Positions 1 through 64,000 of a stretch of 64,000 nucleotides of DNA are shown piece by piece. This DNA is from Microbispora amethystogenes (GTDB lineage: Bacteria > Actinomycetota > Actinomycetes > Streptosporangiales > Streptosporangiaceae): the NCBI RefSeq assembly GCF_016863015.1, contig NZ_BOOB01000027.1, positions 124,001-188,000 of the forward strand, in the 5' to 3' direction. The translations under genes were made by a program, and so were the position numbers. Under the pieces are notes generated by a model, which saw only the letters and a program-made list of their open reading frames with translations, searched no databases and had not been told where the DNA came from. Numbering within the stretch: the first letter of the stretch is position 1; every line of letters starts with the position of its first letter.

Positions 1-20
1 AGGCTGTACGAGAAGAACGT

Positions 21-61
21 CGGATGCCCGCTTCACGGGGGTAGGCGGGCATCCGATCTTT
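21..61 (+). terminator. Intrinsic terminator of upstream gene
   Basis: A perfect 11-bp inverted repeat (21-31 with 45-55, loop of 13 nt) is followed by ATCTTT. It lies before the ung gene and probably ends a transcript entering from the left edge of the window. Confidence 0.7.
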
Positions 62-109
62 CCGCCGCCGGGCCGTACGGGGCCGGAAAAGCCGATAGAG
101 TCCGCGGAC

Positions 110-787
110 ATGTCAGGACGTCCGTTGCAGGAACTCGTGGAAACCGGATGGGCCGAGGCTCTCGCACCCGTGGCCGGGCGCATCGCCGCCATGGGCGACT
201 TCCTCAGGCAGGAGATCGCGGAGGGCAGGCAGTATCTCCCGGCGGGGGACAACGTCCTCCGCGCCTTCCGGCAGCCGCTGAGCGAGGTCCGGGTGCTGAT
301 CGTCGGCCAGGACCCCTACCCCACCCCCGGCCACCCCGTCGGCCTGAGCTTCTCCGTGGCCCCGGACGTGCGGCCGCTGCCGGGCAGCCTGGTCAACATC
401 TACAAGGAGTACACGGCCGACCTCGGCCATCCCCTGCCGTCGAACGGCGACCTCACCCCGTGGACCGAGCAGGGCGTGCTCCTGCTCAACAGGGTGCTGA
501 CCGTGATGCCGGGCAAGCCCGCCAGCCACCGGGGCAAGGGCTGGGAAGAGGTGACCGAGCGGGCCATCACCGCCCTGGTCGAGCGCGGCGGCCCACTCGT
601 CGCGATCCTGTGGGGCCGGGACGCCCGCAACCTGCGCCCCATGCTCGGGCAGGTGCCGTGCGTCGAGTCGGCCCACCCGAGCCCGCTGTCGGCCCGCAGC
701 GGCTTCTTCGGCTCCCGCCCGTTCAGCCGGGCCAACGCCCTTCTGGAGCAGCAGGGCGGAACTCCGGTGGACTGGAAGCTGCCGTGA
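110..787 (+). CDS. ung: Uracil-DNA glycosylase (family 1)
   Basis: Removes uracil from DNA arising from cytosine deamination or dUTP misincorporation, opening base-excision repair in the cytoplasm. The 225-residue protein carries the water-activating motif GQDPYP at residues 66-71, with the catalytic Asp at 68, the uracil-pocket segment GLSFS at about 78-82, and the HPSPLSA DNA-intercalation loop near residue 191. Length is normal for bacterial Ung. It stands alone with a terminator upstream; the next gene starts 25 nt downstream and may be co-transcribed. The family assignment is very secure. Confidence 0.97.
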
Positions 788-811
788 CGGCCCACCGATA
801 GGATCACCACC

Positions 812-1162
812 ATGAGCGATGGAACGGACACCGGTCGCTATCTGCGGCTCACCGTCGACCTGGTGGTCGAGGTCCTCGACGTGGACGCGCTGCAGGCGGC
901 GGCGCTCGCCGAGATCCGCGACCCCCAGGCCGAACTGGACGACGCCGAGCGGCAGGAGCAGATCGAACTGGTCAACTCCGACGAGACGGGCGCGGCGGCC
1001 CTGCAGTGGCTGATCGAGCCCGACCACGTGCTCGGCCTGGTCGAGCACGTCACCGAGGTCGAACCGCGGGAGGCGATGCTCGGGGTCGAGCCGTCGGACG
1101 GCATGCTGGAAGACGAGGACGACCACGACCACGATCACGACCACGACGAGCACGGCCACTGA
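812..1162 (+). CDS. Small acidic protein with His/Asp-rich tail
   Basis: A 116-residue protein I do not recognise. Residues 1-95 are acidic and look helical/beta mixed (LRLTVDLVVEVLDVDALQAA near the start). The last ~17 residues alternate Asp and His (DHDHDHDHDEHGH), a composition typical of Ni/Zn/Co-binding tails, so metal binding is a reasonable inference. An AGGA stretch sits about 10 nt before the ATG. It follows ung by 25 nt and may share its transcript. No signal peptide or membrane segment is visible. Confidence 0.75.
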   Translation: MSDGTDTGRYLRLTVDLVVEVLDVDALQAAALAEIRDPQAELDDAERQEQIELVNSDETGAAALQWLIEPDHVLGLVEHVTEVEPREAMLGVEPSDGMLEDEDDHDHDHDHDEHGH

Positions 1163-1319
1163 CCGGCGGAACGAGCTTGCCCGGCGGACCGCGCAGGTCG
1201 TAAAGTCGGGCCACTCTGAACCGGGCACTCCCCCAGAAGTACGCCGCAGAACGGGGAGCGTATCGCGAAGGCCCTGAGGGGGCGGCACGTTCTGTCCGCA
1301 TGCCCTCTCGGAGGCAACT

Positions 1320-2168
1320 GTGTTGAACGTGGGTCTCGGCCTGCCCGTCACCGATCCCGAATCCCTGCTCGACTGGGCCCGGCGCGCCGACGCCGGTCCC
1401 TTCACCACCCTCGGCCTGCTGGACCGTCTGGTCTACGGCAATCCCGAACCGCTGGTCGCCCTCGCCGTGCTCGCCGGCGCCACCTCACGCGTCCGGGTGC
1501 AGACCGAGGTGCTCCTCGCGCCGCTGCGCGAGACCGCCCTGCTCGCCAAGCAGGCCGCGACCCTCGACCGCCTCTCCGGCGGACGTCTGGTCCTCGGGCT
1601 GGGCGTCGGCGGCCGCGAGGACGACCACCACGCCGCGGGCACCGACATCCGCACGCGGGGCCGCCGTCTCGACGCGCAGATGGCGGTCCTGCGCCGTGTC
1701 TGGGCCGGCGAGCCGTACGGGGAGGGGGCCGGTCCCATCGGCCCGGCGCCCGCCCGTCCGGGCGGCCCGGAGGTCCTCTTCGGCGGATTCAAGCCCGCCG
1801 CGCTCCGGCGGGTCGCCCGATGGGGTGACGGCTTCCTCTGCGCCGCCGCGCCCTCCTGGGCCGGTCCGCTGTTCGACACCGTCCGTACGGCGTGGCGGGA
1901 GCACGGGCGGGACGGCGCCCCGCGCATGGTCGCCCAGGTCAACGCCGCGCTCGGGCCCGAGGACGTGATCGAGGAGGCGCGCCGGGCCATGGCCGCCTAC
2001 TACCGGTTCACGGAGGCCGCGGACCACATGGTCGCCGGGATGCGCACCACCCCGGCCGAGATCCGCGAGGCGATCGCGCGGTTCGAGGACCTCGGCGCCG
2101 ACGAGGTCATGCTGTACTGCCACGGGCGCGACCCGGACCAGGTCGGCCGCTTCGCCGACATCCTCTGA
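1320..2168 (+). CDS. LLM-class flavin-dependent oxidoreductase
   Basis: Luciferase-like monooxygenase family, F420- or FMN-dependent; the substrate cannot be told. The 282-residue protein has the typical N-terminal barrel strand (VGLGLPV), the ATSRVRVQTEVLLAPLR strand-loop, and the diagnostic LAKQAATLDRLSGGRLVLGLG segment around residues 75-95. It is slightly shorter than the usual 300-350 residues. The GTG start at 1320 is chosen because GGAGG lies at 1311-1315. In Streptosporangiales most such proteins use coenzyme F420, but nothing in the sequence proves that here. Confidence 0.9.
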   Translation: MLNVGLGLPVTDPESLLDWARRADAGPFTTLGLLDRLVYGNPEPLVALAVLAGATSRVRVQTEVLLAPLRETALLAKQAATLDRLSGGRLVLGLGVGGREDDHHAAGTDIRTRGRRLDAQMAVLRRVWAGEPYGEGAGPIGPAPARPGGPEVLFGGFKPAALRRVARWGDGFLCAAAPSWAGPLFDTVRTAWREHGRDGAPRMVAQVNAALGPEDVIEEARRAMAAYYRFTEAADHMVAGMRTTPAEIREAIARFEDLGADEVMLYCHGRDPDQVGRFADIL

Positions 2169-2257
2169 ACAGCCCTCCGCCGCTTTGTGGTGAGGCCCGG
2201 CGGCCGGGCGTGAGCCCGCAGGGTGCCGGGCCGGCCGGACGCGATCCTTGAAGGGCG

Positions 2258-2800
2258 TCAGACCGGCTGCAGGGGGTGGTGGGGCCCGGCGGGCAACTCG
2301 ACGCGGATCGGGTCGCCCGGCCGGACCTCGCCGCCCGTCACGACCACGCCCATGATCCCCGCCTTGCGCACCAGGTTGCCGTCCTCGTCCCGGCCCAGCA
2401 CGGCCTTCATCAGCCCGTCCTGGAGGCCGTTGAGCTGACCGCAGGGGTTGCGCAGGCCGGTCACCTCCACGACGGCCGACTCGCCGAGGTGCAGCCGCGT
2501 CCCGGTGGGCAGCCCGAGCAGGTCGACGCCCCTGGTCGTGACGTTCTCCCCCATGTCCCCCGCCCGTACGGCGAAGCCCGCGTCACGCAACTCGTCGTGC
2601 AGTTCGGCGGGGACCAGATGCACCTGGCGGAGGTTGGGCCGGCTCGGATCGCGGGCGACCCGCGACCGATGTTTGACCGTCGCCCCAGAGTGGGCGTCCC
2701 CCTCCACTCCCAGGCCGGGCAGCAGCCTGACCAACTCCAGGGGCGCCTTGCTGAAGGTGTGGGTCGCGCTCCGGCTCACCGCCGTGACACTGCCGGCCAT
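2258..2800 (-). CDS. MOSC domain-containing protein
   Basis: A 180-residue MOSC (molybdenum cofactor sulfurase C-terminal) domain protein. These proteins bind activated sulfur or are involved in Moco-dependent N-oxygenated substrate reduction. Seen: the family motif GDAHSGATVKHRSR near residue 34, RQVHLV, GDMGENVTTRGVDL, and the conserved Cys in TGLRNPCGQL, the proposed sulfur-carrying residue. The ATG at 2800 follows GGAGGAGGAACGG, a strong ribosome-binding site. It converges with the LLM gene upstream of it on the plus strand. Confidence 0.9.
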   Translation of the reverse strand: MAGSVTAVSRSATHTFSKAPLELVRLLPGLGVEGDAHSGATVKHRSRVARDPSRPNLRQVHLVPAELHDELRDAGFAVRAGDMGENVTTRGVDLLGLPTGTRLHLGESAVVEVTGLRNPCGQLNGLQDGLMKAVLGRDEDGNLVRKAGIMGVVVTGGEVRPGDPIRVELPAGPHHPLQPV

Positions 2801-2949
2801 CTCCGTTCCTCCTCCGCTCACCCGAGCATGCTCGCATCCGGGTGCGAGCCCGGAAAGGCCGCCGCTCCTCCCCCGTGCCCGTTCGCCGGTAGGCACCGGT
2901 CGTCCCGGGCGGGAGGTCGGGAGCCGGCGGGCCGGGGGGGGGCAGGAGC

Positions 2950-3891
2950 TCAGGAGCTGAGGAGCTCCTCGCGGCGGCGGGCGAGGGACTCCTGCTCCCG
3001 GGCCAGGTGACCGCAGCGGGCGGACAGTTCGCCGACCATTCCCCCCACCCATTCGGCGACCTCGCGCACCGCCTCCCCCGTACGGGCGATCCGCTGGTGC
3101 TTGATGGCGTCGGTGATGATGTTGTCGAAGAAGACGTCGGCGAACCAGCGGGTGTCGACCTTCGGCAGCTGGGGCGCGGCGGTCACGCCGACGTCGGCGA
3201 GCTCCCGCGAGAACCGGTCGAGCGCGCCCTGCGCGTGCCAGGCCGCCTCGTCGGCCTGCCGCAGGTGCCCGTGCTCGACCATGTCGGCGAAGCCGCCGCC
3301 GCTGAACATGTCCCAGGTCGAGGCACCCCGCGCGCTCCCGAGGTGCCGCAGGACGTAGCCGACCGCCTGGCCCGCGGCGGCCCCCGCCTGCCGCGCCTCG
3401 TCGTGCTCGCGCAGGTCGGCGGTCACGTCCGCGAGCCGGGCGGCGATGTCGGAGAGCTCCCGCCCGCGCGGATCGCCCGACTCGACCAGCATCCGTTCCT
3501 TCCGCGCGAGCAGAACCTCCAGCTCGTAGTGGGGGTTGCCGAGCTCCGCGAGCGACTGGTCGGCGGTGCGCAGGTCGCCACTCAGCCACTCCAGGCGGGA
3601 CCGCTGTCCGCCGACCCGCTGGCGGGCCGCCACCGCCTCGGCCCGTTCCCGGGCGAGGCGCTCCTCCTTGTTCCCGGTCAGACCGGCCAGGAAGGCGGCG
3701 AAGCCGCCCTGCTCCAGTTTGGCGACGTCCCGGTCCTCCTTGGCGAGCTGCCGTTCCAGGTCCACCAGCACACCACGGACCTCCTCGATCTGGTTGAGAA
3801 GGGTCGCACGCTGCCGCATGAGCTGGTCCCGGCGGCGGGCGCGATCCCTCGCGTCACGGATCTCGTCATCGATCGCACCAAAAGCAGTCAC
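2950..3891 (-). CDS. Coiled-coil hypothetical protein
   Basis: A 313-residue soluble protein of no recognised family. Residues 1-160 are dominated by charged heptad-like sequence (RDRARRRDQLMRQRATLLNQ, EEVRGVLVDLERQLAKEDRD), consistent with two long coiled coils. The C-terminal half contains a more globular, partly hydrophobic segment (TWDMFSGGGFADMVEHGHLR; WFADVFFDNIITDAIKHQRI) and ends in a further helix. No signal peptide or membrane segment. It lies between the MOSC gene and the oxidoreductase gene on the same strand, separated by 149 and 65 nt. Confidence 0.8.
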   Translation of the reverse strand: MTAFGAIDDEIRDARDRARRRDQLMRQRATLLNQIEEVRGVLVDLERQLAKEDRDVAKLEQGGFAAFLAGLTGNKEERLARERAEAVAARQRVGGQRSRLEWLSGDLRTADQSLAELGNPHYELEVLLARKERMLVESGDPRGRELSDIAARLADVTADLREHDEARQAGAAAGQAVGYVLRHLGSARGASTWDMFSGGGFADMVEHGHLRQADEAAWHAQGALDRFSRELADVGVTAAPQLPKVDTRWFADVFFDNIITDAIKHQRIARTGEAVREVAEWVGGMVGELSARCGHLAREQESLARRREELLSS

Positions 3892-3956
3892 ATCTCACAG
3901 ACGTCCGAAAACCATCCTGATGTTCCCACCCCAGTCGCCGCGCTCCCGTCGATCGG

Positions 3957-4889
3957 TCAGGGGACCAGCACGATCTTCCCGGTGGTCCGGCCGGCCTGCC
4001 CCTGCTCGTGGGCCTTCGCCGCCTCCGCCAGGGGCACGGTCAGATCCACGTGAACCGTGAGCCGTCCCGCCTCGACGAGCGAGGTCAGCTCTGCCAGATC
4101 GTGCGCCGATGGACGCACGGAGACGACCTGCAGCCGGACGCCGAGCGCGGCCGCCTCCTCTGGGGTGATGCCCGGGTTTCCGCCCAGTGCCGAGACCAGC
4201 AGGCCCCCCGGCCGCAGTGCCGCCGCCGAGCGCTGTCCGTACTCACCACCCACCAGGTCGAAGACGACGTCCACCGGCCCAGCGGCCGTGACGAAGTCCT
4301 CCTTGGTGTAGTCGATCAGGGCGTCGGCGCCCAGACCACGCAGGAACTCGTGCTTGTCCGCCCGGGCGGTGCCGACGACGTACGCCCCGCGCGCCTTGGC
4401 GATCTGCACCGCCAGGTGCCCCACACCCCCGGCGGCGCGGTGGACGAGCACCCGGTCGCCTTCCTGGACCCGGGCGATGCCGACCAGTGCCTGCCACGCG
4501 GTGAGGCCGGCCAGCGGCAGCCCCGCCGCCTGCTGTGCCGTCAGGCCGACCGGCCTGCGGACGATCTCGTTCGGCGAGGCGAGCACGTACTCCGCGTACG
4601 CGTTGCCGGCCGCGGGGAAGCCGAGCAGCCCGAGCACCTCGTCTCCCGGAGCGAAGGCGGACACCCCCGGCCCGGCCTCCTCCGCCACTCCCGACACGTC
4701 CCACCCCACGGTGAACGGCGGGTCGCCGAGCAACGGGAAGGCTCCCGCCCGGACCGCGGCGTCGACGGGGTTGTACGCCGCCGCCTCCACCCTGACCAGG
4801 ACCTGTCCCGGCCCCGGCTCAGGCCGGTCCACCTCGGTCACCCGGAGGACGGACGGCTCTCCGAAGGCCGACTGCGTGACTGCTCTCAT
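3957..4889 (-). CDS. NADP-dependent quinone oxidoreductase-like MDR protein
   Basis: Zinc-independent medium-chain dehydrogenase/reductase, quinone oxidoreductase branch (310 residues). Seen: N-terminal GroES-like domain with NPVDAAVRAG, then a Rossmann fold with the nucleotide-binding loop RAAGGVGHLAVQIAKARGA at about 148-166, and LVGGEYGQRSAAAL. No catalytic-zinc Cys/His set is present, as expected for this branch. The ATG at 4889 (MRAVTQ) is preferred over an upstream in-frame start at 4910 because GGAGAATGCG precedes it. Divergent from an HxlR regulator, an arrangement typical of electrophile- or quinone-induced reductases. Confidence 0.92.
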   Translation of the reverse strand: MRAVTQSAFGEPSVLRVTEVDRPEPGPGQVLVRVEAAAYNPVDAAVRAGAFPLLGDPPFTVGWDVSGVAEEAGPGVSAFAPGDEVLGLLGFPAAGNAYAEYVLASPNEIVRRPVGLTAQQAAGLPLAGLTAWQALVGIARVQEGDRVLVHRAAGGVGHLAVQIAKARGAYVVGTARADKHEFLRGLGADALIDYTKEDFVTAAGPVDVVFDLVGGEYGQRSAAALRPGGLLVSALGGNPGITPEEAAALGVRLQVVSVRPSAHDLAELTSLVEAGRLTVHVDLTVPLAEAAKAHEQGQAGRTTGKIVLVP

Positions 4890-4991
4890 CGCATTCTCCT
4901 CACTTGCCACACTGGCCGGGGGCGCCGTCCGGCGTGCCCGGCGGCCCCCTCATCGCGATCAAGCGTGGACGACTCCGTATCCGAACGAAAG

Positions 4992-5020
4992 AAGGCACCT
5001 TTCCGGTATATAGGTACCTT
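4992..5020 (+). promoter_or_regulatory. Promoter and candidate HxlR operator
   Basis: Two related half-palindromic boxes, AAGGCACCTT at 4992-5001 and AGGTACCT at 5012-5019, flank a TATATA -10 element at 5007-5012. The -10 position puts the transcription start at about 5019-5021, at or next to the regulator's GTG/ATG starts, so a leaderless message is likely. HxlR-family proteins bind palindromes in the divergent promoter they share with their target, so these boxes are the natural operator candidates. Confidence 0.55.
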
Positions 5021-5029
5021 GTGGAAACC

Positions 5030-5437
5030 ATGTCACGGCTGCGTCCCCGGGGCGCGGCAGACGCGTATCTGCGCGACTGCGCCTCCCGTAAAGTGCTGGA
5101 CAGCATCGCGAACAAGTGGACCTGCCTGCTCGTGGACGCCCTGCGCGACGGCCCGGTCAGATTCGGCGCGCTGCGGCGCAGGCTCGACGGGATCACCCAG
5201 AAAAGCCTCACCCAGACGCTGCGCGCGATGGAGCGCGACGGGATGGTCGTCCGGACCATGTATCCCACGATTCCTCCCCGCGTGGAGTACGAACTGAGCG
5301 ACCTCGGGCACAGCCTGGTCGTGCTGATGGAGGGCATCCGCATGTGGTCGGAGACGCACGTCGGCGAGATCGAGGCCGCGCGGGCGGCCTTCGACAGCCG
5401 GGCGGCGGAGGAACCGCAACCGGTCCGGCCCGGCTGA
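5030..5437 (+). CDS. HxlR-family (DUF24) redox-sensing regulator
   Basis: Winged-helix transcription factor of the MarR/DUF24-HxlR family (135 residues from the ATG). Seen: the family core RKVLDSIANKWTCLLVDALRDGPVRFGALRRRLDGITQKSL, of which only the pattern W-T..LV..L..GP.RF..LRR is diagnostic. A Cys lies at residue 17 just before the first helix and another at 31. In Corynebacterium QorR and Bacillus YodB/HypR an N-terminal Cys senses quinones and hypochlorite. A GTG at 5021 is an alternative start fitting a leaderless transcript. Likely represses the divergent oxidoreductase and itself. Confidence 0.9.
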   Translation: MSRLRPRGAADAYLRDCASRKVLDSIANKWTCLLVDALRDGPVRFGALRRRLDGITQKSLTQTLRAMERDGMVVRTMYPTIPPRVEYELSDLGHSLVVLMEGIRMWSETHVGEIEAARAAFDSRAAEEPQPVRPG

Positions 5438-5460
5438 CCGCGCCCACGTGACGGTGCCCC

Positions 5461-5480
5461 CGCCCCGGCCGGCCGGGGCG
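5461..5480. terminator. Palindrome between convergent genes
   Basis: A perfect 20-bp GC-only palindrome (CGCCCCGG/CCGGGGCG arms) sits in the 54-nt gap between two converging genes. It probably serves as a bidirectional terminator, though no T-run follows on either strand. Confidence 0.45.
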
Positions 5481-5491
5481 CGCTCCGCGGG

Positions 5492-6682
5492 TCAGGCCAC
5501 CAGCAGGCCGGGCGTGTGGTGAGGATGGCGGTTTCCGCCGTCCTGGCCGCTCGACCGGCCGGGCCTGAGGCAGGAACAAGCGGCGGCCTCCGGAATGAGC
5601 CGCACCCGAAGGTCCCCCAGGCCCGGCCAACCAAGTAAGGTGTCGGACTCGGCCTCGGCCGCGCGTAGCCGCTCGCCTTCCTCCTGCCCGCCCGAGACCA
5701 CGGCGTATTCGGCCCCGGCCACATACAGCCGCTCTTCGGCCTCGCCCCACGCGCCCGAGACGACCGCATCCGCCCCCGCCGCATGTAGCCGACCGCCTTC
5801 CCCCCACCCGCTCGAGACCACGGCGTATTCGGCCCCGGCCACGCGCAGGCGGTGGTCGATGCTGCGGAAGGGCGCCTGGGGGCTCGTCGAGAGCCACGTG
5901 AGGTGGCCCTCCAGCAGGGCTTCGGCGGCGGTCCGCAGCGCGGTGACCGCGCAGAGGCTGTGCACACAGGCGAGCCCGGTCAGCGTGATCTCCGGAAGCC
6001 CGAAGCGCCGCAGCCCCCGCGACCGCGCGACGAGACAGGCGCACCCGCCCGGGCCCGCGCCCACAGCGCCCTCGACACCCCCGGCACGGGGACAGACGCC
6101 GTCACCCGTGCCCACACCAGGGCCGCCGCTCCTGCCGTCACTCGTGCCGTCACCGGGGACAGTGCCAAACCCGTCGCCGAACCCGTCGCCGGGGGCGGCG
6201 CCGCGCGCGCATCCGGCCTCGGGGTCCGCGCACGACAACCTCCAGCCCAGCCAGTCGTCGCCGAGATCGAAGTCCTCGCGCTCCCCCGGGCACTCGGCGC
6301 AGTGGTAGACCACCCCGCCGACAAGCGGGTCGTACAGCGTGCCGTGGCAGGCCTCCGCGACCGCCCGCGCGGCCGCCCGGGCGACCTGTGCGGCCTCGGG
6401 TTGCTCCTCTACAGGTGCCGTGCTCGTCACCACCACATGGTGACGAGCACGTCGCACCTGTTTCAGGTCGTCGCGGCCCAGGTCCATCCGCCGCCAGGGA
6501 GACCGGGCCGAGCGGAACGCCTCCAGCGCCAGCCGGGGCGTTCCGAGCGCCTCCCTCGCGCCCCGCCGATGGGCCGGGCGCATCCGCCAGGGCACGACCG
6601 ACGAAAGGTCGGCCGGCGTACGGTCGGTGACCACGACGAAGACCGACGAGGTCTGCGCGGGCACGGGATAGGTGATACGCAT
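5492..6682 (-). CDS. Hypothetical protein with internal tandem repeats
   Basis: An unrecognised protein of 396 residues from the ATG at 6682, which follows a strong GAGGAGGAGCC. A longer form begins at 6865, overlapping the stop of the Erm gene in an ATGA arrangement but lacking a ribosome-binding site. N-terminal ~140 residues look globular (MRITYPVPAQTSSVFVVVTD), with a Cys pair (YHCAECPG). A Gly/Asp-rich linker follows. The C-terminal part holds about four ~20-residue repeats of the type RL.VAGAEYAVVSGG..EGE. No signal peptide. Possible translational coupling to the methylase gene is the only functional clue. Confidence 0.65.
   Translation of the reverse strand: MRITYPVPAQTSSVFVVVTDRTPADLSSVVPWRMRPAHRRGAREALGTPRLALEAFRSARSPWRRMDLGRDDLKQVRRARHHVVVTSTAPVEEQPEAAQVARAAARAVAEACHGTLYDPLVGGVVYHCAECPGEREDFDLGDDWLGWRLSCADPEAGCARGAAPGDGFGDGFGTVPGDGTSDGRSGGPGVGTGDGVCPRAGGVEGAVGAGPGGCACLVARSRGLRRFGLPEITLTGLACVHSLCAVTALRTAAEALLEGHLTWLSTSPQAPFRSIDHRLRVAGAEYAVVSSGWGEGGRLHAAGADAVVSGAWGEAEERLYVAGAEYAVVSGGQEEGERLRAAEAESDTLLGWPGLGDLRVRLIPEAAACSCLRPGRSSGQDGGNRHPHHTPGLLVA
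5665..5852 (-). repeat. In-frame ~60-bp tandem repeats
   Basis: Three to four degenerate copies of a ~57-60-bp unit encode AGAEYAVVSGG-type segments. All copies stay in frame, giving a repeated protein module rather than a disrupted gene. Confidence 0.7.
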
Positions 6683-6861
6683 GGCTCCTCCTCGAAGGGT
6701 GCTGCGTACGCGGACCGCCGGAACGGCCGCGCGATCCGCCGCGGGAAGTGCCGGAGGAACGGCCGCACACCGCGCCAGTCGCTCCTCCATCGCCGCGTGC
6801 ACAGCCTGCGCCATTTCCTTCGCCCGCGTCCCACCCGAACGCCGCTCTGTGGATAACCGGC

Positions 6862-7653
6862 TCATCGAGACGGCCAGGGCCGGGCTCGTCCACAGGCCGG
6901 CATCGTGTCACGCCACAGGGAGGCCCACTGCTCGGCGCTGAGGTCCTTCGGCAGCGCGTATGGCTTCACGCGCGCCGCGCGTGCCCAGTCCCGTACGGTC
7001 CGGCGGTCCGCCCGCCCCGCGCGTTCGACGATCTCCAGGAGACCGCGCCCGCGCCCGGTGAAGACCCGCCGCACGAAGTCCTGGTACGGCCCCTTTTCGT
7101 CGACCAGTGGCACCGGCCTCCGCCTCATCCTGAGCAGGCCGCCGTCGACGGAGGGAGCCGGCCGGAACGCCCGCGCGGGCACCCTCGAACGCACCTCGAA
7201 CTCGTACCAGGGCCACCAGACGGCCGTGAGCATGCTGGCTCCGCCGACTCCGGCCCGCCGCCTGGCGACCTCCCACTGGACCAGCAGGACCGCCGCCTGC
7301 CAGCCGTTCGCGGCGAGAAGCCGTCGCATGATCGACGTCGTCAGATGGAACGGCACGTTCCCGACGACCACATGAGGATGGCGGGGGAACCGGAACCGGA
7401 GGATGTCGGCGTTGACGACCTCGACGTTCGGCGGGACGTGGCGGGCCAGGCGGCCCGCCCGCCGGGGATCGATCTCCACCGCCGTCACCGGCCTGCCGTA
7501 CCGGCTCAGGGGCAGCGTGAGCGCCCCGTCTCCCGCGCCGAGCTCGACGATCGGCCCGGGCGTCTCCGCGACGAGATCGCCGATATGGGCGATGACCGCA
7601 TCGTCGACGAGGAAGTTCTGCCCGAGTTCCTGTCGTCCGCCCTGATGAACCAT
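6862..7653 (-). CDS. Erm-family 23S rRNA (adenine-N6) methyltransferase
   Basis: Methylates A2058 of 23S rRNA, giving macrolide/lincosamide (and possibly streptogramin B) resistance. Seen in the 263 residues: the entry motif ELGQNFLVD, SAM motif I VELGAGDGALT, acidic loop AVEID, the catalytic segment GNVPFHLTT (motif IV, NVPF rather than the NIPY of dimethylating Erm proteins), and QWEVARRRAGVGG. The latter segments resemble the actinomycete monomethylating group (ErmO/TlrD-like), from memory. Start at ATG 7653 has GGAG 9-12 nt upstream; an in-frame start at 7707 is possible. A leader peptide and hairpin upstream suggest drug-inducible attenuation. Confidence 0.92.
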   Translation of the reverse strand: MVHQGGRQELGQNFLVDDAVIAHIGDLVAETPGPIVELGAGDGALTLPLSRYGRPVTAVEIDPRRAGRLARHVPPNVEVVNADILRFRFPRHPHVVVGNVPFHLTTSIMRRLLAANGWQAAVLLVQWEVARRRAGVGGASMLTAVWWPWYEFEVRSRVPARAFRPAPSVDGGLLRMRRRPVPLVDEKGPYQDFVRRVFTGRGRGLLEIVERAGRADRRTVRDWARAARVKPYALPKDLSAEQWASLWRDTMPACGRARPWPSR

Positions 7654-7760
7654 GAAAGTCGCTCCGCGAATCACGCGATCGGAGCCGGGCAGCACGAAGC
7701 GCCGCACCGGCGTGGGACACCGATGGCGGCGGAGCCGAGCAGAGGAAGGTGCCGGGCCGG

Positions 7761-7781
7761 TCCGCCGCTAGGAGCGGCGGA
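7761..7781 (-). promoter_or_regulatory. Hairpin overlapping end of erm leader
   Basis: A perfect 9-bp stem (7761-7769 with 7773-7781) and 3-nt loop contains the last codons and the stop codon of the leader peptide. A ribosome paused on the leader would melt or prevent this hairpin, the geometry expected of an attenuator. Confidence 0.6.
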
Positions 7782-7809
7782 TCCGCATGAAGCACGAGAA
7801 GGCGAGCAT
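7768..7809 (-). CDS. Putative Erm leader peptide
   Basis: A 13-codon reading frame encoding MLAFSCFMRIRRS and ending in TAG lies 115 nt upstream of the Erm start on the same strand. AGGGTGA precedes the ATG, and TAGGGT could also be a -10 box giving a leaderless leader. Known: macrolides stall ribosomes at +X(+) motifs such as RLR in leader peptides of actinobacterial and other erm genes; the R-I-R-R near the C-terminus fits that pattern. The assignment rests on position, size, motif and the overlapping hairpin. Confidence 0.6.
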   Translation of the reverse strand: MLAFSCFMRIRRS

Positions 7810-7930
7810 GAGCGTCACCCTAGCGAGGCCGCGCGAAGAGTCGCACGACGTTTTCCACCCGCGCGTCCCTACGGCACACGCGTCCCGGCCGTCAGGCGTT
7901 CAGGGGCTGTCGTTACCCTTAATGTCACAA

Positions 7931-7961
7931 ACTTGGACGATTCGATGACTTGAACTGTTCA
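7931..7961 (+). promoter_or_regulatory. Candidate FurA operator upstream of furA
   Basis: An imperfect 13-nt direct repeat (ACTTGGACGATTC at 7931-7943 and ACTTGAACTGTTC at 7948-7960) sits 17 bp out of phase, and the second copy overlaps the palindrome TGAACTGTTCA (7951-7961). It is 24 nt upstream of furA in an AT-rich pocket. FurA autorepresses furA-katG in mycobacteria and Streptomyces from such sites. Confidence 0.55.
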
Positions 7962-7985
7962 TGTTTAGGGCGATAGGTTGGCGTC

Positions 7986-8423
7986 ATGACCGCACCCAGG
8001 ACTCCGACCACCGCCGAGGAGCTGCGCGGTGCCGGCCTGCGGGTGACGGCCGCCCGTGTCGCACTGCTGGAGACCGTCCGGCACGGCGACCACCTCGACG
8101 TCGAGACGATCGCGTCGGGGGTACGTGATCGCGTGGGCCACATCTCTCTCCAGGCCGTGTACGAGGCCCTCCACGCGCTCACCGCGGCGGGCCTCATCCG
8201 CCGCATCGAGCCGGCCGGGAGCCCAGCCCGGTTCGAGGGCCGCGTCGGGGACAACCATCACCACATCGTGTGCCGGTCCTGCGGTGTGGTCGCGGACGTC
8301 GACTGCGCGGTCGGCGAGGCCCCCTGCCTGACCTCTTCCGACGACCACGGCTTCGCCATCGACGAGGCCGAGGTCATCTACTGGGGCCTGTGCCCCGGCT
8401 GTTCCAGCGCCCGCAGCTCCTGA
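7986..8423 (+). CDS. furA: Fur-family peroxide/iron-responsive repressor
   Basis: Fur-family winged-helix regulator (145 residues). Seen: DNA-recognition helix ISLQAVYEALHALTAAGLIRR, the metal-binding HHHIVCRSCGVVADVDC with the CxxC pair near residue 98, and a second CxxC-like pair (GLCPGC) at the C-terminus. It precedes katG by 32 nt. Known: in actinobacteria this arrangement is FurA-KatG, where metal-loaded FurA represses both genes and peroxide relieves repression. The short, poorly ribosome-binding leader upstream fits the leaderless furA messages of mycobacteria. Confidence 0.95.
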   Translation: MTAPRTPTTAEELRGAGLRVTAARVALLETVRHGDHLDVETIASGVRDRVGHISLQAVYEALHALTAAGLIRRIEPAGSPARFEGRVGDNHHHIVCRSCGVVADVDCAVGEAPCLTSSDDHGFAIDEAEVIYWGLCPGCSSARSS

Positions 8424-8440
8424 GCCCCATGATCCGCTGA

Positions 8441-10690
<2,250 letters not shown>

Positions 10691-10701
10691 CATCACGACC
10701 A

Positions 10702-10739
10702 TTCGGGCCGGCCCCACTCGGGCCGGCCCGAACGCTTTT
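10702..10739 (+). terminator. katG terminator
   Basis: A perfect 13-bp stem (10702-10714 with 10720-10732) with a 5-nt loop is followed by CGCTTTT, directly after the katG stop. Confidence 0.85.
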
Positions 10740-10823
10740 CCGTCCAAGTACCCAGCCGAGCAGCCATGCCGGCCAGGGCCTCAGGTTCCACGCTTCAGGG
10801 TCCGGAGCCCTCAGGACCTCGGC

Positions 10824-11051
10824 TCAGGGAGCCGGCTCGAACTCGCCGGCCTGTACGCCGAGCAGGAATGCCTTCCACTCCTCAGGGGTGAAGAACAACA
10901 TCGGCCCGTCGGGGTCCTTCGAGTCGCGTACGGCGATCAACCGGCCGCTCTTGTGATCAGGTCCTCCGTCGACCTCTGCCACTTCGACGCAGTCGCCGCC
11001 GTTGTCGCCGGAGAAGCTCGACTTGCGCCAGCGGGCGGTACTCAGGTCCAT
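10824..11051 (-). CDS. DUF397 protein
   Basis: A 75-residue DUF397 protein. Seen: the family pattern WRKSSFSGDNGGDCVEVAEV and VAVRDSKDPDGPMLFF-like motif (here IAVRDSKDPDGPMLFFTPEEW). Known: DUF397 proteins are small partners of XRE-type HTH/DUF5753 regulators in streptomycetes and relatives, the BldB-like/WhiJ-like pairs linked to development and antibiotic production. GGAGGACAA precedes the ATG. The usual regulator gene upstream is present only as a remnant overlapping this start, so this copy may be orphaned. Confidence 0.9.
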   Translation of the reverse strand: MDLSTARWRKSSFSGDNGGDCVEVAEVDGGPDHKSGRLIAVRDSKDPDGPMLFFTPEEWKAFLLGVQAGEFEPAP

Positions 11052-11293
11052 TTGTCCTCCATCGCCACATCCTCGACGCCACTTGTGGTGATGCCTCGGA
11101 CGGCGGTCTCCGCGTACAGCACATCGCTTCCGCCCTCCAGAGTCGCGACGACGAACCCTCCGAGCAACCCCGGACGCATCCCGCCCGGCACGAATAGATG
11201 GTGCAAATTCGCCCTGGGTCGCGCCTTGGTGAGACTCTCGGCGCTTCGGTCGATGTGAATTACCGTGCGAGCCGAGGCGTTGACAGACGGCGA
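11042..11293 (-). pseudogene. Remnant of DUF5753 HTH regulator
   Basis: The frame read on the minus strand from 11293 to the stop at 11042 contains FVVATLEGGSDVLYAETAVRG followed by ITTSGVEDVA, the typical C-terminal strand of DUF5753 regulators. The N-terminal HTH and most of the domain are gone, an in-frame stop lies upstream (11294-11296), and sequence between EDVA and the final KWT is shortened. The stop overlaps the DUF397 start, as in intact pairs. Confidence 0.7.
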
Positions 11294-11348
11294 TCATGTG
11301 ATTTATAGATTAACAGTAGAACATGACTTCAAGAAGAAGGAGAGGTTG

Positions 11349-11690
11349 ATGCCTGTGTGGAAGTCAAAACTCCTGTTGGGTGTTCTCGCCGCCTGCCTCA
11401 CGGTGTCTACGGTGCCCCCGGCGGCCGCAGCGGCGAAGGCAGGACCCGCACAACCCGCTCGCGCCGCGTGCTCGACCTGGCAGTACATCACCGATTCCGG
11501 CATGCCTATCTACAACGGCGCAGGGACGGGTACCGGGGTCAAGGACTACACGCGCTCGAATGGATTCGTGAACATCACGCAGTTCAACGGCGACTGGCGC
11601 GGCGGCAACTTCTACACCGACCCGGGCCCCGTCTGGTACACCAGCGGCTGGATTCACCTCACCCATATCCACTACGTTCGATGCTGGTGA
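11349..11690 (+). CDS. Small secreted protein
   Basis: A 113-residue protein with a Sec signal peptide (KSKLLLGVLAACLTVSTVPP, likely cleavage after the AAAAA run). The mature ~75 residues are Gly/Tyr/Trp-rich with two Cys (near the start and penultimate), suggesting one disulfide and a compact beta fold resembling bacterial SH3-like secreted domains. I cannot name the family. The ATG at 11349 is chosen because AAGAAGGAGAGG precedes it. Upstream DNA is AT-rich, consistent with a promoter. Confidence 0.8.
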   Translation: MPVWKSKLLLGVLAACLTVSTVPPAAAAAKAGPAQPARAACSTWQYITDSGMPIYNGAGTGTGVKDYTRSNGFVNITQFNGDWRGGNFYTDPGPVWYTSGWIHLTHIHYVRCW

Positions 11691-11778
11691 GTTTTCGATT
11701 CACCGGGTAATTCCTGGGGACCGCACCGCAACTTCGGGCTACGGAACGTGAACCCTCCGAAGTCGCGCGGCCAGGTGC

Positions 11779-13797
11779 TCAAGTTCGCCGCTCACGGCCG
11801 GCGGGCTCGCCCGGCCCGACCACTCCGTGGGTGAGACCGTCGGCCACCAGCCGGGCCAGGTCCTCGCCGAGAGCCGCCGCCTCGCGCAGGGCCGCGCGGA
11901 AGTCGGCCAGGCGCCGGAACGCCTCGCCGTACCGGCGTTGCTCGGCCATCGGGAGCAACGGCACCTCCGCGCGCCGTACGTCCACCCGGTAGCGGGAGGA
12001 CATGGTGCTGTAGTGCCGGACGTTGATGGACGCGCACACGAACCCGGCGAGGAAGTAGGGGTCGAGCGCCTCCGGGTCGGGCCGCAGCAGGGACAGGTAC
12101 GGGCCGAGCAGGGCGTCGCCGGTCGTCAGGACCCGGGCGACCGGGGCGGCGACAACCTGCGGCACCACGACGTCACCGGGTCGCGTGACGACCGCCTTCT
12201 CCCCGGCCCGCCGCGCGCCGGTCGCCGCGCGTCCCTCCAGCACGTCCTCGGCGGTGAGCACGGGCAGCCCGTACGGCGGCTCCGGGCCCTCCGCCAGACC
12301 CGTGGGGCCGAGGGCGAGCATGCCCCGCCGCACCAGCTCGGGCAGCGGGACCAGCACGAGGTCCTCCTGCGGCGGCCCAGCGACACCGGGCAAGAGGCCG
12401 GAGACCCGGTCGATCAGCTCGCCCAGCCGGTCACGCGCTCCGGTGAGGCGTTCCTGTGACACGTCGTCGGCGGCCGTGGACAGATAGCGGGCGGGGGTGA
12501 GGTCGACGTCCTCGTCGAGCAGGTCGACGAGCGGGACCGACCGGCTCACCTCCGTCTCGTCCAGCTCGCGCCCCTCGCCGAACTCCCGCCACGCTTCGAC
12601 GGCCACCCTGGCGTAGTCGTCCTGCCTGCCCGAGGTGTCGACCATCAGGACATGGCTCGGCGTGCCGCCCTCCGCGGGCTGGCGGAGGATCCACAGCGTC
12701 AGCCCGACCGCGACGTTGGGCACGACGCCCGGCGGGAGCGCGATGACCGCGCGCAGCGCGCCGCGCCGCAGGAGCTGGGCCCTGATCCGCCGCCCGGATC
12801 TGCGCGCGGCGACGGCCGGCGGCATCAGGAGGACCGCCACGCCGCCGGGCGCCAGGTGGGCGAGGGCGTGCTGCACCCAGGCCAGTTCAGGCTCCACGCG
12901 CGGCGGCAGGCCGTACTCCCACCGGGGATCGGCGGTCAGCTCCTCGTAGCCCCAGTTGCGGTCGTTGAACGGCGGGTTGCACACCACGGCGTCCACCAGC
13001 TCGCCGGGAAAGGCGTCCGCGCGCAGGGAGTCGCCCGCCCTGATCTGGACGTTGTCGCTGCGCAGCGCGAGCCGTACGGCGGTGAGCCGGGCCGAAGCGG
13101 GATCGACGTCCTGGCCGAACAGGCGGGCCCCGGGCGAGCGCTCCAGCGTGCGGCCGAGGATGCGCCCGGAGCCGCAGGCCGGGTCGAGCATGGAGCCGAC
13201 GCCGTCGCCCACGAGGTCGAGCGCGAGCATGACGATCTCGACCGGGGTCGAGTAGACGCGCCGGGTGTGCACCTCGAAATACCGCTCGCGCAGGAACTCG
13301 AAGGTGGCGGGGGCGCCGCGTTCCGCCGCCAGCGCGGCGATCGACCTGACCAGCGGCATCCGGGCCGGCGGGAGCGCCTCCGGGAACGCCCGGTCGCTGA
13401 TGGTCTTGGCGCAGGCGGCCCTGACCCTGTCCGGGACCGCCCGCGCGACCGTCTCGTCGTCTCCGGACGCGAGCCTCTCCCAGTCGTCCGCCTCGTGCTG
13501 CAGGTAGACGAGGAAGGCCCCGAGGTCGGCGATCAGGTCGGCGAGTTCGTCGTCGTCGGCCGTCGTGCGCAGTTCCTGCCAGAGCCACTCGTCCGGGGTC
13601 AGTTCCCTGCCCTCCGCGTGCCCGCGCAGCCAGTCACGGACTTCGGCGAGCGAGAACGCGGGGCTGGTGGACGTGCCACCCACAGGCTGGGGGAAGTCGT
13701 CGTGGCGGCGTCGCCAGTTGCTCACCGCCGCACGGCCCACACCGGCCATGCGCGCGATGTCGGCCGCGGTGACGTGTACGTCTCGGCGCACGTCCAC
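11779..13797 (-). CDS. HTH / N6-adenine DNA methylase / HsdS-like fusion (copy 1)
   Basis: A 672-residue protein joining three parts. Residues 8-30 form an HTH (DIARMAGVGRAAVSNWRRR). Residues ~170-450 are an HsdM-like methylase with SAM motif I LDPACGSG (204-211) and catalytic NPPF (274-277). Residues ~500-660 resemble a half HsdS target-recognition domain (LVPLPELVRRG, RPGDVVVPQ, VPLLPMAEQRRYGEAFRRL). No nuclease domain is seen. The GTG at 13797 is preferred because GGGAAGGACG precedes it and it aligns with copy 2 at 56114-58153; an ATG at 13911 is possible. Divergent from an NYN nuclease-like gene. Probably an orphan, self-contained type I-like methylase or a regulator. Confidence 0.88.
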   Translation of the reverse strand: MDVRRDVHVTAADIARMAGVGRAAVSNWRRRHDDFPQPVGGTSTSPAFSLAEVRDWLRGHAEGRELTPDEWLWQELRTTADDDELADLIADLGAFLVYLQHEADDWERLASGDDETVARAVPDRVRAACAKTISDRAFPEALPPARMPLVRSIAALAAERGAPATFEFLRERYFEVHTRRVYSTPVEIVMLALDLVGDGVGSMLDPACGSGRILGRTLERSPGARLFGQDVDPASARLTAVRLALRSDNVQIRAGDSLRADAFPGELVDAVVCNPPFNDRNWGYEELTADPRWEYGLPPRVEPELAWVQHALAHLAPGGVAVLLMPPAVAARRSGRRIRAQLLRRGALRAVIALPPGVVPNVAVGLTLWILRQPAEGGTPSHVLMVDTSGRQDDYARVAVEAWREFGEGRELDETEVSRSVPLVDLLDEDVDLTPARYLSTAADDVSQERLTGARDRLGELIDRVSGLLPGVAGPPQEDLVLVPLPELVRRGMLALGPTGLAEGPEPPYGLPVLTAEDVLEGRAATGARRAGEKAVVTRPGDVVVPQVVAAPVARVLTTGDALLGPYLSLLRPDPEALDPYFLAGFVCASINVRHYSTMSSRYRVDVRRAEVPLLPMAEQRRYGEAFRRLADFRAALREAAALGEDLARLVADGLTHGVVGPGEPAGRERRT

Positions 13798-13885
13798 CGT
13801 CCTTCCCCCCCGTTCTACGAACAGAGGGGACGATAACCCACACCCGGGACACAGGCAACGTCGCGTCAAAGTCTGGTTGATGGCG

Positions 13886-13898
13886 TCAACACATGGTT
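13886..13898. promoter_or_regulatory. Shared 13-mer, methylase locus 1
   Basis: TCAACACATGGTT lies in the divergent gap between methylase copy 1 and the NYN gene. The same pattern TCAACNNATGGTT occurs in the equivalent gap at locus 2 (58188-58200), in the same orientation relative to the genes. Candidate operator for the HTH of the methylase. Confidence 0.45.
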
Positions 13899-13938
13899 CA
13901 ATGGACGGCAAGCCCCGTCACAGAAGGGACCAGGGATC

Positions 13939-14430
13939 GTGACCTCTCCCATCACGCGCCTCCGGTCGCTGCGCCGCGGACGCGCGATCCATCTCCTGGA
14001 CATCGAGAACCTCGCCGGGTCCCCCAGGCCCACGACGTACGACGTGCGGCAGACGATGGGCGCCTACCGGCACGCGGTGCCGATAGGACCGCTCGACCAG
14101 TTCATCGTCGCGGTCAACCACAGCGCGCTCGTGCCGGTCGGAGTCGCGATGGGGCGCGCGCTCGGCGGCGTGCAACTGCTGGTCCGCTCGGGCCCTGACG
14201 GCGCCGACCAGGCCCTCGACGAGGCCGCCCGTACGGACCGGGTCGACCTCCGCTTCGAGCGGGTCGTGATCGGGTCGGGCGACGGTTACTTCGCCGACCT
14301 GGCCGGGTGGCTGACGGGATGCGGCCTGCACGTCACCGTCGCCTCCCAGCGCGACCGCCTGAGCTGGCGGCTCTACACGGCGGTCCCCGACACCGTCACC
14401 TTCTCACTTCCGGTCCCCCAGGCCGCCTGA
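13939..14430 (+). CDS. NYN/PIN-like nuclease domain protein
   Basis: A 163-residue single-domain protein with the NYN (LabA/DUF88-type PIN-like) pattern. Seen: first strand with acidic residues AIHLLDIENLAG, central GADQALDEAA, and VIGSGDGYFADLAGWL, which supply the Asp residues expected to bind the catalytic metal. Known NYN proteins are metal-dependent RNases or nucleases. GTG start at 13939 has AGGG upstream. The divergent neighbour is the HTH/methylase/HsdS fusion, 141 nt away from start to start; functional linkage is inferred. No signal peptide. Confidence 0.8.
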   Translation: MTSPITRLRSLRRGRAIHLLDIENLAGSPRPTTYDVRQTMGAYRHAVPIGPLDQFIVAVNHSALVPVGVAMGRALGGVQLLVRSGPDGADQALDEAARTDRVDLRFERVVIGSGDGYFADLAGWLTGCGLHVTVASQRDRLSWRLYTAVPDTVTFSLPVPQAA

Positions 14431-14588
14431 TCGCGTTTCGATTTCGAGGGGATTCATCGGCCGGCCTGTCCGGGAGACATTTCGGCGGCGAATGCGCAAA
14501 AGGCGTTCCACGGGCGGGGCGAATCTGGGAATATTGCCGGGCCTGCCGCCCACGGTAGAGCTCCCGGGCACGGAATGCGAGATGACGC

Positions 14589-15641
14589 ATGAACGTCGAG
14601 CCATCCGGCACCTCCCCGCAATCCAATCTCAGAGCCGCGTCGGCCCTACGGCGCACCCAGGCGTTGTTCGACGCGATGTCGGGCGACCATCTGTTCCGCG
14701 AACAGTTCGTGACCGATCCGGCGCAGATCTATTCGGAGTATGTCCACAGCGCGCCCCTCGACCGGCATCGGGCGGATGTCATCAACCAGTTCGTCTACGC
14801 CGTACTGGCCAGCGACGAGCTGATGCAGTGGATCATCCGTTACCGCGGCGAGCGGAACGGAACCGCGCCGTCGGACGGCGAGCTCGCGACACAGTTCGCC
14901 CGCGCGGTGGTCGACACGAACGCCCACCACGTGGCGCTCGCCCTGATGCGAGCGGCGACCGAACAGCAGCCGATCTTCCCCCTGGACAGGTCGATCAAGG
15001 ACCTGATCTTCGGTGGCATCGGGATCGGCCAGGGCGGGACCGGAATCCAGCTCACCGGAACCGAGATGAGCACCGGCACCGGGACCGGCACGGAGATGAG
15101 CACGGGGACCGGCACCGGAACCGAGATGAGCACCGGGACAGGCACCGGAACCGAGATGAGCACCGGGACAGGCACCGGAACGGAGATGAGCACCGGCACC
15201 GGCACCGAAGGAGTGACGGGAACCGGCACAGGGACAGGGACAGGGACAGGGACCGGCACGGGCACAGAAACGGGAACGGGAACCGGCACCGAGACAAGCC
15301 CTCCGGTCACGATTCCCGGCACCGATGTGACTTTCACCTTCGGAAGCACCGAAACGCACACTTTCCCTCCAATTACCCATACCACCGAAATCACGTCAAT
15401 CACCCAAATCACCACGCTGACGCCGCCGGGTACGTCCCCCGGGACATTCGGCGGAACGTCCCCGGGAACGTTCGGGACATTCGGCGGGACATTCGGGGGC
15501 ACCTTCGGCGGGACGTTCGGGCACATCAACCTCAACGCCCTCGACTCGGGCGCGGCAGAGATCACCCTGGATTCCCTGCGGGCTTTCGCCGTTCAACTCC
15601 GCGATGCCGGTGTGCTCGACGAGATCGGGGGCGGCGGATGA
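14589..15641 (+). CDS. Thr-Gly repeat protein with N-terminal helical domain
   Basis: A 350-residue protein of unusual design. Residues 15-135 form a helical domain ([20 protein letters not shown]..., with the F..DP..IY.EY pattern seen in some leader-like or LigA-like domains). Residues 157-236 are almost pure Thr/Gly with four exact [10 protein letters not shown] decamers followed by a long (GT)n run. Residues 240-280 are Thr/Ile-rich, 281-310 consist of [11 protein letters not shown] repeats, and a short helical tail follows. No signal peptide. The stop overlaps the next start (ATGA). Inferred to be the substrate of the two modifying enzymes encoded downstream. Confidence 0.8.
15057..15296 (+). 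repeat. 30-bp tandem repeats encoding [10 protein letters not shown]
   Basis: At least four near-identical 30-bp units are followed by a degenerate hexanucleotide GGAACC/GGGACA-type run encoding Gly-Thr. All lengths are multiples of three, so copy-number changes would alter protein length without shifting frame. Confidence 0.85.
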
Positions 15642-16906
15642 CCACCACCGACAGCCCCGCCGGCATCCCGGCCCTGCGCCGGACGACCACGGCGCTGCTG
15701 GAAGCCGGCCGCCGGAGCGAGGCCTTCGCGCTGTGGTCCGGCGCGGACTTCTCCGACGACGATCTCGGCTGGCTGTCCGAACGGGCCGGCGAGCTGATGC
15801 GGTCCACGGACCTCACGCTCGCGGGCGAGTTCGCGCACCTGCTGGCGTCCATCCGCCGGGGCAGCCGATGGTTCCCCGCCAAGAGAGCGGACGGCGCCGC
15901 CCGCCCGATCGAGCGCTTCATCACGATCCACAAGCTGCGGCACGACATCGAGCAGTTCACCTACCTGCTGGAGTCGGGGGATCTGGGTGACGAGTTCAGG
16001 GCGGTCGTGCGGGCCTACACAGAGACGGCCGACCGCCTGCTGGCGGCCGGCGTCGATCCCGACCAGCACGTGCCGTTCGACGAGCAGGCGGAAGCGGCGA
16101 TAGGGGACGTCTTCAACCGCATCGTCACCCTCCAGCCGGCGCCGCGCCTGCCACGGGCGCTGTCGGACTCGTGGAACGGGCAGGAGGTCACCGAACGCTA
16201 CCTCGCCAGCCGCGCCGGGCTGGTCGTCGTGGACAACTTCCTGTCTCCGGCCGCGCTGGACGCCGTCCGGCGGTTCTGCGCCGGGTCGACGGTCTGGTTC
16301 GGCAACCGCTACGCGAACGGCCGGCTCGGCGCGTTCTTCCACGACGGCTTCAACTGCCCGCTGCTCCTGCAGGTCGCCGAGGAACTCCGCGGCACGTTGC
16401 CCGACGTGCTCGGCCCCTATCCGCTCCGCCAGCTGTGGGGATTCAAGAACAAGGACTACCTGCCCGGCGACACCACGACGCACGCCGACTTCGCCGCCGT
16501 CAACGTGAACTTCTGGATCACGCCGACGGAGGCCAACCTGGACGAGAGCAGCGGCGGGCTGATCGTGTACGGGGTCGACGCGCCGCCCGACTGGAACTTC
16601 CACATGTACAACGGCCGCCAGGATCTGATCAAGCCCTTCCTGGCGCGGCGGAAGGCGGAGTCGGTGACCATCCCCTACCGCGCGAACCGGGCGATCATCT
16701 TCAACTCCGACCTGTTCCACGCGACGGCCGAGGTCCGCTTCCGGCCCGGTTACGAGAACCGCAGGGTGAACATCACCATGCTCTACGGCGAACGGGCCGA
16801 CGACGTCCACCACCCCGGCCTGTCGCGGCAGGCGACGCCGAACCAGATCCCCTACCGTCCGGCCTGGCGTTCGAACGCGCTGACCCGGCGGCGAGCGGGA
16901 CGGTGA
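15638..16906 (+). CDS. 2-oxoglutarate/Fe(II)-dependent oxygenase-like protein
   Basis: A 422-residue protein whose C-terminal ~230 residues match the 2OG-Fe(II) double-stranded beta-helix. Seen: iron facial triad as HAD (His282, Asp284, in [17 protein letters not shown]) and His361 ([13 protein letters not shown]), followed by a candidate 2OG-binding Arg in the [16 protein letters not shown] strand. Residues 1-170 are a helical region of unknown role, perhaps for substrate docking. Start codon overlaps the stop of the repeat-protein gene, implying coupled translation. Likely hydroxylates a protein or peptide, most simply the repeat protein. Confidence 0.85.
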
Positions 16907-16941
16907 CGTCGCAAAGTGACGTCGCACCGTGACGTCACAAC
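16903..16941 (+). repeat. Three tandem 13-bp repeats at FkbM start
   Basis: Units beginning GTGACGTC occur at 16903, 16916 and 16929 with 13-bp period. The first contains the stop of the oxygenase gene and the third contains the GTG start of the methyltransferase gene. The TGACGTCA core is palindromic. Confidence 0.75.
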
Positions 16942-17612
16942 ATGGCCAGGACGCCTACGTGCTCGCCGCCCTCGGGCACCGGCGGGCGGGCTACTTCCTG
17001 GATTCGGGCGCCTCCAACGGCGTCCGGAGCAGCAACACCAGGCTGCTGGAGCAGGAATACGGCTGGACGGGAATCTGCGTCGAGCCCAACCCGCACTACT
17101 ACGCGGAGTTGACGGCCAACCGCCGCTGCTTCAGCGTGAACTGCTGTCTCTACGACCACGACGGCACGGTGGAGTTCGTGGAGGCCGGCACCATCGGCGG
17201 GATCCTCGGCGAGTACTCCCCGCAGATGCTCACGCACGTGCGCCGGGCCCTGGAGCTGCCGGACGACGCGCCGATGCCCGTGACGGTCGTGCCGTGCCGT
17301 ACGGTCGGCTCGCTGCTCCGGCAGTTCGGCGCTCCTCGCGTGATCGACTACTGGAGCCTGGACACTGAAGGATCCGAACTGGCGATCCTCCGCACCTTCC
17401 CCTTCGGCCGCTATCTGCTGCGGATGCTGACCGTCGAGCACAACTGGGGGCCCGACCGCCGTCCCGTCCACGACCTGCTCGCCCGGCACGGGTTCGTACG
17501 CGTCGCCGAGCTGGGCTGCGACGACGTCTACGCGCACCGGTCGGTGGTGTCCCGGGGCGGGGCATGGCGATCACAGGCGTTGTCGGCCCGCGGACGCGGC
17601 CGCCCGTCCTGA
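16929..17612 (+). CDS. FkbM-family methyltransferase
   Basis: SAM-dependent O-methyltransferase of the FkbM type (227 residues). Seen: the family opening SQHGQDAYVLAALG, the SAM strand YFLDSGASNGVRSSNT, the second loop WTGICVEPNPHYYAEL, and IDYWSLDTEGSELAIL, the conserved LDTEG signature. FkbM proteins methylate sugars, polyketides and some modified peptides. The GTG is 22 nt after the oxygenase stop. The C-terminal 25 residues are basic and low complexity. Expected to act together with the oxygenase on the repeat protein or on a sugar attached to it. Confidence 0.88.
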   Translation: MTSQHGQDAYVLAALGHRRAGYFLDSGASNGVRSSNTRLLEQEYGWTGICVEPNPHYYAELTANRRCFSVNCCLYDHDGTVEFVEAGTIGGILGEYSPQMLTHVRRALELPDDAPMPVTVVPCRTVGSLLRQFGAPRVIDYWSLDTEGSELAILRTFPFGRYLLRMLTVEHNWGPDRRPVHDLLARHGFVRVAELGCDDVYAHRSVVSRGGAWRSQALSARGRGRPS

Positions 17613-17648
17613 CCCCCACACCAGGCTCTCCTGTCCCGGCCCCGGCTC

Positions 17649-19346
17649 TCAGGTCTCCGCGACGACCAGGGAACGCGCCGGTAGGTCGAGGGCGTGATCG
17701 GTCAGGCGGGCCGACTCGTCGGAGGCGAGCAGGAGGCGCGACGCGGCGAGCCGTACGGAGACCGGATCGAAGGCGAGGTTGGCGGCGACCCGCAGCGAGC
17801 CGCGCTCGATGACCACGACCCGACGCTCCTCGTCCACGTCGACCCGCACCCGGTCCATCCGGGGGTCGGTGAGGTCGGGATGTGACCTGCGCAGGGCGAT
17901 CAGGGCGCGGTACCAGCCCAGCAGGGAGGCGTGCTCGTCCTTCGACAGCTCCTCCCAGTCGAGCTTGGACCGCAGGAAGGTGTCCTGCTCGCCCGGTTCG
18001 GGGGCCTTCCAGTCATAGCCGAAGCCCTCGAACTCCTTCCTGCGCCGCTCGCCCTCGCCCTCGGCGAGGTGCGGCTCGAAGTGGTCGGTGAAGAAGTAGA
18101 ACGGCGTGGTGGCGCCCCACTCCTCGCCCATGAACAGCATCGGCGTGAACGGCGAGGTCAGCAGGAGACCCGAGGCCAGACGGAGCTGGTCGGGCCGCAT
18201 GCGGTCGCCCTCGGGGCGGTTGCCGATCTGGTCGTGGTTCTGCGCGCAGCAGACGAACCGGTGCCCGGGGATCCCGGCGGCCGGGCGTCCGTGCGAGCGG
18301 CCCCGGAAGGACGAATAGGTGCCGTCATGGAAATATCCGGAGGTGAGCACCTTGGCCAGGGACGACAGCGTGCCGAAGTCGCCGTAGTAGGCGTTCGTCT
18401 CCCCGGTGACGTTCGCGTGAATGGCGTGGTGGACGTCGTCGTTCCAGCTCGCGTGCATGCCGAGGCCGCCGGCCTCGCGCGGGGTCACCATGCGGGGGTC
18501 GTTGAGGTCCGACTCGGCGACGAGCGTGAGCGGGCGGCCCACCGCGGCGGACAGCGCGTCGACCTCCACCGACAACTCCTCCAGGAAGTGGACGGCGCGC
18601 TTGTCGTGCAGCGCGTGCACGGCGTCGACGCGCAGCCCGTCGACGTGATAGTCGCGCAGCCACTGGAGAGCGTTGTCGATGAAGTAGCGCCGCACCCCGT
18701 CCGAGCCGTACCCGTCCAGGTTGACCGCGTCGCCCCAGTAGGACCCCTTCGCGTCGTGGAAGTACGGCCCGAACCTGGCGAGGTAGTTGCCCGACGGCCC
18801 GAGGTGGTTGTAGACGACGTCGAGGATCACGCCGAGACCGGCCCGGTGGCAGGCGTCCACCAGGCGCTTCAACCCGTCCGGCCCGCCGTACTCCTCGAAG
18901 ACCGCGTAGAGGTCCACGCCGTCGTATCCCCAGTTGCGGGCGCCCGGGACGGGCGGGACCGGCATGAGCTCGACGAAGTCGACGCCGAGGTCCACCAGGT
19001 GGCCGAGCCGGTCGGCCACCCCCTGGAAGGTGCCCTCGGGCGAGAACGTGCCGACGTGCAGCTCGTAGATCACCCCGCCGCGCAGGTCCCGGCCGCGCCA
19101 GCCCTGGTCGGTCCAGGCGAACTTGTCGTGGTGGTAGACCCGGCTCGGGCCGTTCACGCCGTACGGCTGCCGCCGGGTCCTGGGGTCGGGGAAGGGGCCC
19201 TCGCCGTCCACGTGGAAGGCGTAGTCGCGGTCGTGCTCGTCGCCGGGTGCGGTCCACCAGCCGCCCTCGCCCGGCGACATCGCGTGCCGGGCGCCCTCGT
19301 AATCGACCTCGACCCGCGCCGCCCCCGGCGCCCAGACCTCGAACAT
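17649..19346 (-). CDS. treZ: Malto-oligosyltrehalose trehalohydrolase
   Basis: GH13 enzyme releasing trehalose from maltooligosyl trehalose, the last step of the TreX-TreY-TreZ route. The 565 residues show the N-terminal beta domain (FEVWAPGAARVEVDY), barrel motif VVYNHLGPSGN, nucleophile Asp in GLRVDAVHAL, acid/base Glu in LVAESDLNDP, and transition-state Asp in CAQNHDQIGNR. The ATG at 19346 follows GGGGAGAGG and matches the usual N-terminus better than the upstream in-frame start at 19379. It is 66 nt downstream of treY on the same strand, so the three genes form one operon. Confidence 0.96.
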   Translation of the reverse strand: MFEVWAPGAARVEVDYEGARHAMSPGEGGWWTAPGDEHDRDYAFHVDGEGPFPDPRTRRQPYGVNGPSRVYHHDKFAWTDQGWRGRDLRGGVIYELHVGTFSPEGTFQGVADRLGHLVDLGVDFVELMPVPPVPGARNWGYDGVDLYAVFEEYGGPDGLKRLVDACHRAGLGVILDVVYNHLGPSGNYLARFGPYFHDAKGSYWGDAVNLDGYGSDGVRRYFIDNALQWLRDYHVDGLRVDAVHALHDKRAVHFLEELSVEVDALSAAVGRPLTLVAESDLNDPRMVTPREAGGLGMHASWNDDVHHAIHANVTGETNAYYGDFGTLSSLAKVLTSGYFHDGTYSSFRGRSHGRPAAGIPGHRFVCCAQNHDQIGNRPEGDRMRPDQLRLASGLLLTSPFTPMLFMGEEWGATTPFYFFTDHFEPHLAEGEGERRRKEFEGFGYDWKAPEPGEQDTFLRSKLDWEELSKDEHASLLGWYRALIALRRSHPDLTDPRMDRVRVDVDEERRVVVIERGSLRVAANLAFDPVSVRLAASRLLLASDESARLTDHALDLPARSLVVAET

Positions 19347-19412
19347 GCCTCGCCTCTCCCCTTGCCAGCCAAGCCCCACCGACCAGGCCCCTACCGACCA
19401 AGCCCTGCTGAA

Positions 19413-21623
19413 TCACGCTTCGAGAATCGCGACCGGATGGGCGGACAGCAGGTCGGCCATCCGCACCTCCCCGGCGTGCTCCGCTCCCGTGAGCAGGTCG
19501 CGCCAGCGTCCCGGCGGCAGCGTGATCGTCTCACTCCCCCAGCCGCCCCGGCGCTCCAGCCCGGCCGGCAGCCGGGTCGCGACCACGACCGCGGCCGTTC
19601 CCCGCCCGGGAACCCCCCTGGTGAACGCGACCGCGTGCTCCCCCGCCTCGATCGGCGCGTACGGCGCCTCGGGGTCGAGCCGCCCCCGCAGCCCGAGCGC
19701 GGCGGCGGTGACCCGGATCTTCTCGCCGTCCCAGCTGTCGTCGGGCTCGGCGAGCAGCCGGCGGCGGCGCTCGAAGTCCACCGGCCGCCGGTTGTCCGGG
19801 TCCACCAGCGAGAAGTCGGTGATCTCGGTGCCCTGGTAGACGTCCGGGATGCCCGGCATCAGGAGCTGGACGGCCTTCTGCCCGAGCGAGTTGACCCGGG
19901 CGTACCGGTCGACGACCTCGGTGAACGAAGCGACCGAGTAGCCGCAGGCGTCGATCGCCCGCCGGGCGAAGGCCCTGATCCCCTCCTCGTACGCCGGGTC
20001 GGGGTCGACCCAGGAGATGGCCGTCTTGGCCTCCCTGGCCGCCTTGAGCAGGTAGTCGGTGAAACGGTCCAGGCTGATCGGCCAGGCCGCCATCAGCGAC
20101 TGCCAGGCGAGGTAGTCGAGCCGGGGGTCGAACGACACGGCCGCCGACCACGAGTCGACCGCCATCGTCCACTCCTCGGGCAGCTCCGACAGCACCGCGA
20201 GACGGGCCCGCACGTCCTCCGACCGCTTGGTGTCGTGGGTGGACAGCGTGGTCATGGTCCGCGGCGGCAGCCCGGCGCAGAACTCGTGGAACTCGGCCGG
20301 CGAGACCCCGAACCGGTCGGGCTCCCCGCCCACCTCGTTGAGGCAGGCCAGCGGATACCACCGGTAGAGCGCGGTGTCCTCCACGCCCTTGGCCATGACG
20401 GGCCCGCAGGTCTGCTGGAAGCGGGTCACCGCGTCCGGCGGGCCGTACAGGACGAGGTCGGCGGCCTTGGCCACCGCGTCGGGGTCGGTGCGGCCGGCCG
20501 CGAGCCGGGCCGCCTCCGCGACGATCGCCTCCGCGTCGGCGGACGGCCGCTCACCCGGGTTCACGTACGCCCGGTAGACGGGCATCGCGGCCAGCAGCTC
20601 CACGACGGCCTCGCGCAGCGCCGGGTCGCCGAGGTCGGTGGTCAGCCGGTCGACCTCGCCGCGGAAGAACAGGTCGATGACGTGCTTCTTGGCGTCGTGG
20701 CGCACGGTCTCGTAGTCGTCGCGCACGCCGGTGTGACGGCCGAAGGTCTCGACCAGCGCGTCGCGGCCCGCCGGGTCCACGAACAGCCGGGTGACCATGT
20801 TGAGCGCGTCGTAGCCGGTGGTGCCGTCGCAGGGCCAGTCGGCGGGCAGCCGCTCGCCGTCGATGAGGATCTTCTCCACCCACAGCGGGCCCGGCACGTG
20901 CGGGCGCAGCCACCGGAGGTAGCCGCGGGGGTCGGCCAGTCCGTCGGGGTGGTCGACGCGCAGCCCGTGGATCACGCCCTCCTCGATGAGGCGGAAGGTG
21001 ACGGCGTGGGTCTCCTGGAAGACCTCGGGGTCCTCCACCCGCAGGCCCATCAGCGACGACACGTCGAAGAACCGCCGGTAGCCGGGGCTCTCCCGCCAGT
21101 GGGCCAGCCGGTAGTTCTGGGCCTCCAGCAGCTCCGGCAGCGGCAGGTGCCCGGTGCCGGGCCTGATCGGGAACGCGTGGTCGTGGTAACGCAGCACGTC
21201 ACCCTCCACGCCGTTGTCGACTCTGAGCGCCTCGTCCGCGTCGTCGCCCAGCAGCGGCAGGGTCACCGGCCACTGGAAGTCGAACCACCGGGAGGCCGGC
21301 GACCCGGGCCCGTCCCGCAGCGCCGCCCACAGCCGCGCGTTGTCCGACTCCGGCACCGGCACGGTCATGTGGTTGGGCACGATGTCCGACACCAGCGGCA
21401 TGCCCTCGGCCGCCAGCGCCCGCAGGCCCTCCTCGCCGCCGAACTCCTCGCGTACGCGGGTGTGGTCGGTCACGTCGTAGCCGTGCAGGGACTCGCGGCA
21501 CGCCTGCAGGATCGGCGACAGGTAGAGGTGGCCGGCCCCCAGCTCCCGGAGATATCCGACGAGGCCGGCGGCCTGCGCGAAGCCGAAGTCAGGCGTCAGC
21601 TGCACGCGGTAGGTAGAACTCAC
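19413..21623 (-). CDS. treY: Malto-oligosyltrehalose synthase
   Basis: GH13 intramolecular transglucosylase converting the reducing-end alpha-1,4 bond of maltodextrins to the alpha,alpha-1,1 bond of trehalose. The 736 residues begin STYRVQLTPDFGFAQAAGLV, the typical TreY N-terminus, with HLYLSPILQA, GLRVDHPDGLADP (nucleophile Asp), LWVEKIL (acid/base Glu), and the late STHDTKRSEDVRARL motif. The GTG at 21623 with AAGGGCGG upstream is chosen over a start at 21704, which adds a non-homologous extension. Lies between treX and treZ. Confidence 0.96.
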   Translation of the reverse strand: MSSTYRVQLTPDFGFAQAAGLVGYLRELGAGHLYLSPILQACRESLHGYDVTDHTRVREEFGGEEGLRALAAEGMPLVSDIVPNHMTVPVPESDNARLWAALRDGPGSPASRWFDFQWPVTLPLLGDDADEALRVDNGVEGDVLRYHDHAFPIRPGTGHLPLPELLEAQNYRLAHWRESPGYRRFFDVSSLMGLRVEDPEVFQETHAVTFRLIEEGVIHGLRVDHPDGLADPRGYLRWLRPHVPGPLWVEKILIDGERLPADWPCDGTTGYDALNMVTRLFVDPAGRDALVETFGRHTGVRDDYETVRHDAKKHVIDLFFRGEVDRLTTDLGDPALREAVVELLAAMPVYRAYVNPGERPSADAEAIVAEAARLAAGRTDPDAVAKAADLVLYGPPDAVTRFQQTCGPVMAKGVEDTALYRWYPLACLNEVGGEPDRFGVSPAEFHEFCAGLPPRTMTTLSTHDTKRSEDVRARLAVLSELPEEWTMAVDSWSAAVSFDPRLDYLAWQSLMAAWPISLDRFTDYLLKAAREAKTAISWVDPDPAYEEGIRAFARRAIDACGYSVASFTEVVDRYARVNSLGQKAVQLLMPGIPDVYQGTEITDFSLVDPDNRRPVDFERRRRLLAEPDDSWDGEKIRVTAAALGLRGRLDPEAPYAPIEAGEHAVAFTRGVPGRGTAAVVVATRLPAGLERRGGWGSETITLPPGRWRDLLTGAEHAGEVRMADLLSAHPVAILEA

Positions 21624-21737
21624 TGGACCGCCCTTCGAAACACGTTCCCGACGCGGAGAACCGCCGGGCAGTGACCGTACTTGCCCGCCTGCCCGGCGGC
21701 TCACACCAACGGCACTCTAACCGGCCGTCCCCGCTGG

Positions 21738-23897
<2,160 letters not shown>

Positions 23898-24347
23898 TGG
23901 ACCTCCTCGCCGTCCGGCTCGGCGGTCCTGCCGGGAAGCCCCCGGAGTCCACCGGCTCTATGGTCGCGATCGTTCCCGGTCCGGTCCCGTCCGGGACGGC
24001 CGCTCACCCGATCGTGATGCTGAGTGTCGTTCACAAGACATCGTGCCTGCCCGCAAAAGGCTCCGACAGTCGCGCCACGTTAACTGCGTGTATGGCAAAG
24101 GGGTGAACCGGCCATCGGCGAGCAAAGCGCCGCCCGTTTCGGGCATCAACGCCGCGAGCTGGCCGTACGCGCCTAATCTGGGACACCTCACCCGTCCGCT
24201 GTCCGTACCGTGGCTTCCGGCCGGTCACCCACCGCAGTCACCGCGCCCCTCACCGGCTCTCACCGGCCCTGGATCGACCCGCCGATTAACGGTCCTTCCC
24301 GATGTGCCTTCCCGCTGGCGGGGTTACGGACACCGGAAACCGGCGGG
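23898..24347. other. 450-bp intergenic region upstream of treX
   Basis: No coding frame with credible composition or start was found. It must hold the treX promoter, read leftwards, and the 3' end of the histidine kinase transcript. Only small hairpins (for example GCCCG-TTT-CGGGC near 24130) were seen, and I could not match it to a known riboswitch. Confidence 0.5.
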
Positions 24348-25688
24348 TCATCGGACCGGCGAGCCGGTCGCGCCCCCGCGGGCGCGGCGAAGCAGGCCGC
24401 GGCGGGGGGCGGCGGCGCGGCCGTCGGTGCGCAGCCACAGGTTGACGCCGGTGCCGCCGAGCGCCGAGGGCTCGACGCGGACCCCGCCGCCCGTCGACTC
24501 GGCGAGGCGGCGGGCGATGTCGAGGCCGAGGCCGGTGGAGCCCGCCCCGCTGTTGCCCCGCCGCAGCGCCCTCTCGGGATCGGGGATGCCCGGGCCCGCG
24601 TCCGCGACGAGGACGCCCACGATGCCGCTCCCCCGGTGCAGGGTGACGCGGAAGGCGGTGCCCTGCGGGGTGTGCCGGAAGACGTTGCCGAGCAGCGCGT
24701 CGACCACCGCGCCGAGGTCGGCGGCGGCGACCGGCACGGGGGTGGCCTCGTCGGCGCCGACGAGTTGCCACGGCCGCCCCTGGTCCTCGGCCAGCGCCGA
24801 CCAGAAGGCGAGCCGTTCGCACAGCACGAGCGCGGCGTCGCAGCCCGCCGGCACGGCCCGGCGCGCAGGCCGCCGGGACGCCTCGATGATCTCGTCGACC
24901 GCGTGTTCGAGCCGCTCGATCGCGAGCCTGCGCTGCTGCTCGGCCTCCGGGCCGCTGCCGCCGAGGTTGAGCCGCAGCGCGGTGAGCGGGGTGCGCAGCC
25001 GGTGCGACAGGTCGGCGGCGAGCTCGCGCTCGGCCGCGAGCAGCACCGCCACCTGGTCGGCCATCGCGTTGAAGGCGCGTCCGGCGGCCACCAGCTCGGG
25101 CGGGCCGTCGGGGATGATGCGGACCGACAGGTCGCCCGCGCCGAGCGCGGCGGCGGCCTGCCCCAGCCGCCGGGCGGACCGGACCACCCGGGCCCCGAGC
25201 CGGTCGGCCACCACCACCGACCCCACCACCAGCGTGACGGCCACGCCGGTCAGCACGGCCCAGGACGTGGAGACGCCCTTCCTGGCGTCCGCCTCGGGCG
25301 CGTACGCCTCGATGACGGCGCTCCGGCCGCCGCCCAGCGCGACGGGCCTGAGCAGGACGTATCCGTTGGCGACCGGCACCGTCCTGGCCCGTTCCGCGGC
25401 GTTCGCCACGTCGGCGGGGCCGACCCGGGAGCGGCCGACGGTCCGCCCGCCGGACAGGTGGACGGCCAGGCGCGAGACCCCCGCCGGCGTGCTGGCGAGC
25501 GCGCGTTCGAGCGCGGCCACGTCGTCGGTGATCACCAGGGCGGGCACGATCGTCGCGGCCTGCCGCTCGGCGTCCGCCAGCGCCCGGCTCTCCGCGATCT
25601 CCATGACCCCCACGGCCAGCGGGATGAGGAAGGCCAGCGCGACCATCGCCGTCACGGCGACCGCCACCAGGGCCAGGCTCCGTCGCAC
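24348..25688 (-). CDS. Sensor histidine kinase
   Basis: Membrane histidine kinase (446 residues). Seen: N-terminal membrane segment (LALVAVAVTAMVALAFLIPL), an extracytoplasmic sensor of ~120 residues, a second membrane segment (LTGVAVTLVVGSVVVADRLG), HAMP-like linker, the H-box ADLSHRLRTPLTALRL with the phosphorylated His, N-box GNVFRHTPQG, G1 ADAGPGIPDP and G2 GSTGLGLDIARRL. It follows the response regulator by 39 nt on the same strand. GTG start. The signal sensed is unknown; the neighbouring divergent secreted protein could be a target or partner. Confidence 0.94.
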   Translation of the reverse strand: MRRSLALVAVAVTAMVALAFLIPLAVGVMEIAESRALADAERQAATIVPALVITDDVAALERALASTPAGVSRLAVHLSGGRTVGRSRVGPADVANAAERARTVPVANGYVLLRPVALGGGRSAVIEAYAPEADARKGVSTSWAVLTGVAVTLVVGSVVVADRLGARVVRSARRLGQAAAALGAGDLSVRIIPDGPPELVAAGRAFNAMADQVAVLLAAERELAADLSHRLRTPLTALRLNLGGSGPEAEQQRRLAIERLEHAVDEIIEASRRPARRAVPAGCDAALVLCERLAFWSALAEDQGRPWQLVGADEATPVPVAAADLGAVVDALLGNVFRHTPQGTAFRVTLHRGSGIVGVLVADAGPGIPDPERALRRGNSGAGSTGLGLDIARRLAESTGGGVRVEPSALGGTGVNLWLRTDGRAAAPRRGLLRRARGGATGSPVR

Positions 25689-25727
25689 CGTACTCCCGCC
25701 GCTCCCGCCGCTCCCGCCGCCGGACTC

Positions 25728-26411
25728 TCAGGCCTCTGCGGGAGGACTGAGACGTACGCCGACGCCCCGCACGGTGTGCAGGTAGCGGGGCCGCGAGGCG
25801 CTCTCGCCGAGCTTGCGCCGCAGCCACGACAGGTGCACGTCGATCGTCTGGTCGTCGCCGTACGACTGCCGCCACACCTCGGCCAGCAACTGCCTGCGCG
25901 AGATCACGCGGTCGGGGCGGGCGGCGAGGTAGGCGAGCAGGTCGAACTCCCTGCGGGTGAGGTCGAGCGGCACGCCGTCGAGCCGTGCCTCCCTGCGGTC
26001 GGCGTCGACGACCAGGCCGCCGACCTTGACGACCGACGCCGGCGTCCCCGGCCTCGCCCGTCTCAGCACGGCCTCCAGCCGGGCGTTGAGGTGGTCGCCC
26101 GAGAACGGTTTGACCAGGTAGTCGTCCGCGCCGTCGCGCAGCAGGCGGACGATCTGGGCCTCGTCGTCACGCGCGGTGGCGACGATGACCGGCACGTCGG
26201 AGATCGCCCGGAGCATCTTCAGGGCCTCGGCGCCGTCGAGGTCGGGCAGCCCCAGGTCGAGGATGACCACGTCGGGGGCGACGTGGGCGATCTCCCGCAG
26301 CGCGTCGAGCGCCCGGCCCGCGCTGCGGACGGCGTGGCTGCGCCCCGTCAGGTCGCGGATGATCGCGGAACGGACGAACTCGTCGTCCTCCACCACCAGA
26401 ACGGTCGCCAT
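25728..26411 (-). CDS. OmpR-family response regulator
   Basis: Two-component response regulator of 227 residues. Seen: receiver domain with acidic pair VVEDDE, phosphoacceptor Asp in VVILDLGLPDLDG, switch Thr region IVATARDDEAQ, and Lys in LVKPFSGDHL; then a C-terminal winged helix with DLTRREFDLLAYLAARPDRVISRRQL and DDQTIDVHLSWLRRKLGE. The ATG at 26411 lacks a Shine-Dalgarno site and TACGTT lies 8 nt upstream, so a leaderless message is likely. First gene of a two-gene operon with the kinase. Confidence 0.95.
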   Translation of the reverse strand: MATVLVVEDDEFVRSAIIRDLTGRSHAVRSAGRALDALREIAHVAPDVVILDLGLPDLDGAEALKMLRAISDVPVIVATARDDEAQIVRLLRDGADDYLVKPFSGDHLNARLEAVLRRARPGTPASVVKVGGLVVDADRREARLDGVPLDLTRREFDLLAYLAARPDRVISRRQLLAEVWRQSYGDDQTIDVHLSWLRRKLGESASRPRYLHTVRGVGVRLSPPAEA

Positions 26412-26556
26412 GGGGCAGAAACGTACACTCTTCACCCCTGCCGCGTCCGCCGAAGAGCGACTCGGAAAGTGTGGATCAAGGGAGATTCGCCCCGCCCTTA
26501 TGTGCTTATAGATCACCCGAAATCAGTCAAGGCGCGGGATCCGGACACGAGATAGA

Positions 26557-27195
26557 GTGAGCGGCCACATGAGACGGGCCACCGGTTACACGATCGCCTG
26601 GTGCGGGGCCACCGCACTGGCCGTCGGCGTGTCCTGGCTCGGCGTGCGCGACGTGCTGCGCAGTGCGGTCCTGGACGACGCCCCCCTCGCCCCGGTGGTG
26701 GCCGTCGCCGCCCCGGTCACCGCCTACGCGGCGCTTCCGTCCGCCGATCCGGGGACCGATCCGGACGCGGCCTCCACCCCGGGCCCGGAGTCCCCGCCGC
26801 CGTCCCTGTCACGGTCGCTGTCACCGACGCCGCGCCCGGCACGGCGGAACGCGACCGCCACCCCGTCGCGGACGGCCCGCTCCTCTCCCACCGCCCGCAC
26901 CGACCGTCCGGACGACGCGGCGGGGTCGGCCCCGCCGCCGCCGAGCACCCGGCCGCGCCGCGACCCGGCGGAGGAGACCCTGCACACGTTCACCCTGAAA
27001 GGCGGGCGGGCGACGATCGCGGTCACCTCACGGGACTGCCGGGTCGTCACGGCCACGCCGAACGAGGGCTACCAGGTCAAGGTCTGGGAGGAGGAGCAGT
27101 GGCTGCGCGTCGCCTTCCTCCGGGAGGTGCACGAGTCGTCGGCGTTCTGCGCGTGGAACGCCCTGCCGCCCAGGCTCGACACGTACGAGCGCTGA
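26557..27195 (+). CDS. Membrane-anchored or secreted Pro/Thr-rich protein
   Basis: A 212-residue unrecognised protein. Residues 10-30 form a signal anchor (YTIAWCGATALAVGVSWLGV). A long Pro/Ser/Thr/Arg-rich stretch (about 60-140) looks like an extended wall-spanning linker. A C-terminal ~65-residue domain follows (LHTFTLKGGRATIAVTSRDC...FLREVHESSAFCAWN) with two Cys that could pair. It is divergent from the response-regulator gene, 145 nt away, so it may be under that regulator's control. An in-frame ATG at 26569 is an alternative to the GTG start. Confidence 0.75.
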   Translation: MSGHMRRATGYTIAWCGATALAVGVSWLGVRDVLRSAVLDDAPLAPVVAVAAPVTAYAALPSADPGTDPDAASTPGPESPPPSLSRSLSPTPRPARRNATATPSRTARSSPTARTDRPDDAAGSAPPPPSTRPRRDPAEETLHTFTLKGGRATIAVTSRDCRVVTATPNEGYQVKVWEEEQWLRVAFLREVHESSAFCAWNALPPRLDTYER

Positions 27196-27223
27196 GCGGC
27201 GACCCGGGACGAGCGGCCGGGGG

Positions 27224-27892
27224 TCACTTCAGCTTGGCGAGGTAGCCCTTCAGCTCCTTGACCTCGGCGGACAGGGCCGTGGAGATGGCCGTGGCCAGCG
27301 CCTTCCCGCCCTCGAACACTCCCTTCTCCTGCTCGGCGCCCGCGATCGCGATCGCCCCGCCGTCATGCTTGATCATCAGGGTCGTGAACCGCTTGTCGAA
27401 GGCGGGGCCGCTCAGCTTGGCGAGGGCGTCGACCTCGGCCTTCGTCTGCATGCCGGGCATCTTGTGGTCGCGCGGCAGCGGCTCGGCGCCCCACATGTCG
27501 AGCCAGCCCTTCAGCGTGCGGATATCGGTGTCGCGGGCCGAGAGGATGCGGGAGGCCATGTCCCTGACCCAGGGGTCGCCGGCCCGCGTCTGGGCGAGCG
27601 TGGCCAGGTCGACGGCCTGGAGGTGGTGCGGGATGATCTTGCCGGCGAACGCCACGTCGGCGGCGTTGTGGTCGGCCGGCGTCTCCGCGCCGCCGGGGTC
27701 GGCCGGCGTGGCGGTGACGGTCGTGCCGTCCGAGGGCTCGGCGGCGGCCGCCGAGGCCGGGGCGGGGGCCGGAGAGGGGGCGGCGCCGTCCGCCCCGCCG
27801 CAGCCGGCGAGCAGGGCCATCGCGAGCACGGCGGTCAGCGTGCCCGTCAGGCCGGGGTTGACTGGGAGCGGACGGCGGGGGGCGGTCGTCAC
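27224..27892 (-). CDS. DUF305 lipoprotein
   Basis: A 222-residue lipoprotein with lipobox LLAGC after the hydrophobic segment, a Pro/Ala linker, and a DUF305 (ferritin-like helical) domain. Seen: VAFAGKIIPHHLQAVDLATLAQ, the IPHH signature, PGMQTKAEVDAL and FTTLMIKHDGGAIAIAGAE, where the second His site is HD rather than the common HH. DUF305 proteins are exported and often associated with copper or other metal stress. GTG start at 27892 follows AAAGG. The region upstream to 28231 contains no gene. Confidence 0.88.
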   Translation of the reverse strand: MTTAPRRPLPVNPGLTGTLTAVLAMALLAGCGGADGAAPSPAPAPASAAAAEPSDGTTVTATPADPGGAETPADHNAADVAFAGKIIPHHLQAVDLATLAQTRAGDPWVRDMASRILSARDTDIRTLKGWLDMWGAEPLPRDHKMPGMQTKAEVDALAKLSGPAFDKRFTTLMIKHDGGAIAIAGAEQEKGVFEGGKALATAISTALSAEVKELKGYLAKLK

Positions 27893-28231
27893 TGGGGGGC
27901 CTTTCCGGTCGGGGCTTGGGGGACGGCGGGCACGGCCACCGGGACCGGGCGGGGCGTCCGGCTCGGGTCGCCGCGGACCCTGCGCCACACCGGCCCTGGT
28001 TCCTGGCGGAGGACCCTACCGCCATACCGCCACCGTCACCACGCCGTAACGGGCGTCCACCCCCTACTGAGCCGCCCGCTTTACGGCACATTTACTCAGA
28101 TTTACGGACAAGGTGGACATATAGGGTCAAACCGAACTTTGACTACCCCAAGCAACCCCTGTGCTCTAGCCTCCAACTATGTCAAACGGGAGCGAAACTC
28201 TACGAAAGGTTTCACACCGAGGAAACCTCTG

Positions 28232-28258
28232 TTGACACGAGCGAAACAGTGATACTTT
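28232..28258 (+). promoter_or_regulatory. LacI gene promoter
   Basis: TTGACA at 28232-28237 and TACTTT at 28253-28258 are separated by 15 nt, slightly short of the 17-nt optimum. They lie directly before the palindromic operator and 50-76 nt upstream of the start codon. The rest of the gap from 27893 is AT-rich but shows no gene. Confidence 0.55.
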
Positions 28259-28261
28259 CGC

Positions 28262-28277
28262 TTGGGAGCGCTCCCAA
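28262..28277 (+). promoter_or_regulatory. CebR-type operator 1
   Basis: The perfect 16-bp palindrome TTGGGAGCGCTCCCAA lies just after the -10 box and 31 nt before the LacI start. TGGGAGCGCTCCCA is the known binding site of CebR, the LacI-family cellobiose/cellotriose repressor of Streptomyces. Its position over the transcription start implies autorepression. Confidence 0.85.
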
Positions 28278-28308
28278 GCCGTGTGAACCTTCGGGCCGAG
28301 GAGACCGG

Positions 28309-29313
28309 ATGGCCGATCTTCCCACCCTCGCAGAGGTAGCCGCCGCAGCCGGCGTCTCCCCGGCAACAGCTTCCCGGGTCTTGACCGGCTCGGTACGCGT
28401 GACCACATCGACCCGTCGGCAGGTCCATGACGCGATGTCGCGTCTGGGCTATGTCCGGCGTCGTGCCCCTCGGGGTGCGGCGGGCAGGCGGGCCGAGCAG
28501 ATCATCGCCGCGGTCGTCTGCGAGCACAGTCCACGCCTATTCACCGAGCCGTTCTATGCCAGGCTCCTGTCCGCGTGCGAGGAGGTGCTGGCGACGCACG
28601 GGGTGCCGATGGTCGTGATGACCGCGACCCCGGCGACCGCCTCCATCGCCGCGCCACCGCTGGTCGCGGGCGCCGTCGACGGCGTGCTCCTCATCGGAGC
28701 GCGTGCGCGGCACCCCCTCGCGGTAACGCTGGCGGCGTCTGGCGTCCCGGTGCGCTGTGCCGGGCGGCCGCCAGACGGCATCGACCTGCCATTCGTCGAC
28801 ATGGACAACCGTGACGGCGGACGGCAGGCGGCCGAGCACCTGCTGCTCAACAACCGCAAGCACATCGCCACGATCGCCGGGCCGCCGACCCTGCCGGCCG
28901 CGCGCGACCGGCTGGAGGGCTTCCGGCAGACGCTGCGCGACGCGGGGGTGCTCGACATGCCCGTGGCGTACGGCGACTTCACCCACGCGTCGGGTGCGCA
29001 CGCCATGCAGTGGCTGCTGCAACGGGCGCCGCACCTCGACGCCGTCTTCGCGGCGTCGGACGTGATGGCGGCCGGGGCCATGCAGACGCTGCGCCGCGCC
29101 GGGCGCAAGGTGCCGGACGACGTGGCCGTGATCGGGTACGACGACGCGCCGGTGGCCCGGCACACGTCGCCGACTCTGACCACGGTCCGGCAGCCCGTCG
29201 AGGAAATGGCCACGCTCGCCGCACGACTGCTTCTCATGACACTCGGGGACGGGGAGAATCCCAAGGGCAATCCGGTGCTCCCCACGGAACTGGTGGTTCG
29301 TGAATCGGCCTGA
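28309..29313 (+). CDS. LacI-family transcriptional regulator
   Basis: LacI/GalR repressor (334 residues). Seen: N-terminal HTH and hinge helix LAEVAAAAGVSPATASRVL and TRRQVHDAMSRLGYV, then a periplasmic-binding-protein-like sensor domain with RPPDGIDLPFVDMDNRDGG, AGPPTLPAARDRLEGF and VIGYDDAPVARHTSPTLTT. GAGGAGACCGG precedes the ATG. The operator upstream is identical to the CebR box, so binding of that sequence is a strong inference, but the ligand is not proven. The stop is inside the next gene, a Ser/Thr kinase. Confidence 0.94.
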   Translation: MADLPTLAEVAAAAGVSPATASRVLTGSVRVTTSTRRQVHDAMSRLGYVRRRAPRGAAGRRAEQIIAAVVCEHSPRLFTEPFYARLLSACEEVLATHGVPMVVMTATPATASIAAPPLVAGAVDGVLLIGARARHPLAVTLAASGVPVRCAGRPPDGIDLPFVDMDNRDGGRQAAEHLLLNNRKHIATIAGPPTLPAARDRLEGFRQTLRDAGVLDMPVAYGDFTHASGAHAMQWLLQRAPHLDAVFAASDVMAAGAMQTLRRAGRKVPDDVAVIGYDDAPVARHTSPTLTTVRQPVEEMATLAARLLLMTLGDGENPKGNPVLPTELVVRESA

Positions 29314-30808
29314 GCTTAGAGAAGGCGACATCCTGACCCGTCGTTACCTGCTCCAGGAGCGGTTGGCGACGGGCGGGATGTCGGTCATCTGGCGTGCCTT
29401 CGACCAGTCACTGCAGCGCATGGTCGCGATCAAGGTGCTGGACGGCTCGCTGGACGACGAAAACCCCGGCCGGGAACTCATGCGCAGGGAGGCCAGGGCC
29501 ACCGCCCGGCTGATCCATCCCGACGCGATCGAGGTCTACGACTACGGGGAGACGGTCACGAACGGCGGCAGGCTGGCGTCGTTCGTGGTCATGCGGTTGC
29601 TTGAGGGCCGGTCGCTGGCCGACCGGATCATGGAGGGCCCGCTGCCCTGGGCCGAGGCGACGCAGATCGCCGCCGGGCTGGCGCAGGTGCTGGCGGCGGC
29701 GCACGACCGGGGCATCGTCCACCGTGACGTCACCCCGGAGAACGTGCTGCTCGCCGCCGACGGGCCCAAGCTGCTCGACTTCGGCATCGCCGCCTTCATC
29801 GGCGAGACCGACGACCAGCTGGTGGCCGACTTCGGCACGCCTCCCTACGTCGCGCCCGAGCGGCTGAGGGGGACGACCGCCGATCCGGCGGTGGACGTCT
29901 ACGCCCTCGGCGTGCTGCTTTTCGAGATGCTGACCGGCCACCTGCCGTATCCCGAGAAGACCTGGGAGGCGATCGAGGCGGCGCGGCGGGACGGCCCGCC
30001 GCCGGTCCCCGAAGGGGTGCCCGGCCTGCCGCAGGAGGTCGCCGACCTGTGCCGGCGCTGCCTGTCCGGCGATCCCGTCGACCGGCCGAGCGCCCGCGCG
30101 GTCGCCGCGGCGCTGGCCGCAGTGCGCAAACCACCGGGGCCGCGAGGCGCGGGCTGGGGCGCCGCCGCCGTCGGAGCCGCGGCTCTCGGCGGCATTTTGT
30201 GGGTCTCCCAGTCGGGGGGCCAGGGCCTCGGCGCCGCCGTCGTGCTCAACCCGGCGATCGCGCAGCCGGCGCAGGCCACCCCCACGCCGTCGGCCGCGCT
30301 GGGTGAACCCGTGGCCGAACCGATGACCGAACCTCTGACCGAGGCCCGCCACACGGCGGGACCGGTCGCCCGGCACACCGCGAAGCCGGTGGCCGACCCC
30401 GCGCGCGCGCACGGGCCCACCCCCTCCCCCTCCGCGACGAAGACCAGGGTCAAGAGCCGGCACGGCGGCGACTCCGCCCAGCCGCGCGCGACGGTCACCC
30501 GCAAACCCGGTGTGACCACGCTGCCCCTGGCCACTCCCGCCCCCTACCTGGCGGTCGAGACCGCGGTGCGCCGGTTCACGCTGCTCGTGGACGGCGCCGA
30601 GGCCACCCATGACATCGACGACGACGTGGCGCTCGACCTCAAGCAGGTGCTGCGCAACGCGGTGGCGGCGGGACAGGGACTCACCGAGGTGCGGACCAAA
30701 CTGGAGGTCCGCTACGGCGAGGGACGGCTGCCGCTCGTGCTGAAGCAGGAGTTGCACCACGCGCTGGACGGTGTCGAGGCGGCCCTCGCCCGTTCTACTG
30801 GTACCTGA
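29300..30808 (+). CDS. Transmembrane Ser/Thr protein kinase
   Basis: PknB-like kinase of 502 residues. Seen: Gly loop RLATGGMSVIWRA, VAIKVL Lys, catalytic loop HRDVTPENV, DFGIA, and APERLRG, followed by a transmembrane segment near residue 290 (AVGAAALGGILWVS), a Pro/Thr-rich stretch, and an extracellular ~90-residue helical domain. The catalytic loop has Thr where HRDxKxxN kinases carry Lys, which may weaken activity. The GTG start overlaps the LacI gene by 14 nt with GGAACTGGTGG upstream, so the two are translated from one message. Confidence 0.92.
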   Translation: MNRPELREGDILTRRYLLQERLATGGMSVIWRAFDQSLQRMVAIKVLDGSLDDENPGRELMRREARATARLIHPDAIEVYDYGETVTNGGRLASFVVMRLLEGRSLADRIMEGPLPWAEATQIAAGLAQVLAAAHDRGIVHRDVTPENVLLAADGPKLLDFGIAAFIGETDDQLVADFGTPPYVAPERLRGTTADPAVDVYALGVLLFEMLTGHLPYPEKTWEAIEAARRDGPPPVPEGVPGLPQEVADLCRRCLSGDPVDRPSARAVAAALAAVRKPPGPRGAGWGAAAVGAAALGGILWVSQSGGQGLGAAVVLNPAIAQPAQATPTPSAALGEPVAEPMTEPLTEARHTAGPVARHTAKPVADPARAHGPTPSPSATKTRVKSRHGGDSAQPRATVTRKPGVTTLPLATPAPYLAVETAVRRFTLLVDGAEATHDIDDDVALDLKQVLRNAVAAGQGLTEVRTKLEVRYGEGRLPLVLKQELHHALDGVEAALARSTGT

Positions 30809-30810
30809 TT

Positions 30811-30824
30811 TGGGAGCGCTCCCA
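30811..30824 (+). promoter_or_regulatory. CebR-type operator 2
   Basis: A second perfect TGGGAGCGCTCCCA begins 2 nt after the kinase stop codon and 229 nt before mscL. It could control the downstream gene or act with operator 1, 2.5 kb away, in looped repression. The flanking base differs on one side (CCCAG instead of CCCAA). Confidence 0.8.
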
Positions 30825-30918
30825 GAACAACTTTCTGTTGTCGGCTGTCAAGTCCGGGGGTCGAGGCGCGTCCGTAAAGCCTCCTGACTCGGACCGAAAT
30901 AATCGTCTGTTTTCACCC

Positions 30919-30968
30919 GCCGGGCGGGGCGGCACCGCCCAATCGTGGGCGGTGCCGCCCCGCCCGGC
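30919..30968. terminator. Very strong hairpin between kinase and mscL
   Basis: A perfect 23-bp GC-rich stem with a 4-nt ATCG loop. No T-run follows. It may end the LacI-kinase transcript, or form an attenuator or mRNA-stabilising structure ahead of mscL. Confidence 0.7.
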
Positions 30969-31052
30969 CTGGCGACGAAAGTGTTTAGCACCGCCCCGGA
31001 CCCGCGTCAAGACCTTGAATAGCGGTGGTAAAACCGGATACCTCGTTTCCTC

Positions 31053-31481
31053 ATGAGCGGATTCAAGAAGTTCCTGATGCGGGGCAACCTGGTGGAGCTC
31101 GCCGTCGCCGTGGTCGTGGGCGCGACGTTCAGCGGGCTGATCCAGGCTCTCGTCAAGGACCTCATCACGCCCCTGATCGCGGCGATAACCGGAGGCAAGG
31201 AGCCCGACTTCTCCGGCTACACGTTCACCGTCAACGGCGCGGTGTTCAAGTACGGCGACTTCGTCAACAGCCTGCTGTCGTTCCTGATCGTCGCCGCGGT
31301 GGTCTACTGGCTGGTCGTCCTGCCGATGAGCCGCTTCCTGGCCCTCTTCGAGACCAAGAAGGAGGCCACCGAGAAGCAGTGCCCCGAGTGCCTGTCGGAC
31401 ATCCCCGTCGCCGCCCGGCGCTGCGCCTTCTGCACCGTCGAGCTGTCCACCGTCTCCGCGGCGGACAAGCCCCCCGCCTGA
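31053..31481 (+). CDS. mscL: Large-conductance mechanosensitive channel with zinc-ribbon-like tail
   Basis: Membrane safety valve opened by hypo-osmotic stress. The 142 residues show the MscL core: FKKFLMRGNLVELAVAVVVGATFSGLIQALV (the channel-lining helix begins at GNLVELAVAVVVG), the loop YGDFVNSLLSF, and the second helix LLSFLIVAAVVYWLVVLP. The C-terminus carries CPECLSDIPVAARRCAFC, a four-Cys rubredoxin/zinc-ribbon-like tail found in some actinobacterial MscL proteins. No clear ribosome-binding site is visible. Ended by a strong terminator. Confidence 0.95.
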   Translation: MSGFKKFLMRGNLVELAVAVVVGATFSGLIQALVKDLITPLIAAITGGKEPDFSGYTFTVNGAVFKYGDFVNSLLSFLIVAAVVYWLVVLPMSRFLALFETKKEATEKQCPECLSDIPVAARRCAFCTVELSTVSAADKPPA

Positions 31482-31499
31482 CCTCCGCCCCCTTGCCGG

Positions 31500-31524
31500 C
31501 CCCCGATGGAGTCTCCATCGGGGG
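31500..31524 (+). terminator. mscL terminator
   Basis: A perfect 11-bp stem (31500-31510 with 31514-31524) and 3-nt loop begins 19 nt after the mscL stop; the stem is extendable by a few flanking pairs. Confidence 0.75.
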
Positions 31525-31581
31525 TCGGCGTCCGTTCCGGCTCGCGCGCGGGAGATTTCTCTATCCTTATGATCTCTTAAC

Positions 31582-31613
31582 ATCTAGGTGTCTAAAGTAC
31601 TAGGAACCTAGAT
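31582..31613 (+). promoter_or_regulatory. Candidate operator of the GntR-ABC operon
   Basis: An inverted repeat ATCTAGG (31582-31588) / CCTAGAT (31607-31613), with a CTAAAGTACTAG core between, lies in an AT-rich stretch 10 nt before the regulator start. YtrA-type GntR proteins repress their own operon from such widely spaced palindromes. Confidence 0.6.
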
Positions 31614-31623
31614 AAATGGAGCT

Positions 31624-32019
31624 ATGGTGATCGAGTTCTACTTGGACGGCCGGTCCGGTGTCTCGCCCTACCTGCAGCTGGTCCAGCAGGTACGGCACGC
31701 GCTGCGGCTGGGCCTGCTACACGAAGGCGACCGGCTTCCGACCGTCAAGGACGTCGTGGCGCGGCTGGCGCTCAACCCCAACACCGTGCTCAAGGCCTAC
31801 CGGGAACTCGAACACGAGGGCCTGGTGGCCGCACGGCCGGGGATCGGGACGTTCGTCACCAGGACGCTGACCGACGCCTCCCTGGCCGCGCATGGCCGGC
31901 TGCGTGAGGACCTGCGGCGCTGGCTGGCCGCGGCGCGTCTGGCCGGCCTCGACGACGAGAGCATCGAGGCCCTGTTCATGACCACCTTCAGGAGCTCCTC
32001 TCAGGAGGACGTCGCATGA
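31624..32019 (+). CDS. GntR-family regulator, YtrA subfamily
   Basis: Short GntR repressor (131 residues): winged helix with PYLQLVQQVRHALRLGLLHEGDRLP and KDVVARLALNPNTVLKAYRELEHEGLVAARPGIGTFV, then only ~45 residues of helical dimerisation tail, the size typical of the YtrA group. These regulators sit at the head of ABC-transporter operons and respond to envelope stress or antibiotics. Its stop overlaps the ATP-binding gene start (ATGA). Confidence 0.93.
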   Translation: MVIEFYLDGRSGVSPYLQLVQQVRHALRLGLLHEGDRLPTVKDVVARLALNPNTVLKAYRELEHEGLVAARPGIGTFVTRTLTDASLAAHGRLREDLRRWLAAARLAGLDDESIEALFMTTFRSSSQEDVA

Positions 32020-32945
32020 TCAGGGGATTGGCCGGTCCGGTCTCGGAAGAGCCGATGACCACCGTCCTGCGGGCCCGGGGACTGGCCAGGAAGTACGGCA
32101 GGCGATGGGCGCTGAGAGACTGCACCCTCGACATCCCGGGCGGGCACGTCGTCGGGCTGGTGGGCCCCAACGGGGCGGGCAAGACCACGCTGCTGAAGCT
32201 GGCAGGCGGGCAGCTTCCGCCGACCGCGGGAGACATCACCGTGCTCGGCGGCCGTCCGGCCGGCGGGGCGGCGCAGCTGGCCAGGATCGGGTTCGTCGCC
32301 CAGGACACCCCCGTCTACGCGGGGCTGAGCGTCGCCGACCACCTGCGGCTGGGAGCTGGGCTCAACCCCCGCTGGGACGCCGCTCTCGCACGAGAACGCG
32401 TCGAACGGCTCGGCCTCGATCCCGCGCACCGGGCGGGCAGGCTGTCGGGAGGCCAGCGGGCCCAACTCGCCCTCACCCTGGGCCTGGCCAAGCGGCCCGA
32501 ACTGCTGATCCTGGACGAGCCGGTCGCCGCGCTGGACCCCCTGGCCCGCCGCGAGTTCCTGCAGGGCCTCATGGAGGCCGTCGCCGAGCACGAGTTCAGC
32601 GTGGTGCTGTCCTCCCACCTCGTCTCCGACCTGGAACGGACATGTGACTACCTGATCGTGCTGGTCGACTCACGCGTCCAGCTCGCGGGACAGGTGGACG
32701 ACCTGCTGGCCACGCATCACCGGCTCACCGGCCCGCGACGCGACCCCGACCGGCTCCCGGCCGGCCAGCACGTCGTCTCCGCCAGCCACACCGACCGGCA
32801 GAGCACGTTCGTCATCCGCACCGAGGACCCGATCCACGACCCCGCCTGGACCGTCAGCCGGCTCACCCTGGAGGACCTCGTCCTGGCCTACATGGAAGGG
32901 CCGGCTCCCGCCAAGGGGCGCCCGGTCCTGGAGGTGCGGCGATGA
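32016..32945 (+). CDS. ABC transporter ATP-binding protein
   Basis: Exporter-type ATPase of 309 residues. Seen: Walker A GPNGAGKTTLLKL, Q-loop FVAQDTPVY, signature LSGGQRAQLAL, Walker B LLILDEPVAALDP and switch SSHLVSDLE. A ~70-residue C-terminal extension follows, as in YtrB/BcrA-type exporters. The start at 32016 overlaps the regulator stop and is served by AGGAGG at 32002-32008. It pairs with the permease encoded next. Confidence 0.94.
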   Translation: MIRGLAGPVSEEPMTTVLRARGLARKYGRRWALRDCTLDIPGGHVVGLVGPNGAGKTTLLKLAGGQLPPTAGDITVLGGRPAGGAAQLARIGFVAQDTPVYAGLSVADHLRLGAGLNPRWDAALARERVERLGLDPAHRAGRLSGGQRAQLALTLGLAKRPELLILDEPVAALDPLARREFLQGLMEAVAEHEFSVVLSSHLVSDLERTCDYLIVLVDSRVQLAGQVDDLLATHHRLTGPRRDPDRLPAGQHVVSASHTDRQSTFVIRTEDPIHDPAWTVSRLTLEDLVLAYMEGPAPAKGRPVLEVRR

Positions 32946-34000
32946 TCTGGCTGACCTGGCGCCAGTTGCGCGGCGCGGCCGTGACGACCGCCGCCGCGCT
33001 CGTCGTGCTCGCCGTCGTCCTGGCGCTCACCGGGCCGGGGATGGCCTCCGCCTACTCCACCGGCATCACCGCCTGCGTCCGGGACGGCGGCTGCCCGCAC
33101 TTCTTCGACCGGTTCTTCGACGACTACGAGGCTCCCTTCCAGGCCACCACCGTCATCGTGCTGGTTCTTCCCGCCCTGATCGGTCTCTTCTGGGGCGCGC
33201 CGCTGGTCACCCGCGAGCTGGAGGCCGGCACCCACCTGCTGGTGTGGAACCAGAGCATCACCCGCACCCGCTGGCTGGCCGTCAAACTCACGGTCGTCGG
33301 CGGGGCCGCCGTGGCCGCGGCCGGGCTGTGCAGTCTCGCGGTGACCTGGTGGTCCGCTCCTCTGGACAGGTCCGCCGCGCCGGGCTTCACGCTCATGGAT
33401 CCCCTGGTGTTCGGCGCGCGCGGCGTCGTCCCCATGGCCTACGCGGCATTCGCGTTCGCCCTTGGCGTGACCGCCGGGCTGGTCGTCAGGCGTACCCTGC
33501 CCGCCATGGCCGTCACCCTGGCCGTCTTCGCGGTGGTCCAGATCGTCATGCCGTTGACGGTCCGGCCCCACCTCCTGCCTCCGGTCACCTCGTCGTTCCA
33601 GCTCGGCCCGGAGAACGTGGACTCGTTCGGCAAGTCGAACGACGAGGAGTTTCCCCGGGTGGTCCTGCAATCGGCGCTCCCCGGGCACACCGGCGCCTGG
33701 GTGCTGTCCAGCCGCCTCGCCGACCCGTCCGGGCGCGTGACCGCCCCCGACGGCGTCCCCGCCGCCGTACGCGTGTCCATGACCTCCGGGCCGTGCGCGC
33801 CGTCCCCGCAGGCGCGGGAGGGAGCCGGGGGCATGGACGCGTGCCTCGCCGAGCTCAACCGGCTCGGCTACCGGCAACTGGCGGTCTACCAGCCGTTCGA
33901 GCGGTTCTGGCCGTTGCAGTGGATCGAGACCGGCGCCTACGCCCTGCTCACCCTCGCCCTCACGGCGCTCTGTTTCCAGTGGATCAGGAGGCGTCCGTGA
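32942..34000 (+). CDS. ABC transporter permease
   Basis: Membrane subunit of 352 residues with about six hydrophobic segments (for example TTAAALVVLAVVLALTGPG, VIVLVLPALIGLFWGAPLV, MAVTLAVFAVVQIVMPLTV, ALLTLALTALCFQWI) and the EAGTHLLVWNQSITRTRWLA loop typical of ABC-2-like transporters. A large extracytoplasmic loop lies between the last two segments. Coupled to the ATPase gene by ATGA overlap and to the peptidase gene by GTGA overlap. Confidence 0.88.
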   Translation: MIWLTWRQLRGAAVTTAAALVVLAVVLALTGPGMASAYSTGITACVRDGGCPHFFDRFFDDYEAPFQATTVIVLVLPALIGLFWGAPLVTRELEAGTHLLVWNQSITRTRWLAVKLTVVGGAAVAAAGLCSLAVTWWSAPLDRSAAPGFTLMDPLVFGARGVVPMAYAAFAFALGVTAGLVVRRTLPAMAVTLAVFAVVQIVMPLTVRPHLLPPVTSSFQLGPENVDSFGKSNDEEFPRVVLQSALPGHTGAWVLSSRLADPSGRVTAPDGVPAAVRVSMTSGPCAPSPQAREGAGGMDACLAELNRLGYRQLAVYQPFERFWPLQWIETGAYALLTLALTALCFQWIRRRP

Positions 34001-35433
34001 CGGCCGCCCGGGCGCTGGCGGCCGGCATGCTCCTCCTCCTGACGGTCGCCTGCGCGGCACAGACCCCGCCGCGCACCGAGCCCGGCGCCACGGCCACCGG
34101 TGGTCCGGCCGTATGCGCCGAGCCCCGGGGCAATCCGCCGCCGGAGACGCCCACCACGATCGACGTCGTCGAGCAGGCGTACTTCTGCGTCCTCGCCGGC
34201 TACTACAGCGGGGCGAAGCTGGACGACCGCTCCCTGCTGACCGCGGGATTCGCTGCCTTCGTCCAGGAGCTCAACCGCAGCGGGCGCGACTCGCCCGAGG
34301 CCGGCGTGCCGGCGTTCACGGGTGACCGCAAGGCCGACTGGACCGCGTTCGAGGCGGTCTACCGGCGGGTCACCGACCGGCTGCCGGACGACGCCCGCCT
34401 CAGGGAGAGGTTGGCCGAGGCCACGCTGCAGGCCATCGTGACCGCTCTGGGCGACGACCACGCCCGCTGGGAGCACGGAGGCCGGCGCCCGCCGGACTCC
34501 TACGACGACGACCAGTACGGCCTGGGCATGCGGGCCAGCGCCGGCCCCCAGGTGAGCGTCAACCCCGGGACCGCCCTGCCCCCGCTGTTCGTGACCGGCG
34601 TCCTGGGCGGACCGGCGAAGGCCGCCGGGCTCCGGCCGGGCGACGTCATCGAAGCCGTCGACGGATCGGCGCCCTTCGTCGGCCAGACGGTCACCCCGGC
34701 CGCCGTCGCCGCGCTGTACCCGCGATACCCCGAAGACGGGCCGGTACGGCTCCGATTGCTGCGGCAGAAGACCGGCCGGCGCTGGACCGTGACGCTGAAG
34801 CCGGGTCTCTTCCGGCCCGATCCGGCCACGACGCAGGTGGTGACGTCCGCACTGCTGGGGAACGGCGTCGCCTACGTACGGCTGAGCGCCTTCGCGCCCG
34901 ACGTCGCGGACCGGGTGTTCAGGACGATCTCCAGGATGAGGGCCGGTCACCCGCTCACCGGTGTCGTGCTGGACGTACGCGGCAACGGCGGCGGCAGTCC
35001 CGACGAGGCGAACAGGCTGCTGGGCGGGTTCGCCCACGGCAAGGTCACCGCGTACCAGTGCGCGGTGGACGGCAGGTGCGAGTCCATGAGGACCGACGAC
35101 AGCGTGGCGCTGCTCGGCCTGCCACTGGTGGTGCTCACCGACCGCGGCTGCGCCTCGGCCTGTGAGCACTTCAGCTCCGCCGTCAAGGACCTGCGCCTCG
35201 GCCGGCTGGTCGGGACGCGGACCGCCGGCGCCGTCTCCGGCCCGGCGCGGGCGTATCTCCTCGCGAACAACACCATTCTGTCGTTCCCGGCGACGCGTCA
35301 CCTGGCCCCCGGCCGCGAGGTGATCGACCGGGTCGGCGTCGCACCCGACCACCACGTGCCGCCGACCCCCGCGGACGCCGCCGCCGGGCGCGACCCCGCT
35401 CTGGACAAGGCCCTGGCCCTGCTGCACGGGTGA
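33997..35433 (+). CDS. S41-family (C-terminal processing-type) peptidase lipoprotein
   Basis: A 478-residue exported peptidase. Seen: signal peptide with Cys at LLLLTVACAA (candidate lipobox, weak), a PDZ domain around FVTGVLGGPAKAAGLRPGDVIEAVDG, and an S41 core with GVVLDVRGNGGGSPDEANRL and the nucleophile region VLTDRGCASACEHFSSAVKD. The GTG start overlaps the permease stop and has AGGAGGCGTCC. Membership in the GntR-ABC operon suggests a role in envelope processing or in handling a secreted peptide. Confidence 0.88.
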   Translation: MTAARALAAGMLLLLTVACAAQTPPRTEPGATATGGPAVCAEPRGNPPPETPTTIDVVEQAYFCVLAGYYSGAKLDDRSLLTAGFAAFVQELNRSGRDSPEAGVPAFTGDRKADWTAFEAVYRRVTDRLPDDARLRERLAEATLQAIVTALGDDHARWEHGGRRPPDSYDDDQYGLGMRASAGPQVSVNPGTALPPLFVTGVLGGPAKAAGLRPGDVIEAVDGSAPFVGQTVTPAAVAALYPRYPEDGPVRLRLLRQKTGRRWTVTLKPGLFRPDPATTQVVTSALLGNGVAYVRLSAFAPDVADRVFRTISRMRAGHPLTGVVLDVRGNGGGSPDEANRLLGGFAHGKVTAYQCAVDGRCESMRTDDSVALLGLPLVVLTDRGCASACEHFSSAVKDLRLGRLVGTRTAGAVSGPARAYLLANNTILSFPATRHLAPGREVIDRVGVAPDHHVPPTPADAAAGRDPALDKALALLHG

Positions 35434-35474
35434 CGCGCTCGTCTCCCGCCATGTCCTGAAAGGACGGATGCTTC

Positions 35475-36719
35475 ATGAGTCATGCCGTCAGATCGGCGCC
35501 GGTCCCGCGCGGTGGCCTGCCGGCCGCCTCCGGACTGGTCGCCTTCTCCATGACCGCTCTCTCCCTGACCGCCTTGTCCCTGACCGGCTGCTCCACGCCC
35601 GCCCTCCCCCGGTCCGTCCCGGCCGCCGCGTCCGCCCGCCCGTCCGCCACCGGTGTCCCGGTCATTCCCGCGCCGACCGCCGGCGGGCGGCCCGTCGGGA
35701 CCACCACCCTGTATCTGAAGGACGCCTCCCGCCCCGACCCGTGGGTGCCGGAGGCGGAGGCCAGGGAGCTCATGGTCACCCTGTGGTACCCGACGCGGGC
35801 GAGCGGGGGCCGGCGGGCCCCGTACATGACCGCGAAGGAGTCGGAGCTCACGCTGAGGGGCAAGAAGGTGACCGGCGTGCCGTACGACCTGCTGAGCAGG
35901 ACGCGCACCAACGCCTACCAGGACGCGGAACCGGCGGGGCGCAGGGCGGGCCTGCCCCTGGTCGTGCTCTCCCCGGGTTTCACCATGCCCCGCGGCACGC
36001 TCACGGCGCTCGCCGAGGAGCTGGCCGCCGGTGGGTACGTGGTGGCCGGCGTCGACCATGCCTACGAGAACTACGCGACGACCTTCCCGGGCGGGCGGGT
36101 CGCCGAGTGCGTCGCCTGCGACAGCGACGGCGACCCCGGTTTCGGCACGAAAGCGGTCGGGGTCAGAGCGGCCGACGTGTCCTTCGTGCTCGACCGGCTC
36201 ACCGGGCGGGGCGCCAGGTGGGAGGGCTCCGCGCTGATCGACGCGTCCAGGATCGCGATGGTCGGCCACTCCATCGGCGGGGCGAGCGCCGTGGCGGCCA
36301 TGCTGAAGGACCCCCGGATACGCGGCGGGATCGACATGGACGGCACCACGTACGCCCGGATCCCGAAGCGCGGCCTGTCGCGGCCGTTCATGTTCATGGG
36401 GTCGGCGGGCCACGCGCCCGGAGGCCGCGACAACTCCTGGGACCGCGACTGGAGACTCCTGACCGGATGGAAGCGCTGGGTCGTGCTCCCCGGCGCGGAT
36501 CACCAGTCCTTCACCGACGTTCCGCTCCTGGCGGGCGCTCTCGGCCTCGGCGTCCCGGGGACAGTGTCCGCGGCCCGCGGCGCCGAGATCACCCGCGCGT
36601 ACGTCCGCGCCTTCCTCGACCTGCACCTGCGCGGCGAGCCGCGGCCTCTCCTGGACAAGCCCTCGTCCCGCTACCCCGAGGCCGAGCTGTGCGCCCCGGA
36701 ACGCAAGACCTGCGAATAG
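35475..36719 (+). CDS. Secreted alpha/beta hydrolase, PAF-acetylhydrolase/lipase-like
   Basis: A 414-residue exported hydrolase. Seen: hydrophobic signal with lipobox-like SLTGCS, then an alpha/beta-hydrolase with oxyanion strand LVVLSPGFTMPRG, nucleophile elbow VGHSIGGASA, DMDGTTYARIP carrying the candidate acid, and catalytic His in LPGADHQSFTD. This set matches the platelet-activating factor acetylhydrolase isoform II/Streptomyces lipase group. AAAGGA lies upstream of the ATG. It follows the peptidase by 41 nt and may belong to the same operon. Confidence 0.88.
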   Translation: MSHAVRSAPVPRGGLPAASGLVAFSMTALSLTALSLTGCSTPALPRSVPAAASARPSATGVPVIPAPTAGGRPVGTTTLYLKDASRPDPWVPEAEARELMVTLWYPTRASGGRRAPYMTAKESELTLRGKKVTGVPYDLLSRTRTNAYQDAEPAGRRAGLPLVVLSPGFTMPRGTLTALAEELAAGGYVVAGVDHAYENYATTFPGGRVAECVACDSDGDPGFGTKAVGVRAADVSFVLDRLTGRGARWEGSALIDASRIAMVGHSIGGASAVAAMLKDPRIRGGIDMDGTTYARIPKRGLSRPFMFMGSAGHAPGGRDNSWDRDWRLLTGWKRWVVLPGADHQSFTDVPLLAGALGLGVPGTVSAARGAEITRAYVRAFLDLHLRGEPRPLLDKPSSRYPEAELCAPERKTCE

Positions 36720-36761
36720 GCGGATGTGGCCCGGGTTCCGTCCCCAGCCGGAACCGCTCTC

Positions 36762-37297
36762 TCAAAGGGCCTCCTCCGTGATCCAGACGGCGGTGTCGCG
36801 CTGGCCAGCACCACCGAGCCCCGGACCGGGAACGGCACCGGCTCCGCGCCGAAGTTCACCACGCAGACCAGGCCGGAGTCGCGACGGAAGGCGATCACGT
36901 CGTTCCCGGCCGGCAGCCAGGTCATCGCGCCCTCCCCGAGCAGCTCACGCCGCAGGTGCAGGGCGGAGCGGTACAGGCACAGCATGGAGCCGGGGTCGCG
37001 CTGCTGGGCCTCGACGGTGAGGTCGCGCCATCCGGCCGGCTGGGGCAGCCACGGCTCGCCCGTGCCGTATCCGAACGGAGGTTCGGTGCCCGACCACGGC
37101 AGCGGCACGCGGCATCCGTCGCGTCCCGGGTCGGTGTGACCCGACCGGGCCCAGATCAGGTCCTCGCGCAAGTCGTCCGGAATATCCTCGACCTCCCACA
37201 GGCCGAGCTCCTCCCCCTGGTAGACGTAGACGCTGCCCGGCAGGGCCATGGCCAGCAGGGCAGGCGACGGTCCGGCGTAGCCGTGAGACCGCCGCGG
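36762..37297 (-). pseudogene. Remnant of a GH13 alpha-glucosidase
   Basis: The C-terminal quarter of a GH13 alpha-glucosidase/oligo-1,6-glucosidase survives: LPGSVYVYQGEELGLWEVED, then the conserved DPGRDGCRVPLPW and SMLCLYRSALHLRREL. The barrel and N-terminus are missing, with TAA at 37298-37300 closing the frame upstream. Near the 3' end the frame moves from VVLAS to DTAVWITEEAL and TGA (36762), showing a small deletion with frameshift. Both ends are therefore damaged. Without the frameshift the reading frame would run on into unrelated sequence. Confidence 0.8.
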
Positions 37298-37546
37298 TTA
37301 GACCATCGCATGGAAGTCGGCAGCACCGCGACAACAGACAATTCGAGCTCAGTCGAGGCTATGTCACCAAGCCTCCGCCGCCATTGACAAAGAGTCACAA
37401 TTGTGTTCACAGTGCACATAAGCATCGACTCCGCTCCGCGATTATGGCGCAACACTCCGCAATTCCTCTCGATACCCTTGATTATCCGTGGAAGGTCAGT
37501 TTAAGCTCACAAAGCAGGGTAATCGGATGCACAGGGAGCAACCTTG

Positions 37547-37876
37547 ATGAAGCGCATCGGAGCAATTGCCGCCACCCTACTTCTATCTTTCTTCCTAGCA
37601 CCGAGTGCCAATGCCGTGCCCACGCAGGTAATCCTCTACTACAGCACCAGCAGTAGCGCCATCAGCATCACCTATTCCTGCGCCGCGGGATACCACGTGA
37701 ACCCTCCCCAGCCCGTGGTCAGGCTTTACAGCGCCTGCGAGAGGCGTGTTTATCTGAATCAGTATTCCGATGGTTCGGGGTGGGCATACTGCGTGAATCC
37801 GTGGACCGCGTCCTCGATCCCCGCCGGTTATCAGTACCCCGGCAGAGTCGCAGTGGGCGCGGTCGCCGTCTGCTGA
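37547..37876 (+). CDS. Small secreted Cys-containing protein
   Basis: A 109-residue protein with Sec signal peptide (KRIGAIAATLLLSFFLAPSANA, cleavage likely after ANA). The mature ~85 residues contain four Cys and many Tyr/Ser (ITYSCAAGYHVNPPQ, YSACERRVYLNQY, WAYCVNPW), suggesting a small disulfide-stabilised beta domain. Family unknown. The ATG at 37547 has AGGGAG upstream; a TTG one codon earlier is possible. It is lower in GC than the housekeeping genes and sits in a decayed region, hinting at acquisition. Confidence 0.72.
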   Translation: MKRIGAIAATLLLSFFLAPSANAVPTQVILYYSTSSSAISITYSCAAGYHVNPPQPVVRLYSACERRVYLNQYSDGSGWAYCVNPWTASSIPAGYQYPGRVAVGAVAVC

Positions 37877-38203
37877 CCACACCAAAACGAGTCGATAGCC
37901 ACTATGATCGGCGCCTTCTATGTGCAGGGCATTTAGACCGCACAGGCCTCAAGACGTTTAATCAACCGGAATGATCAGTTCCCAGTACGATCAAGTAGAA
38001 AACCGTAGACTTCGAAGGCAGGCACCGTGCCGTGCCCACATATCGCCACCGTGGGCGTACATCGATGAGTAGTTTTTATCCTGATCTTGCTGGTCGGGAT
38101 GGGCGGAGGAACCCGAAAGTTGAGGGAGAATTAAGGTTCCCGGTAAGACAGCAGTCTGTCAAGTTGCTCGCTGCCCTCGCCGACCGGAATTACCGCTACT
38201 CGT
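37877..38203. other. Gene-free 327-bp stretch
   Basis: No credible gene is seen. Composition is more AT-rich than average. The right end merges into the IS5-like transposase relic, so part may be eroded IS sequence too degraded to recognise. Confidence 0.5.
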
Positions 38204-38560
38204 CAAGCACAAACGTCACGGCGTGAACGTCCAAATGCTTGTCGGCCCCACCGGCCGCCTGGTGTGGACCTCTCCTGCCCTTCCTGGTGGGGGTGCATGA
38301 CCTGACCGCCGCCGGGCCTCATCGAGGCGTTGGACAGCAACATTGTGATGACTTTCGCCGACAAGGGCTATCAAGGCGCAGGCGGCACCATCCGGACCCC
38401 GTTCAAACGCCACCGGCACCGCCCACGGCTGTGACGCGGGCAGAAGGACGTCAACCGCGCCCACGCCCGCATTCGAGCCCTCAGCGAACGCGCCACCGCG
38501 AACCTGCAGGCCATCCTCGTCCTGCAAGCCGCCGAAGACGACCGCTACTCAGGGCGAAAA
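38204..38560 (+). pseudogene. IS5-like transposase relic
   Basis: Fragments in several frames recall the DDE_Tnp_4-type transposases: KHKRHGVNVQMLVGPTGRL, then LIEALDSNIVMTFADKGYQG, TIRTPFKRHRHRP, and AILVLQAAEDDRYSG. At least two frame changes and an in-frame TGA interrupt it, and the N-terminus and segments near the C-terminus are missing. No flanking inverted repeats were identified. Non-functional. Confidence 0.8.
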
Positions 38561-38737
38561 GGCTCAATACGCTCGACAGACAGGAACCACGCATCACCTG
38601 CCTCCAATGCTAGGCGCGCAACAGGCGAGAAGAAGGACACGCAACAATCAGGAAATATCGATTACATGGATATGTATTGATCCTCCGCGAGCGCCTTCAT
38701 ATGCTTTTGGTAAGGTAAAACAAGCAAAGGAGCTAGA

Positions 38738-39040
38738 ATGAAGAAGATCACAATCGCCTTCGCCACCGTCTCTGCGGCACTCGCTCTGGGTGCGTTCGCT
38801 ACCACTCCCGGTTATGCCGCTACTTCGAGCGCCCCCGCAGCAACGCGGAGCGTTGCACTCCGGCCACTCTCATGGGCGCTCGACAGAACGTACACATACG
38901 GGCCCGGCGGAACCTACTCCACGCAGGCGGCCGCTGCGGCGGCTTGCTGGGCCAGGGCGGGCTGGTGGGCGGCCCAGGGGATCAACGCGCAGTGCGTCGG
39001 TCCGAGCGGCGGGCAATACGAGGTGATTCGTGAAATCTGA
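38738..39040 (+). CDS. Small secreted protein
   Basis: A 100-residue protein with signal peptide (KKITIAFATVSAALALGAFA, cleavage near GYAA). The mature region has a YTYGPGGTYST segment, an Ala-rich helix with Cys (QAAAAAACWARAGWWAAQG) and a second Cys (AQCVGPSGGQYEV), so one disulfide is possible. Unrecognised. AAAGGAGCTAGA gives a clear ribosome-binding site. It lies between two transposase relics and is followed by a strong inverted repeat. Confidence 0.75.
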   Translation: MKKITIAFATVSAALALGAFATTPGYAATSSAPAATRSVALRPLSWALDRTYTYGPGGTYSTQAAAAAACWARAGWWAAQGINAQCVGPSGGQYEVIREI

Positions 39041-39078
39041 ACAAATCCGTCCCTGACGAAACAGCGGACCAGATTAGG

Positions 39079-39120
39079 TAACGCCCGGATGCGCCGCCCA
39101 AGGTGCGCATCCGGGCGTTA
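39079..39120 (+). terminator. Strong inverted repeat after secreted protein gene
   Basis: A perfect 16-bp stem (39079-39094 with 39105-39120) encloses a 10-nt loop, 38 nt downstream of the secreted-protein stop. It has no T-run but is the likely terminator. Confidence 0.7.
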
Positions 39121-39216
39121 CTTGCGACGTAACACTCCGTACGTAATGCGCCGGCTTGCTGCGAGAGCACGCCGTGACCCTCCGACATGCCATCCCGGCG
39201 GCGGCTTGCAATTCCT

Positions 39217-39412
39217 CCGCTGAGAGGAAATCTTGTGGTGGTGCAGGATCTGCCGTAGCCGCTCTCGCCCGATGCGTACGCGGCGGGTGAGTTGCGGTCA
39301 AGGTGGGCGGCCAGCTTGCGCAGCCTCTAATGGGTGAACGGGCGGCCCGGTTTCTCCGGGCGGGTGCGGGCCGTCGCGATAATGAGCACCTCATCGTCGC
39401 TGGTGATCAGGC
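39217..39412 (-). pseudogene. IS630-like transposase relic
   Basis: On the minus strand the fragments TARTRPEKPGRPFTH, LRKLAAHLDRNSP and RVRIGRERLRQILHHHKIS match the N-terminal HTH half of IS630-family transposases. A TAG stop follows PFTH and a small frame change precedes RVRIG. The DDE half is absent. Non-functional remnant. Confidence 0.75.
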
Positions 39413-39471
39413 GGGGACGGTCACCCGCCCCCCTCAGCGCAAACTGGTGGACCTAAGTGGACACCCATCTG

Positions 39472-39720
39472 TCAGTATTCGAGTCCCCAGTCGTGCGCGC
39501 CGAGGAGGTAGGCGTCCCCCTTGGGGACCAGCCTGCCGCCCTCGACCAGGGTGCCGAGGCACCGCCGTACGTCGTCCTCGCCGAGCGCGGTCATCTCGGC
39601 GACCTCCGAGACGGTCGCGGAACGCTCGTCCACGTTCAGCGCGGCGACGGCCTCGTAGACCGTCAGCTCGGTCCCCGACATCTCCTGGGCGTCGCCCAGG
39701 CTCTCCTCGTCCTCACGCAC
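39472..39720 (-). CDS. Small winged-helix-like protein
   Basis: An 82-residue acidic protein: SGTELTVYEAVAALNVDERS, ATVSEVAEMTALGEDDVRRCL and GTLVEGGRLVPKGDAYLLG form a plausible winged helix (helix-turn-helix plus a beta wing ending in a Lys-Gly turn). Family name unknown. GTG start at 39720 overlaps the preceding gene by 8 nt, so it is translated together with it. It may be a DNA-binding or protein-interaction module. Confidence 0.65.
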   Translation of the reverse strand: MREDEESLGDAQEMSGTELTVYEAVAALNVDERSATVSEVAEMTALGEDDVRRCLGTLVEGGRLVPKGDAYLLGAHDWGLEY

Positions 39721-39940
39721 TGCGCTGCCTCGCCCCCTCCCGCAACCGCTCCGGATCGACCTGCCGGTCCGGGTAGCGTTCGAGGTACTCGCCCTCCAGC
39801 TCTTGTGTCCGGGAGGTGTGGCGCTCCAGTGCATCGTCCGACCCGTGGAAGAACGTCTCGCTCCGGGTCTCGTGCAGATGGCGCAGCTCGCGGAGCAGAT
39901 CCTCGTCGCCCAGGTCCCGGGGGTCGACACCCATCGTCAT
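39713..39940 (-). CDS. Small charged protein, DUF6158-like
   Basis: A 75-residue soluble protein (MGVDPRDLGDEDLLRELRHL..., HETRSETFFHGSDDALERHT, RTQELEGEYLERYPDR) of mainly charged helices. It resembles a small actinobacterial family of unknown function, which I recall as DUF6158, without certainty. ATG at 39940 follows AGGAGAACGGTG. It is the middle gene of three small minus-strand genes, with the next gene overlapping its end. Confidence 0.7.
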   Translation of the reverse strand: MTMGVDPRDLGDEDLLRELRHLHETRSETFFHGSDDALERHTSRTQELEGEYLERYPDRQVDPERLREGARQRSA

Positions 39941-39951
39941 CACCGTTCTCC

Positions 39952-40101
39952 TCACACCTCTGTCGGCTTGTCCCAGCGCTCATCCGGCTTCTCGTCGTCC
40001 GGCTCGGCGTTCGGCGGATCCGTCTCCGACGGCATCCATTCGCCTGCGACGTCCGGCTCGTCCGCGTCGATATCGATATAGCGACCATCTTCTCTTCGCA
40101 T
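39952..40101 (-). CDS. Very small acidic protein
   Basis: A 49-residue, strongly acidic and Pro-rich protein (RYIDIDADEPDVAGEWMPSE) with no predicted fold. ATG at 40101 is preceded by CAGGAGACC, a good ribosome-binding site, which is the main support for it being real. It is 11 nt ahead of the next small gene on the same strand. Confidence 0.5.
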   Translation of the reverse strand: MRREDGRYIDIDADEPDVAGEWMPSETDPPNAEPDDEKPDERWDKPTEV

Positions 40102-40165
40102 GCCAGGTCTCCTGCCCAGTGAGACGACTCCCATACCGGCCCGTCCGGAAAGGCCGCAGGCGGGC

Positions 40166-40380
40166 TCAGGACAGGTCGAACTCCCCGCCCTTGACCCCCT
40201 CGGCGAACGCCTCACACTCCAGGGGGGTGAACATCAGCCGCGGCCCTCTTGGCTCCTTCGAGTCGCGCACGGCGAGGCCGTCACGCAGCCGTGCCACCTC
40301 CACACACTGGTGCCGACGGTGTTCGAGCGCGCTGCCTTACGCCAGACCGCCGGGTCGTCCGCCGGTACAAGTCCGCTCAT
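40166..40380 (-). pseudogene. Frameshifted DUF397 gene
   Basis: The N-terminus MSGLVPADDPAVWRKAARSN and, in the next frame, CVEVARLRDGLAVRDSKEPR and FTPLECEAFAEGVKGGEFDL together make a complete DUF397 protein. A missing base near 40310 (GGCACCAGTGTG where GGCACCCAGTGTG is expected) separates them. The start overlaps the regulator stop by ATGA, as in intact pairs. A single-base sequencing error cannot be excluded, but the partner gene is also broken. Confidence 0.78.
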
Positions 40381-40938
40381 CGTCCTGCCAGCTCCTTCTC
40401 GACCGAGATGATGATCTCCATGGACTTCTCCGGGCCGAGCGCGGCGGCACGAAGATGGTCGAAGACCCGGACGTACCCGCAGATCTCCGCCGGGTCCTCC
40501 AGGTAGAGCTCGCCGCCCCAATTGGTAGGCAGGCCGATTGACAGCAGCACCACGTCGGCGTCGCCGGGGTCGGGGAAGGCCAGGATCGCCGACGCGTTGC
40601 CCACGCCGAGACAGGCGCCAGCGTCGAAGTGCAGGCCCTGCACGGTGACGTTCGGCTGGCGCGCAGCCTCCCGCAGCCCCCGCACCTGCTCGGCCATCAC
40701 CGGGGAGTGCCACTCACCTGCCGGTGCAGCGCCGGCTCGTCGATCACGCCCCACAGCTCAAGGGCGTCCGGACCCGATAGGCGCTGCTGGCGTTCCATGC
40801 GGGCGGCGGCCCGCCGCGTGATCTCCGCCGGTCCGTGACCAGGGCGGCGCCGATGACCGCACGGGCGTAGTCCTCGGTCTGCAGCAGACCGGGCACCAGC
40901 AGCGTCGCGCTCCCCCTTATCTCGCGAAAGGAGACCAT
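40377..40938 (-). pseudogene. Broken DUF5753 HTH regulator
   Basis: Three frames together give the DUF5753 domain: FREIRGSATLLVPGLLQTED, then RRAAARMERQQRLSGPDALE and LWGVIDEPALHRQVSG, then MAEQVRGLREAARQPNVTVQ, AILAFPDPGDADVVLL and ELYLEDPAEICGYVRVFDHL. At least two frame changes interrupt it and the N-terminal HTH is absent. It normally pairs with the DUF397 gene downstream. Confidence 0.8.
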
Positions 40939-41050
40939 GCAATCGCATTCGCCATATTGCGGAGCCGAATTGCAAAGTGCAGGATGAACGCAGTCTTACA
41001 TCGGCCTCGATTCCCCGACGGCAGGCGGGTGCACAGGGAGTTATCACGGG

Positions 41051-41494
41051 ATGACAATTCTCAACCTCTCGGGGAGAATCGCGATCTCACGCCCCTTCTC
41101 GGGAGACCCCTCCCGGGTGCGGGCCGCCCGGAGGTTCGTGGCCGCCCGCCTCGGCGACGGCCACCCCTGCCGGGACGACGCGGTGCAGCTGATCGGCGAG
41201 CTGATCGCCGAGTCCCTGCGGCACGCCGACTCCTGCGGCCGGCCGCCGGGCTACGGCGTGTCGGTCCTGGCCACTCCCGGAGCGGCCCGGGTCACGCTGT
41301 CCACTCAGGGCTGCGGCTGCTGGACGTCTCCCAACCTCACGCCCGGGCGTGGCGTCCACCTGGTGGACCTGTTCACCCGGCACTGGGGCGTGTCCGCCAG
41401 CCGCGCCGGAGTCTGCGTGTGGTTCGAGCTCGGGCACGACGGCGTGGTTCCCCCGCCCGGAGGTGTGGGAAACGAAGGCGCCTGGACGGTCTGA
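41051..41494 (+). CDS. HATPase_c anti-sigma/SpoIIAB-like protein
   Basis: A 147-residue protein of the small ATP-binding kinase-like group common in streptomycetes. Seen: DDAVQLIGELIAESLRHADS, the N-box in which the usual ELV.NA..H is here ELIAESLRH, PGYGVSVLATPG, and the G-box TPGRGVHLVDLFTRHWGV. The N-box Asn appears replaced, so ATP binding or kinase activity may be reduced. GGGAG lies ~10 nt upstream of the ATG. These proteins often regulate sigma factors or pair with DUF397-type regulators. Confidence 0.8.
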   Translation: MTILNLSGRIAISRPFSGDPSRVRAARRFVAARLGDGHPCRDDAVQLIGELIAESLRHADSCGRPPGYGVSVLATPGAARVTLSTQGCGCWTSPNLTPGRGVHLVDLFTRHWGVSASRAGVCVWFELGHDGVVPPPGGVGNEGAWTV

Positions 41495-41555
41495 GGTGAA
41501 TTTCCCGCCCGATATCGGGTAGTCGGGCGCCATATCTTCCGAAGAAGGGGACGAT

Positions 41556-42995
41556 ATGGCGCAGATAAGCACCGACATTCCCGCGCGACTGGATCGGCTC
41601 CCCTGGGCTCGCTGGCACTGGCTCGTGCTCATCGGCCTCGGCACCGTCTGGATTCTCGACGGGCTCGAAGTGACGATCGTCGGGGTCATCGGCCCGCGCA
41701 TCACCGACCCGAGCAGCGGGCTGGGGCTCAGCGACAGCGAGGTCGGCGTCGCCGCCGGCGTGTACGTCGCGGGAGCCTGCCTGGGCGCACTCTTCTTCGG
41801 CCACCTGACGGACCGGTTCGGGCGCAAGAAGCTCTTCCTGGTGACGCTCGCCCTCTACCTCGCCGCCACCGTGGCCACCGCGTTCGCCCACGACGCCTGG
41901 TACTTCTACCTGTGCCGGTTCTTCACCGGCGCCGGCATCGGAGGCGAGTACGCCGCGATCAACTCGGCGATCGACGAACTCATCCCGGCCCGCGTGCGCG
42001 GCACGGTCGACCTGGTGGTGAACGGCTCCTTCTGGCTGGGCACGGCGCTCGGCGCCCTCATCGCGATCCCGGCGCTCGACACGAGCCTGCTGTCGGCGGG
42101 GCTCGGCTGGCGTCTGCTGTTCGGGCTGGGCGCCGTCCTCGGCGTGGCCATCCTGCTGGTCCGCCGTACGGTGCCGGAGAGTCCACGCTGGCTGTTCATC
42201 CACGGCCGGGAACGGGAGGCCGAGGAGATCGTCGGCGAGATCGAGACGAAGGTCCGCGACGAGAGCGGGAAGACGCTCGAACCCGCGCACGGGGAGATCA
42301 GGATCACCCAGCGGGAGCGCACCCCGCTGACGGAGGTCGCGGCGACGCTGCTGCGGCGCTACCCCAAGCGGACGACGGTCGGCCTGTCGCTGTTCATCGG
42401 CCAGGCGTTCCTCTACAACTCGATCTTCTTCACGTACGCGCTGGTGCTGTCGACCTTCTTCAAGGTGCCGGACGGCAGCACGCCGTGGTATCTCATCCCG
42501 ATCGCGATCGGGAACTTCCTCGGCCCGGTCCTGCTCGGCCGGTTCTTCGACACCATCGGCCGCCGCACGATGATCGCGGGCAGCTACGTGCTGTCCGGCC
42601 TGCTCCTGCTCGGCACCGCCGCGCTGTTCGACGCGCAGGTGCTCTCTCCGGTGACCCTCACGATCTGCTGGATGGTGGTGTTCTTCTTCGCCTCGGCCGG
42701 GGCGAGCAGCGCCTACCTGACGGTCTCGGAGATCTTCCCGATGGAGACCAGGGCCCTCGCCATCGCGCTGTTCTACGCGGTCGGCACCGGGCTCGGCGGC
42801 ATCATCGGGCCGGTGCTGTTCGGCCGCCTGGTGGAGAGCGAGAGCGTGGGCAACGTCGTCGTCGGCTACGTCATCGGCGCCGTACTGATGATCGCGGCGG
42901 GGCTGGTGCAGTGGTTCATGGGCGTGGAGGCCGCGCGGCGCTCGCTGGAGGACATCGCCGCTCCCCTCAGCTCGGAGCAGCACCAGATGGCCTGA
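41556..42995 (+). CDS. MFS transporter, sugar-porter/metabolite:H+ symporter type
   Basis: A 479-residue transporter with twelve predicted membrane helices. Seen: the first-loop motif DRFGRKKLF after the second helix, FTGAGIGGEYAAINSAIDEL, the sugar-porter PESPRWLFIHGREREAEEI before the central loop, and FFDTIGRRTMIAGSYVLSG in the second half. The substrate is unknown; sugars, organic acids and aromatic acids are all possible. AAGAAGG precedes the ATG. A terminator follows. Confidence 0.93.
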   Translation: MAQISTDIPARLDRLPWARWHWLVLIGLGTVWILDGLEVTIVGVIGPRITDPSSGLGLSDSEVGVAAGVYVAGACLGALFFGHLTDRFGRKKLFLVTLALYLAATVATAFAHDAWYFYLCRFFTGAGIGGEYAAINSAIDELIPARVRGTVDLVVNGSFWLGTALGALIAIPALDTSLLSAGLGWRLLFGLGAVLGVAILLVRRTVPESPRWLFIHGREREAEEIVGEIETKVRDESGKTLEPAHGEIRITQRERTPLTEVAATLLRRYPKRTTVGLSLFIGQAFLYNSIFFTYALVLSTFFKVPDGSTPWYLIPIAIGNFLGPVLLGRFFDTIGRRTMIAGSYVLSGLLLLGTAALFDAQVLSPVTLTICWMVVFFFASAGASSAYLTVSEIFPMETRALAIALFYAVGTGLGGIIGPVLFGRLVESESVGNVVVGYVIGAVLMIAAGLVQWFMGVEAARRSLEDIAAPLSSEQHQMA

Positions 42996-43058
42996 CCGCC
43001 CGACCGGCGCGGAGGCGTCGGGTTCGAGTCCGCCGGAGGCACGCTCCGGCTCTTCGGC

Positions 43059-43088
43059 ACAGGCACCTGTCTCACGGCAGGTGCCTGT
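43059..43088 (+). terminator. MFS gene terminator
   Basis: A perfect 11-bp stem (ACAGGCACCTG with CAGGTGCCTGT) and 8-nt loop followed by TTTCC. A smaller hairpin, GCCGGAG/CTCCGGC, lies just before it. Confidence 0.75.
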
Positions 43089-43161
43089 TTCCGTTCACGC
43101 CGCCTCCGTCCTGGATACTTGGGAGGCCGTGGAGCCGATATCACGCACTGGAGGGCCGCCC

Positions 43162-44001
43162 GTGAGGCTTGGAGTCGTCTTCGACCGCGACCTTCCGCCG
43201 GAGTCGCTTCCCCGGTTCGCCCGGGAACTCGACGGCACCGCGGTCTCCGACCTGTGGGTGGTGGAGGACCTCGGCTGGACGGGCGCGATCTCCTCGGCGG
43301 CGACGGCGCTGGCCGCGACCGCACGCCTGCGCGTGGGCATCGGCATCACCCCGGCGCCCCTGCGCAATCCGATGCTGCTGGCGATGGAGCTGGCCAACCT
43401 GGCCCGCCTCCATCCCGGGCGGCTGGCCGCCGGGATCGGGCACGGAGTGCAGGAGTGGATGCGTCAGGCGGGCGCCGCCGCCTCGTCACCGCTGTCGCTG
43501 CTGGAGGAGACGATCACGTCCGTACGGGCGCTGCTGCGCGGCGAGACCGTCACCGTGCACGGGCGCGAGGTGAGCCTGGACGGCGTGCGCCTCGTCCACC
43601 CGCCGGCCGAGCCGCCGCCCGTCCTCGCCGGAGTGGTGAGTCCCCGCTCGCTGGCCCTGTCGGGGCGGGTGGCCCAGGGCACGATCCTCCCCGAGGGGCT
43701 CGGCCCGGAACGTCTGCCGCCGGTCATCGAGCGCATCGGCGCGACCGGTGATCACGAGGTCGTGGCGTTCGTCTACCTCTGCGTCGGCGACGACGCCCGC
43801 GAGATCATGCGTCCCGCGGCGGAGCAGCAGGCGGCGTTCCTGCGGGTGGCGCCGGAGGAGGTCGCGATGGCGGTGGGTTCCCCGCAGGAGGCGTCCGCGC
43901 ACGTCAGGGCATTGTGGCAGGCGGGCGTGACCACGGTCGCCGTCCGTCCCGTGGGCGCCGACCCGCTCTTCCACGTTCACAGGCTTCTGTCCGCCCTCTG
44001 A
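43162..44001 (+). CDS. LLM-class flavin-dependent oxidoreductase
   Basis: A second luciferase-like monooxygenase-family protein, 279 residues. Seen: LGVVFDRDLPPESLPRFARE, SDLWVVEDLGWTGAI, RLRVGIGITPAPLRNPMLLA and LANLARLHPGRLAAGIGHGV, the F420/FMN-binding pattern of the family. GTG start at 43162 is preceded by GGAGGG. Sequence similarity to the gene at 1320 is only family-level. No operon partner: the next gene starts 55 nt later and encodes a membrane protein. Confidence 0.88.
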   Translation: MRLGVVFDRDLPPESLPRFARELDGTAVSDLWVVEDLGWTGAISSAATALAATARLRVGIGITPAPLRNPMLLAMELANLARLHPGRLAAGIGHGVQEWMRQAGAAASSPLSLLEETITSVRALLRGETVTVHGREVSLDGVRLVHPPAEPPPVLAGVVSPRSLALSGRVAQGTILPEGLGPERLPPVIERIGATGDHEVVAFVYLCVGDDAREIMRPAAEQQAAFLRVAPEEVAMAVGSPQEASAHVRALWQAGVTTVAVRPVGADPLFHVHRLLSAL

Positions 44002-44056
44002 TCCGCGAGCCGGGGGGCGCTGCGCCGGGACGCGGGCGATCGGGCAGAGTTGAGGC

Positions 44057-44554
44057 GTGGACGTCCCGACCCTCCGACCCCCTCGGCACCGCGTGAGCCG
44101 CACCGCCATCTGGTACTGGGCCGCGCGGGCCGCCTTCGGCTGGCTCATCCTCCTCGCGGCCCAGGTGATCTGGCTGGTGGCCGACACGGCAGGCGTGCCG
44201 CTCTCCGTACACGTGACCGGCCTCGTGGCGACCGCCGTCGTCGCGGCGGCACACGTCACGGTCATGCCGCAGTGGCGTTACCGGGTGCACCGCTGGGAGG
44301 CCACGCCGGCGGCGGTCTTCACGCAGTCGGGCTGGTTCCGGCAGGAGTGGCGCATCGCCCCGGTCTCGCGGATCCAGACGGTGGACAGCGAGCGCGGCCC
44401 GCTGGAGCAGCTTTTCCGCCTCGCCAACGTCACCGTCACCACGGCCTCGGCCGCCGGTCCCATCAAGGTCGGCGGCCTCGACCGGGACACGGCCCAGCGC
44501 CTGGTCGCCGAACTCACCGCCAACGCCCAGGCGACGGCGGGCGACGCGACGTGA
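44057..44554 (+). CDS. PH-domain (YdbS-like) membrane protein
   Basis: A 165-residue protein with two membrane helices (AAFGWLILLAAQVIWLVAD and VTGLVATAVVAAAHVTVM) and a bPH2 domain (WRYRVHRWEATPAAVFTQSG, WRIAPVSRIQTVDSERGPLE, LFRLANVTVTTASA). Its Bacillus counterpart YdbS, together with YdbT, confers resistance to linear gramicidin-type peptides and helps membrane integrity. The stop overlaps the next start by GTGA, matching the ydbS-ydbT arrangement. Confidence 0.88.
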   Translation: MDVPTLRPPRHRVSRTAIWYWAARAAFGWLILLAAQVIWLVADTAGVPLSVHVTGLVATAVVAAAHVTVMPQWRYRVHRWEATPAAVFTQSGWFRQEWRIAPVSRIQTVDSERGPLEQLFRLANVTVTTASAAGPIKVGGLDRDTAQRLVAELTANAQATAGDAT

Positions 44555-46221
44555 GCGGTCCCGGGGGCGGTCCCCTGAGCGGCCCGGCCGAGACCGGCTG
44601 GCGGCGGCTCAGCCCGCGGATGCTGCTGGTCCACCCCGTCCAGGAGGTCGTACGGGCCGCCCCGGCCCTGCTCGGCCTGCTGGTCGCGGGAACGAGCAGC
44701 GGCGGGAAGGGCCACCTGTGGAGCGCCGCGGGCGTCGGCCTGACGGTCCTGTTCGGCATGCTCCGCTGGTTCACCACGACGTACCGGATCTCCCCCGAGC
44801 AGGTGCAGGTCAGGCGCGGGCTGCTGAACCGGAAGGTGCTGACCGTGCCCCGCGACCGGGTCCGCACGGTCGACGTCACCTCCCACGTGCTGCACCGCGT
44901 GCTCGGCCTCGCCCGGGTGGAGGTGGGGACGGGCACCTCCGACCGCAGGCACGACAGCCGGCTCAAGCTCGACGCGCTCAGCGCCGACGAGGCCGCCCGC
45001 CTGCGCGTGGAACTGCTGCACCGCTCCCCCGCCGGCCAGTTCCCCGGCACCCAAGCCCCCGCCGGCCAGTCCCCCACCGCACAGTCCCCTACCGCACAGT
45101 CTCCCGCGACGTCTCCGGTGTCGCCGGCCGCGGAGACCGAACTCGCGCGGATGCGGCCCGGGTGGGTCAGGTTCGGGCCGTTTACCATGTCCGGGCTGGT
45201 CACCGTGGGCGTCATCGGCGGTTTCGTGTCCCGCCTGGTCTCGGAGGGGAACATCGACCTCGACCGGGTGGGGCCGGTCCGGGAGACCTGGCGGTGGTTC
45301 AGCGCGATGTCGCTGGCGCTGGAGATCGCGACGGTGCTGCTCGCGCTCATGGTGTTCGTGGGCGTCGCGTCCACGCTCGGTTACGTCCTGGCGTACGGGA
45401 ACTTCCGGCTGACCCGGCACGCCGAGGGCACCCTCCACGTGACCCGGGGCCTGCTGACCAGGCGGGCCACCACCATCGAGGAACGGCGGCTGCGGGGGGT
45501 CGAGATCGACGAGCCGCTGCTGCTGCGGGCCGTACGCGGCGCCCGGCTGTCCGCCGTGACGACCGGCCTGCGCTCGAAGGAGGGCGGCCAGCGCGGCGGT
45601 TCGACGCTGCTGCCGCCCGCTCCCCGCACAGAGGCCGTCGCGGTGGCCGGGCTCGTGCTGTCCCACACGCCCGGCGCCACCGGCGGCCCCTCGCCGGTCA
45701 CTGGGCCTGACACTGGGCCTCTCACCTCGCCTCTCACCTCGCCTCTCACCGTGCCCCTCATCCCGCACGGGCCGGCCGCGCTGCGCCGCCGCTTCACCCG
45801 CGCGTTCGGCGTGCACGCGCCGATCCTGCTCGCGCTGCTCCTGTTGTGGGTGCTGGGCGAGCCGCCCTTGTGGCCCTGGCTCACGGCCGCCGCCCTGTTG
45901 CCGGTGACGGCGCTGCTCGCCGCCGACCGCTACCGGTCCCTCGGGCACGCCCTGACCTCGGGATACCTGGTGACCCGATGGGGCTCGCTCGTCCGCCGCC
46001 GGGTCGTGCTGCGGTGCGACGGCGTGATCGGCTGGACCGTCGAGCGGTCGTTCTTCCAGCGGCGGGCGGGCCTCGCCACGCTGACGGCGACCACCGCGGC
46101 GGGCGCGCAGAGCTACCAGGTGCGCGACGTCGACCTCGCCGAGGCGCTGCGCCTGGCCGCCGCGGGCACCCCCGGCCTGCTCGACCCGTTCCTCGAACCT
46201 GCCGGTTCTGCCAGCCAATAG
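44551..46221 (+). CDS. PH-domain (YdbT-like) membrane protein
   Basis: A 556-residue membrane protein with three bPH2 domains: TTYRISPEQVQVRRGLLNRK near the N-terminus, NFRLTRHAEGTLHVTRGLLT in the middle, and SGYLVTRWGSLVRRRVVLRC at the end, separated by membrane helices (AAPALLGLLVAGT, SLALEIATVLLALMVFVGVA, APILLALLLLWVLGEPPLW). Linkers contain short Pro/Ser/Thr tandem repeats (QSPTAQSPTA; LTSPLTSPLT) absent from relatives. Forms a pair with the YdbS-like gene upstream. Confidence 0.88.
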   Translation: MSGPGGGPLSGPAETGWRRLSPRMLLVHPVQEVVRAAPALLGLLVAGTSSGGKGHLWSAAGVGLTVLFGMLRWFTTTYRISPEQVQVRRGLLNRKVLTVPRDRVRTVDVTSHVLHRVLGLARVEVGTGTSDRRHDSRLKLDALSADEAARLRVELLHRSPAGQFPGTQAPAGQSPTAQSPTAQSPATSPVSPAAETELARMRPGWVRFGPFTMSGLVTVGVIGGFVSRLVSEGNIDLDRVGPVRETWRWFSAMSLALEIATVLLALMVFVGVASTLGYVLAYGNFRLTRHAEGTLHVTRGLLTRRATTIEERRLRGVEIDEPLLLRAVRGARLSAVTTGLRSKEGGQRGGSTLLPPAPRTEAVAVAGLVLSHTPGATGGPSPVTGPDTGPLTSPLTSPLTVPLIPHGPAALRRRFTRAFGVHAPILLALLLLWVLGEPPLWPWLTAAALLPVTALLAADRYRSLGHALTSGYLVTRWGSLVRRRVVLRCDGVIGWTVERSFFQRRAGLATLTATTAAGAQSYQVRDVDLAEALRLAAAGTPGLLDPFLEPAGSASQ

Positions 46222-46282
46222 CATGTGATGTCGCAATAAGACCGATATGACCCGATAAGACCGGTAAGACGTCAGGAGTGGG

Positions 46283-47296
46283 ATGAGCCGCTACGGCCAG
46301 ATGTTCGGCCCCGACATCACCTTCCTCGGGGTCGAGCGGTGCGACCTCGACGACCCGGCCGGCTACGCGGGCGCCGACGTCGTGATCCTGGGCGCGCCGT
46401 TCGACGGCGGCACCTCACACCGCCCGGGGGCCCGCTTCGGCCCGAACGCCATCCGCCAGACGTGCTATCTCCCCCGTGACGGCTCGCGCCCGAGCCTGGC
46501 GCTGCGCGTGGACGCCCTCAAGGACCTGCGGGTGCTGGACGCCGGCGACGTGGAGACCTACGCCGGCGACATCGAGGGCAGCCTGCGCGCGATCGAGGAC
46601 GCCGTCGCCCGCATCGCGGCCTCCGGGGCCGTTCCCGTCGTCCTCGGCGGCGACCACACGATCGCCCTGCCCGACGCGACCGGCGTGGCGCGGCACCACG
46701 GCTTCGGGCGCATCTCCATGATCCACTTCGACGCGCACGCGGACACCGGCGACATCGAGTTCGGTCATCTGCACGGCCACGGTCAGCCGATGCGGCGGCT
46801 GATCGAGTCGGGTGCGATCCGGGGCGACCGCTTCCTGCAGATCGGCCTGCGCGGCTACTGGCCCGGCCCGGAGATCCTCGACTGGATGGCCGGTCAGCGG
46901 ATGCGGTCGTACGAGATGACCGAGATCGTCGCCCGAGGGCTCGACGAGTGCCTCACCGAGGCGTACGCCATCGCGCTGGACGACTGCGACGGTGTCTACC
47001 TGTCGGTCGACGTTGACGTCTGCGACCCGGGCCACGCGCCGGGCACCGGCACACCCGAGCCGGGCGGCCTGTCGGCCCGCCAGCTACTCGACGCCGTCCG
47101 GAGGACCTGTTACGAACTGCCCGTCGTCGGGCTGGAGATCGTCGAGGTGGCCCCGCCGTACGACCACGCGGACATCACGGCCTACCTCGGCAACCGGGTC
47201 GTCCTGGAAGCTCTGTCAGCGATCGCCCGGCGCCGCAGGGACGCCGCCGAGGGCACCCGGTGGGATCCGACGCGCCCCCTCCTCGACGGACGCTGA
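46283..47296 (+). CDS. speB: Agmatinase/ureohydrolase
   Basis: Manganese ureohydrolase of the arginase/agmatinase family (337 residues), hydrolysing agmatine or a related guanidino compound to urea and amine. Seen: metal motifs GGDHTIALP, HFDAHADTGD and SVDVDVCDPGHAPGTGTPEPGG, and the late GLEIVEVAPPYDHAD. The Cys in DVDVCDPGHAPG where many agmatinases have SFDIDALDP, and the GGDHT loop, leave guanidinobutyrase or guanidinopropionase as alternatives. CAGGAG lies 5 nt before the ATG. Two ATAAGACCG direct repeats (46236 and 46255) precede it. Confidence 0.9.
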   Translation: MSRYGQMFGPDITFLGVERCDLDDPAGYAGADVVILGAPFDGGTSHRPGARFGPNAIRQTCYLPRDGSRPSLALRVDALKDLRVLDAGDVETYAGDIEGSLRAIEDAVARIAASGAVPVVLGGDHTIALPDATGVARHHGFGRISMIHFDAHADTGDIEFGHLHGHGQPMRRLIESGAIRGDRFLQIGLRGYWPGPEILDWMAGQRMRSYEMTEIVARGLDECLTEAYAIALDDCDGVYLSVDVDVCDPGHAPGTGTPEPGGLSARQLLDAVRRTCYELPVVGLEIVEVAPPYDHADITAYLGNRVVLEALSAIARRRRDAAEGTRWDPTRPLLDGR

Positions 47297-47310
47297 CCCG
47301 TTTGGCCGGA

Positions 47311-47352
47311 TAATCATGGTCGGGTAATCACGTCTGGTAATCATGGTCGGGT
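47311..47352 (+). repeat. 15-bp direct repeats before beta-lactamase-like gene
   Basis: TAATCATGGTCGGGT occurs at 47311-47325 and 47338-47352, 27 nt apart, with a partial third TAATCA between. The second copy contains the GTG start of the next gene. Possible operator or recent duplication. Confidence 0.6.
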
Positions 47353-48316
47353 GACGCGATCGAGAACCGCCGCACCCACCCCCGTACCCAGGACCGCATC
47401 CACAGCCGTGGCCGTCGTGCTCACGGCGCTCCTGACGGCCTGCGCGGCGAACGGCGCCCCCGCGACCACCGCGAGGTCCGTGCCCCAGACGGCCGCGCGA
47501 GCAACTGTGCAGGCGTCAGCGCAGGCGTCGGCGCAGGCGGCCGCGAAACCGGTGCGGGTGCCGGCCGGGGTCACGGCGGGCTACTCGGTGGTGGACCTGA
47601 CCACCGGTAAGACCGTCGCCCAGCACCTGGCGCACCACCGGTTCCGGTCGGCGTCGGTGGTGAAGATCCTCATCGCGACCGACTACCTGGAGCGGCACCG
47701 GAGCGCGATCCCCGCCCGGGACAGGGCGCTGCTCACCCCCATGCTCCGCGGCAGCGACGACGACGCGGCCACGGCCCTGTGGCGGCGCGGGGGCCAGGGT
47801 GAGATCGTCCGGCGGATGGCGCGCCGGATCGGCCTGTCCGAAACCTCCCCGCCGCCCGCGGCGAAACCCGGCTTCTGGGGCTACACCGCCATCAGCGCGG
47901 CCGACATCGCTCTCGTCTACCGGTATCTGCTGAAGCGGGCCGAACCCCGCGTCCGCGACTTCGTCCTGGGCAACCTGCGCCAGGCGTGGCGGTGCGCGAG
48001 CGACGGCTTCGACCAGCATTTCGGCATTCCCCGCGCCGTTCCCCGGCCCTGGGCGATCAAGCAGGGGTGGTCCGGCTTCGGCTCCGTGCCCCCGGTCCGG
48101 TGCGCCCGCGCGAAGGCCGCGTCGTACCGTATCGGGCCGGTCACGATGGGCCGCGAACCGGTTGATTTCGGCCGTCCGGTGCTCCACACTACAGGCGTGA
48201 TCAGCGACCGGCTGATCATGGTCGTGCTCACCCTGCAGCCCTCGGGGGCGTCCTTCACGAAGTCGGCCGAACGGGTGACGAAGCTGGCGAGAGACCTCTA
48301 TCTCAGCGTCACCTAG
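47351..48316 (+). CDS. Beta-lactamase/transpeptidase-fold lipoprotein
   Basis: A 321-residue exported serine-hydrolase-like protein. Seen: signal with lipobox LLTAC, Ala/Gln-rich linker, then SASVVKILIATDYL (SxxK nucleophile motif SVVK), GSDDDAATALWRR (SDD in place of SDN) and IKQGWSGFGS (KQG in place of KTG). These fit a class A beta-lactamase-like fold, but the altered second and third motifs argue against a standard antibiotic hydrolase; a wall-related or amide hydrolase role is equally possible. GTG start. Immediately upstream of the mre operon. Confidence 0.82.
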   Translation: MTRSRTAAPTPVPRTASTAVAVVLTALLTACAANGAPATTARSVPQTAARATVQASAQASAQAAAKPVRVPAGVTAGYSVVDLTTGKTVAQHLAHHRFRSASVVKILIATDYLERHRSAIPARDRALLTPMLRGSDDDAATALWRRGGQGEIVRRMARRIGLSETSPPPAAKPGFWGYTAISAADIALVYRYLLKRAEPRVRDFVLGNLRQAWRCASDGFDQHFGIPRAVPRPWAIKQGWSGFGSVPPVRCARAKAASYRIGPVTMGREPVDFGRPVLHTTGVISDRLIMVVLTLQPSGASFTKSAERVTKLARDLYLSVT

Positions 48317-48411
48317 CGGCCCGCTTTCGTGCGGATGTGTTCTGTTTCAGAGGCGGGGGCGGCGGGCAGCGATCACGCGTGCTCTCCCTCCTCTCTGAAA
48401 GCTGGTCGCCG

Positions 48412-49446
48412 ATGGGTTTCCCGTGGGGATTGCTCGGCCGGGACATGGCGGTCGACCTCGGTACCGCCAACACGCTGGTGTACGTCCGCAAGAAGGGCGT
48501 CGTCCTGGACGAGCCCTCGGTCGTGGCGATCAACCTGCACAGCGACCGGATCGTGGCCGTCGGGACCGCGGCGAAGGAGATGATCGGGCGGACCCCGCCC
48601 CACATCGCGACTCTGCGACCACTGAAGGACGGTGTGATCGCCGACCTCGACGCCGCCGAGCGCATGCTGCGGCACTTCATCCAGCTCGCGCACCGGAACC
48701 GCTACCTGGCCAAGCCCCGCGTCGTCGTCGCCGTGCCGAGCGGCACCACCAGCGTCGAGCAGCGCGCGGTGCGCGAGGCGGCGTACGAGGCGGGCGCCCG
48801 GCGCGTCCACATCATCGAGGAGCCCATGGCCGCGGCGATCGGCGCGGGCCTCAACGTGGGCGACACGACCGGCAACATGGTCGTCGACATCGGCGGCGGG
48901 ACCACCGAGGTCGCGATCGTCTCGCTCGGCGGAGTGGTCGTGTCGAAGTCGGTGCGGGTCGGCGGCGACGAGCTCGACGAGGCGATCGTCAACTACGTCA
49001 AGAAGGAACACTCCCTGCTGCTCGGCGAGCGCACGGCCGAGCACATCAAGATCACCATGGGCAGCGCCCGGCCGGGCGGCGACGACACGACGACGCGGCC
49101 GATCCGGGGCCGCGACCTGGTCACCGGCCTGCCCAAGACGGCGACGATCACCAGGGGCCAGGTCAGGGAGGCCATCGAGGACCAGGTCCAGACGATCGTC
49201 GACGCCGTCCAGACCACGCTGGACCAGTGCCCGGCCGAGCTCGCGGGCGACCTGCTCGACAACGGGATCGTGCTGACCGGCGGCGGGGCGCTGCTCGAAG
49301 GCCTCGCCGGGCGGCTCGAAGAGGCGGTCGGCATGCCGATCCACCTCGTCGAGCAGCCGCTCCAGTCGGTCGTGCTGGGCGCGGGCCGCTGCACCGAGCG
49401 GTTCGACGAGATGCAGGACGTGTTCCTCCCCGAAACCCGCAGATGA
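48412..49446 (+). CDS. mreB: Rod-shape determining actin homologue MreB
   Basis: Bacterial actin guiding lateral wall or spore-wall synthesis at the membrane. Seen in 344 residues: phosphate-1 motif MAVDLGTANTLVYVR, EPSVVAIN, phosphate-2 VVDIGGGTTEVAIVSLGG, and adenosine motif GIVLTGGGALLEGL. The ATG at 48412 gives the normal N-terminus (GFPWGLLGRDMAVDLG with an amphipathic hydrophobic start); a longer upstream reading is rejected. First gene of mreB-mreC-mreD-mrdA-rodA. Its stop overlaps mreC (ATGA). Confidence 0.97.
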   Translation: MGFPWGLLGRDMAVDLGTANTLVYVRKKGVVLDEPSVVAINLHSDRIVAVGTAAKEMIGRTPPHIATLRPLKDGVIADLDAAERMLRHFIQLAHRNRYLAKPRVVVAVPSGTTSVEQRAVREAAYEAGARRVHIIEEPMAAAIGAGLNVGDTTGNMVVDIGGGTTEVAIVSLGGVVVSKSVRVGGDELDEAIVNYVKKEHSLLLGERTAEHIKITMGSARPGGDDTTTRPIRGRDLVTGLPKTATITRGQVREAIEDQVQTIVDAVQTTLDQCPAELAGDLLDNGIVLTGGGALLEGLAGRLEEAVGMPIHLVEQPLQSVVLGAGRCTERFDEMQDVFLPETRR

Positions 49447-50363
49447 GGATGCCAGGTCACCCAGGCCGCCCGGCTCGTCCGGGCCGCCCGGGTCGCCGGG
49501 TGCCCGTGCTGCTGGCGCTCGCCGCCGCCGCGCTGATCGCGGCCGACACGGTGACCCCTCTGGATCCGCTGCGGGCGTTCGGGTCGGCGGTCTACGGCGG
49601 GCTGGAGGACGCGGCGTCCGCCGGCGTCCGCTGGGCGTCGGGCGCGGGCCGCCTGGAGGACCTCGAACGGGAGAACGCCCGGCTGCGCGCCGAACTGCTC
49701 GCCGTCCGCCGGGCCACCCCGTCCCCGGCCGAGGGGAACGGCTACCAGGTCGTCTCGGCCCACGCCGTCGGCTTCGGCCGGGACGGCACCGTCACCATCG
49801 ACGCCGGCTCCGGCGCCGGGGTGGCCCCCGACATGACGGTCTTCGACGGCGACGGGCTGGTCGGCCGGGTCCTGCGCACCGGCCCGGGGACGGCGACGGT
49901 GCAACTCGCCACCGCCTCCGGCGCGTCCGTCGGCGCCCGCCTGGAGGGCTCGCGGGAGGTCGGCCTGGTGACCGGCGTCCCGGAGCACGGCCTGCTGCGG
50001 CTTGGCCTGCTCAACCCCTCGGCCGACGTGAAGCCGGGCGACCGGGTGGTGACGCTGGGCTCACGCGACCTGCGGCCGTTCGTGCCCGACGTGCCGATCG
50101 GCACCGTGATCACGGTCGAGCCGGCGCCGGACGCGCTGACCAGGACCGCGCTCGTGCGCCCCTTCGCGCGCTTCACCGCGCTGGAGAACGTCACGGTGGT
50201 CCTCGGGCCGCTGCCGGACACCGGGCCGGACACGCAGGCCGTCACGGACCCGGCGGCGGAGACCCCCACGACCCAGCAGCAGCCCGACAAGAAGCCTGAG
50301 AAGAAGTCCAAGAAAAAGAAGAAAAAGAAGAAGGACTCGTCCGGGCACGCGGAGGGGGCGTGA
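49443..50363 (+). CDS. mreC: Rod-shape determining protein MreC
   Basis: Bitopic membrane protein linking MreB to periplasmic wall synthases (306 residues). Seen: basic N-terminus, transmembrane segment VPVLLALAAAALIAADTVTP, coiled coil LEDLERENARLRAELLAVR, and the beta domain VSAHAVGFGRDGTVTIDAGSG and GLVGRVLRTGPGTATVQL. An unusual C-terminal tail of about 20 residues is mostly Lys (EKKSKKKKKKKKDSSGH), which would face outside the membrane. ATGA overlap with mreB. Confidence 0.94.
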   Translation: MRMPGHPGRPARPGRPGRRVPVLLALAAAALIAADTVTPLDPLRAFGSAVYGGLEDAASAGVRWASGAGRLEDLERENARLRAELLAVRRATPSPAEGNGYQVVSAHAVGFGRDGTVTIDAGSGAGVAPDMTVFDGDGLVGRVLRTGPGTATVQLATASGASVGARLEGSREVGLVTGVPEHGLLRLGLLNPSADVKPGDRVVTLGSRDLRPFVPDVPIGTVITVEPAPDALTRTALVRPFARFTALENVTVVLGPLPDTGPDTQAVTDPAAETPTTQQQPDKKPEKKSKKKKKKKKDSSGHAEGA

Positions 50364-50923
50364 TGAGGGCGGTCATCCTGTCGGTGCTCCTCGTCCTCGC
50401 CGCGCCGGTGCTCCAGGTCACCGTGGTCAACGGGTGGTCGCTCCCCGGGGGAGTGCCCGACATCGTGCTGATCTGCGTGATCGCGCTCGCGCCGACGCTG
50501 TGGTCATTCACGGGGTCATACACGGGGTCACGCACGGGAGCGGGGGCGGGCGCGCTCCTGGGGTTCGCCGCGGGCCTGGCCGCCGACGTCGCCCCGCCCG
50601 CCGACCACACCATCGGACGGCTCGCGCTGGTGCTGTGCCTGGCCGGCTGGGTGTCCACCCGGATCCCCGCCGACGACGGGGCCGGGCGCCGTGTCGCGGG
50701 CGCCGCCGTCGTGGCCCTCTGCGCGTCGTTCGCCGGGGGCGTGCTCGCGGCCCTGCTGGACGGGACGCCCTGGGCCGCCGCGCTCGCCCCCGGCGCGATC
50801 GCCTGGACCACGGGCGGCGCGGCCCTCGTGACGGCCGGGCTCGCCCTCCTCCCCCGCCGCCGGTCCTTCGGCCGGGTGCCGGCCTCGCGCCCCTGGTACG
50901 CGCGCGGGGGACGGCGTGCGTAG
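50363..50923 (+). CDS. mreD: Rod-shape determining protein MreD
   Basis: Small polytopic membrane protein (186 residues), partner of MreC. Five to six hydrophobic segments are visible (ILSVLLVLAAPVLQVTVVNG, GGVPDIVLICVIALAPTLW, AGALLGFAAGLAADVAPPAD, LALVLCLAGWVSTRI, AGAAVVALCASFAGGVLAAL, GGAALVTAGLALLP), including the MreD-typical PDIVL and GF.AGL..D motifs. The ATG at 50363 lies 7 nt after GGAGGGG; a GTG one codon earlier is possible. The start overlaps the mreC stop (TGATG). Confidence 0.9.
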   Translation: MRAVILSVLLVLAAPVLQVTVVNGWSLPGGVPDIVLICVIALAPTLWSFTGSYTGSRTGAGAGALLGFAAGLAADVAPPADHTIGRLALVLCLAGWVSTRIPADDGAGRRVAGAAVVALCASFAGGVLAALLDGTPWAAALAPGAIAWTTGGAALVTAGLALLPRRRSFGRVPASRPWYARGGRRA

Positions 50924-52934
50924 CGGCGCCCGCGGGAGCACCCCCGGCGGCATCCGGGGAAACGCCAACCGGGGGCGCCTCACGGTGGTGTTCGTCGTGG
51001 TCACCACGCTCATGCTGACGCTGCTCGGCCGTCTGTGGTATCTGCAGGTCGTCACCGGCTCGTCGTACTCCAGGGCCGCGACGGAGTCGCGGGTGCGCTC
51101 GGTGGTCCTGCCGCCCGTGCGGGGGCAGATCCTCGACGTGCGCGGCCGGCCGCTGGTGGCCAACGAGACCCGGCCGCAGGTGTCCGTGGACTACATGGCC
51201 CTCCTCCACCAGCCCGACGGCGGGACGGACGTGCTGACCCGGCTGGCGCGGGCCCTGGGCCGGCCGTACCAGGAGCTCGCCGACCGGGCCCGGCTCTGCG
51301 GGAGGGACGTGCCGCGGCCGTGCTGGCCCGGCTCGCCGTACCAGCCGATCGTCGTCGCCGACGACGTGAGCGTGCGCACGGCGCTGTGGATCGCGGAGCG
51401 GCAGAACGAGTTCCCCGGCGTCAGCACGGCGCTGCGGCCGGTGCGGACCTATCCGCTCGGCCCGGCCGCGGCGCACGTCCTCGGCTACCTGCAGCCGCCC
51501 TCCCCCGACGACCCCGAAGGGGGCCCCGAGCTGATCGGCCGCGACGGCCTCGAAGCGCGGTACGACCGCGACCTGGCCGGCCGGACCGGGATCAGGGAGG
51601 TGGCGGTGGACAGCACCGGCAAGGTCACCGGCCTGATCCGCGAGGAGGCCGCCGTACCCGGCGAGACGCTGGTGACCAGCATCGACGCGCGCATCCAGGA
51701 CGTGGCCGAGCGGGCGCTGGCCCGGGCGGTGGCCGGCGCGCGCGGGCGCGGCGAGCCCGCCGACAGCGGCGCGGCGGTCGTGCTGGAGGCGAAGACCGGG
51801 CGGGTGACGGCGATCGCCGACTACCCCAGCTACGACCCCGTCGTGTGGACCGGCGGCATCTCCCAGCGCGCCTACGAGGACCTGCCGCTGATCAGCGCCG
51901 CCGTGCAGGGGCAGTGGGCCCCGGGGTCGACGTGGAAGGTCACCTCGACGGCCGCGGCGGCGAAGGCGGGCTACGGCCTGCGGGACTCCTACGACTGCCC
52001 GGGCGGTTACAAGATCGGCGGCCGGGTGTTCCACAACTTCGAGAGCGCCGAACTGGGCCGCATGGACATGCGGCGGGCCCTGGTGGTCTCCTGCGACACG
52101 ATCTTCTACCGCTTCGCGGAGCGGATGTGGAAGCGCGACGGCGGGCTCACGCCCGTGAAGCGGCCCAAGGACCCGATGCAGGAGATGGCGAAGGAGTTCG
52201 GCTTCGGCACGCCCACCGGGATCGACCTGCCGCACGAGGCGGCCGGGAGGGTGCCCGACCGGGCCTGGAAGAAGGCCAACTGGGAGCGGACCCGGGCCGA
52301 CGCCTGCCGCCGCGCCAAGAGCGGCTATCCGGACGAGTCCGACCGTAAGCGGGCGGCCTACCTCAAGGCTCTCGCGGCCGACAACTGCCGTTCCGGCGGG
52401 GTCTGGTGGGCCGGTGACGCGGCCAACTTCTCCATCGGCCAGGGCGACGTGCTGGTGACGCCGCTCCAGCTCGCCCGGGGCTACGCCGCGCTCGCCAACG
52501 GCGGCACGGTCTTCAGCCCGAGGATCGGCAAGCGGATCGAGCGTCCCGACGGCACGGTGGTCCGCACCATCGCCCCGCCGGTCGTGGGCAAGATCGACGT
52601 CTCCCGCAGGACGCTGCGCTTCATCCGCGACGCGCTGGCCGGCGTGCCGCGCGAGGGGACCGCCGCCGGCGCGTTCGCGGGGTTCCCGCTCAAGCGCTTC
52701 CCGGTGGCCGGCAAGACCGGCACCGCCGAGGCGTACGGCAGGCAGGACACCTCGTGGTTCGCCTCCTTCGCCCCCGCGAAGGACCCCAAGTACGTCGTGG
52801 TCGTCGTGGTGTCGCAGGGCGGCACGGGCGGGACCACGGCGGCCCCGGCGGCCAGGGAGATCTGGGAGGGCATCGACGCGCTCACCCACCACAAGAAACA
52901 CCCCAAGAAGCACAAGAAGGGTGGTGGGCGATGA
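50916..52934 (+). CDS. mrdA: Penicillin-binding protein 2 (peptidoglycan transpeptidase)
   Basis: Class B PBP crosslinking peptidoglycan for the elongation machinery. Seen in 672 residues: transmembrane segment VVFVVVTTLMLTLLGRLWYL, dimerisation domain GQILDVRGRPLVANETRPQV, transpeptidase SxxK in APGSTWKVTSTAAA, second motif SCD (VVSCDTIFYRF), and KTGTAEAYG. An insertion (KANWERTRADACRRAKSGYP) has several Cys. The C-terminus is a Lys/His-rich tail (THHKKHPKKHKKGGGR). GTG start overlaps mreD by 8 nt. Confidence 0.96.
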   Translation: MRSGARGSTPGGIRGNANRGRLTVVFVVVTTLMLTLLGRLWYLQVVTGSSYSRAATESRVRSVVLPPVRGQILDVRGRPLVANETRPQVSVDYMALLHQPDGGTDVLTRLARALGRPYQELADRARLCGRDVPRPCWPGSPYQPIVVADDVSVRTALWIAERQNEFPGVSTALRPVRTYPLGPAAAHVLGYLQPPSPDDPEGGPELIGRDGLEARYDRDLAGRTGIREVAVDSTGKVTGLIREEAAVPGETLVTSIDARIQDVAERALARAVAGARGRGEPADSGAAVVLEAKTGRVTAIADYPSYDPVVWTGGISQRAYEDLPLISAAVQGQWAPGSTWKVTSTAAAAKAGYGLRDSYDCPGGYKIGGRVFHNFESAELGRMDMRRALVVSCDTIFYRFAERMWKRDGGLTPVKRPKDPMQEMAKEFGFGTPTGIDLPHEAAGRVPDRAWKKANWERTRADACRRAKSGYPDESDRKRAAYLKALAADNCRSGGVWWAGDAANFSIGQGDVLVTPLQLARGYAALANGGTVFSPRIGKRIERPDGTVVRTIAPPVVGKIDVSRRTLRFIRDALAGVPREGTAAGAFAGFPLKRFPVAGKTGTAEAYGRQDTSWFASFAPAKDPKYVVVVVVSQGGTGGTTAAPAAREIWEGIDALTHHKKHPKKHKKGGGR

Positions 52935-54118
52935 CGACGCTGGGGCCCCTGTCCGTACGGCTGCCGTCGGCCCGCGCCACCCGCCGGAGGGCCTCGGCGG
53001 GCGTCTCCCTTCCCGCCCTGGGGCTGGTGCTGCCCGCCGTCGCACTGTCGGCGATCGGGCTGCTGCTGGTGTGGTCGGCCACCCGCGGCCGGCCGGGCTC
53101 CACCCTGCCGGAACGGCAGGCCGTCAGTGTCGGCATCGGATTGGTGCTGATGTGGGCCGTCTCCCGGATCGATCTGCGGCTGCTGCGGGCCTACGTGCCG
53201 CTGTTCTACCTGCTCGGGCTCGCCGGGCTGGTCGCCGTGCTGACCCCGCTCGGCCGCACGATCAACGGCTCGCACGCCTGGATCGTCCTCGGGGACGGCC
53301 TGCAGTTCCAGCCGTCGGAGTTCGCCAAGGCGGCCACGCTGCTCGCGCTCGCGACGATCCTCGGCGAACTGCGCGACGGGGAGCGCCGGCCGGGCGCGGG
53401 GGCGGTGCTGCTCGCGCTGGTCGTGGCCGCGGTGCCGGTTGGCCTGATCGCGCTGCAGCCCGACCACGGCACCGCCCTGGTCTTCCTGGTCCTCACCTTC
53501 GGGATGATCGCCGTCTCCGGCGCGCCCAAGAGGTGGTTCGCGGCGTTCGCCGCGGCCGGGGCCGCCGGGGTGCTGCTGGTGTGGCGGCTCGACCTCATCC
53601 GGCCCTACCAGCTCCAGCGGCTGATGGTGCTGGCCGACCCCGACGCCGACCCGATGGGCATGGGCTACAACGCCACGCAGTCGAGGATCGCGATCGGCTC
53701 GGGCGGGCTGCTCGGCAAGGGCCTGTTCCACGGCGAGCAGACGGCCGGCCACTTCGTGCCCGAGCAGCACACCGACTTCATCTTCACGGTCGCCGGCGAG
53801 GAGCTCGGCTTCGTCGGCGGCGCCTGCGTGATCCTGCTGATGCTCGCCCTGCTGTGGCGGGGTCTGTGGATCGCGGCCCGGAGCCCCTCGCCGTTCGGCA
53901 CGGTCCTGGCCGGCGGGGTGGTGTGCTGGCTGGCGTTCCAGACCTTCGTCAACGTGGGGATGACGATGGGCCTGCTGCCCGTCGCCGGGCTGCCGCTGCC
54001 GTTCGTCTCGTACGGCGGGTCGGCCACGATCTCCAGTCTGGCGGCCGTGGGGCTGCTCGCCGCCGTGAACCGCCGCACCCGCACGCCCCGCATAGGGCAA
54101 TCTAGGAGGGGTGCGTAG
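52931..54118 (+). CDS. rodA: RodA (SEDS) peptidoglycan glycosyltransferase
   Basis: SEDS polymerase acting with PBP2 (395 residues, about ten membrane helices). Seen: SATRGRPGSTLPERQAVSVG, INGSHAWIVLGDGLQFQPSE with FAK following (the SEDS signature W..LG...FQPSE), LQPDHGTALVFL, and PEQHTDFIFTVAGEELGFVG, followed by LPFVSYGGSA. ATGA overlap with mrdA. The operon thus carries its complete elongation set: scaffold, crosslinker and polymerase. Confidence 0.96.
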   Translation: MTTLGPLSVRLPSARATRRRASAGVSLPALGLVLPAVALSAIGLLLVWSATRGRPGSTLPERQAVSVGIGLVLMWAVSRIDLRLLRAYVPLFYLLGLAGLVAVLTPLGRTINGSHAWIVLGDGLQFQPSEFAKAATLLALATILGELRDGERRPGAGAVLLALVVAAVPVGLIALQPDHGTALVFLVLTFGMIAVSGAPKRWFAAFAAAGAAGVLLVWRLDLIRPYQLQRLMVLADPDADPMGMGYNATQSRIAIGSGGLLGKGLFHGEQTAGHFVPEQHTDFIFTVAGEELGFVGGACVILLMLALLWRGLWIAARSPSPFGTVLAGGVVCWLAFQTFVNVGMTMGLLPVAGLPLPFVSYGGSATISSLAAVGLLAAVNRRTRTPRIGQSRRGA

Positions 54119-55154
54119 CAAGCTCGGCGGACGGGTGGCCCAGGCGGCGGAGATCGCCCTGGCAACCCGCAGATACGTGACCCCCATCGACGTCCTCACC
54201 GGCCTGCGCTGGCTGCACGACCGCCACGTGCAGACCTGGCGGCAGGGCCGCGTGGAGAGCCTCGAACGGCTGGCCGCCGTGGACGCGGACCGGATGGAGG
54301 AGGCCCTGTCGCATCTGCGGGAGTGGGCCCGGTCGCGGAACCTGCTGGAGAGCGAGGCGGCGTACACGGCCGGGACCCGCGACCGGCGGCCCCTGCGCTT
54401 CACCGCCGCGGGCGGCGAGGAGACGGAGCGCGCATTCCGGATCCACTGGCTGTCGCCCGACCTGAGCGAGGCCCGGCGGCGGCAGATCGAGGAACGGCAG
54501 GACCGGGCCCCCGACCTCGTGGCCGTCGCGCCGCTGGAGGCCTGGACCTGCGCCGGCTGCGGCGAGAGCGGGCCGTACCTGATCATGGAGGACGACGCGC
54601 CGCACTGCCTGACCTGCGCCGACATGGACCATCTGTGCCTGCTGCCCGCGGGCAACGCGGCGCTGAGCCGCCGCGCCAAGAAGGAGAGCGGGCTGTCGGC
54701 CGTCGTGGTCCGCTTCAACCGGCGGCGCAAGAGGTACGAGCGGCTCGGCGTCCTCGTGGAGGAGGAGGCGCTGGCGCGGGCCGAGGAGCAGTGCCTGGCC
54801 GACGAGGAGGCGCGGCTGCGCCGCCGGGAGCGCGACCGCGAGCGGAGGGCCGACGAGGACGCCGGGTTCCGGGACCGGATGGCCGCGGAGATCCGCCGGC
54901 TCTTCCCCGGCTGTCCCGCCGGGCGGGCCGAGGCCATCGCCGGGCACGCCGCCGTGCGCGGCAGCGGGCGGGTCGGCCGCACCGCCGCCGCCCGCGCGCT
55001 CGACGAGGGCGCCGTCACGCTCGCCGTGGTCGCGAGCGTGCGTCACCTGGACACCGACTACGACGTGCTGCTGATGTCGGGGGTGCCGCGGATGACCGCC
55101 CGCGAGCGGATCCGCCCCCGGGTCGACGAGGTGCTCGCCTCCTGGCGGGCCTGA
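54111..55154 (+). CDS. DUF2293 protein with CxxC pairs
   Basis: A 347-residue soluble protein. The C-terminal ~90 residues form the DUF2293 domain (FPGCPAGRAEAIAGHAAVRG, AVTLAVVASVRHLDTDYDVL, RERIRPRVDEVLASWR). The middle holds two CxxC pairs (CAGCGESGPY and CLTCADMDHLC), a likely zinc ribbon, followed by a highly charged helix. Function unknown. The GTG at 54111 overlaps rodA by 8 nt and follows immediately after AGGAGGG, too close to serve it, so the true start may be a little downstream (GTG at 54135). Confidence 0.82.
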   Translation: MRSKLGGRVAQAAEIALATRRYVTPIDVLTGLRWLHDRHVQTWRQGRVESLERLAAVDADRMEEALSHLREWARSRNLLESEAAYTAGTRDRRPLRFTAAGGEETERAFRIHWLSPDLSEARRRQIEERQDRAPDLVAVAPLEAWTCAGCGESGPYLIMEDDAPHCLTCADMDHLCLLPAGNAALSRRAKKESGLSAVVVRFNRRRKRYERLGVLVEEEALARAEEQCLADEEARLRRRERDRERRADEDAGFRDRMAAEIRRLFPGCPAGRAEAIAGHAAVRGSGRVGRTAAARALDEGAVTLAVVASVRHLDTDYDVLLMSGVPRMTARERIRPRVDEVLASWRA

Positions 55155-55170
55155 CGACTCCCGGGGACGT

Positions 55171-56073
55171 CTAGCGGACGCGGCCGACCATCTGGGCGTA
55201 CATGCGCCCGGGGCTGGGCACCGACGACGGGTTGAGGAAACCGGGCAGCGGGGGCAGGTCCACCGCGAACGGCTGCAGCCGCTCGAACAGCGTGTACGCG
55301 TCGGGCGGGCGCCGGTCCGGGTCCTTCTCCAGCAGTTCGGCGATCAGGCGGTCCAGGGCGGCGGGGACGCCCGGCACGCGGGGCGGCCGCTCCTTCACCT
55401 GCTTGTCGAAGACGGCGTATTCCGTGGGCCCGGTGAACAGCTGGTTGCCCGTCAGCATCTCGTGCAGCACGCAGCCGAGGGAGTAGAGGTCGCTCTTCGG
55501 CCCGGCCACCCCGCGCTGGATCTGCTCCGGCGACATGTACGCCGGGGTGCCGAGGATCTGCCCGATCCGGGTGAACTGGGCCGTCACCCCCGCGCGGTCC
55601 GCCTCGCGGAGCATGGCGAGCCCGAAGTCGAGCAGTTTCACGCTGCCGTCCGGGCAGAGCATGAGGTTGGTCGGCTTGAGGTCCCGGTGGCAGATCGACA
55701 GCTTGTGCGCGGCGGTCAGCACGGCGCAGGCCTGGGCGGCGACGGCCGCCGCCCACGGCACCGGCAGCGGGCCGTGCTCGCTCAGCAGGTCGGCCACGGT
55801 CACGCCCTCGATGAACTGCATGACCTGGAAGAGGCGCTGCTCGTAGGTGCCGAAGTCGTACAGGACCGGCGCCCCCGGGTGGTCGAGCTTGGCCAGGATG
55901 CGCGCCTCGCGGATGAACCGGCGCTGCAGCTCCTCGTCGGGGCCGTCGGGCAGGCGCAGGAACTTCACCGCCACCTTGCGGTCGAGCCGCCGGTCGTGGC
56001 CGCCGTACACGGCGCCCATGCCGCCCTGGCCCAGGGGAAGGTCGTCCAGCTCATACCGGTCGCCGATGACCAT
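55171..56073 (-). CDS. Soluble Ser/Thr protein kinase
   Basis: A 300-residue kinase with no membrane segment. Seen: Gly loop LGQGGMGAVYGG, VAVKFL, catalytic loop HRDLKPTNLML, DFGLA, and the APE-region GTPAYMSPEQIQ; all key residues are present. It ends ~30 residues after the kinase core. GGGAGGGGCG precedes the ATG at 56073. It lies 40 nt downstream of methylase copy 2 on the same strand, and the next divergent gene encodes a PP2C phosphatase, so a kinase/phosphatase switch acting near the methylase is inferred. Confidence 0.93.
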   Translation of the reverse strand: MVIGDRYELDDLPLGQGGMGAVYGGHDRRLDRKVAVKFLRLPDGPDEELQRRFIREARILAKLDHPGAPVLYDFGTYEQRLFQVMQFIEGVTVADLLSEHGPLPVPWAAAVAAQACAVLTAAHKLSICHRDLKPTNLMLCPDGSVKLLDFGLAMLREADRAGVTAQFTRIGQILGTPAYMSPEQIQRGVAGPKSDLYSLGCVLHEMLTGNQLFTGPTEYAVFDKQVKERPPRVPGVPAALDRLIAELLEKDPDRRPPDAYTLFERLQPFAVDLPPLPGFLNPSSVPSPGRMYAQMVGRVR

Positions 56074-56113
56074 GCGCCCCTCCCGTCGACCTTTCGGGGA
56101 AAAAGCTACACCG

Positions 56114-58153
56114 TTACCCGCGTGGGCGAAGACGTCCGCCGACCAGCCCTTCGACACCGAGGCGCGCGAGCGCCTCCCCCACGGCCGCCACCTCCCGCAG
56201 GCCGTCCTCCAGCGCGAGCAGCCGCCGGAAGGCCGCGCCGTACGCCCGCTGGACGATCAGGGGAAGCTGGGGGACGCGGGCCCGGCGCGCCTCCACCCGG
56301 CCGCTGCCCGGGTGCGGGCGGCCTCCACCCGCCGCGTACCGCAGGAATCCCGCGAGGAATTCGGGGTCCACCTTGCCGGGATCGACCCGGAACAGGCTGA
56401 GATGCGGGCCGAGCACCGCCCCGTCCGCCGTGACCACCCGGGCGGTGACCGCGGACGCGACGACGTCCCCGGGCCGTACGGCGACCAGGCCGGGGGCGGG
56501 GGGAATGCGCCGCGCCGGCGCGGAGCCCGTCGTTCCCGCCGCCCCGGCCGCCAGGTCGTCGGCCGTCAGCACGGGCACGCCGTCCTCTCCGTCATCGGGG
56601 GTGTCGCCGTCCGGGAGGGCTCTCAGCGGCGAATGCCGGATGACGACCAGCCCGGCCCTGGCCATCTCGGCCACGGTCGACCAGGAGACGTCCCAGCCTG
56701 CCCCGCCTCCGGTGAGCACCTCCAGGTCCGGCAGGCCGTCGGCCAGGGCCGCCGACACCTCCCGGAAGCGTTCGCGCGCGGCGGGGAACCCCCGGGTGTC
56801 GACGCGCGGAGACAGGTGCCGCGCCGGGCTCACGTCCACCTCGTCGTCGAGGATGTCGATGATCCGGACGACACGCCCGCCGCGCGGCGGTTCGGCCTCG
56901 GCGAGGTAGGCCCGCCAGCACCGCTCGACGGACTCGGGGTCGTCGCCCGCGTCGCCCACGACGATCGTGGCGGGCCCCCGCTCGCCCGGCTCCGGCCTGC
57001 GCAGCAGCCACAGGTCGGGCCCTCCGGCGGCCAGCGTGAAGACGGCGCGCAGCGCGCCCGCCCGCAGCAGGTTCGCGCGGATCCGCCGGCCCGGGCGGCG
57101 GCTCGCCGCGGCGGCCGGCATCAGGATCGCCACCAGCCCGCCGGGCCGCACGTGGGCGAGGCAGTGCTGCACCCACGCGAGCTCCGACTCGCCCCGCGGC
57201 GGGATGCCGTGCTGCCAGCGGGGATCGCCGACGAGGTCCTCGTGCCCCCAGGCCCGCTCGTTGAACGGCGGGTCGCACACGACCGCGTCGACCGGCCGCT
57301 CCGGCGGGAAGGCGTCGCCTCGCAGCGCGTCCCCGGGCACGATCCGGGCGTCCCGCCCGCGCAGCAGCAACCGCAACGCGGCGAGGGCCGCAACCGTCTC
57401 GTTGGCGTCCTGGCCGAGGAACCGCACGCCGTCCGCCGCCCTGTCCGCCGCCCTGTCCGCCGCCCTGTCCGCCGCCCTGTCCGCCGCCCTGGTCATGACC
57501 TCGGCGGCGCCGAGCAGGAGCGTTCCCATGCCACAGGCGGGATCGAGCACGGTCCGCGCCTCCGCGCAGGCCAGCCGGGTCATGAGGGCGGCCACGTCGG
57601 GCCGGGTCAGCGCGAGCCTGCGGCTGTGCGCCTCGGCGTAGCGCTCGCACAGGAACTCGAACGTCGCGGCCGCGCCGTGCCGCTCGGCCATGGCCGCGAC
57701 AAGGCGGAGCAGCCCAGGCTCGACGCTCGACGCGTCCCCCGGGAACAGGTCGCCGGTCGCCTCGGCCACGACACGCGGGAGCCGTACGGCGAGGTCGGCG
57801 GACTTCGCGAGCCGCCTCCAGCCGCCGGGGTCGCGCTGGACGTAGAGCAGGAAGGCGCCCGCCTCCCGGATCACCTCGCCCAGGCGCAGGTCGTCGGCCG
57901 AGGCGCGCAGCCGCTGCCAGACGCGGTCGCCCTGGGAGACCTCGAACGACTTGCCGTTCCGGCGCAGCCACGCCTCGACCTCGGGCAGCGAGAAAAGCGG
58001 GCTGGAGGCGGTTCCGCCGACGGGCTGGGGGAAGTCGTCGTACCGGCGGCGCCAGTTGCTGACCGCCGCCCTGCCGACGTCGGCCAGCCGGGCGATGTCA
58101 CCCGCGTTCACGGTCGCTTCGACGCCGGCGTCCACCGGGGCCTCGTGATCCAT
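56114..58153 (-). CDS. HTH / N6-adenine DNA methylase / HsdS-like fusion (copy 2)
   Basis: Paralogue of the gene at 11779-13797 (679 residues). Seen: HTH DIARLADVGRAAVSNWRRRYDD (near-identical to copy 1), SAM motif I LDPACGMGT (203-211), catalytic DPPF at 294-297 (Asp where copy 1 has Asn), and an HsdS-like C-terminal half (VPVLTADDLAAG, VRPGDVVASAV, LGPHLSLFRVDP). Residues 222-241 are five RAAD repeats absent from copy 1. ATG at 58153 has no clear ribosome-binding site; TACCCT upstream may make it leaderless. Co-directional with a kinase, divergent from a PP2C phosphatase. Confidence 0.88.
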   Translation of the reverse strand: MDHEAPVDAGVEATVNAGDIARLADVGRAAVSNWRRRYDDFPQPVGGTASSPLFSLPEVEAWLRRNGKSFEVSQGDRVWQRLRASADDLRLGEVIREAGAFLLYVQRDPGGWRRLAKSADLAVRLPRVVAEATGDLFPGDASSVEPGLLRLVAAMAERHGAAATFEFLCERYAEAHSRRLALTRPDVAALMTRLACAEARTVLDPACGMGTLLLGAAEVMTRAADRAADRAADRAADRAADGVRFLGQDANETVAALAALRLLLRGRDARIVPGDALRGDAFPPERPVDAVVCDPPFNERAWGHEDLVGDPRWQHGIPPRGESELAWVQHCLAHVRPGGLVAILMPAAAASRRPGRRIRANLLRAGALRAVFTLAAGGPDLWLLRRPEPGERGPATIVVGDAGDDPESVERCWRAYLAEAEPPRGGRVVRIIDILDDEVDVSPARHLSPRVDTRGFPAARERFREVSAALADGLPDLEVLTGGGAGWDVSWSTVAEMARAGLVVIRHSPLRALPDGDTPDDGEDGVPVLTADDLAAGAAGTTGSAPARRIPPAPGLVAVRPGDVVASAVTARVVTADGAVLGPHLSLFRVDPGKVDPEFLAGFLRYAAGGGRPHPGSGRVEARRARVPQLPLIVQRAYGAAFRRLLALEDGLREVAAVGEALARLGVEGLVGGRLRPRG
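57431..57490 (-). repeat. Five 12-bp tandem repeats inside methylase copy 2
   Basis: Five near-perfect 12-bp units (GCCGCCCTGTCC-type on the plus strand) encode RAAD five times, between SAM motif I and the acidic loop. Unit length keeps frame, so copy-number change would vary loop length only. Confidence 0.85.
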
Positions 58154-58187
58154 GAACACGAGGGTAGCACCATGCTTGTGAAGTGAC

Positions 58188-58200
58188 TCAACCAATGGTT
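58188..58200. promoter_or_regulatory. Shared 13-mer, methylase locus 2
   Basis: TCAACCAATGGTT lies in the 58-bp divergent gap between methylase copy 2 and the PP2C gene. It contains the odd palindrome AACCA-A-TGGTT and matches the motif at 13886-13898 at 11 of 13 positions, in the same orientation relative to the genes. Confidence 0.45.
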
Positions 58201-58211
58201 TACTCAAAACC

Positions 58212-58946
58212 ATGACGCACAGCCGCATTCGGTATGCCGCGGGGTCGGACGTGGGACGCTCGCGTGCCAACAACGAGGACTCGGTGCACGCGGGCGAGCG
58301 CCTGCTCGCCATCGCCGACGGAATGGGCGGTCACGGACACGGTGAGGTCGCCAGCGCCGCCGTCATCTCCGAACTGGCCCGCCTGGAGGACGATCCCGCT
58401 CCCGCCGACCCGGTCGCCGCCCTGGCGGACGCCGTACGCGAGGCCGGGCAGCGCCTGGGCGACCTCGCCGCGCAGGACCCTGCCCTCGAGCGGATGGGCA
58501 CGACCGTCACGGCCATGCTGTGGGACGGCGAGGGCAGGTTCGCCCTGGCCCACGTCGGCGACTCCCGGGCGTACATGCTGCGGGACGGCGCCCTCTACCA
58601 GATCACGCGGGACCACACCCTGGTGCAGTCGCTGGTGGACGACGGGCGGATGAGCCCCGACCAGGCGGCCCGTCACCCGCGGCGGTCCCTGCTGCTGCGG
58701 GCGCTGGAGACGAGCGGCCTGGCCGAGCCCGACCTGTCGCTCCGGGAGGCGTACCCGGGCGACCGTTACCTGCTGTGCTCCGACGGCCTGACCGCCGTCC
58801 TCGAAGCGGAGGCGCTGCACACCGTCCTCAGCACGGTCGCCGACCCCCGGGAGGCGGTCGCCCGGCTGATCGAACTGGCCAACGAGGGCGGCGGCCCGGA
58901 CAACATCTCCTGCGTGGTCGCCGACGTCGAGCCCGCCGAGGCCTGA
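58212..58946 (+). CDS. PP2C-family Ser/Thr phosphatase
   Basis: Metal-dependent PPM phosphatase of 244 residues, single domain, no membrane segment. Seen: VGRSRANNEDSVHAGERLLA (motif with RxxNEDS), AIADGMGGHGHGEVAS (metal Asp), GTTVTAMLWDG, AHVGDSRAYMLRDG, LLCSDGLTAVLE and GGGPDNISCVVADV. All metal-binding Asp residues are present. It is divergent from methylase copy 2 with a 58-bp gap. The Ser/Thr kinase of the same locus is the natural opposing enzyme. Confidence 0.95.
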   Translation: MTHSRIRYAAGSDVGRSRANNEDSVHAGERLLAIADGMGGHGHGEVASAAVISELARLEDDPAPADPVAALADAVREAGQRLGDLAAQDPALERMGTTVTAMLWDGEGRFALAHVGDSRAYMLRDGALYQITRDHTLVQSLVDDGRMSPDQAARHPRRSLLLRALETSGLAEPDLSLREAYPGDRYLLCSDGLTAVLEAEALHTVLSTVADPREAVARLIELANEGGGPDNISCVVADVEPAEA

Positions 58947-58986
58947 CCGCTCCTACAGGAGAGGCGGCGGATGCCGCGGCTGTGCG

Positions 58987-59745
58987 TCAGACGGTCCAGC
59001 CGCCGTCGACGTCGATCGTCGCGCCGGTGACGTATCGGCCGCCGTCGCCCGCCAGGTACGCGACCGCCTCCGCGATCTCCGCCGGCGCCGCGTAGCGGCC
59101 GAGGGCCGTGAGCCCCCGGATCGTGTCGGCCATCGGGCCGTCGGCCGGGTTGAGCGCGGTGTCGGTCGGGCCGGGGTTGACGAGGTTGACGGTGATGCCC
59201 CGCGGGCCGAGGTCCCGGGCGAGGCCCCTGGTCATCCCGATCAGCGCCGTCTTGCTCAGCGCGTACAGGGCGAACCCGGGGAAGGGCGTCCGCCCGGCGA
59301 CGTTGCTCCCGATGCTGACGACACGGCCGCCTTCGGTCATGTGACCCGCCGCGGCCCGGGCGGCCAGGAACGGCCCCCGCACGTTGACCGCGAGCGCACG
59401 GTCGACCTCCTCCGGCCCGAGATCCTCGATCGGCGCGACGGGGAAGACCGCCGCGTTGTTGACGAGGATGTCGAGCCTGCCGAACGCGGCGGCGGCCTCG
59501 GCCACGGCCGCGCTCACCGCCGCCGCGTCTCCGCTGTCGGCCCTGATGGCCAGCGCCCGCCGGCCCATCTCCTCGACCTTCCCGGCGATCTCCGCCGCGC
59601 TGTCCGCGTCGCTCTCGTAGGTCAGCGCCACGTCGGCCCCGCGCTCGGCCAGCTTCAGCACGACCGCCGCGCCGATGCCGCGCCCGCCCCCGGTGACCAG
59701 GGCCGCCCTGCCGTGCATGTCCTTCGTTTCGTCCATGTCGTTCAT
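58987..59745 (-). CDS. Short-chain dehydrogenase/reductase
   Basis: Classical SDR (252 residues from 59745). Seen: cofactor loop ALVTGGGRGIGAAVVLKLAE, NNAAVFP, catalytic Ser in VVSIGSNVAG, YALSK (Tyr-x-x-x-Lys) and VNPGPTDTALNP. The absence of an Arg directly after the second strand (LTYESDADSA) leaves NAD or NADP preference open. Start is uncertain: in-frame ATG codons occur at 59745, 59736 and 59718 and none has a clear ribosome-binding site. Substrate unknown. Confidence 0.88.
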   Translation of the reverse strand: MNDMDETKDMHGRAALVTGGGRGIGAAVVLKLAERGADVALTYESDADSAAEIAGKVEEMGRRALAIRADSGDAAAVSAAVAEAAAAFGRLDILVNNAAVFPVAPIEDLGPEEVDRALAVNVRGPFLAARAAAGHMTEGGRVVSIGSNVAGRTPFPGFALYALSKTALIGMTRGLARDLGPRGITVNLVNPGPTDTALNPADGPMADTIRGLTALGRYAAPAEIAEAVAYLAGDGGRYVTGATIDVDGGWTV

Positions 59746-59823
59746 GGCGTCGAGCGTGCCGGAAGCGCGCCGGACGGGTCCGGCGGCGATCGGACCTGTC
59801 ATTCAGACCTGTCATTCAGCGCT

Positions 59824-60393
59824 TCAGGCGCCGCGGGCCCGGAAGGCGGCGGTCTTGACGCGGTTCTGGCAGGCCGTCGAGCAGAAGCGGCGGGTACCGT
59901 TGCGGGAGGTGTCCACGTACACCCGGTCGCAGTGCGGCGCGGTGCACACCCCGAGCCGGTCGTGCAGGTCGCTGCCCAGCACGACGGCGAGGCCCGTCGC
60001 GCAGCCGGCCGCGTAGTTGCCCGCGAGCGTGCCGCCCGCGCCGTGGAAGTGCAGGTGCCAGGGCTCGCCGTCGTGCCGGTCGAGGTGCGGCCGGGCGTCG
60101 GTCTCGGCCAGCAGGCGGTTCACCGTACGCGCCGCCGTGTCGACGTCCCCGCGTGACACCGCCTCGAACACGCCACGCAGCGCCCGCGCCGTCTCCGCCA
60201 GCTCGCCGGCCTCCGCTTCACCGATCGCGACGCCTCCGCCGCGGCCCGCGTCGAGGATCTCGGCGACGACCTCGGCGCGCGCCCCGTCCGCGGGCGGCTC
60301 GTACGGACGCCCCCGCGCCTCGCCGGCCGTCAGCGCGTTCACCAGGCCGACGGCGATGACCACCACGGCGTCGGTGTGACTGTTGAAATTCAC
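59824..60393 (-). CDS. CGNR zinc-finger regulator
   Basis: A 189-residue protein of the ABATE/CGNR family. Seen: N-terminal FNSHTDAVVVIAVGLVNALT and, at the C-terminus, LGVCTAPHCDRVYVDTSRNG followed by TRRFCSTACQNRVKTAAFR, the zinc-binding Cys set with CQNR in place of CGNR. These proteins are presumed stress-related transcriptional regulators. GTG start at 60393 follows AAGG; an ATG at 60408 is possible. It is divergent from the xylanase gene and could regulate it, although nothing shows this directly. Confidence 0.88.
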   Translation of the reverse strand: MNFNSHTDAVVVIAVGLVNALTAGEARGRPYEPPADGARAEVVAEILDAGRGGGVAIGEAEAGELAETARALRGVFEAVSRGDVDTAARTVNRLLAETDARPHLDRHDGEPWHLHFHGAGGTLAGNYAAGCATGLAVVLGSDLHDRLGVCTAPHCDRVYVDTSRNGTRRFCSTACQNRVKTAAFRARGA

Positions 60394-60486
60394 CGTCAAC
60401 CTTCGCATTCCGGTACGTGACTGGCGAAATCCTACATGGCAGTGACAGGCAGCCCAACGTGACGAACGGCTTGTCTGTGCGCAATA

Positions 60487-61905
<1,419 letters not shown>

Positions 61906-61951
61906 CCGGGCGCCGTGTTTGCGGGGCGTGACGGCGGGGAGACGGATCGCC

Positions 61952-63046
61952 ATGACACCGGTCGTGCTCACGGTCAACGCCGGCTCCTCCAGCCTCCAGC
62001 TGCATCTGGTGCGGGAGGGCCGGGTGCTGCGCAGCGAGCACAGCGAGCAGAGCCCCGAACCCGCCGCCGCGGAGCGCACGCTGTCGGACTTCCTGTCCGG
62101 AGCGGACGCCGAGGTGAGCGCGGTCGGTCATCGGCTCGTCCACGGCGGGGAGGCCGTGCGCGCACCCACGGTCGCCGATGACGACGTGGTGGAGGCGGTG
62201 CGCGGCTACGCCGACCTCGCGCCGCTGCACGTGCCGCCCGCGCTCGCCCTGGTCGAGGCGGCCCGGCGGGTGCTGCCGTCGGTGCCCCACGTGTTCTGCC
62301 CCGACACCGCCTTCCACGCGGGGCTGCCCGACGCCGCCGCCACCTACGCGCTGCCCGCCGAGTGGCGGCGCCGCTGGGGCCTGCGCCGGTACGGCTTCCA
62401 CGGGCTGTCGTACGCCTGGGCGACCCGGCGGGCGGCGGAGCTGCTCGGCCGCGAGGACCTGCGGCTCGTCGTCACGCATCTCGGCGGCGGATGCTCGGTG
62501 TGCGCCGTACGGGCCAGGCGGAGCGTGGACACCTCCATGGGGTTCACGCCCCTGGAGGGGGTGCTGATGAGCAAGCGGTCGGGCAGCGTCGATCCCGGCA
62601 TGCTCCTGTGGCTGCTGTCCGGGTCGCGGCTCACCCTGGAGGAGCTGCGCGACGGGCTGGAGCACTCGTCCGGGCTGCTCGGGCTCTCCGGCGGGCTGTC
62701 CGGGGACACCCGCGACCTCGTCGCGTCGGGCGCTCCGGCCGCCGCGCTGGCGCTCGACGTGTTCGCTCACCGGGTGAGCCGCGAGATCGCCGCCTCGACC
62801 GCCGCCCTGGACCGGCTCGACGCGCTCGTGTTCACCGGCGAGATCGGCTGGGACCAGCCCGAGGTGCGCGAGGCGGTGTGCCGGAGGCTGTCGCCGCTCG
62901 GCGTGGCGCCTCCCGCCGTCGGCGGCGTGGACCGGGACGGCGTCGTCAGCCCGGAGGGCGCCCGGGTGCCGGTCCTCGTCGTACGGCCCCGCGAGGAGCT
63001 TCAGGTCGCCCGGGAGACCCTCGCCGCGCTCGGCGACCCCTCCTGA
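61952..63046 (+). CDS. ackA: Acetate kinase
   Basis: Acetate/propionate kinase interconverting acetyl phosphate and acetate (364 residues, shorter than the usual ~400). Seen: VVLTVNAGSSSLQLHLV, HRLVHGGE, FCPDTAFHAGLPDAAATYAL, RRYGFHGLSYAW, VVTHLGGGCSVCAVRARRSV and DTSMGFTPLEGVLMSKRSG (the acetokinase signatures) and VFTGEIGW. GGGGAGACGG precedes the ATG. No phosphotransacetylase gene is adjacent, so it may work with xylulose-5-phosphate phosphoketolase or a distant pta. Confidence 0.95.
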   Translation: MTPVVLTVNAGSSSLQLHLVREGRVLRSEHSEQSPEPAAAERTLSDFLSGADAEVSAVGHRLVHGGEAVRAPTVADDDVVEAVRGYADLAPLHVPPALALVEAARRVLPSVPHVFCPDTAFHAGLPDAAATYALPAEWRRRWGLRRYGFHGLSYAWATRRAAELLGREDLRLVVTHLGGGCSVCAVRARRSVDTSMGFTPLEGVLMSKRSGSVDPGMLLWLLSGSRLTLEELRDGLEHSSGLLGLSGGLSGDTRDLVASGAPAAALALDVFAHRVSREIAASTAALDRLDALVFTGEIGWDQPEVREAVCRRLSPLGVAPPAVGGVDRDGVVSPEGARVPVLVVRPREELQVARETLAALGDPS

Positions 63047-63090
63047 GCGCGAGCGGTGGTGGAATCGGCCGAGCCGTAGAATCAGCCGAC

Positions 63091-63885
63091 ATGCGTATCT
63101 TCACCGTCGACTCCTTCACCGACCGGCCGTTCCGGGGCAACCCGGCGGCGGTGTGCCTCCTCGACGACACCGTGCCCGACGAGTGGATGCAGGCGGTGGC
63201 CGCCGAGATGCGTCACTCGGAGACGGCCTTCGTCCTGCGGGAGGGTGACGGGCCGCTCTCGCTGCGGTGGTTCACCCCGGCTGTCGAGGTCGCGCTGTGC
63301 GGGCACGCCACCCTGGCGACCGCGCACGTCCTCTACTCGCTGGGCGAGTCCGGCAGGCTGGAGTTCGCCACGAAGAGCGGCGTGCTCGCCACCGAGCAGA
63401 CCGGTGACGGCCTGATCGCGATGGACTTCCCCGCGAAACCGGCCACGCCGGGGACGCCGCCGGACGGCCTCGTCGAGGCCCTCGGCGTCACACCCGTGTG
63501 GACCGGGCGCAGCGAGTTCGACCTCCTGGTCGAGGTCGGGTCCGTCGCGGAGGTGCGGGCCGTGGACCCGGACATGGAGCGGCTGACCGGTGTGGAGGCC
63601 CGCGGCGTCATCGTGACGGCCTCCGGTGAGGGCATCTCCGCCGACTACGTGTCACGGTTCTTCGCCCCGCGGGCGGGCGTGCCGGAGGACCCGGTCACCG
63701 GCTCGGCCCACTGCGTGCTCGCGCCGTACTGGTCGGCCCGGCTGGGCCGGGACGCGCTCGTCGGCGAGCAGGTGTCGGAGCGCGGCGGAACCGTGCGCAC
63801 GACCCTGCGCCCGGCCCCGCAGGGCGACCGCGTCGAACTCGCGGGCCACGCCGTGACCATCTGGTCGGGCGAGCTGGAGGTCTGA
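63091..63885 (+). CDS. PhzF-family isomerase
   Basis: PhzF/DAP-epimerase-fold protein of 264 residues, two similar halves. Seen: MRIFTVDSFTDRPFRGNPAA, the catalytic Glu region MRHSETAFVLREGDGPLSLR, WFTPAVEVALCGHATLATAHVL, and in the second half FFAPRAGVPEDPVTGSAHCV. Such proteins isomerise small metabolites, as in phenazine biosynthesis, but most genomic copies have unknown substrates, and no phenazine genes are nearby. No strong ribosome-binding site before the ATG. Confidence 0.93.
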   Translation: MRIFTVDSFTDRPFRGNPAAVCLLDDTVPDEWMQAVAAEMRHSETAFVLREGDGPLSLRWFTPAVEVALCGHATLATAHVLYSLGESGRLEFATKSGVLATEQTGDGLIAMDFPAKPATPGTPPDGLVEALGVTPVWTGRSEFDLLVEVGSVAEVRAVDPDMERLTGVEARGVIVTASGEGISADYVSRFFAPRAGVPEDPVTGSAHCVLAPYWSARLGRDALVGEQVSERGGTVRTTLRPAPQGDRVELAGHAVTIWSGELEV

Positions 63886-63913
63886 CGCTCCCCCGCCCGT
63901 CATGCCCTGACCG

Positions 63914-64000
63914 TCATGCCCTCACCGTACGCAGGGCCTCGGCCCACGCGACGACCTGGTCGAGCATGAGCCGCAGGACGTCCTCGTGCCGGGCGGCGGG
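63914..64000 (-). CDS. C-terminal end of a truncated-by-window gene
   Basis: The minus-strand frame from the window edge to TGA at 63914 reads ...RHEDVLRLMLDQVVAWAEAL followed by RTVRA, a helical, high-quality coding end. Too short to name. It converges with the PhzF gene. Confidence 0.5.
   Translation of the reverse strand, partial: PAARHEDVLRLMLDQVVAWAEALRTVRA

Follow-up and report, generated by a model that had tools for sequence, protein, structure and literature searches.

A Thr-Gly repeat protein linked to a 2OG-Fe(II) oxygenase and an FkbM-family methyltransferase in Microbispora amethystogenes: a candidate RiPP-like cassette

Prolyl hydroxylase is a 2-oxoglutarate (2OG) oxygenase that acts on a collagen-like repeat protein. 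Among the RiPPs, for which the comparisons made here draw on PMC9259500, PMC9505594, PMC11285071 and PMC10858898, the pythonamide pathway of the proteusin class was described in Ca. Eudoremicrobium, and its genes (ereAIMDB) comprise ereA, ereI (2OG), ereM (FkbM), ereD and ereB (PMC9259500). EreM was found to N-methylate backbone amides, and five of the six methylations require EreI (PMC9259500). In the literature covered, pythonamide is the one RiPP pathway in which an FkbM enzyme is known to N-methylate the backbone. In the polytheonamide-type proteusins (PoyA/PoyD/PoyE/PoyI), a long leader accompanies one core that several enzymes epimerise, hydroxylate and methylate (PMC9505594). A proteusin leader whose structure has been determined contains three helices and two strands (PMC10858898).

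The window analysed here is a 64,000-nucleotide stretch of the Microbispora amethystogenes genome (contig NZ_BOOB01000027.1) that contains three consecutive genes, named A, B, and C (Table 1). A preliminary description reported three open reading frames, with B coupled to A through an ATGA overlap and C separated from B by 22 nt, and the coordinates confirm this layout, including the 22 nt between the stop of B and the start of C. Its author also knew of no described system of this form, overlooking pythonamide, in which a precursor is accompanied by EreI and EreM.

Layout of the cassette and features of the repeat protein

Table 1. Features of the cassette in window coordinates.
Feature	Coordinates	Strand	Remarks
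Gene A, proposed substrate/precursor repeat protein	14589..15641	+	350 aa, ATG start at 14589
A N-domain (residues 1-142), helical, proposed recognition/leader domain	14589..15014	+	Model, alignment, dN/dS
A Thr-Gly repeats with five GTEMS words, residues about 151-237	15039..15299	+	
A GTFGG/SPGTFGG repeats	15440..15526	+	Tandem-repeat detection
A C-terminal helix, residues 322-339, proposed follower	15552..15605	+	Model and alignment
ATGA, B start overlapping A stop	15638..15641	+	
Gene B, 2OG-Fe(II) oxygenase	15638..16906	+	422 aa, ATG start; fold and catalytic residues
13-bp tandem repeat across the B-C junction	16903..16940	+	Seen in L028 too
Gene C, FkbM-family methyltransferase	16929..17612	+	227 aa, GTG start; PF05050

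The repeats of A are encoded by two tandem DNA arrays (15053-15291 and 15440-15526). GT occurs 38 times as a dipeptide in the whole protein and 36 times in the core, where shuffling the residues 2000 times gives 15.6 on average; the Thr-Gly and GTFGG repeats noted previously are thus real. All four glycine and all four threonine codons are used in A. The protein gave no Pfam match at E<=1, and inspection by eye revealed no signal peptide, in agreement with the preliminary description, and no wall anchor. AlphaFold2 predicted helices within residues 10-140 and a further helix at residues 322-339, with pLDDT of 70-85 in the block 21-130 and below 50 at residues 143-323, suggesting that two structured ends flank a disordered core, in a model of moderate quality (mean pLDDT 50.8, pTM 0.46, 0 residues at or above 90). 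A fold search of the PDB with this moderate model returned 11 matches, the best with E 4.6, and none at E<=0.001.

The closest locus is that of Microbispora triticiradicis, with 91% identity in B and 93% in A. In this pair, dN and dS were 0.016 and 0.208 for the N-domain of A, 0.051 and 0.207 for B, 0.064 and 0.214 for C, and 0.057 and 0.812 for the Thr-Gly repeats, whose alignment is ambiguous, while the least constrained part was the C-terminal stretch of A (29 codons; dN 0.130, dS 0.161). The number of repeats differs between the two Microbispora species (17 gap columns), indicating that length drifts and the repeat words are kept. This variation in copy number would be in keeping with repeats that are slippage products of GC-rich DNA, in a neighbourhood of A that is coincidental, but such an origin is scarcely credible, given the low dN relative to dS, the mixed codons, the same peptide words in a second phylum, and a single enzyme clade (see below); conservation across phyla already contradicts it. 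The repeats of A are maintained as protein features. The repeat units were also compared among themselves, giving 30 synonymous and 0 non-synonymous differences, which is not evidence of constraint because identical peptides were selected for the comparison.

The two enzymes and their linkage to the repeat protein

The model of B (pLDDT 85.6) matched 348 PDB chains at E<=0.001, with the 2OG-Fe(II) oxygenases PHD2, HalB, SnoN, and BesD as the top fold matches, which gives it the double-stranded beta-helix fold of that superfamily. Bacterial P4H was also matched, and identities in structural matches such as PHD2 and P4H were 14-17%. Residues H282, D284, H361, and R376 are invariant in an alignment of 21 rows, consisting of the window protein and 20 of the 29 oxygenase loci described below. 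On the basis of motif, H282, D284, and H361 are taken to be the HxD...H iron triad, and R376 the distal arginine. Since B scored below the Pfam gathering threshold (2OG-FeII_Oxy_3, 14.3 bits, cut-off 27; all matches sub-threshold), its assignment as a member of the 2OG-Fe(II) oxygenase superfamily is based on the modelled fold and these residues. The N-terminal part of B is helical and TPR-like; TPR models match its Streptomyces ISL-43 homologue, and not the window protein. C passed the gathering score of PF05050 (E 3.6e-14, 53.7 bits, gathering score 22.7) and fell just under the cut-off of TIGR01444 (36.1 bits, cut-off 37.7). The identification of B as a 2OG oxygenase and of C as an FkbM enzyme in the preliminary description is therefore supported, by the fold and residues of B and by the PF05050 match of C. 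A sequence search of the PDB gave two matches for B at E about 0.5 and none for C, and none of the three proteins matched a PADLOC model of a known defence system at E<=0.001.

A profile built from a four-row alignment of B was run on genome contigs and identified 29 oxygenase loci. A gene for A is present in 11 of these (L038-L048). The A-domain profile matches ten, immediately before B in nine and separated from it by a radical-SAM gene in Methylocapsa; in the eleventh (L043, Granulicoccus), the contig starts within the repeats and the remaining part of A precedes B. Another contig end of that Granulicoccus genome (L095) carries the N-domain and core of A, so that the gene is split over two contig ends, which are not joined. 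A adjoins B in Microbispora, Streptomyces, Nonomuraea, a Geodermatophilaceae MAG, Granulicoccus, and Massilia, and an FkbM gene follows in 5 of the 11 A-bearing loci. The remaining 18 loci showed no match to A in the available flanks, some of which lie on short contigs. Certain loci bear two labels (L028/L038, L030/L046, L039/L085, L044/L086, L045/L074). The four-nucleotide overlap of A and B recurs in 6 of the 13 loci listed (L038, L041, L042, L044, and L096 among them); in the other seven, some of whose start codons are uncertain, the spacing lies between -71 and +32 nt. The cassette is sporadic, B being found in 2 of the 15 listed genomes of the same genus, its own included.

A tree was computed for 30 B proteins, leaving out three of the 18 A-less oxygenases (L052, L056, and L061), and it places the 15 A-linked proteins (11 from the 29-locus set and four more) in one clade with support of 100/100. 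This clade covers Microbispora, Nonomuraea, Streptomyces, Granulicoccus, the Geodermatophilaceae MAG, Massilia, and Methylocapsa, and spans Actinomycetota and Pseudomonadota. Within it, the eight proteins from loci lacking FkbM constitute a subclade (98/93), and no clade is resolved for the seven from FkbM-bearing loci (41/13). The Massilia protein clusters with that of Geodermatophilaceae (100/99), which suggests gene transfer. The preliminary description had proposed a search for the N-domain beside the enzymes in other actinomycetes, and the 11 of 29 loci are the outcome that it predicted. It had also named, as the observation that would speak against it, enzymes occurring consistently without a repeat-protein neighbour; because the A-linked oxygenases form one clade, this applies to oxygenases outside it (18 of 29 loci have no A match in the available flanks) and not to those inside.

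Loci of the latter kind, together with L036 and L037, would agree with B and C modifying a glycan, lipid, or small molecule, and A serving as a scaffold or regulator that binds both; the FkbM enzymes characterised in the sources covered are likewise mostly O-methyltransferases of other natural products. Such a role is nevertheless quite improbable, as B has an A partner in 15 of 15 clade rows, B on a plasmid is accompanied by a repeat-bearing gene, no glycosyltransferase gene was recognised by eye as recurring beside the cassette, and a different enzyme set goes with different core words.

The linkage was also examined starting from A. Its N-domain was searched for in 297 genomes of the family, 394 of the class, and 343 of Streptomyces, in partly overlapping sets, and matches of at least 80 positions were found at 17 loci in 16 genomes. 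All 17 adjoin either B (9) or a radical-SAM gene (8, one of which carries two A genes), and none stands alone. This count leaves out a weak partial hit in G065 (L076), where 49 of 119 positions matched and no B or radical-SAM match lies within 10 kb, as well as L003 and L004, which are repeat-only matches. The genome of the window itself contains both a B-linked and a radical-SAM-linked A. An alignment of 18 A proteins revealed the N-domain in 17 (L043 is cut), a variable middle, and three residues near the C-terminus (L330, A334, and L337) that are invariant in 18/18; conservation of the N-domain was also seen in a 14-row alignment. The arrangement expected of a RiPP precursor, a conserved leader and a variable core beside modifying enzymes, was thus found, with one exception, L096, which has no N-domain. 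As for the Gly-Gly cleavage site of proteusin precursors, a GG precedes the core in some A proteins (the window protein, L039, L047, and L048) and is lacking in others such as L040 and L075, as judged by eye. The pairing of the same N-domain with radical-SAM genes also fits a recognition domain, in line with the leader function suggested for it earlier.

Core sequences and enzyme sets

The core, the variable middle of A, tracks the enzyme set. The word GT[EH][MVQ]S is present in 7 of the 8 FkbM-bearing loci, the exception being Methylocapsa (L048), and occurs in two phyla. Loci without FkbM contain it in 0 of 8 cases and have TWxT[YWF] in 8 of 8. This partition (Fisher p 0.0014) is confounded with clade and reflects few independent evolutionary events, since the FkbM-less loci form one subclade. 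An excess of GT at p<=0.002 was detected in 11/15 B-linked cores, compared to 0 of the 6 radical-SAM-linked cores analysed, and GT counts are likewise higher in 13 B-linked than in 9 radical-SAM-linked proteins (one-sided p=0.011).

The Thr-Gly tract might itself be functional, with A playing a structural or surface role; B and C would then tune its properties, as prolyl hydroxylase does with collagen, and no small product would be released. The tracts in Granulicoccus and Streptomyces G859, which extend to about 100 residues or beyond, would suit such a protein, as would the conservation of both its N-domain and its C-terminal motif, a repeat number that varies between sister species, and the absence of any protease or exporter recognised nearby by eye. 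It is unlikely all the same, because neither a signal peptide nor a wall anchor was seen by eye, and because members of A that are free of repeats keep B: four such members in Streptomyces (L041, L042, L044, and L045), nested within the FkbM-less subclade, have no GT repeats, indicating that the repeat is common and not obligatory. The radical-SAM-linked relatives also argue against this role, since their cores are short, polar or hydrophobic (strongly hydrophobic in the three from Streptomyces), and without GT tracts.

Methylocapsa (L048) combines A, a radical-SAM gene, B, and FkbM in one locus, and two kinds of sequence meet in its core, a TG stretch and an HS...TDH stretch resembling that of two radical-SAM-linked proteins. 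GTEMSPG cores occur together with two extra oxygenase-like genes in Massilia, in the Geodermatophilaceae MAG (with changed gene order), and on a Cupriavidus plasmid. Pfam identifies one of the Massilia genes as a 2OG oxygenase; the other gave no Pfam match and looks 2OG-like by eye. In the Cupriavidus record, one gene of the pair is annotated as a 2OG-Fe(II) oxygenase. The conjugative plasmid of Cupriavidus oxalaticus (L096) carries the enzymes and a gene with GTEMSPG repeats and a similar C-terminal stretch that lacks the N-domain; the domain may be dispensable there, or the copy may be damaged. Plasmid searches with A and with the Massilia N-domain returned nothing, and B and C reached the Cupriavidus locus. 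An aldo/keto reductase gene lies beside the cassette in both Massilia and Cupriavidus.

Proposed pathway and comparison with known systems

The gene layout, its conservation, the single clade, the catalytic residues, and the covariation of core and enzymes were observed directly, and are best explained if A is, as appears probable from these sequence data, a RiPP-like substrate in a leader-guided cassette, with B as its hydroxylase and C as its methyltransferase. Several observations weigh against this reading: the four repeat-free Streptomyces proteins that keep B, the Cupriavidus copy without the N-domain, the lack of GT[EH][MVQ]S in L048 despite its FkbM gene, the few evolutionary events behind the partition of cores by FkbM, and the sporadic distribution of the cassette. 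The helical N-terminal domain and the C-terminal helix would present the disordered Thr-Gly/GTEMS core predicted by the model, and B would dock, perhaps via its TPR-like part, and hydroxylate residues along the repeats with Fe(II) and 2-oxoglutarate. C would then methylate the core, at a side-chain oxygen or, as EreM does, at a backbone amide. In relatives, the same carrier would be served by a radical-SAM enzyme or by two extra oxygenase-like proteins. Inspection by eye of the open reading frames at 9-24 kb of the window turned up no peptidase or transporter, which also weighs against the reading, and the product may stay full length in the cytoplasm; housekeeping proteases might still act on it. 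The linkage and the clade favour the earlier proposal of a hydroxylated and methylated repeat protein; its O-methylation component cannot be assumed, because EreM methylates backbone amides.

A broader proposal, put forward tentatively and at somewhat less than even confidence, is that these loci represent a separate, undescribed class of leader-guided modified proteins, in which a helical carrier and a C-terminal helix frame exchangeable cores, each with its own enzyme module (2OG, 2OG and FkbM, 2OG and FkbM with two more oxygenases, or radical SAM). In the branch with 2OG and FkbM, Thr-Gly/GTEMSPG cores of about 70 to 200 residues would be hydroxylated and methylated unit by unit, and the class would move between phyla, with a conjugative plasmid as carrier in at least one case. 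Should A be the substrate, a 2OG and FkbM pair would act on simple, countable repeat units, so that mass spectrometry could directly reveal the rules of site choice, processivity, and leader dependence. The A family would combine one carrier domain with different modification modules and cores, and the loci add candidates for FkbM backbone N-methylation, several of them in named strains (Microbispora, Streptomyces, and Massilia).

Among known systems, collagen prolyl hydroxylation is similar in that B is also a 2OG oxygenase with a repetitive (proposed) substrate and its model matches PHD2 and P4H; A differs in having no Gly-X-Y repeat, and the cassette adds an FkbM partner. The radical-SAM partners of A homologues have YydG or PqqE as their nearest models, far under the cut-offs, and the epipeptide enzyme YydG is the best NCBIfam model for 3 of the 4 partners scanned. 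The A proteins are presumably much larger than epipeptide precursors. Compared to the polytheonamide system, C belongs to the FkbM family PF05050 and PoyE to PF05175, and the model of A is all-helical, whereas the proteusin leader has helices and strands.

An NHLP/Nif11 leader in A was considered and rejected. The score against TIGR04509 was 17.4 bits (cut-off 34), with a weak match in 3 of 18 A proteins, and this signal was not upheld: hhalign of A against 13 actinobacterial nitrile-hydratase-like ORFs, a set picked with TIGR03793 under its cut-off and holding no true proteusin, gave a probability of 1.2. As the Pfam, NCBIfam, hhalign, and fold searches revealed no NHLP leader, A is not classed as a proteusin, and by analogy the cassette may be described as RiPP-like and proteusin-like in logic, not a proteusin. 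A search of the literature, within the scope of papers available without subscription, found no description of the repeat protein. The occurrence of related gene sets in distant bacteria points to a type of ribosomal peptide or protein, heavily modified, that has yet to be described.

Pythonamide is the closest precedent. In that pathway, a precursor with a repetitive core is followed by a 2OG hydroxylase and an FkbM enzyme, within a five-gene set that includes the radical-SAM epimerase EreD; the likeness of B and C to EreI and EreM is one of description, not of direct sequence comparison. EreA is reported to combine an NHLP leader with a core of 46 residues, 16 of them valine, that contains GGP(T/S) repeats, whereas A has an all-helical domain with no detectable NHLP kinship, a C-terminal helix, and a core that runs to about 180 residues and is built of GT/GTEMS words. 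The Methylocapsa locus (L048) resembles pythonamide in bringing together a precursor-type A, a radical-SAM enzyme, a 2OG oxygenase, and an FkbM enzyme.

Gene surroundings of the cassette

A 13-bp tandem repeat spans the junction of the oxygenase and FkbM methyltransferase genes in the window, and was also found in the sister species, Microbispora triticiradicis. In the Nonomuraea locus (L029), two small Cys-rich ORFs lie upstream of the cassette, adjoining a gene judged kinase-like by eye and one gene without an assigned family; these preceding genes possibly represent a second RiPP cluster. The cassette is followed by a radical-SAM/SPASM gene.

Coordinates of the features in the window and the compared loci
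Locus	Positions	Feature
Window	16903-16940	13-bp tandem GTGACGTC-type repeat
L029	2-3189 and 7980-9419	Cassette surroundings
Own genome, contig C36 (L035)	5681-6250	Second A-family protein
Own genome, contig C36 (L035)	6237-7391	Radical-SAM gene
L033	4489-5316	Radical-SAM-linked A protein
L033	about 5340-6179	Radical-SAM-linked A protein
L088	4270-4950	Radical-SAM-linked A protein
L089	4234-4923	Radical-SAM-linked A protein
L090	4069-4623	Radical-SAM-linked A protein
L076	4612-4881	89-aa ORF
NZ_CP038639.1 (L096)	5228-10070	Plasmid locus: repeat protein without N-domain, with its accompanying genes

Relatives of the repeat protein (A)

The second A-family gene of the own genome overlaps its radical-SAM gene, and genome G119 (L034) carries a closely related pair. 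Both L033 proteins have extended N-termini, in which SRR and a hydrophobic stretch resemble, by eye, a Tat signal. The L088, L089, and L090 proteins contain Val/Ala-rich hydrophobic cores. The L076 ORF weakly matched the first half of the conserved N-terminal domain, and its tail contains Cys (YGCTYRRCPD).

Oxygenase homologues and a plasmid locus

The oxygenase tree placed the L062 and L064 enzymes as nearly identical; their MAGs are labeled Rhodospirillaceae and Flavobacteriales, perhaps reflecting a binning error. At L036 and L037 (G092, G136), two divergent homologues lie on opposite strands, about 6 kb apart, with no A match nearby. On a conjugative plasmid of Cupriavidus oxalaticus (L096), the repeat protein has GTEMSPG blocks separated by helical-looking linkers, and is accompanied by genes for the 2OG-Fe(II) oxygenase, FkbM, two oxygenase-like proteins, and an aldo/keto reductase.
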